Source of the DNA: a virus | Length of the DNA: 21,421 nucleotides | Reading direction: 5' to 3' (one strand) | Virus record (IMG/VR): IMGVR_UViG_3300017779_000198 | Coordinates: 1 to 21,421 of that record | Shown here: piece after piece, positions 1 to 21,421 of the stretch | How positions within the stretch are numbered: the stretch's first letter is position 1 | How the letters are laid out: the number at the start of each line of letters is the position of its first letter | Notes under the pieces: model-generated | Told to the model about the DNA's origin: nothing | Seen by the model: the letters and a program-made list of their open reading frames with translations, nothing else | The model's database searches: none | Translations under genes and position numbers: made by a program

Positions 1-341
1 GACCAACAAACTTGAGTAATTTACATATCAGACAAGCAAGCTATGACAGACAGACTATCGAGCTTGTAAGTTATAGCACGGTCGTAGCTTTAGGTAAGCT
101 AAACCCTACGAGCCATGACGCTGAGACTTTAGGTCATTTAGATATTTTTGACATGGTCAAGGACTCTAGCTGGTACTATACAGCACGTAAGTATTCGCCT
201 ACAACAAGCAAGCAAGTAACACGCTTTTTGAATACTGTATGCGGTGGACGTGCTAACGCTACTGAGGTAAAAGCTGAAGTATTCGACAAGGTCAATTCTT
301 TAATGTGGGAAATCGAATTTTTATCACTAGGGGGGTGCTAA
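1..341 (+). CDS. hypothetical early protein, 5' end cut by window edge
   Basis: The frame is open from the left window edge (codons from base 3) to TAA at 339-341, so the true start is probably outside the window; a TTG at 12 is only the first possible internal start. The visible protein is about 112 residues. The string KYSPTTSKQV near the middle recalls small phage proteins carrying a Y/F-SPTTSKH motif, whose function is unknown. No catalytic motif, signal peptide or membrane segment is seen. The next gene starts at the base after the stop codon, so the two are probably co-transcribed and coupled. The reading frame is secure; the function is not. Confidence 0.7.
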   Translation, partial: PTNLSNLHIRQASYDRQTIELVSYSTVVALGKLNPTSHDAETLGHLDIFDMVKDSSWYYTARKYSPTTSKQVTRFLNTVCGGRANATEVKAEVFDKVNSLMWEIEFLSLGGC

Positions 342-512
342 ATGAATAGACAGATAAAACGTGCTATGGACAATGATGAGTCATACGCTCAAAAAGTAGA
401 AGCTAATGAAGATTACGCAAAAGCTGAGTTATCAGCTAAGCGTATCACTAGGCTTCAATACATCATGATTATGCGAGATATAGAGAAAGGTATTTTGCCG
501 TATATCGACTAG
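342..512 (+). CDS. small hypothetical early protein (56 aa)
   Basis: An ATG immediately follows the TAA of the upstream gene, with a purine-rich AGGGGGG about 6 bases before it as a possible ribosome binding site. The 56-residue product (begins MNRQIKRAMDND, ends KGILPYID) is charged and probably helical, typical of small early phage proteins that modulate host functions, but I do not recognise a family. The last base of its TAG stop codon is also the first base of hammerhead ribozyme 1, so self-cleavage would cut the message 43 bases after the stop. It is a real gene by position, start signal and tight packing; the product role is unknown. Confidence 0.6.
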   Translation: MNRQIKRAMDNDESYAQKVEANEDYAKAELSAKRITRLQYIMIMRDIEKGILPYID

Positions 513-561
513 TTACACTGATGAGACTTCTATAGTCGAAACGCCGTGAGGCGTCTGTAAC
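512..561 (+). ncRNA. hammerhead ribozyme, type I (copy 1)
   Basis: All conserved core positions are present. Stem I is GTTACA (512-517) with TGTAAC (556-561). The core CTGATGA is 518-524. Stem II is GACT (525-528) with AGTC (534-537) and a 5-base loop TCTAT. GAAA is 538-541. Stem III is A541-T554 plus CGCC/GGCG closed by GTGA (546-549). C555 is the H17 nucleotide, so cleavage is predicted between 555 and 556. The open stem is stem I, which makes it type I. The 3' product would begin with a 27-base leader ahead of the ATG at 583. Two further copies in this window show compensatory changes in stems I and II, strong evidence that the fold is selected. Confidence 0.93.
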
Positions 562-577
562 AATTAACAAAGCGAGG
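559..577 (+). repeat. conserved early leader with GCGAGG ribosome binding site (copy 1)
   Basis: The leader reads AACAATTAACAAAGCGAGG and differs at one base from the copy at 801-819. It begins in the 3' strand of hammerhead stem I. GCGAGG at 572-577 is the probable Shine-Dalgarno element, 5 bases before the ATG at 583. Related leaders precede the genes at 826, 1807 and 2630, and an orphan copy lies at 1697-1719. Confidence 0.75.
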
Positions 578-582
578 ATATT

Positions 583-753
583 ATGCCTAAAACATACAGC
601 GTACAAGTAGACATTACATTTACAAAAAACCTTTACGATATTGAGGCTTCTAGCGAGGCTGAAGCTGAGAAAATAGCTGAAGAGCAAGCTTATGACCACC
701 ATAATGGGGAAGTCATAATTGGCACTCAAGCCGTAAACGTAAGCGAGGGATAA
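583..753 (+). CDS. small hypothetical early protein (56 aa)
   Basis: The ATG lies 5 bases after GCGAGG in the leader released by hammerhead ribozyme 1. The product (begins MPKTYSVQVDIT, ends QAVNVSEG) has a beta-strand-like start followed by an acidic stretch, ASSEAEAEKIAEEQA, that looks helical. This resembles many small phage proteins with a YxxEASSEEEA pattern and no known function. It is acidic, has no cysteine and no membrane segment. The TAA stop ends at 753 and hammerhead ribozyme 2 begins at the very next base, so the gene sits between two self-cleaving elements. Reading frame probable, function unknown. Confidence 0.65.
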   Translation: MPKTYSVQVDITFTKNLYDIEASSEAEAEKIAEEQAYDHHNGEVIIGTQAVNVSEG

Positions 754-803
754 GTTATACTGACGAGCTTTTAATAAGCGAAACGCCTTCGGGCGTCTAT
801 AAC
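754..803 (+). ncRNA. hammerhead ribozyme, type I (copy 2)
   Basis: Stem I is GTTATA (754-759) with TATAAC (798-803). The core CTGACGA is 760-766, with C at the variable position 7. Stem II is GCTT (767-770) with AAGC (776-779), loop TTAAT. GAAA is 780-783. Stem III is A783-T796 plus CGCC/GGCG, capped by a TTCG tetraloop (788-791). The cleavage nucleotide is C797. Compared with copy 1, stem I has a C-G to U-A compensatory change and stem II is rewritten with pairing kept. It starts directly after the stop codon of the upstream gene and would leave a 28-base leader before the ATG at 826. Confidence 0.94.
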
Positions 804-820
804 AATTAACAATGCGAGGT
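801..820 (+). repeat. conserved early leader with GCGAGG ribosome binding site (copy 2)
   Basis: AACAATTAACAATGCGAGGT, nearly identical to 559-577. GCGAGG at 814-819 stands 6 bases before the ATG at 826. It begins in stem I of hammerhead 2 and would be the 5' end of the cleaved message. Confidence 0.75.
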
Positions 821-825
821 AAAAA

Positions 826-1167
826 ATGCAAGTAATTAAATTATATCTACCTATGAAAGACAATGATGGTCATGACTTAATGTCTTTACATAATCACTTT
901 ATAGCGGACATCAAACAAGTTAGACAAAACGGAAACGTAGCTAGAATATCGGGCTTTACTAGGTTTCAAGCTGAGGGCTTCTGGTTTGACGGTGAGCAAG
1001 CTTATAAGGATGATATTAAAATATATGAGTTTCATGTAGAAAATAAACATTTCGGGGACGCTTCCGCATATCTATGGAATCAAGCCTATCAATTATGTAA
1101 TGATATGAACCAAGAATGTATCTACTTACAGCTTAACAATGATATTGAGTTAGTGAGGTATAAATAA
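826..1167 (+). CDS. hypothetical early protein (113 aa)
   Basis: The start is set by the GCGAGG leader 6 bases upstream. The 113-residue product (begins MQVIKLYLPMKDNDG) contains several aromatic residues (GFWFDGEQAY, SAYLWNQAYQ) and a mixed alpha/beta look, soluble, with no recognised motif. Its stop codon overlaps the next ATG by one base (TAATG at 1165-1169), so it is translationally coupled to the membrane protein downstream. In a cleaved message from hammerhead 2 it would be the first of three genes before the next ribozyme at 1720. Confidence 0.75.
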   Translation: MQVIKLYLPMKDNDGHDLMSLHNHFIADIKQVRQNGNVARISGFTRFQAEGFWFDGEQAYKDDIKIYEFHVENKHFGDASAYLWNQAYQLCNDMNQECIYLQLNNDIELVRYK

Positions 1168-1466
1168 TGAGTGACGAGCTAATTATAACAATAATGGGTC
1201 ACGTCGATAACGTGTTGCTGGCTGTGGGTATCTATTACTCACTAGCTAGCATTGAGCACTACATGGACGCCTATTTTACAAACTACAAAGCGTCACCTCA
1301 GGTGTTAGCGTGCATTTCAGGATGTCTAGCTAACACGATAAGTGACGGCGCAGGCTTCCTAGTTACTGGTAGCTGGGAATGGGCTTTGTGGGTCATGCTG
1401 GGGTGTCTATCAGGTATGCTAGTTATTCCAGTGCTAGAGTATATTAACAATAAAAAAGTGAGGTAA
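1167..1466 (+). CDS. small membrane protein (99 aa, about three hydrophobic segments)
   Basis: The product has hydrophobic stretches at roughly residues 5-28, 44-66 and 68-92, and ends in the basic tail NNKKVR, so it is probably an inner-membrane protein. No lipobox is seen. The family is not recognised; small early membrane proteins in phages can act in superinfection exclusion or host takeover, but nothing here shows which. The start overlaps the upstream stop by one base. Its last codons (GTG AGG TAA) supply the GAGG ribosome binding site of the gene at 1470. It looks richer in G+C than the gene after it, in line with a mosaic early region. Confidence 0.7.
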   Translation: MSDELIITIMGHVDNVLLAVGIYYSLASIEHYMDAYFTNYKASPQVLACISGCLANTISDGAGFLVTGSWEWALWVMLGCLSGMLVIPVLEYINNKKVR

Positions 1467-1469
1467 ATT

Positions 1470-1697
1470 ATGAAATATACAGATATGGGTAAAGAAGATA
1501 TTACTAAATATTCTTATGATGAGTTATCACTAAGAATTATGAATGATGAAGATGCTTATGAGGTGATTACTAAACCAAATGAATTAGTAAAACATGTAAG
1601 AGAAAATTATATTTATACTACTAGACAAATGGAAACATTATTGACTGATTGTTGGCACGACTATCAAGAGTCAATTAAATATGTAGAATTTTATTAA
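1470..1697 (+). CDS. hypothetical early protein (75 aa)
   Basis: The ATG follows GTGAGGTAAATT, in which GAGG from the end of the previous gene serves as binding site. The 75-residue acidic product (begins MKYTDMGKEDITKY, ends YVEFY) has no recognised domain. The gene is clearly more AT-rich than its neighbour at 1167-1466, with many AAT/GAT/TAT codons, which hints at separate ancestry. It is followed directly by an orphan copy of the early leader and then hammerhead ribozyme 3. Confidence 0.65.
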   Translation: MKYTDMGKEDITKYSYDELSLRIMNDEDAYEVITKPNELVKHVRENYIYTTRQMETLLTDCWHDYQESIKYVEFY

Positions 1698-1719
1698 ACA
1701 ATAACAACGAGGTAAAACA
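1697..1719 (+). repeat. orphan early leader, direct repeat of the one after ribozyme 3
   Basis: This 23-base element starts at the last base of the previous stop codon and matches 1784-1806 at 22 of 23 positions (difference A1707 versus G1794). It carries the AACAATAACA block and the CGAGG binding site but no start codon follows; instead hammerhead ribozyme 3 begins at 1720. It looks like a leader that has lost its gene, or the left copy of a duplicated cassette boundary. Confidence 0.8.
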
Positions 1720-1782
1720 GTACTACTGACGAGGATTGAATATCCGAAACCGCCAGCCAGTAATGTGCTGGTGGTCTAGTAC
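1720..1782 (+). ncRNA. hammerhead ribozyme, type I (copy 3, extended stem III)
   Basis: Stem I is GTACTA (1720-1725) with TAGTAC (1777-1782). The core CTGACGA is 1726-1732. Stem II is GGAT (1733-1736) with ATCC (1742-1745), loop TGAAT. GAAA is 1746-1749. Stem III is longer than in the other copies: 1749-1757 pairs with 1767-1775 (nine pairs, one G-U) around a nine-base loop. The cleavage nucleotide is C1776. Stems I and II differ in sequence from copies 1 and 2 but keep full pairing. Cleavage would leave a 30-base leader before the ATG at 1807. Confidence 0.93.
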
Positions 1783-1783
1783 A

Positions 1784-1806
1784 AACAATAACAGCGAGGT
1801 AAAACA
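1784..1806 (+). repeat. conserved early leader with GCGAGG ribosome binding site (copy 3)
   Basis: Carries AACAATAACA followed by GCGAGG (1794-1799), 7 bases before the ATG at 1807. It is the right-hand member of a direct repeat flanking hammerhead 3 (left copy at 1697-1719). Confidence 0.75.
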
Positions 1807-2067
1807 ATGAAGACAGTTAAACACATAGATAAGCCGAATGTATTACGTTCAAGCTTAAAAATAAGTTTATCCGACTATTCAGCACTTAAGTTAATTGATA
1901 TCTTAGAAATTGGGGGTATTGGTGAATCTAATATCGAGTGTATTAAAGATATTCTAGGGTTAAAGTACAAGCTTTATAAAGCTGAAGACGGTAATAAAAG
2001 TGTAATCCTTGAGATGAAAAACGGTAAGACTAGAGCACTGGGTGAGTTATCACAGCGAGGTAAATAA
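1807..2067 (+). CDS. hypothetical early protein (86 aa)
   Basis: The start is set by the GCGAGG leader. The 86-residue product (begins MKTVKHIDKPNVLRS, ends ALGELSQRGK) is basic and probably mixed alpha/beta; no family is recognised. The final codons (CAG CGA GGT AAA TAA) contain the binding site for the next gene, and the stop overlaps the next ATG by one base, so the pair is translationally coupled. It is the first gene on the message released by hammerhead 3. Confidence 0.7.
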   Translation: MKTVKHIDKPNVLRSSLKISLSDYSALKLIDILEIGGIGESNIECIKDILGLKYKLYKAEDGNKSVILEMKNGKTRALGELSQRGK

Positions 2068-2519
2068 TGGTAGACGTAACAAGTCGTAAGTATCTTGAAT
2101 CGTATTTTACAGATGAGGTTGACTCACCTGAGGATATACAAAATAAGATACTAATGGTCATGAAACAAGACGGTATCATGGAGCGTAATGAAGACGGTAA
2201 GATGACTGTATTCAAGAAGCGTCCACTACTGGCTTATCTTCGTATAGCCTTTCCTAATATCAAGCCTAGTGCTATCAATAGACAGCTTAATAATCTGTTT
2301 AAGGATGACGTGCTCAAGATATGGGACAAGTACAAAACTAAGCCGTATGTCATCAAGTCTAGGCAGTATGAGTCTAGGATGAGACGTGCGACCAGCAGAG
2401 TACAACGTAGTAAGACTGATATGCTCTTTGAGATACTCATGGGAGATGACCCAAGTAAACGCATGAGATATATCACTGACTGTATTGCTAATGGGGTTAC
2501 ACCTAACTTAGATGTATAG
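2067..2519 (+). CDS. hypothetical basic early protein (150 aa)
   Basis: The ATG overlaps the previous stop (TAATG), with GCGAGG 6 bases upstream. The protein is rich in Lys/Arg, with a clear basic run (residues about 104-117, RMRRATSRVQRSK) and predicted helices throughout; a segment around residues 55-85 (LLAYLRIAFPNIKPSAINRQLNNLF) could be a helix-turn-helix-like DNA-binding unit, but that is only an impression. No family is recognised. It is the last gene before the hairpin-containing gap at 2520-2629. Confidence 0.75.
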   Translation: MVDVTSRKYLESYFTDEVDSPEDIQNKILMVMKQDGIMERNEDGKMTVFKKRPLLAYLRIAFPNIKPSAINRQLNNLFKDDVLKIWDKYKTKPYVIKSRQYESRMRRATSRVQRSKTDMLFEILMGDDPSKRMRYITDCIANGVTPNLDV

Positions 2520-2552
2520 GTAGTAACAAGTAAGTATATATAGCTAGGGGAG

Positions 2553-2591
2553 ACAGGGGTTTACACTAATATGGGTACTTTAAACACCTGT
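2553..2591. promoter_or_regulatory. long imperfect inverted repeat / possible terminator, loop holds reversed promoter-like motif
   Basis: The arms ACAGGGGTTTA (2553-2563) and TAAACACCTGT (2581-2591) pair at 10 of 11 positions, with one G-A mismatch. On the + strand it is followed by TTCCTTATTT, a weak U-rich tail, so a terminator is possible but not classic. The 17-base loop contains, on the minus strand, AAAGTACCCATAT (2569-2581), identical over 13 bases to the intergenic promoter-like repeat at 3737 and 6234. It may be an early terminator, a processing site, or a leftward promoter. Confidence 0.45.
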
Positions 2592-2601
2592 TTCCTTATT
2601 T

Positions 2602-2620
2602 AACAATAACATAGCGAGGT
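2602..2620 (+). repeat. conserved early leader with GCGAGG ribosome binding site (copy 4, no ribozyme)
   Basis: AACAATAACATAGCGAGGT matches the leaders behind the ribozymes. GCGAGG lies at 2614-2619, 10 bases before the ATG at 2630. No hammerhead core is present upstream; the long hairpin at 2553-2591 occupies that place. Confidence 0.7.
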
Positions 2621-2629
2621 ATTATAAAA

Positions 2630-2971
2630 ATGATGATAGATAAACACGTTCTAAAACTATTAAAAGAACGCCTAAGAAATAAGAAGCTGAGACGTGTGTT
2701 GTCTCACTACGACTACATCAGAGAGTTAGACGGCTCGGATGATTTTCGAGGCTATATGCAACAGAACGAGTTAGACCCTATGTATGACACATACTGTCTA
2801 CTTAACTTTGGTTATGTGTATCCTATCTACTGGAATACAGGCGAGGGAGAAATAGAAATCTATGACTCACATGACGTAAAGGTAGATGAGAAATACATAA
2901 CAGGTACTGATAGTAATATTATAGATGAAGCTTTAGAGAACAGACAATTTAGTGGGGAGATAATGGAATGA
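2630..2971 (+). CDS. hypothetical early protein (113 aa)
   Basis: The start follows the fourth early leader; a second ATG at 2633 is equally possible. The product has a basic N-terminal helix (residues 3-23) followed by an acidic, aromatic-rich remainder. No family is recognised. Its 3' end overlaps the next gene by four bases (ATGA at 2968-2971), so the two are coupled. Confidence 0.7.
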   Translation: MMIDKHVLKLLKERLRNKKLRRVLSHYDYIRELDGSDDFRGYMQQNELDPMYDTYCLLNFGYVYPIYWNTGEGEIEIYDSHDVKVDEKYITGTDSNIIDEALENRQFSGEIME

Positions 2972-3450
2972 ATATATTTATATTAGACAGACATCCACGT
3001 ACCTGTGCTCAATATCATTGCGACAAACATGTCGTCAAGATGATACTCGAGACAGCTCAGATGATGTGCACCGTACTCAATGAGGTAGGATATGAGACGC
3101 CTTACAAGTCTACTCATCCTAAACATCCATGTACGCTGTGGCTCAAGGAGTCTAGGAATAATTATTTATGGACTAGACAACTAGCTAAGGGACTCAATGC
3201 TGAGTACAAGTTACGCTATAACAAGACTGACAATCATAAGTCATGGGACGTTATAAAAAGCTTACCAGCATTACCTAAAGAGTTACCACTTAAGGACTTA
3301 ACTGACTTTCCACAAGCCATGCCTGACCAGTATAAACATACTGACCCTGTCGTAGCATATCGTACGTACTACAGACAGGACAAGCGGGACTTTGCTACGT
3401 GGAAACTAGCAACACCTATATGGTGGAATGACAACACATACACATACTAA
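2968..3450 (+). CDS. conserved phage protein of unknown function (CDKHVVKMILE motif)
   Basis: The 160-residue product begins MNIFILDRHPRTCAQYHCDK and continues with HVVKMILETAQMM. It then has a KSTHPKHPCTLW segment and ends with QAMPDQYKH, VVAYRTYYRQDKRDFATW and a Trp-rich tail. I recognise this conserved pattern (NIFILD start, CDKHVVKMILE, THxxHP, W-x-xxN, Y-R-x-YY) from marine myovirus and podovirus genomes, where it is carried as a protein of unknown function. The conserved Cys, His, Asp and Lys near the start suggest an enzyme active site, but that is inference. GGGGAG before the start supports ATG at 2968. Confidence 0.8.
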   Translation: MNIFILDRHPRTCAQYHCDKHVVKMILETAQMMCTVLNEVGYETPYKSTHPKHPCTLWLKESRNNYLWTRQLAKGLNAEYKLRYNKTDNHKSWDVIKSLPALPKELPLKDLTDFPQAMPDQYKHTDPVVAYRTYYRQDKRDFATWKLATPIWWNDNTYTY

Positions 3451-3465
3451 CAAAGGAGAATAACT

Positions 3466-3717
3466 ATGAGTGAACTAACAATAGAACAATTAAACAATGA
3501 CACACCAGCTAACAAGTCACCTGTAGGGTGGAATCCAGTAAGAGAGAGACACTACAAACAATTCTTAAGGACTCTTGACTGGCATGACTTCGGTAAGATT
3601 GACGCAGTACGCCGCCACATGTATGAGACTTGGATAACTAAGGGTGTACATCCTAATGACCTAAAGAAACCATATCATGTGGGTAAGAATGAAAAGGACT
3701 ATGGGTCTGAGTTTTAG
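3466..3717 (+). CDS. hypothetical protein (83 aa)
   Basis: It follows AAAGGAG with good spacing. The product (begins MSELTIEQLNNDT) contains a His/Trp/Arg-rich middle (RERHYKQFLRTLDWHDFGKIDAVRR, given here in parts) and ends KDYGSEF. No family recognised. It is the last gene before the RNA polymerase promoter region. Confidence 0.65.
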   Translation: MSELTIEQLNNDTPANKSPVGWNPVRERHYKQFLRTLDWHDFGKIDAVRRHMYETWITKGVHPNDLKKPYHVGKNEKDYGSEF

Positions 3718-3720
3718 GTT

Positions 3721-3734
3721 TCCTACTTGTAGGA
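3721..3734. other. perfect short inverted repeat beside the RNA polymerase promoter motif
   Basis: TCCTAC-TT-GTAGGA is a perfect 6-base-pair inverted repeat with a two-base centre, ending three bases before the AAAGTACCC motif. It could be a small hairpin or an operator for a dimeric protein. It is not followed by a U tract. Confidence 0.4.
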
Positions 3735-3736
3735 CT

Positions 3737-3755
3737 AAAGTACCCATATAAGATA
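3737..3755 (+). promoter_or_regulatory. candidate phage RNA polymerase promoter (copy 1)
   Basis: AAAGTACCCATATAAGATA lies in the 67-base gap before the RNA polymerase gene and is repeated exactly at 6234-6252, with variants at 7907 and 16812. The core G-Y-ACCC-R-TA resembles the published promoter of marine cyanophage Syn5 RNA polymerase (GGGCACCCGTAA as I recall it). If it is a promoter, the polymerase gene would be under its own positive control. Confidence 0.6.
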
Positions 3756-3784
3756 CCAATACACAATTAACCTAAGGAGTATAC

Positions 3785-6235
3785 ATGGTAGAGATATTTA
3801 AAAATATAAAAGAGTACGCTGATGAGTTAGACCATGAGGCGGAGATGATTAAGCTGGGTAAACAGCGGGTCAATAAGCGTAGGGTCTCTCATGTCCAGCG
3901 TGAAGAGGAGTCAGTGACCAGCTATGGTAAAGTCATGGTGGCTAATACCATACGACCACTGGCACAAGCCATACAGGACTATCTTGAATCTAATGCTGAC
4001 GCTAAGGGTCAGCCTGAGAAAGCTTTTATTAAGCTAAGAGAGATAGAGCCTGAGGTGTCAGCCATGATATGTGCTAAGCATGTCATCAATACTATCACTC
4101 AGCATAAGCCATTGACGGCTACGAGTATTGCATTGGGTGGTAAGATTGAGACTGAGACATCTCTTCGTAACTTTAAGAACCTAAACCCTGAGCTGTTTGA
4201 CGCAGTCAAGAATGACTTAGACAAGCGTTCATGGAACTACGCATACAAGAGACGTAAGCTAAAGGAATCAGCTAAGCGTGACAACGTGGCTATGTGGGAA
4301 GAGTGGACTACGGAAGAGAAGCTACACACAGGCATGAGACTCATTGAGTTTATGCAGTCAGCTACAGGTATGATTGAGTTTGGACTTGAGGTTATCAATC
4401 GCAAGCGTACTAAGATAATCAAGCAGACAGCTAAGACTAGAGAGTGGATACAAAATAGAAATAACTTTAATGAGCTATTGAATCCTGAGTACCTACCAAC
4501 TGTCATGCCACCTAGAAACTGGGAGACAGTCACAGGTGGTGGATACTGGACGAAGGAGTTACCTGAACTAGACTTAGTCAAACAAAAGAATAAGTTATTC
4601 AAGCGTGAGCTAGAGAACTTTGATATGCCTGAAGTATACAACGCAGTTAACCGTATGCAGTCGACTGGCTTCAGGGTTAACAAGTTTGTACTAGATGTAA
4701 TGAAGCACGCTTGGGACAATGGTATTGCTATGGGTGGTATGCCACCAATTAAGAACATGGAGATACCTAACAAGCCACATGACATTGACACTAATGAGGA
4801 AGCACGTAAGGAGTGGAAGAAACAGGCTGTCATCTGTCACACTGAGAACTCTAGGATGTTTAGTAAGAGATTACTATACGCCAAGATACTATGGGAAGCT
4901 GATAAGTTTAAAGATTATGACAACATATACTTTCCCTTGCAGTTAGACTTCAGAGGTAGAGCCTATTGTGTCCCAGCATTTCTAAACTATCAGGGAATCA
5001 ATGGTGCTAAGGCACTGTTAGATTTTTCTCATGGTAAAGAGATAACCGAAGACAACAGTGGTGGCTTTTGGTTAGCCGTACACGGTGCTAACGTGTGGGG
5101 TAATGATAAGATTACTCTCGAACAGAGAGCAGAGTGGTCTATGGACACCACCAATATGCAGATGTTTCGTCGCATAGTCCAAGACCCTATCGTCAATCGA
5201 GAATGGGAAGAAGCTGACTCGCCTTTTCAATTCCTCGCTTGGTGTAAAGAGTGGGTTGAGTTTCAAGATACAGGCTACGGCTATGTATCACACTTGCCTG
5301 TCTCGATAGACGGTAGCTGTAATGGGTTACAGTTATACTCGCTAATGTTACGTGATGAGACAGCTGGTAAGCTGGTCAATGTTGTCCCTAGTGATACACC
5401 ACAGGACATCTACCAGCTTGTCGCTGACTCAGTAATAGAGAAACTGAAACAAGATAAGCTTGAGGGCAAGCCTTATGCACACGCATGGTTAGAGTATGGA
5501 ATCAAACGTAGTACCACTAAGCGTAGCATTATGACTATATGCTATGGGTCTACGAGATACTCATGCACTGACTTTGTAGTAGAAGACTTGACCAAGCGTA
5601 AAGATAAGGGGGAAGAACACCCGTTCAAGACTGATGTATTCAAGCCAGCTATTTATTTAGCTGGAGTGATATGGGATAGCATTGGAGACAATCTGACATC
5701 AGCTCGTATGGGTATGGACTACCTACAAAAGATAGCTAAGGTTGTATCCAAAGAGCAATTACCTATACATTGGATAACACCTGTCGGCTTTCCTGTCTAT
5801 CAATCTTACCCTGAAATGAAGAGCAAGAGAGTCAAGACCATGTTACTCGGAGAGGTTATCAAACCTAGAGTAAACTATGAGACTGACAAGACAGACAAAC
5901 TACGTATGAGTAATGGTGTCGCACCTAACTTTGTACACTCACTCGACTCGGCAGCTATGATGAGGACAGTTAACATTGCATATGAAAATGGTATAAGAAA
6001 CTTTTGTAATGTGCATGATAGCTTCGGAACTACAGCGGCAGATGTAGAGATGTTGAGTAGTGCATTGAAGGAAGCATTTATTCAAACGTTTACAGAAACG
6101 GATGTACTTAAAGAGTTTAAGGAAGATGTCAAAGCACAGCTACCAGTGGAACTACATGAAGAGTTACCTGAAGAATTAGATAAGGGTAACTTGGACATTG
6201 AGAAGCTGAGAGAGTGTGACTTTTTCTTTGCATAA
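3785..6235 (+). CDS. T7-like single-subunit DNA-directed RNA polymerase
   Basis: This 816-residue protein (T7 enzyme 883) transcribes the middle and late phage genes. The catalytic set is complete: FRGRAY (389-394), PVSIDGSCNGLQ with catalytic Asp509 (T7 D537), KRSTTKRSIMTICYG with Lys579 and Tyr587 (T7 K631, Y639), APNFVHSLD (713-721) and NVHDSFGT with Asp745 (T7 D812). The C-terminus DFFFA matches the T7 foot DFAFA. In the promoter specificity loop, Arg682 matches T7 R746, but T7 N748 is replaced by Lys684, so T7 promoters should not be recognised. This agrees with the absence of T7-type promoters and the presence of AAGTACCC repeats. AAGGAG stands 5 bases before the ATG. It is shorter at the N-terminus than T7. 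Confidence 0.97.
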   Translation: MVEIFKNIKEYADELDHEAEMIKLGKQRVNKRRVSHVQREEESVTSYGKVMVANTIRPLAQAIQDYLESNADAKGQPEKAFIKLREIEPEVSAMICAKHVINTITQHKPLTATSIALGGKIETETSLRNFKNLNPELFDAVKNDLDKRSWNYAYKRRKLKESAKRDNVAMWEEWTTEEKLHTGMRLIEFMQSATGMIEFGLEVINRKRTKIIKQTAKTREWIQNRNNFNELLNPEYLPTVMPPRNWETVTGGGYWTKELPELDLVKQKNKLFKRELENFDMPEVYNAVNRMQSTGFRVNKFVLDVMKHAWDNGIAMGGMPPIKNMEIPNKPHDIDTNEEARKEWKKQAVICHTENSRMFSKRLLYAKILWEADKFKDYDNIYFPLQLDFRGRAYCVPAFLNYQGINGAKALLDFSHGKEITEDNSGGFWLAVHGANVWGNDKITLEQRAEWSMDTTNMQMFRRIVQDPIVNREWEEADSPFQFLAWCKEWVEFQDTGYGYVSHLPVSIDGSCNGLQLYSLMLRDETAGKLVNVVPSDTPQDIYQLVADSVIEKLKQDKLEGKPYAHAWLEYGIKRSTTKRSIMTICYGSTRYSCTDFVVEDLTKRKDKGEEHPFKTDVFKPAIYLAGVIWDSIGDNLTSARMGMDYLQKIAKVVSKEQLPIHWITPVGFPVYQSYPEMKSKRVKTMLLGEVIKPRVNYETDKTDKLRMSNGVAPNFVHSLDSAAMMRTVNIAYENGIRNFCNVHDSFGTTAADVEMLSSALKEAFIQTFTETDVLKEFKEDVKAQLPVELHEELPEELDKGNLDIEKLRECDFFFA

Positions 6236-6252
6236 AGTACCCATATAAGATA
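6234..6252 (+). promoter_or_regulatory. candidate phage RNA polymerase promoter (copy 2)
   Basis: AAAGTACCCATATAAGATA, identical over 19 bases to copy 1. It begins inside the stop codon of the RNA polymerase gene (TAA 6233-6235) and precedes the ssDNA-binding protein gene by 24 bases. Confidence 0.6.
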
Positions 6253-6276
6253 ATAAACCATAATCAAGGAGATAAA

Positions 6277-6903
6277 ATGGCACAACAACAAAATGAAAAA
6301 GTAGTAACACCTATTGGCGTTAGTCAGTATGCGTGGTTAACACAGCCTGATACTCGTTTTGATGAGAATGGACATTATAAAACTAATCTCATCTTAAAAA
6401 CTGAGGACGCTGGAGATTTAATGCAACGCATTGATAAAGCTTTGGAAACTTCTAAGGACATAGCTCAAGAAAAAGCTAAGGGTAAGAAGATTAAACAAGC
6501 TGACGCACCTTACTTTGAAGAAGTAGATGAAGCTGGTAATCCAACTGGTAACACTATCTTTAAATTCAAATGCAAAGCACAGATAGTATCTAAGGACGGC
6601 ACAATCATACCTAACAAGGTTGCATTGTTTGACGCTAAGGGTACGCCAATGCCTAAAGATGTGAACGTATGGTCAGGCAGTGAGATGAAAGTCTCAGCTG
6701 AATTGATACCGTACTACACAGCTATGGTTGGTGCTGGTGTTTCTATGAGATTGAGAGCAGTACAAATAATCAAACTAGTAGAAGGCGGTGGCGGTAATGC
6801 TAAAGGCTTTGGGTTTGATGAAACAGATGGCTACGAACATCAGGAGACACAAGTTAAAGATGACATGGAGAGCACGACTGAAACGGAAACCTCTGACTTC
6901 TAA
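6277..6903 (+). CDS. single-stranded DNA-binding protein (T7 gp2.5-like)
   Basis: The 208-residue protein fits the phage single-stranded DNA-binding family of the gp2.5 type: a compact OB-fold-like body (VVTPIGVSQYAWL, FKFKCKAQIV, VWSGSEMKVSAEL, GVSMRLRAVQIIKL). A glycine-rich linker follows (EGGGGNAKGFGF), then an acidic tail ending ETETSDF. In T7 the acidic tail with terminal Phe contacts the polymerase and helicase, and the tail here keeps that pattern. AAGGAG lies 7 bases before the ATG. It sits directly after the RNA polymerase, as in several marine T7-like phages. The 3' end overlaps the endonuclease I gene by 44 bases. Confidence 0.88.
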   Translation: MAQQQNEKVVTPIGVSQYAWLTQPDTRFDENGHYKTNLILKTEDAGDLMQRIDKALETSKDIAQEKAKGKKIKQADAPYFEEVDEAGNPTGNTIFKFKCKAQIVSKDGTIIPNKVALFDAKGTPMPKDVNVWSGSEMKVSAELIPYYTAMVGAGVSMRLRAVQIIKLVEGGGGNAKGFGFDETDGYEHQETQVKDDMESTTETETSDF

Positions 6904-7309
6904 AAAAGTCGGACTTGTTTACGGCTTCAGGTCAGGACTTGAAGAACGTATTGCTGGGGAACTTAGAAGTGAGAGTGTTAGTTACGAGTTTGAAGAAACT
7001 AAATTAAAATATACTAAACCTGAGAAGCTACATACTTACACACCTGACTTCTATCTTCCTGAGCAAGACATATTCATTGAGACTAAGGGATTGTTTACGA
7101 CAGCAGATAGACAAAAAATGAAACTAATTAAGGAACAGTATCCTAAACTGGATATTAGATTCTTATTCAGCAATGCTAAAGCCAAGATAAATAAACGGAG
7201 TAAGACCACGTATGGTATGTGGTGTGAAAAGTATGGCTTCAAGTATGCTACTAAACATATTCCAAAGGAATGGCTATGCGAAATCAAAGGAAAGAAACCA
7301 AGTACATAG
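6860..7309 (+). CDS. endonuclease I, Holliday junction resolvase (T7 gp3-like)
   Basis: It cuts branched DNA and helps degrade host DNA. The sequence FRSGLEERIAGEL, then HTYTPDFYLPEQDIFIETKG, aligns closely with T7 gp3 (FRSGLEDKVSKQL, HTYTPDFLLPNGIFVETKG) and contains the catalytic Glu of SGLEE, the Asp of TPDF and the Glu/Lys of ETKG of this PD-(D/E)XK resolvase. SYGEFCEKHG in T7 matches TYGMWCEKYG here, and IPKEWL matches IPAEWI. I choose ATG 6860, giving 149 residues, the same length as T7 gp3, with AGGAG 13 bases upstream; the frame also has an ATG at 6788, but that adds 24 unmatched residues. It overlaps the ssDNA-binding gene by 44 bases and the lysozyme-like gene by 34. Confidence 0.93.
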   Translation: MTWRARLKRKPLTSKKVGLVYGFRSGLEERIAGELRSESVSYEFEETKLKYTKPEKLHTYTPDFYLPEQDIFIETKGLFTTADRQKMKLIKEQYPKLDIRFLFSNAKAKINKRSKTTYGMWCEKYGFKYATKHIPKEWLCEIKGKKPST

Positions 7310-7719
7310 TAGTCTGTTGTTCTAATACTGCACCGAATACAGACTGGGGCAGCAGAGAGATGGACATAGAAGGACGCAAGGAAGGGTTACTCGAAGGTGG
7401 CTTTCATAAAATAATAAGAAGAGATGGCACAGTAGAAGACGGTAGAGATATTGATTCAGCTGGTGGCTTCTTACATTACAATATGAACAGAGCCAAACAC
7501 CAACCAACCAATAAAAATTCTATAGGAATTGTGTTAGTGGGTGGTAATAAAGAGGACGGCACATCCGACTGTAACTACACTCTTGAACAATTTAAAGCAT
7601 TGAAGTGGACAGTAGATGATTTAAAGATGGAATACCCTGACGTTATAGAAGTCATGGGACACAGAGACATTTTTCATACAAGTGAACCTAACTTTAATGT
7701 ACAAGAATTATTAAAATAA
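7276..7719 (+). CDS. N-acetylmuramoyl-L-alanine amidase homologue (T7 lysozyme-like), active-site residues substituted
   Basis: The fold is that of T7 gp3.5: YIVVCCSNT (T7 FVHCSAT), GGFHKIIRRDGTVEDGRD (T7 VGYHFIIKRDGTVEAGRD), NSIGIVLVGG (T7 NSIGVCLVGG), MGHRD, and a length of 147 against 151. T7 gp3.5 cuts peptidoglycan amide bonds and also binds and inhibits the phage RNA polymerase. Here, by eye alignment, zinc ligand H17 is Cys14, catalytic Tyr46 is Phe43, Lys128 is near His134 and zinc ligand C130 is Ser136; only H122 (His129) remains. The amidase activity may be lost, leaving the regulatory role. AAAGGA is 6 bases before ATG 7276; ATG 7270 is too close to it. Confidence 0.85.
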   Translation: MRNQRKETKYIVVCCSNTAPNTDWGSREMDIEGRKEGLLEGGFHKIIRRDGTVEDGRDIDSAGGFLHYNMNRAKHQPTNKNSIGIVLVGGNKEDGTSDCNYTLEQFKALKWTVDDLKMEYPDVIEVMGHRDIFHTSEPNFNVQELLK

Positions 7720-7735
7720 AATGGAGAAAAAATTT

Positions 7736-7909
7736 ATGGACGCAAATCAAAAAAGAAAATCGAAATACACACAAGTAGTAGTAACACATGAAGTAAAGAG
7801 TATGCTAGAAGCTATCACTAAAGAAACATTTAGAAGTGGGTCAGGTGAGGTGGCGTTCTTAGTACACCAAGCTTACAAAAAACTACAAGATAGAAAGCCA
7901 TACGATTAA
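7736..7909 (+). CDS. small basic protein, possible ribbon-helix-helix DNA-binding protein (57 aa)
   Basis: I take ATG 7736 because GGAGA at 7723-7727 is well spaced from it; the ATG at 7721 overlaps that site and adds only five residues. The product (begins MDANQKRKSKYTQVVVTHEV) has a basic start, a short strand (TQVVVTHEV) and two helices (KSMLEAITKETF; SGEVAFLVHQAYKKLQ). This order fits ribbon-helix-helix (Arc/CopG-like) proteins, but the family assignment is inference. Its stop codon lies in the promoter-like motif at 7907. Confidence 0.65.
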   Translation: MDANQKRKSKYTQVVVTHEVKSMLEAITKETFRSGSGEVAFLVHQAYKKLQDRKPYD

Positions 7910-7925
7910 GTACCCCTATAAGAAT
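7907..7925 (+). promoter_or_regulatory. candidate phage RNA polymerase promoter (copy 3), overlapping two genes
   Basis: TAAGTACCCCTATAAGAAT matches copies 1 and 2 at most positions (AAGTACCC, TATAAGA). It begins with the stop codon of the upstream gene and its last two bases are the first two of the primase-helicase ATG (7924). A transcript starting within or just after the motif would be nearly leaderless. Confidence 0.5.
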
Positions 7926-9519
7926 GGAACAAAATGAAAGCACATTTCTACACCATGCACCATGTTCGTCGTGTGGGTCTAAGGATAACTTAGCCGTATA
8001 CACTGATGGACACAGTTATTGTTTTGGTTGTGGATATCATACAAATGGAGAGTCAATGACAACACCTACCACCACAAAAGACACTGCTGACTTTGTCAGT
8101 GGGACTGTCACCGCTCTTGCCAAACGTAAACTAGATGTCGATACGTTACAGAAGTTTGATTATCAAATAGGCACAGCTCATAAGAGACCAGTGCAGATAG
8201 CTAACTACTATAACAAAGACCATGAACTAGTAGCTCAGAAGTTACGCTACCCTGATAAAAGTTTTCAGTGGATTGGCGAATCTAAAGACGCTCAGTTATT
8301 TGGTCAACACCTATGGCGTGATAAGGGAAGAATGGTTATCGTTACTGAAGGTGAGATTGACGCTCTCTCTGTCTCGAAAGTAAATCAAAATAAATATCCT
8401 GTAGTATCAGTAAAGACTGGAGCTAAGGGGGCTAAGCGTGACTTACTTAAAGAGTTAGAATGGCTTGAGGGTTTCGACTCTGTCGTTCTAATGTTTGATA
8501 ATGATACAGCTGGTAAAGAGGCTGCCACTGAATGTGCAAAAATCTTCTCACCAAACAAGGCAAAGATATGTTCACTGCCTTTGAAGGACGCTAACGAAAT
8601 GTTGTGTGCTAATAAAAGCCAACAACTTATTGACTGCGTGTGGTCAGCTAAAGCTTACCAGCCTGATGGCATTGTAGCTGGTGCTGACCTTTGGGAAGAT
8701 ATTAAAAAAGAAGAAAGCTACGTCACTGTTCAGTATCCATTTGAATGTCTTAACACTAAGACACATGGACTACGCAAGGGAGAACTAGTCACTGTCACTG
8801 CTGGTAGTGGTGTAGGTAAGTCTAGTTTCTGTAGACATGTAGCCTTACATTTACTGAAAAATAATTTCAGCGTTGGTTACATAGCACTAGAGGAATCTAT
8901 CAAGCGTAGTGCACTGGGTATCATGGGAATAGAAATGGGTAAGCCATTACACTTAGACCGCAAAGGTGTTGATGATAAGAAACTAAAAGAAGTATTCGAT
9001 AGCACTGTGGGTGGTGGTAAGTTTTATTTATACAATCACTTTGGCTCAACAGCCAGTGACAATTTAATATCTAAGATAAGATACTTAGCTAAAGGTTGCG
9101 GCGTTGACTTCGTAATACTTGACCACTTACACATGGCACTGTCAGCTGTTGGTGATGAGACTACAAGTGACGAACGTAAACTTATAGATTATACAGTATC
9201 AAAGCTTAGGACTCTAGTAGAAGAGACAGGCATTGGATTAATACTGGTGTCCCACCTTAAGAGACCTGAAGGAAACAAAGGTTATGAGGATGGGGTTGCA
9301 GTATCTATGAATAGTTTACGTGGAAGTGCGTCAATCGGGCAGTTATCTGATATGATAATAAGTATGTCTAGAGACTTACAGTCAGACAAGAACTTGGCTC
9401 AGGTTAACGTGTTGAAAAATAGGTTTAGTGGAGAGACAGGCAAAGCTTGTACACTCTACTATGATTTAGAAACAGGATGTTTAAGGGAGACAGATGGAGA
9501 TGCACAGGACGACTTCTAA
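7924..9519 (+). CDS. bifunctional DNA primase-helicase (T7 gp4-like)
   Basis: The 531-residue protein unwinds DNA and primes the lagging strand. In order: a zinc-binding domain with Cys14, Cys17, Cys33 and Cys36; a TOPRIM primase core with TEGEIDALS (Glu142), FDNDTAG (Asp192, Asp194) and KDANEML; then a RecA-like helicase with Walker A GSGVGKSS (294-301), ALEES (Glu at 323-324), Walker B FVILDHLH (Asp400), VSHLKRP (His444) and arginine finger KNRFSG (Arg500). The C-terminus DGDAQDDF is acidic with a final Phe, as in T7 gp4. ATG 7924 has no Shine-Dalgarno sequence, while an in-frame ATG at 8056 (Met45) has GGAGAG 5 bases upstream and would yield a helicase without the zinc domain, like T7 gp4B. 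Confidence 0.95.
   Translation: MEQNESTFLHHAPCSSCGSKDNLAVYTDGHSYCFGCGYHTNGESMTTPTTTKDTADFVSGTVTALAKRKLDVDTLQKFDYQIGTAHKRPVQIANYYNKDHELVAQKLRYPDKSFQWIGESKDAQLFGQHLWRDKGRMVIVTEGEIDALSVSKVNQNKYPVVSVKTGAKGAKRDLLKELEWLEGFDSVVLMFDNDTAGKEAATECAKIFSPNKAKICSLPLKDANEMLCANKSQQLIDCVWSAKAYQPDGIVAGADLWEDIKKEESYVTVQYPFECLNTKTHGLRKGELVTVTAGSGVGKSSFCRHVALHLLKNNFSVGYIALEESIKRSALGIMGIEMGKPLHLDRKGVDDKKLKEVFDSTVGGGKFYLYNHFGSTASDNLISKIRYLAKGCGVDFVILDHLHMALSAVGDETTSDERKLIDYTVSKLRTLVEETGIGLILVSHLKRPEGNKGYEDGVAVSMNSLRGSASIGQLSDMIISMSRDLQSDKNLAQVNVLKNRFSGETGKACTLYYDLETGCLRETDGDAQDDF
8047..8058 (+). promoter_or_regulatory. internal Shine-Dalgarno and in-frame start for a short helicase form
   Basis: GGAGAG (8047-8052) precedes ATG 8056-8058, which is codon 45 of the primase-helicase. 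Translation from here would omit all four zinc-binding cysteines but keep TOPRIM and helicase. T7 gene 4 likewise makes a short form from Met64. Confidence 0.6.
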
Positions 9520-9718
9520 CGTGGAATATAAAACAGTAGAATGGACACAGGTAATAATGAAAGCTTTAGCTGAGACTGAAGAGACGAATCATATTATCCA
9601 AATTCCAGTAGGTACTGAACACGCAGAAAGTTTATTAAACATGGCTCTTGACCAACTCGTAGAAGAGGGGGACAACAGAGCATTGCAAATAGAGGTGGTG
9701 AAACACCCCATACACTAG
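9494..9718 (+). CDS. small acidic hypothetical protein (74 aa)
   Basis: It overlaps the 3' end of the primase-helicase by 26 bases. ATG 9494 is preceded by GGGAGA; the ATG at 9500 has its purine run too close. The product (begins MEMHRTTSNVEYKTVEW) contains an alpha/beta pattern (KTVEWTQVIMKALAE, HIIQIPVGTE, LLNMALDQLVEEG, LQIEVVKHP) but no recognised family. Acidic and soluble. Position after the helicase matches the cluster of small genes in T7 (4.1-4.7), without sequence evidence of kinship. Confidence 0.65.
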   Translation: MEMHRTTSNVEYKTVEWTQVIMKALAETEETNHIIQIPVGTEHAESLLNMALDQLVEEGDNRALQIEVVKHPIH

Positions 9719-9728
9719 GAGAAAAACT

Positions 9729-10529
9729 ATGAGTGAATCACAAAAGTTTGACTTTGCTAAACCACAGTTTAAACACATCCCTACAGATGAAGAAATAATA
9801 GTCCCTGTTTCAGGTGGTAAAGATAGTACAGCAGCTTTTATACTAGCTTTACAACACTTTGACAAAGATAAAATTATCCCGTTGCATTACTACACAGGTT
9901 GGGACAACCCAAAAACATATGAATATTTAGATTACTTGGAAGAAAAATCAGGACTAAAGATACAACATACCATATATGAGGAAGCCCCAACAATGCCTGA
10001 TTTAATTAGGAAGATGGGTAAGTTTCCAAACAGGGTCATGAGAAGATGTACAGGAAGATTTAAACAAGTAGCTGTTATGAGATGGTTTAAAAAAAATAAT
10101 TTTTATAACGATAGGAAAGGACAGCTTTGGTTGGGCATCAGGTCGGATGAATCTCATCAAAGAAAGAAAAGATATGGCGACCATGATTCAGCAGAGATAC
10201 ATAGTTATAGAGAAGTGTTTAAAGAAACTCCTAAGTCATTAGACAAGAATGTGACATTAAGGTTTCCAGTCATGGACTGGTCTACTCAAGATTGTTTTGA
10301 TTTAATAAAAGAATATGGGTGGAAAAGAAATCCTTTGTATGATGAAGGTTCTAACAGGGTAGGGTGTTATCCATGTCTGCTGGCGTCTAAGAAAAAACAG
10401 ACAGAAGAATTTAATACCGAGTTTGGACAAAAGCAACTTAAGTTTATTAGAGATTTAGAAAAAGAACTTAATATTAAATACGAAATGTATGATGAAGACC
10501 AAGGTTCTTGTGAGGCATGTAATATATGA
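9729..10529 (+). CDS. PAPS reductase-like / adenine nucleotide alpha hydrolase family enzyme
   Basis: The protein has an N-terminal PP-loop, VPVSGGKDSTAA (SGGKDS at 28-33), typical of enzymes that activate a substrate with ATP by releasing pyrophosphate. RRCTGRFK (Cys107), VGCYPC (Cys213, Cys216) and SCEACN (Cys261, Cys264) give five cysteines, enough for an Fe-S cluster or zinc site as in APS/PAPS reductases and DndC. Homologues are common in phage genomes, generally annotated as phosphoadenosine phosphosulfate reductase; the real substrate is unknown and could concern nucleic acid sulfur modification. No dnd partner genes are nearby. The gene appears more AT-rich than the surrounding core genes. 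GGAG precedes the ATG; its stop overlaps the next start (ATGA). Confidence 0.8.
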   Translation: MSESQKFDFAKPQFKHIPTDEEIIVPVSGGKDSTAAFILALQHFDKDKIIPLHYYTGWDNPKTYEYLDYLEEKSGLKIQHTIYEEAPTMPDLIRKMGKFPNRVMRRCTGRFKQVAVMRWFKKNNFYNDRKGQLWLGIRSDESHQRKKRYGDHDSAEIHSYREVFKETPKSLDKNVTLRFPVMDWSTQDCFDLIKEYGWKRNPLYDEGSNRVGCYPCLLASKKKQTEEFNTEFGQKQLKFIRDLEKELNIKYEMYDEDQGSCEACNI

Positions 10530-10729
10530 AAAGCATGACTCATTTATTACATAGAACATTAGACATTGGAAGCGGTTTAGTTTTATCAATGATAATACAA
10601 ATAGTTTTTTTTCCTGTTTTTGATATACATATTAGAGTATGGGATATGTTTCATTTAGCATTGATATTTACAGCGGTCGGTATCGTACGTAGTTATCTAT
10701 GGTCTAAATATGTTTTTAAATATAAGTAA
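10526..10729 (+). CDS. small membrane protein, DUF7220-like (67 aa)
   Basis: Two hydrophobic segments (about residues 12-32 and 41-56) are followed by RSYLWSKYVFKYK. The order (hydrophobic helix with FFPVFDIHI, then LALIFTAVGIVRSY, then a basic aromatic tail) is that of the small phage membrane family DUF7220, in which an RSYxxRRxF-type tail is conserved. Function unknown. It overlaps the PAPS reductase-like gene by four bases and directly abuts the next gene, so it belongs to the same accessory cassette. Confidence 0.7.
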   Translation: MKSMTHLLHRTLDIGSGLVLSMIIQIVFFPVFDIHIRVWDMFHLALIFTAVGIVRSYLWSKYVFKYK

Positions 10730-11017
10730 ATGGAAAAGAAAAGATACTTACCCAAACTAGACCTTATCAAGCATGACTTCGTTATGGTCTATTGGGTTGA
10801 TATAGAATCTGATAGTAACTGGCGTGACATTGATGACCTCATTACTGATGAGCTACCTATATGTATTTCTAGTGGGTGGTTAATTAAAAAAGATAACAAG
10901 GTGACTAGGCTCGCTAGTGACTTCAACATAGATAGTGATGGTAAGATAAAAGATATCGGGAACACCACTATCATTCCGACTTGCGTAATACAAAAAATAA
11001 TTAAAATAAAATTATGA
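10730..11017 (+). CDS. conserved small phage protein (95 aa), function unknown
   Basis: The ATG is the base after the previous stop. The product has the pattern VYWVDIESDSNW then LPICISSGWLIKKDN and a final hydrophobic segment TIIPTCVIQKIIKIKL. This WxDIxSxSxW ... P-x-C-x-S-x-GW-L ... P-x-x-x-I arrangement recurs in small proteins of marine phages and is of unknown function; it looks like an all-beta (SH3-like) fold. There is no clear ribosome binding site, so it may rely on coupling. It overlaps the nuclease gene by four bases. Confidence 0.7.
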   Translation: MEKKRYLPKLDLIKHDFVMVYWVDIESDSNWRDIDDLITDELPICISSGWLIKKDNKVTRLASDFNIDSDGKIKDIGNTTIIPTCVIQKIIKIKL

Positions 11018-11343
11018 AGAAAAATGACAAGGGGCACTGGGCTGAGCTGTTCGGCAAGGCATGGTTAATCGAGCAAGGTTACTGGGTATTTACTAACGTT
11101 GCACCGCAAGGTGTAATTGATTGTGTTGCCATTAATCAGAAGACACATGAGTGTATCTACATTGATTTCAAATGTGCGTCTTACAATCCAAAGGGATGGA
11201 TTACTTCACGTATTACTAATGCACTGGGTAATAAGCTTGGGGTAAAAATAGTTTACGTCTGTCCTGAAACTAAAAAGGTTTGGTTCAAGCGTGACCTAAA
11301 AGAATATAGAAAACAGTTAAGCAAAGGAGAACATTTTAAATGA
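11014..11343 (+). CDS. PD-(D/E)XK nuclease-like protein (109 aa)
   Basis: The sequence fits a minimal PD-(D/E)XK nuclease: Glu11 in an N-terminal helix (HWAELFGKAWLIEQGY), then GVIDCVAI with Asp36, then YIDFKCA with Asp51 and Lys53, and a C-terminal helix. This resembles Holliday-junction-resolvase-like or intron-type PD-(D/E)XK endonucleases. Substrate unknown; it could repair, process host DNA or help recombination. It is a second nuclease of this fold, unrelated in sequence to the endonuclease I at 6860. It overlaps both neighbours by four bases (ATGA), so it is translated with the DNA polymerase. Confidence 0.72.
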   Translation: MKKNDKGHWAELFGKAWLIEQGYWVFTNVAPQGVIDCVAINQKTHECIYIDFKCASYNPKGWITSRITNALGNKLGVKIVYVCPETKKVWFKRDLKEYRKQLSKGEHFK

Positions 11344-13079
11344 AGAGGAGATACGTGTTTGACATTGAGTCTGATGGACTCATGGATGAAGCAACTAAGA
11401 TACATTGTATTATCTTGTACGATATAGACAAAGATGAAATAATACATGTTGATAACTGGGACGCTATAAAGTTAATGAGTCGTGCTAAGTTATTAATTGG
11501 ACACAACATAGTTAAGTTTGATTTACCTATGTTAAAAAAGTTTTATGACTTTGAACCTAAAGGAGAAATCTTTGACACTATTATCGCTACACGTTTATTA
11601 TTCCCTGACATTAGAGACGCAGACTTTAAGCGTGGTAATGACTTTCCCACTAAGCTTATAGGTAGACACAGTCTTGAGTCATGGGGTCACCGCATTGGTG
11701 AGTATAAAGCACACATAGAAACAGACTGGAAAACATTTACCCCTGAAATGTTAGAGTACTGTAAGCAAGACGTACATGTTAACGTTGGTTTGTATCGAGC
11801 AATAGAAAAGAAAGGTTACTCTAAACAAGCTATGGAACTAGAGCATGACGTAGCTAAACTTATATTCAAACAAGAACAATATGGCTTTATGTTTGATGAA
11901 GACAAAGCCAAAGAACTCTATGGTAAACTAGAAGCTAGACGCTTAGAGATAGAAGAGGAACTACAAGAACTGTTCCCACCTATAATTAAAGAGACAACAT
12001 TCATACCTAAAGTTAACAACAAGACTAGAGGGTATGTTAAGGGTCAACCATTTATTAAGAAGCATGAAGAAACATTTAATCCATCCAGTAGACAACACGT
12101 ATCACAAAGACTGATAGATAAGTATGACTGGAAACCTGATGAGTATACAACTGATGGTAAGCCTAAGGTTGATGACTCAGTACTAAACAGTTTAGATTAT
12201 CCTGAGGCAAAACTCCTCGCTGAACATTTCCTTTTAGATAAAAGGATTGGACAGTTAGCCACAGGTAATCAGGCATGGTTGAAGCTTGTTAAAGCTGGCA
12301 GACTTCACGGCACTTGCAACACCAACTCGACAGTGACTGCAAGAGCCAGCCATGCCTACCCTAATTTAGCACAAGTACCCAGTGCTCACGCACCTTACGG
12401 TAAAGAGTGTAGAGAATTATTTACTACACCATTCAACCGCAAGCTAGTGGGTATAGATGTATCAGCATTGGAAGTCAGAATGTTAGCACACTACATGGCT
12501 AAGTTTGACAACGGTGCATACACTAAGGTGGTACTTGATGGTGACATACATACAGAGACACAGAAGCTAGCTGGTCTAGATTCAAGAGACTTAGCTAAAC
12601 GTTTCTATTATTGTTTCTTGTATGGTGGTGGCGTGAACAAGATAGCTGATGTTACTGGTAAGACAGTAAAGGAAGCAAAGCAAGTCAAACAAAGATTCTT
12701 AAACAACTTACCAGCCTTGAGTAAACTTATAGAAGCTGTACAAAAAGCAGCAGCCAAAGGTTACATCAAAGGACTAGATGGTAGGAACGTTAAGGTACGC
12801 TCAGCACATTCAGCATTGAATACATTACTACAATCAGGTGGTGCATTGGTATGCAAACGCTGGCTGGTTGAGTTTAATAAAAGAGTACAAGGTTACATGA
12901 ATGTTAACCAAGTAGTGTGGGTACATGATGAGATACAAGTAGAGTGTGGCTCAGACTGGGCTGACATTATTGGTGAGAAAGCTGTTGAAGCTATCGAAGA
13001 AACAGGCAAGTACTTTGATTTAAGAATACCACTGACTGGTGAATATAAAGTCGGTAATAACTGGAGCGAAACACATTGA
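11340..13079 (+). CDS. DNA polymerase, family A with 3'-5' exonuclease (T7 gp5-like)
   Basis: The protein replicates phage DNA. Exonuclease motifs: FDIESDG (Asp8, Glu10), IGHNIVKFDLPML (Asp61), EYCKQDV (Tyr140, Asp144). Polymerase motifs: TARASHAYPNLAQVP, motif A GIDVSALEVRMLAHYM (Asp373), motif B RDLAKRFYYCFLYGGG (Arg416, Lys420, Tyr424) and motif C VWVHDEIQVEC (Asp530). Tyr424 matches E. coli Pol I F762 and T7 Y526, the Tyr state. Length is 579 against 704 in T7. Much of the difference lies around residues 210-251, where T7 has its thioredoxin-binding insertion ending FNPSSR, and at the tip between motifs B and C. The start overlaps the nuclease stop; the end overlaps the exonuclease start. 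Confidence 0.96.
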   Translation: MKRRYVFDIESDGLMDEATKIHCIILYDIDKDEIIHVDNWDAIKLMSRAKLLIGHNIVKFDLPMLKKFYDFEPKGEIFDTIIATRLLFPDIRDADFKRGNDFPTKLIGRHSLESWGHRIGEYKAHIETDWKTFTPEMLEYCKQDVHVNVGLYRAIEKKGYSKQAMELEHDVAKLIFKQEQYGFMFDEDKAKELYGKLEARRLEIEEELQELFPPIIKETTFIPKVNNKTRGYVKGQPFIKKHEETFNPSSRQHVSQRLIDKYDWKPDEYTTDGKPKVDDSVLNSLDYPEAKLLAEHFLLDKRIGQLATGNQAWLKLVKAGRLHGTCNTNSTVTARASHAYPNLAQVPSAHAPYGKECRELFTTPFNRKLVGIDVSALEVRMLAHYMAKFDNGAYTKVVLDGDIHTETQKLAGLDSRDLAKRFYYCFLYGGGVNKIADVTGKTVKEAKQVKQRFLNNLPALSKLIEAVQKAAAKGYIKGLDGRNVKVRSAHSALNTLLQSGGALVCKRWLVEFNKRVQGYMNVNQVVWVHDEIQVECGSDWADIIGEKAVEAIEETGKYFDLRIPLTGEYKVGNNWSETH

Positions 13080-13870
13080 CAGATAGACAACCACAAGTAC
13101 CTAAGGGTACTAAGAGAGAGATACTTATTGATGGTGACATTCTTATTTATCAGACCGCTCTTCAAAATGAAGAAGCAGTTAACTGGGGTGATGGACTATG
13201 GACACTACATTCATATGAAGACAAGTGTTGTGGTCTAGTAGATGAAGCTATCAAGAAACTTAAAGAAGACTTACAAGCAGACAGAGTTAAGATATGTTTA
13301 ACATCCCCTACTAATTTTAGAAAGGATGTACTGCCTACATATAAAGACAATCGTAAAGCTAAACGTAAGCCACTGATACTTCCAGTGTTGCGTAAATATA
13401 TTATGGAACATCACAAAGGAATCATGTGGGACAACGTAGAAGCTGATGATGTCTTAGGTATCTTAGCCACTACCCCTGACCCACATTTTGATGTAGATAA
13501 AGTTATTGTATCTATTGATAAAGACTTAAAACAAATACCAGTGGGTGTATCTTCTGATGGTGTTAACATCCAAAGGGTCACACCATATGAAGCTGACTAC
13601 TGGTTCATGACTCAGGCACTTATTGGTGACGCAGTAGACGGATACACTGGGTGTCCTACTGTGGGTATCAAGACAGCTGAGAAGATACTAGGGACAGATA
13701 TTAATGTACCCCTTTTAGACCTGTGGGACAAAGTTTTACAAGCCTATGATAAGAAGGGATACACAGAAGCTGAAGCATTACAACAAGCTAGGTGTGCTCG
13801 TATACTACGGCACGGTGAGTACAACAAAAAAACTGGAGAAGTAAAACTATGGCAACCAAGAAGAAGGTAG
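13076..13870 (+). CDS. 5'-3' exonuclease (T7 gp6-like, flap/FEN family)
   Basis: Removes RNA primers and degrades host DNA. Metal-binding acidic clusters of the family are visible: ILIDGDILIY (Asp19, Asp21), NVEADDVLGI and SIDKDLKQIP, followed by an H3TH-type region GDAVDGYTGCPTVGIKTAEKIL. YKDNRKAKRKP supplies the basic DNA-contact segment. I use TTG at 13076, which overlaps the polymerase stop (TTGA); no ATG lies upstream of the essential IDGD segment, so a non-ATG start with coupling is likely. 264 residues, slightly shorter than T7 gp6 (about 300). Its 3' end overlaps the DUF3310 gene by 22 bases. Confidence 0.9.
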   Translation: MTDRQPQVPKGTKREILIDGDILIYQTALQNEEAVNWGDGLWTLHSYEDKCCGLVDEAIKKLKEDLQADRVKICLTSPTNFRKDVLPTYKDNRKAKRKPLILPVLRKYIMEHHKGIMWDNVEADDVLGILATTPDPHFDVDKVIVSIDKDLKQIPVGVSSDGVNIQRVTPYEADYWFMTQALIGDAVDGYTGCPTVGIKTAEKILGTDINVPLLDLWDKVLQAYDKKGYTEAEALQQARCARILRHGEYNKKTGEVKLWQPRRR

Positions 13871-14103
13871 AGATAAATGCAATCAACCCCAAGCATTATG
13901 CCAAGTACAAGATACAGCCTGTAACGTTTATCATTGAGAATGAGATACCTTACTGTGAGGCTAACGTTATCAAGTATGTATGTCGTTGGCGTACTAAGCA
14001 TAAGGACATGGAAGGTAAGCTTGAGGACTTAAAGAAAGCAAAAGAGTATATAGATATATTAATTAGAGAGAACACAAATGTGAACCCTCTCAACATATTA
14101 TAG
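13849..14103 (+). CDS. DUF3310 (SaV-like) protein
   Basis: The 84-residue protein shows the family signature: NPKHYAKYKIQPVTFI, then CEANVIKYVCRWRTKHKDMEGKLEDL (given in parts: ANVIKYVCRWR and GKLEDLKKAKEYID). DUF3310 proteins are frequent in phages next to nucleotide-metabolism or replication genes and are sometimes called nucleotide kinase-like, without proof. GGAG (13838-13841) precedes the ATG. It lies between exonuclease and nrdA. Confidence 0.88.
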   Translation: MATKKKVEINAINPKHYAKYKIQPVTFIIENEIPYCEANVIKYVCRWRTKHKDMEGKLEDLKKAKEYIDILIRENTNVNPLNIL

Positions 14104-14111
14104 GAGTGGAT

Positions 14112-15863
14112 ATGGATTATAGCAGAGATGAATTGTTAACCTCGTTTGGTAAGACTACCTTACATGATAGGTACTTGTTACCTGAAGAGACCTCACCACA
14201 AGAGGCATTTATGAGAGCGGCTAAAGCTTTCTCTGATAATGATGAGATGGCTGAGCGTATATATAATTATTCATCTAAGCTGTGGTTCATGTACGCTACA
14301 CCTATTTTAACTAATGGTGGTACAGATAGAGGGATGCCTATTTCATGCTTCCTTAATTATGTGCCTGACAGTAGAGAAGGACTGACTGGACACTACACTG
14401 AAAACGCATGGCTGGCTTCTGTCGGTGGTGGGGTCGGTGGATACTGGGGACACATTCGTTCAGATGGAACTGGCACAAGTAATGGGTCTCAGTCGTCAGG
14501 GTCAATACCTTTTCTACATGTAGTAGACTCAGAGATGTTAGCCTTCTCACAAGGAAAGACTAGAAGGGGCAGCTATGCCGCTTACATGGACGTAAGCCAT
14601 CCTGAGATTATAGAGTTTCTAGATATGCGTAAGCCTAGTGGCGGTGATGTGCACAGGAAGTGTCTGAACCTACATCATGGTATTAACATATCTAATGACT
14701 TCATGGAATTGATTGACAACTGTATCAAAGAACCAACGTTTGATGATAGCTGGAATCTAATTGACCCACATACAAACGAGATAGTAAGAACTATATCAGC
14801 CCGTGAGTTATGGCAACGTATATTAGAAAACAGAGTAGCCACAGGTGAACCATACATTATGTTTGGTGACACAGTTAATGATGGTCTACCACAAGCACAA
14901 AAAGATTTAGGTTTAAAAGTAAACCATTCTAATTTATGTACAGAGATAACCTTACCCACCAATGAAGAACGAACAGCTGTATGTTGTTTGTCTTCAGTCA
15001 ACTTAGAAAAGTATGATGAGTGGAAAGCTGACCCAATGTTCATACCTGATTTAATCCACTTTCTCGATAATGTGCTACAGCACTTTATTGACAATGCACC
15101 TGACACTTTATACAAGGCTAAGTTTTCTGCTGTAAATGAACGTAGCTTAGGGTTAGGTGCAATGGGATTCCATTCTTACTTACAATCTAAAGGCATACCA
15201 TTTGAATCAGCATTGGCTAAGTCTAAGAATCTACAGATGTTTAAACACATTAAGGAACAGGCTGTCAAAGAATCTAAACGATTAGCTATTAAGAAAGGTG
15301 AAGCACCTGACATGGAAGGCACTGGTATGCGTAACGCTCACCTACTTGCTATCGCACCTAACGCTTCTAGCTCAATTATCTGTGGGACAACATCACCAGC
15401 TATCGAACCATACAGGGCTAATGCCTATGTGCAGAAGACAATGTCAGGTTCATTCTTGGTTAAGAATAAACACCTAGAGAAACTATTAGAAAGCAAAGGT
15501 ATGAATGATGAGAAGACATGGAAGAAGATACTAGCCAACAGAGGTTCAGTATTAGAACTCAAAGGTCTTACTGATTATGAGAAGGATACATTCAAGACAG
15601 CCATAGAGATTAACCAACAGTGGGTAATAGAACACGCAGCAGACAGACAAGAGTTTATTTGTCAGGGACAATCTGTTAATGTATTCGTTCCAGCTGATGT
15701 TCACATCCGTGAACTACATGACATACACATGTTGGCTTGGAAAAGAAAACTCAAGACACTTTACTACTGTCGCTCAGAAGCAATGAAGAGAGCAGAACTA
15801 GTGTCACAAAAGATAGAACGAACAATCATTCCTGATGGGGAATGTATAGCTTGCGAGGGATAA
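14112..15863 (+). CDS. nrdA: class I ribonucleotide reductase, large (alpha) subunit
   Basis: Reduces ribonucleotides to deoxyribonucleotides with NrdB. Active-site residues: PISCFLN (Cys79, E. coli C225), NLCTEITLP (Asn274, Cys276, Glu278), AVCCLSS (Cys291/292 for E. coli C462), radical-path tyrosines in LKTLYYCRSEAMKRAEL, and the re-reducible C-terminal pair CIACEG (Cys578, Cys581). The protein begins directly at the catalytic barrel: at 583 residues it lacks the N-terminal ATP-cone of E. coli NrdA (761), so dATP overall-activity control should be absent. I choose ATG 14112, 5 bases after TAGGAG; GTG 14106 lies inside that site. nrdB follows with a one-base overlap. Confidence 0.95.
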   Translation: MDYSRDELLTSFGKTTLHDRYLLPEETSPQEAFMRAAKAFSDNDEMAERIYNYSSKLWFMYATPILTNGGTDRGMPISCFLNYVPDSREGLTGHYTENAWLASVGGGVGGYWGHIRSDGTGTSNGSQSSGSIPFLHVVDSEMLAFSQGKTRRGSYAAYMDVSHPEIIEFLDMRKPSGGDVHRKCLNLHHGINISNDFMELIDNCIKEPTFDDSWNLIDPHTNEIVRTISARELWQRILENRVATGEPYIMFGDTVNDGLPQAQKDLGLKVNHSNLCTEITLPTNEERTAVCCLSSVNLEKYDEWKADPMFIPDLIHFLDNVLQHFIDNAPDTLYKAKFSAVNERSLGLGAMGFHSYLQSKGIPFESALAKSKNLQMFKHIKEQAVKESKRLAIKKGEAPDMEGTGMRNAHLLAIAPNASSSIICGTTSPAIEPYRANAYVQKTMSGSFLVKNKHLEKLLESKGMNDEKTWKKILANRGSVLELKGLTDYEKDTFKTAIEINQQWVIEHAADRQEFICQGQSVNVFVPADVHIRELHDIHMLAWKRKLKTLYYCRSEAMKRAELVSQKIERTIIPDGECIACEG

Positions 15864-16813
15864 TGAATTTATTTAAAGAACGTACACACTATAAACCATT
15901 TACATATGACTGGGCGTTTGAGTCCTATGACATGCAACAGAAGATGCACTGGCTACCTTCAGAGGTTTCTCTACATGAAGATGTAAGAGACTGGAATGAA
16001 AGGCTAACAGAACCTGAGAAGAATCTTATTAATCAGATACTTAAATTCTTTACACAAGGTGACGTAGATATAGCTAAGGCTTACTTAGATAAATACTTAC
16101 CTAAGTTTAAAGTACCTGAAGTACGCATGATGTTAACTTCTTTTGCAGCCAGTGAAGCTAACCATGCTCATAGTTATTCATTACTAAATGATACTATCGG
16201 ATTACCTGAGACAGAGTACAAAGCATTTCAAGAATACAGGGAGATGGCTGACAAACATAAATACTTATTTAAAGATAAAGGTAAAGGAGTAGAAGGGCTG
16301 GCTAGAGACATAGCTTGTTTCTCTGCCTTCGGTGAAGGACTACAACTGTTCGCTTCTTTTGTCATGCTACTTAACTTCCAACGCTTTGGTCGCATGAAAG
16401 GGATGTGTCAAATAGTTACATGGTCTATCCGTGATGAGTCACATCATGTAGAGAGTATGATTAAACTATTTAAAGAAATGATTAAAGAGAATCCAAACGT
16501 ATGGAATGACGATTTCAAAGCAACTATCTATCAAACCTGTAGAGACATGGTTGAGCTAGAGGATAAGTTTATTGACCTAGCATTTCAGCAAGGGGGTATT
16601 CGTGGGCTAGAACCTAAGGAAGTTAAGCAATACATAAGGTATATTGCTGACCGTAGGCTGTTACAACTATCATTGAAACCTAACTACAAAGTAAAAGATA
16701 ACCCATTAGAGTGGTTAGACTGGGTACTTAATGGTGTTGAGCACGCTAACTTCTTTGAGAATAGAGCAACTGAATACAATAAAGGAACAATAACTGGTAC
16801 ACTATGGACTTAA
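15863..16813 (+). CDS. nrdB: class I ribonucleotide reductase, small (beta) subunit
   Basis: Carries the radical-generating metal site. All ligands are visible: Asp67 (FFTQGD), Glu98 and His101 (SEANHAHSY), Glu158 (FGEGLQ), Glu192 and His195 (DESHHVES). The radical tyrosine is Tyr105, spaced as E. coli Y122, so it should be a tyrosyl-radical type. Length is 316 against 376 for E. coli. ATG 15863 is chosen: it overlaps the nrdA stop (TAATG) and GAGGGA lies 3-8 bases upstream; the in-frame ATG at 15842 would add seven residues of unrelated sequence. The stop codon lies in the promoter-like motif at 16812. Confidence 0.94.
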   Translation: MNLFKERTHYKPFTYDWAFESYDMQQKMHWLPSEVSLHEDVRDWNERLTEPEKNLINQILKFFTQGDVDIAKAYLDKYLPKFKVPEVRMMLTSFAASEANHAHSYSLLNDTIGLPETEYKAFQEYREMADKHKYLFKDKGKGVEGLARDIACFSAFGEGLQLFASFVMLLNFQRFGRMKGMCQIVTWSIRDESHHVESMIKLFKEMIKENPNVWNDDFKATIYQTCRDMVELEDKFIDLAFQQGGIRGLEPKEVKQYIRYIADRRLLQLSLKPNYKVKDNPLEWLDWVLNGVEHANFFENRATEYNKGTITGTLWT

Positions 16814-16830
16814 AGTACCCGTTTTAGAAG
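16812..16830 (+). promoter_or_regulatory. candidate phage RNA polymerase promoter (copy 4, variant)
   Basis: AAAGTACCCGTTTTAGAAG keeps AAAGTACCC and a downstream TTAGAAG in place of TATAAGATA. It begins in the nrdB stop codon and stands at the junction between replication/nucleotide genes and virion genes. It is closer than the other copies to the Syn5-type core CACCCGT. The AGAAGGA at its end also serves as ribosome binding site for the gene at 16839. Confidence 0.5.
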
Positions 16831-16838
16831 GATAAAAT

Positions 16839-17039
16839 ATGTTTATAAAAGATATAGTAGGCAAGGATGAAGAAGAAACCACCCTACCTAAAACAGTACC
16901 ACAGTTTATTAAGCTGTTAAATAGTTTATATCCTGAGCAATCACCTGATATCTCAGATGAAATGAAGGACATATACTTCAAGGCTGGACAACGTGATGTT
17001 GTTCGCTTTATTAACCAACTGAAGGAAAGAGATAAGTAA
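16839..17039 (+). CDS. small acidic protein of marine T7-like phages (66 aa)
   Basis: AGAAGGA lies 6 bases before the ATG. The product (begins MFIKDIVGKDEEETTLPK) contains QFIKLLNSLYPEQSPDIS and YFKAGQRDVVRFINQLKE, a pattern (FxxxLNxLYPxxSPD ... KAGQRxVVRF) seen in marine podovirus genomes upstream of the portal gene, function unknown. It is mostly helical and soluble. It is the first gene downstream of the candidate promoter at 16812. Confidence 0.7.
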   Translation: MFIKDIVGKDEEETTLPKTVPQFIKLLNSLYPEQSPDISDEMKDIYFKAGQRDVVRFINQLKERDK

Positions 17040-17040
17040 C

Positions 17041-17292
17041 ATGTGTAGTGGAAGAAGAGGAAGTGCCTTAAAAGCAAACTGGGAGAAAAAAAATCCTAAT
17101 GAGCCTTTTCCTATATCTGAGGTTAAAGACTCAAAGAAATCACAGGCTTCTCTTAAAGATGATAAAGCACCATCAAAAACTGTTTCTAAAAAACAAACTA
17201 AGAAAACAACAAAAAACAAAACATCTAAACCAACTGTTGGCTCTAATCCATTAAACAAATCAAGCACTGGTCTAGAGATAAGGAAAGTTTAA
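17041..17292 (+). CDS. MC...GLxI family small basic protein 1 (83 aa)
   Basis: Begins MCSGRRGS and ends SSTGLEIRKV, with a Lys/Ser/Thr-rich low-complexity middle (KTVSKKQTKKTTKNKT). It is the first of four tandem genes whose products start Met-Cys and end in a GL-x-I motif. Position between the replication block and the portal corresponds to T7 genes 6.7 and 7.3, whose products are virion proteins (T7 gp6.7 also begins MC, and gp7.3 ends GGGINI as I recall). A structural or ejected role is inferred. It starts one base after the previous stop. Confidence 0.68.
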   Translation: MCSGRRGSALKANWEKKNPNEPFPISEVKDSKKSQASLKDDKAPSKTVSKKQTKKTTKNKTSKPTVGSNPLNKSSTGLEIRKV

Positions 17293-17300
17293 TATGTGTA
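17268..17300 (+). repeat. direct DNA repeat spanning gene junction (left copy)
   Basis: These 33 bases cover the end of one MC...GLxI gene and the start of the next. They match 17488-17520 at 29 of 33 positions, offset 220 bases. The shared block encodes GLEIR-V, the stop, AATATGTGT and hence the Met-Cys start. It suggests a gene duplication with the junction kept as a unit. Confidence 0.7.
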
Positions 17301-17512
17301 ATTCACGCCCTGACACCCAAAAGTTACTATATCCAGCGATTTACAAAAAATTTCAATCTAGCCCTAATGCTATAAAAACACCAGCGTCGAAAGAAGACAT
17401 TAAGAGGCACAATAAAGGTAAAACTAAAGGAACAACTAAACTATCTAACCCTGCTGTTAGTAAGGGTAGTTTAAAGAAATCAAATGCTGGTCTAGAAATA
17501 CGGAGAGTTTAA
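17294..17512 (+). CDS. MC...GLxI family small basic protein 2 (72 aa)
   Basis: Begins MCNSRPDTQK and ends SNAGLEIRRV, almost the same C-terminus as protein 1. The middle is Lys/Thr/Ser-rich. The ATG is two bases after the stop of gene 1; AAGGA inside the end of gene 1 is the probable ribosome binding site. Likely paralogue of protein 1. Confidence 0.66.
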   Translation: MCNSRPDTQKLLYPAIYKKFQSSPNAIKTPASKEDIKRHNKGKTKGTTKLSNPAVSKGSLKKSNAGLEIRRV

Positions 17513-17520
17513 TATGTGTG
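17488..17520 (+). repeat. direct DNA repeat spanning gene junction (right copy)
   Basis: Partner of 17268-17300; four mismatches in 33 bases. It joins the second and third MC...GLxI genes. Confidence 0.7.
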
Positions 17521-17753
17521 GAATGATGTTTGCGGGCGGTAAGAACGCTAAGAGAATGTACAAAGATTCAACTCCAGCAGGACAGGTCATGCGTAATGCA
17601 GACAGAAGAAATGCAGAGAAAGATAAAAATAGAATAGCGACAGAGAAAGAAGAAGCTTATCAAGCAGATAGAAAAGATAAGAGAGCTTCTTATAAAGCTC
17701 GACAAAAAAGACTTAAAGGTCAGAACACTGGCTTACAAATTCCAACACAATAA
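17514..17753 (+). CDS. MC...GLxI family small basic protein 3 (79 aa)
   Basis: Begins MCGMMFAGGKNAK and ends QNTGLQIPTQ. The middle is highly charged and helical, probably coiled (RNADRRNAEKDKNRIATEKEEAYQADRKDKRASYK in parts, residues about 28-62). N- and C-terminal signatures match its neighbours, though the middle is unrelated. GGAG in the end of gene 2 lies 9 bases upstream of the ATG. Confidence 0.68.
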   Translation: MCGMMFAGGKNAKRMYKDSTPAGQVMRNADRRNAEKDKNRIATEKEEAYQADRKDKRASYKARQKRLKGQNTGLQIPTQ

Positions 17754-17765
17754 TAAGGAGATAAT

Positions 17766-17990
17766 ATGTGCACAGGTAGCCCAAGAGTATCTACTCCACC
17801 ACCAGCACCTACTCCAGCTCCGCCTATCGCTTCACCATCAGGAGAAGAAATAGCACCAACACTTAAGGTAGCTGAAGAGAAGTTAACTGAAGAAGAAAGA
17901 AAAAAGAAAGCTAAACGTAAAGGCACAAAAGCTTTACAAACATCAGGCTTATCTATTCCTACTTCAGGGTCAGGATTAAACATTAGTTAA
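17766..17990 (+). CDS. MC...GLxI family small protein 4, proline-rich (74 aa)
   Basis: Begins MCTGSPRVSTPP with a proline/alanine-rich stretch (PPPAPTPAPPIASP), then a charged helix (EEKLTEEERKKKAKRKG), and ends SGLSIPTSGSGLNIS with two GLxI units. It is preceded by AAGGAG. The order Pro-rich N-terminus, basic middle and GLNI end resembles small virion proteins upstream of the portal in T7-like phages. Next gene is the portal. Confidence 0.7.
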   Translation: MCTGSPRVSTPPPAPTPAPPIASPSGEEIAPTLKVAEEKLTEEERKKKAKRKGTKALQTSGLSIPTSGSGLNIS

Positions 17991-17992
17991 TT

Positions 17993-19540
17993 ATGCAAGA
18001 GATGATGAAACAGACAGCGAAGCAACGCTATGAAAAGCTACAAGCAGATAGACAACATTATCTAGACAGAGCCCGTGAGTGCTCAGAACTTACAATACCA
18101 ACCCTTATTCCTGACGACGGCTTCGAGTCAAGCTCAGAACTATATACCCCATTTCAATCAGTGGGAGCACGAGGTGTTAACAACCTAGCTTCCAAACTTC
18201 TATTATTATTATTACCACCCAACTCACCTTTCTTTAGATTATCTTTATCAGGTAAAACTAAAGAGGAACTAGAGCAGAACCCTGAATTACAATCTGAAAT
18301 TGAGAAGTCTCTAGCCAAAATTGAGCGTGAGATACACAAAAAAATAGAGAACCTAGCACTTAGAGTATCTGTATTTGAAGCACTAAAACATCTTATTGTA
18401 AGTGGTAATGTACTAACATATCTACCTAAGAAAGGCAATATGCGTGTGTATGGTATAACACAATTTGTTTGTAGAAGGGATGAAGATGGTAATTTATTAG
18501 AAGTAATTATTAAAGAAAGCATTAGTCCAGTCGCACTGGATGAAGAGACACTACAAGTTATAGGTAAATATCCTGATTACAAAGAAGATGAGGACTGTGA
18601 GATATACACTCATATATACAGATTACCTGACGGCAAGTACTATGTATGTCAAGAAGTTATGGGACACAAGATACCAAGCTCAATAGGTACGTACCCATCA
18701 GACAACATGCCTTACCAAGCTTTACGTATGGTTAGAGTAGATGGTGAAGACTACGGTCGTGGTTATGTAGAGGAATTTCTAGGAGACCTAAGGTCACTAG
18801 AGGGACTATCACAATCACTAGTAGAATCATCAGCCGCTGCAAGTAAAGTAGTGTTTATGGTTAGACCTAACGCTGTCACTCGTAAAAGAGATTTGGCTAA
18901 CACTAGAAACGGGGACATAATTACAGGACAAAGAGACGACGTAACATGTCTACAAACTGAGAAGCAATATGATTTAGGTATTGTAGAACGTAGCATAGGA
19001 CGTTTAGAAGAACGTATGTCTTACGCTTTCTTATTACACACAGCAATACAAAGAGACGCTGAACGTGTTACAGCACAAGAGATTAGATACATGGCTGAAC
19101 AGTTAGAGACTAGTATGGGTGGTATATACTCATTATTATCTCAAGAGTTTCAGTTACCATTAGTACAAGTATTAATGAAGCGTATGTCTCAATCCAATGA
19201 GATACCAAAGCTTCCAAAAGATTCTGTAGCACCTACTATTATCACAGGTATAGAAGCTTTAGGACGTGGTAATGACCTACAGAAACTAAGAGAATTTGTT
19301 ATGGAGATAGGACAACTAGCTCAGATTAGTCCTGAAATAGTACAGGTGTTAAATCCTAATGACTTGATTACTCGTGTTGCTACCAGTTTAGGTATTGATA
19401 CTGAAGGATTAATTAAGAGTGAAGAGCAACTAGCTCAAGAGCAAGAAGCTGCACAACAGCAAATGGCTCAACAACAAATGATGGATATGGCACAGGATGT
19501 AGTACAACCTGTTGCTAATAACATGACTAAACCACAATAA
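17993..19540 (+). CDS. portal protein (head-tail connector, T7 gp8-like)
   Basis: The 515-residue protein forms the dodecameric ring for DNA packaging and tail attachment. Diagnostic segments: RECSELTIPTLIPDDG, TPFQSVGARGVNNLASKLLLLLLPPNSPFFRL near the N-terminus (in two parts), GRGYVEEFLGDLRSLEGLSQ, ERVTAQEIRYMAEQLE, and a Gln-rich tail (EQEAAQQQMAQQQ). These match the T7-type portal family in order and length (T7 gp8 536). ATG 17993 lacks a good Shine-Dalgarno sequence; ATGs at 18002 and 18005 are alternatives but have only GCAAGAG close upstream. The scaffold gene follows after 14 bases. Confidence 0.95.
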   Translation: MQEMMKQTAKQRYEKLQADRQHYLDRARECSELTIPTLIPDDGFESSSELYTPFQSVGARGVNNLASKLLLLLLPPNSPFFRLSLSGKTKEELEQNPELQSEIEKSLAKIEREIHKKIENLALRVSVFEALKHLIVSGNVLTYLPKKGNMRVYGITQFVCRRDEDGNLLEVIIKESISPVALDEETLQVIGKYPDYKEDEDCEIYTHIYRLPDGKYYVCQEVMGHKIPSSIGTYPSDNMPYQALRMVRVDGEDYGRGYVEEFLGDLRSLEGLSQSLVESSAAASKVVFMVRPNAVTRKRDLANTRNGDIITGQRDDVTCLQTEKQYDLGIVERSIGRLEERMSYAFLLHTAIQRDAERVTAQEIRYMAEQLETSMGGIYSLLSQEFQLPLVQVLMKRMSQSNEIPKLPKDSVAPTIITGIEALGRGNDLQKLREFVMEIGQLAQISPEIVQVLNPNDLITRVATSLGIDTEGLIKSEEQLAQEQEAAQQQMAQQQMMDMAQDVVQPVANNMTKPQ

Positions 19541-19554
19541 AGGAGAAGAAATAA

Positions 19555-20295
19555 ATGGTAGAACAAGTAGTAGTACAATCAGATGAAACTACATCAGAAG
19601 CCCCAGTAGAAGAACAACAAGTAGAATCTTCTAGACCTGAGGGTTTACCTGAGAAGTTTGAATCTGTTGAAGCAATGGCTAAATCATACGCTGAATTAGA
19701 ATCTAAATTAGGGCAACCTAAAGAAGAACCTAAGGAAGAAGCGAAGGCTGAAGAACAACCTAAGAGTGATTTAGAAATACAAGCTGATGAAGCTGTTGAG
19801 TCTGCTGGACTTGACATGGATTCACTCAGTGCAGAGTATGCTGAGAGTGGACAACTAGCTGATGAGTCTTATGAAAGACTAGAGAAAGCTGGTATCAGTA
19901 GAGATATAGTAGACCAGTTTATTGCTGGACAAGAAGCTAGAGCATTACAACAAGGCAGTGAAGTCAAAGGCTTAGTAGGTGGAGAAGAAGCTTACGTAGA
20001 AATGACTCAATGGGCTGGACAAAATTTAACTGAAGCTGAACAGACAGCTTATAACAACGCTGTTAACAGTGGTGATATGGAAACTATCAAGCTAGCTGTT
20101 ACTGGTTTACAAGCTAGATACACAACAGCTAATGGTACTGACCCTAAATTACTATCAGGTAAAGCAGCACCTACTTCACAAGGTGGCTATGAATCATGGG
20201 CTCAAGTACAAGCTGATATGGGCGACCCAAGATATGCTAAAGACCCAGCGTTCCAAGCTGAAGTACAGGAGAAATTAGCAAACAGTAACTTATAG
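19555..20295 (+). CDS. capsid assembly scaffolding protein (T7 gp9-like)
   Basis: The 246-residue protein is highly acidic, with a Glu/Gln-rich N-terminus (EEQQVESSRPEGLPEKFESVE) containing the PEGLPEKF segment common to podovirus scaffold proteins. It has a helical middle and a C-terminal segment (YESWAQVQADMGDPRYAKDP, then FQAEVQEKLANSNL) typical of the capsid-binding end of T7-type scaffolds. It sits between portal and capsid, as in T7, and is expected to leave the maturing head. AAAGGAG precedes the ATG. Confidence 0.93.
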   Translation: MVEQVVVQSDETTSEAPVEEQQVESSRPEGLPEKFESVEAMAKSYAELESKLGQPKEEPKEEAKAEEQPKSDLEIQADEAVESAGLDMDSLSAEYAESGQLADESYERLEKAGISRDIVDQFIAGQEARALQQGSEVKGLVGGEEAYVEMTQWAGQNLTEAEQTAYNNAVNSGDMETIKLAVTGLQARYTTANGTDPKLLSGKAAPTSQGGYESWAQVQADMGDPRYAKDPAFQAEVQEKLANSNL

Positions 20296-20305
20296 GAGAC
20301 ATACA

Positions 20306-20362
20306 ATGGCATATGGTAAACCAATGAAAAAAGGTAAGACTAAAAAAAGAGGTAAATGTTAA
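20306..20362 (+). CDS. tiny lysine-rich peptide (18 aa)
   Basis: The frame encodes MAYGKPMKKGKTKKRGKC. TAGGAG stands 8 bases before the ATG, and the stop overlaps the next ATG by one base (TAATG). Nearly half of the residues are Lys or Arg. Its own ribosome binding site, tight spacing and two basic neighbours make it likely to be translated. It may be a DNA- or RNA-binding virion peptide, by inference only. Confidence 0.55.
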   Translation: MAYGKPMKKGKTKKRGKC

Positions 20363-20511
20363 TGGCTAAACGTGGACTATACGCAAATATAAATGCACGT
20401 AAGAAAGCTGGTACAAGCAGACCTAAGTCTAAATCTACAATCAGTAAGAAAGCTTATTCTAATATGAAAGCTGGTTTTCCTAAAAAGAAAACAGTGAGGA
20501 AGAAAAAGTAA
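20362..20511 (+). CDS. small basic protein (49 aa), GLYANINARKKAG type
   Basis: Begins MAKRGLYANINARKKAGTSR and ends PKKKTVRKKK. The start GLYANIxA-x-K-x-R/K-x-x-AG is a pattern I recognise from small basic proteins near the capsid genes of marine phages; the function is unknown. It overlaps the upstream stop by one base and the next gene starts at the base after its stop, so the three basic genes form one coupled set. Confidence 0.7.
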   Translation: MAKRGLYANINARKKAGTSRPKSKSTISKKAYSNMKAGFPKKKTVRKKK

Positions 20512-20754
20512 ATGCCAGCAAAGAAACACCAAAGCCCTAGTGGCGGATTAAATGCCGCTGGTAGACGTTATTACAAACGTAAGACTGGGGCTAACCTCAA
20601 AGCACCTGTAACAGGAAAAGTTAAAAGAGGTTCTAAAGCAGCTGGGAGACGTAAAAGTTTCTGTGCAAGAATGAGTGGTGTTAAAGGTGCAATGAAAAAA
20701 CCAAATGGAAAGCCAACACGTAAGGCTCTAGCTTTACGTAAATGGAAGTGCTAA
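20512..20754 (+). CDS. small basic DUF6321-like protein (80 aa)
   Basis: The product contains SPSGGLNAAGRRYYKRKTG, ANLKAPVTG, AAGRRKSFCARMSGVKG and GKPTRKALALRKWKC. The GGLNAxGRxYYxxxTGxNLKxPV ... RRKSFCARMSGxxG ... RKALALRKWxC series matches a conserved phage family (DUF6321 in my recollection) usually found near capsid or terminase genes, function unknown. It is very basic, so DNA contact is plausible. The ATG directly follows the previous stop; no separate binding site is apparent. Confidence 0.78.
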   Translation: MPAKKHQSPSGGLNAAGRRYYKRKTGANLKAPVTGKVKRGSKAAGRRKSFCARMSGVKGAMKKPNGKPTRKALALRKWKC

Positions 20755-20755
20755 T

Positions 20756-20820
20756 AGCTGTGCTATCTCGTTAGATGGCAGCTGCCAACAAGTAGTAGTA
20801 ACTTGACCTTCTGCGGAAGA
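20756..20820 (+). promoter_or_regulatory. structured leader upstream of the capsid gene (three consecutive hairpins)
   Basis: Three hairpins follow one another: 20756-20783 (AGCTG and CTATCT pair with AGATGG and CAGCT, loop CGTT, TG bulge); 20789-20805 (CAAGT/ACTTG, loop AGTAGTA); 20808-20819 (CTTC/GAAG with a UNCG-type TGCG loop). A perfect 10-base palindrome GGCAGCTGCC (20777-20786) overlaps the first. The remaining leader to 20885 is A-rich with AAAGGAG at 20872-20878. No U tract follows, so a classic intrinsic terminator is unlikely; mRNA stabilising or processing structure is more likely. It is not a hammerhead. Confidence 0.55.
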
Positions 20821-20885
20821 CAATCTTGGGGACGAAACTTAGAGGCGTTCAACAACAACTAAACTATAACCAAAGGAGATTTATT

Positions 20886-21421
20886 ATGGCAAATGCTAGT
20901 CCAGTATCTGTCGGTAAAATCAACACTGGTGGTTCAGAAGACGCTCTATTTCTTAAAGTATTTTCAGGCGAAGTTTTAACTTCATTTGAACGTGCTTCAG
21001 TAACTCAAGGAGCTGAAACTGTCCGTACAATCAGTAATGGTAAAAGTGCACAATTCCCTGTAATGGGCAGAATTGACGCTTCTTATCATACCGCTGGTAC
21101 AGAAATCACTGGTAGTGACGTAAACCACAACGAGAAAATCATAACAATCAATGACTTATTGATATCTTCTGTCTTTCTTTCTAACATAGAAGAAGCAAAG
21201 AATCATTATGATGTTAGAGGTTCTTATTCATCCGAAATCGGTAGAGCATTGGCTTTCCAAAAAGATAAGCACATTCTACAAACAATCGGACAAGCAGCAC
21301 AAGCTTCTGCAAACGTAGCTGATTCAGGCTATGCTTCAGGAACTGTGTTAACAAACACTTCAATCGCTAGTGCTACAGCTTCTACAGCTGCTAACGCTGT
21401 GATTGACGAACTTTTCAACGC
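20886..21421 (+). CDS. major capsid protein (T7 gp10-like), 3' end cut by window edge
   Basis: The ATG follows AAAGGAG with 7 bases of spacing. The visible 178 residues begin MANASPVSVGKINTGGSEDA and include LFLKVFSGEVLTSFERASVT, RTISNGKSAQFPVMGR, HNEKIITINDLLISSVFLSNIEE and RGSYSSEIGRALAFQKDKHI (the third given in part). These match the N-terminal half of T7-type capsid proteins (LKxFxGEVLTAFxR, GKSAQFPxxGR, DxxxYDVRxxYSxExGxALA). The frame is open to the edge, so the C-terminus and any frameshift form as in T7 gp10B cannot be seen. Confidence 0.95.
   Translation, partial: MANASPVSVGKINTGGSEDALFLKVFSGEVLTSFERASVTQGAETVRTISNGKSAQFPVMGRIDASYHTAGTEITGSDVNHNEKIITINDLLISSVFLSNIEEAKNHYDVRGSYSSEIGRALAFQKDKHILQTIGQAAQASANVADSGYASGTVLTNTSIASATASTAANAVIDELFN

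Follow-up and report, generated by a model that had tools for sequence, protein, structure and literature searches.

Three type I hammerhead ribozymes between the early genes of a T7-like pelagiphage and their putative role in early mRNA processing

Background

Thousands of hammerhead ribozymes came to light in 2011, and their role in bacteria and phages has since been unclear. The viral DNA analysed here (the window, 21.4 kb at its full length) raises the matter, with three hammerhead-like elements lying one after another between short genes: are these elements true hammerheads, and what would they do at such positions in a phage transcript? A preliminary description made from the sequence alone had placed them in the early region of a T7-like phage, and this is supported by a match to a single-subunit RNA polymerase (RNAP) gene, 5' of which all three are located (Table 1). 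The polymerase is nearest to those of Pelagibacter phages, and its closest named record is Pelagibacter phage HTVC109P, which is classified as a Pelagivirus; the window is thus a fragment of a pelagiphage, a Pelagivirus-type member of the Autographiviridae. The host group of such T7-like pelagiphages is SAR11, an abundant ocean bacterium. The early ORFs 5' of the polymerase gene are short and mostly without an assigned function. An ORF at 2968-3450 matches Pfam Pyr_excise (pyrimidine dimer DNA glycosylase) above the curated cut-off.

Table 1. Features of the window, and type III hammerheads of related loci (L numbers; coordinates are those of the locus named)
Feature	Position	Strand	Remarks
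Two early ORFs	12-341, 342-512	+	5' of copy 1; function unassigned
Hammerhead copy 1, type I	512-561	+	stem I 512-517/556-561, 6 bp; predicted cleavage after C555
27-nt leader	556-582	+	from sequence; Shine-Dalgarno GAGG; 5' end of the next mRNA if copy 1 cuts
Early ORF, 56 aa	583-753	+	separates copies 1 and 2; function unassigned
Hammerhead copy 2, type I	754-803	+	predicted cleavage after C797
28-nt leader	798-825	+	from sequence; Shine-Dalgarno; after predicted copy 2 cleavage
Three early ORFs	826-1167, 1167-1466, 1470-1697	+	separate copies 2 and 3
Hammerhead copy 3, type I	1720-1782	+	stem III 9 bp; predicted cleavage after C1776
30-nt leader	1777-1806	+	from sequence; Shine-Dalgarno; after predicted copy 3 cleavage
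Two ORFs	1807-2067, 2067-2519	+	3' of copy 3
Hairpin with copy of putative phage RNAP promoter	2547-2594		promoter copy on minus strand, starts at 2582
T7-like single-subunit RNA polymerase	3785-6235	+	sequence comparison, 72.8% identity to HTVC109P
Type III hammerhead, L010	3541-3594		
Type III hammerhead, L014	4515-4570		
Type III hammerhead, L038	4120-4175		
Type III hammerhead, L029	5027-5081		

Results and discussion

Anatomy of the three elements

With loops in parentheses and the predicted cleavage site marked ^, copy 1 reads GUUACA-CUGAUGA-GACU(UCUAU)AGUC-GAA-ACGCC(GUGA)GGCGU-C^UGUAAC, copy 2 GUUAUA-CUGACGA-GCUU(UUAAU)AAGC-GAA-ACGCC(UUCG)GGCGU-C^UAUAAC, and copy 3 GUACUA-CUGACGA-GGAU(UGAAU)AUCC-GAA-ACCGCCAGC(..)GCUGGUGGU-C^UAGUAC. 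The catalytic core is complete in all three (C3 U4 G5 A6 N7 G8 A9, G12 A13 A14, A15.1-U16.1 and H17), and H17 corresponds to C555, C797 and C1776 in copies 1, 2 and 3, the same residues at which cleavage had been proposed in the preliminary description. Every copy has a stem I of exactly 6 bp and a stem II of 4 bp, with stem I open and stems II and III closed, which is the type I topology. As that description had also pointed out, stems I and II differ in sequence among the copies while their pairing is kept.

The first base of copy 1 is the G of the UAG stop codon (510-512) of the upstream gene, and copy 2 begins immediately after the UAA stop of the ORF at 583-753. Directly before copy 3 lies a duplicate of the ribosome-binding leader that follows it; this leader, AACAATAACARCGAGGTAAAACA, is found at both 1698-1719 and 1783-1806, as if the ribozyme or the adjoining gene had been inserted into, or deleted from, a leader. 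In thermodynamic predictions the isolated sequence of copy 1 folds as a hammerhead, appreciable fractions of copies 2 and 3 do so, and copy 3 takes this fold in all contexts tried. With 30 nt of 5' context, copy 1 is predicted to form a competing hairpin (UCGACUA/UAGUCGA) with the end of the upstream gene, leaving a predicted hammerhead fraction of ~0.03, and co-transcriptional folding or ribosome position may therefore matter; speculatively, a ribosome terminating at the upstream stop could relieve this hairpin.

Detection against chance and by covariance models

The preliminary description had looked to the Rfam covariance models for confirmation, and in this it was not borne out: none of the three copies reaches the gathering score of any Rfam hammerhead family, a score which is a curator's cut-off rather than a biochemical definition. 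The best match, RAGATH-1 (RF03152), gave 34.0 bits for copy 3 and a partial hit of 24.1 bits for copy 1, compared to a gathering score of 56.3 that is set over the full model including its upstream segment, and Hammerhead_3 scored 15.5 bits on the window. The type III elements of relatives reach 43 and 41 of the 48.5 bits required in RF00008. Because Rfam alone was insensitive, the elements were sought with a pairing descriptor, controlled by shuffled or Markov sequences, and with a covariance model from which the window was held out. The descriptor matches three times in the window versus once in 200 dinucleotide shuffles (both strands), and detects no hammerhead on the minus strand of the window. 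The covariance model was trained on 30 type I elements taken from more distant phages, excluding the window and its closest relatives (RNAP identity of at least 81%), and it detects exactly the three copies in the window, with 58.5 bits for copy 2, 57.2 for copy 1 and 56.2 for copy 3 (E-values 8e-13 to 3e-12). By both methods the elements at the positions given in Table 1 are complete type I hammerheads, as originally described. Given the strong scores of the held-out model, the Rfam models are read as insensitive to this group, and since they miss it, such arrays are probably under-reported. Free-energy z-scores calculated over 84-85 nt stretches did not distinguish copies 1 and 2 from shuffles, a result not counted against the elements because hammerheads are not exceptionally stable structures.

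Covariation was examined in these 30 distant type I elements: 480 of 480 pair cells are standard, double changes occur in 121 pair cells versus 36.7 in shuffles, and only 28-40% remain paired when the partner is slid. Since pairing is a requirement of the scan itself, searches that dropped this requirement for one stem at a time were also run. Of the 82 core/stem II/stem III matches obtained when no pairing was asked of stem I, 67 form a stem of 6-7 bp; the remaining 15, with 0-1 bp, are probably the same core in an alternative register. When stem II was the one left free, all 68 matches showed 3-5 bp. All three helices around the core are thus backed by covariation, as is characteristic of a hammerhead. 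The bases just outside stem I are also conserved (A2.7 in 66/67, A1.7 in 62/67), and loop II is usually 5 nt long and UNNAU-like, a pattern that suggests a conserved tertiary contact between loop II and stem I. A contact of this kind is needed for fast hammerhead cleavage.

Distribution among related phages

Relatives were collected as 88 loci anchored on the RNA polymerase, a partly redundant set in which near-identical contigs are counted. These loci contain 139 hammerheads, all in the sense orientation and all 5' of the phage RNAP gene, with none antisense and none in the 605 kb downstream of RNAP. One to five elements are present in 43 of the 44 loci that retain at least 2.7 kb of upstream sequence. 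By topology, 94 elements are type I, 27 are type III and 18 are type II. Named pelagiphages that carry them include HTVC109P, HTVC019P, HTVC022P, HTVC031P, HTVC168P, HTVC142P, HTVC131P, HTVC201P, HTVC021P, HTVC121P, Eistla and Ran. The same pattern came out of piecewise scans of 19 named phage records, except for one antisense match in HTVC142P, of low score (27.5) and with very large loops, which is taken as chance. The descriptor scan found no element in HTVC105P, 134P, 120P, 200P and 119P or in roseophage CRP-113, indicating that some phages of this kind can do without the system.

Most type I elements adjoin the stop codon of the gene before them (-6 to +3; 47 of the 61 cases in which a stop was identified), and a start with a Shine-Dalgarno sequence follows 3' in 70 of 80; for type III elements the corresponding figure is 27 of 28, with the start mostly 65-69 nt past the cleavage site. 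When early ORFs from 17 loci were clustered, most close relatives turned out to have a hammerhead between the families to which window ORFs 342-512 and 826-1167 belong. Additional genes, each accompanied by a hammerhead, are present in some relatives and missing from others, the window ORF 583-753 being an example, and gene boundaries with elements are kept though the adjoining genes differ. Each of the 17 mapped early regions contains a member of the ORF 2067-2519 family, and in none of these regions was a hammerhead found 3' of that member. In the window, the promoter-bearing hairpin sits after this ORF, beyond the hammerhead-bearing module.

Serial short type I hammerheads are also seen in contigs that have no RNAP match in the retrieved stretch (L187, L226, L232, L234, L246 and others in L174-L250), some of which encode GroEL, portal, terminase or DnaD-like proteins; these contigs belong to other types of phage, so the trait probably extends further. 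One hammerhead-bearing phage contig (L120, polymerase 97% identical) is binned in the MAG Verrucomicrobia bacterium TMED44, probably by a binning error. In L010, a leader starting TAGTACAACAAACAATTAACAGCGAGG (6120-6157) resembles a type I 3' product with no hammerhead in front, and is possibly a decayed copy.

A type III element at the start of the array

Type III is the first element seen in 26 of 55 element-bearing loci, a descriptive count, given the partial redundancy of the loci and the truncation of many at the 5' end. With 27 type III elements in all, this topology is nearly always first. In L038, a close relative, the type III element precedes the first early gene, and the first base of the window corresponds to L038 4216; from this alignment, the window probably misses a fourth, type III ribozyme that would lie ~40 nt before its first base. 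This probable element, just off the left end of the window, had been missed in the preliminary description. The type III elements of L010, L014 and L038 have an extra core base (CUGAAUGA), and the L029 element, in the same place, has a canonical core. In all four, stem II is 2 bp and loops I (UUGGU) and II (ACCAA) are complementary, which suggests a pseudoknot. Upstream, a sigma70-like promoter (TTGACA) is followed by ~280-350 nt of non-coding leader and then the type III element (L010 ~3160-3540, L038 ~3812-4120). The leader diverges quickly among relatives, with 57% mean identity over 7 sequences, and a conserved structured leader RNA 5' of type III was rejected because the alignment is too poor.

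Putative role in early mRNA processing and alternatives

The elements are conserved across the lineage, covary in their stems, and are restricted both to one strand and to the early gene boundaries. From the sequence it is probable that the type I hammerheads self-cleave and thereby divide the early polycistronic transcript between genes during its synthesis; catalysis, the structures of the ends and any benefit, whether in mRNA stability or in separate regulation, are what we infer from these regularities. The upstream product of each cut would end in the stem II and III hairpins of the ribozyme and carry a 2',3'-cyclic phosphate, and the downstream product would begin with a 5'-hydroxyl and an unstructured leader of 27-30 nt containing the Shine-Dalgarno sequence; such ends may stabilise the RNA or tune expression. 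Cleavage of copies 1 and 2 would release a 242-nt monocistronic RNA (556-797), and cleavage of copies 2 and 3 a 979-nt tricistronic RNA (798-1776), in addition to the flanking units. In relatives, the promoter-proximal leader would be trimmed off by the type III element ahead of the first gene. Early mRNAs with one to three genes each would result, so that the elements would act like the T7 RNase III sites but with the RNA itself as catalyst.

A different use of the same cleavage would be chiefly to set one end of particular RNAs, by freeing a non-coding leader or by producing RNAs to be ligated or circularised. The ~280-350 nt that separate promoter and type III element in relatives could be such a leader, and the ends left by two flanking cuts could be joined by an RtcB-type ligase. 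Splicing or circles were likewise raised as possibilities by Perreault et al., who found no spliced or circular products (PMC3088659). The poor alignment of the leader among relatives and the placement of the inner elements before Shine-Dalgarno leaders of changing genes also argue against this use, which we regard as improbable. The variation of the genes between elements among close relatives, and the similar serial elements in contigs of other phage types, could instead reflect exchangeable cassette boundaries or mobile-element relics that are kept for DNA recombination. This is more doubtful still: an invariant core, compensatory changes in every stem and confinement to the sense strand are RNA-level signatures, three different circular permutations are found at similar boundaries, and no repeated unit spans two ribozymes. 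A mobile-element or retrozyme origin was rejected on this last ground.

It is very unlikely that the elements are simply hairpins acting as terminators, attenuators or RNase targets, with an incidental hammerhead core. The stem III hairpins are stable and T7 does use hairpins for RNase III, but all catalytic core positions, which hairpin function does not need, are conserved in three permutations. A terminator was rejected, as the elements in the window are not followed by a U-tract. Returning to cleavage at gene boundaries, a broader proposal can be made tentatively, and we hold it to be somewhat less probable than its converse: early mRNA processing by ribozymes might follow a programme, in T7-like phages of the sea and perhaps in several marine phage types unrelated to them, whereby the choice of permutation at a boundary determines on which of the two fragments the ribozyme stays behind as a cap. 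With type III in the lead, the first mRNA would be capped at its 5' end, types I and II further inside the array would cap upstream mRNAs at their 3' ends and leave open ribosome-binding leaders downstream, and ribosomes terminating at the abutting stop codons would tune the timing of cleavage.

Comparison with known systems

T7 has an RNase III site (R0.3) before its first gene and also has sites beside its RNAP gene. Five such sites in the early mRNA of T7 yield mono- and dicistronic mRNAs (PMC4858673). The predicted pelagiphage system is similar in that an early polycistronic transcript would be cut between genes into short mRNAs, with one site ahead of the first gene, and differs in that the T7 sites are substrates of a host protein whereas the pelagiphage elements are predicted ribozymes, none of which is beside the RNAP gene. 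Short-stem three-way hammerhead junctions also lack the extended double-stranded hairpin of a T7-type RNase III site, so these elements would work like such sites without being members of that class.

The closest precedent is the report of Perreault et al. (2011) of clusters of type I-III hammerheads flanking single prophage genes or short blocks, for which processing of long phage transcripts was proposed; three tandem sets cleaved in vitro, and an Agrobacterium set also in E. coli (PMC3088659). The pelagiphage arrays likewise consist of multiple hammerheads of types I-III, close together and flanking individual phage genes. Unlike the 2011 clusters, they are a lineage-wide trait of marine phages of the T7 type, do not extend beyond the early module, usually begin with type III, and lie at stop codon/Shine-Dalgarno junctions. 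The preliminary description had proposed that the ribozymes split the early transcript, replacing or supplementing RNase III processing, and had considered a serial arrangement with this action to be notable: the anatomy would indeed split that transcript, and the boundary positions are conserved across the lineage, but any replacement of RNase III is hypothetical, and serial arrangement has the 2011 precedent. No report of pelagiphage hammerheads was found in the open-licence papers searched, which does not prove that none exists, and the novelty accordingly lies in a lineage-wide, early-confined and topology-ordered array in SAR11 T7-like phages. In haloviruses HF1 and HF2, a hammerhead variant is located just 5' of an early gene, and a mapped transcript 5' end is within 3 nt of the cleavage site (PMC3088659). 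The position immediately upstream of an early gene is shared with the pelagiphage elements, whereas the halovirus case is a single element with a variant core in an archaeal virus. RAGATH-1 is alike in its short open stem I, core and stem III; it differs in that all copies are sub-threshold and its conserved upstream segment is only loosely matched, by copy 3.

The interest of the pelagiphage system is that an ordered, conserved array occurs in cultivated, abundant ocean phages with a putative role that in T7 belongs to a host nuclease. HTVC022P carries one type I element, and RNA-seq of HTVC022P-infected cells already exists (BioProject PRJNA1253180; PMC12753301), which offers a cheap and clear test.

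Other features of the early regions

The motif TAAAGTACCCATATAAGATA, likely the promoter of the phage RNA polymerase, is repeated in the window at 2582 (minus), 3736 (plus) and 6233 (plus). The minus-strand copy lies within a hairpin, is directed back toward the early genes, and is kept in L010, L016 and L038; transcription from this copy could yield RNA antisense to the early module. The early region of one relative (L125, 1719-1789) contains an Rfam tRNA match of 58.7 bits. In Agrobacterium and Legionella, hammerheads are associated with ardA (PMC3088659), and ArdA anti-restriction genes are present in the early region of Ran EXVC014P (L049, 3673-4540).
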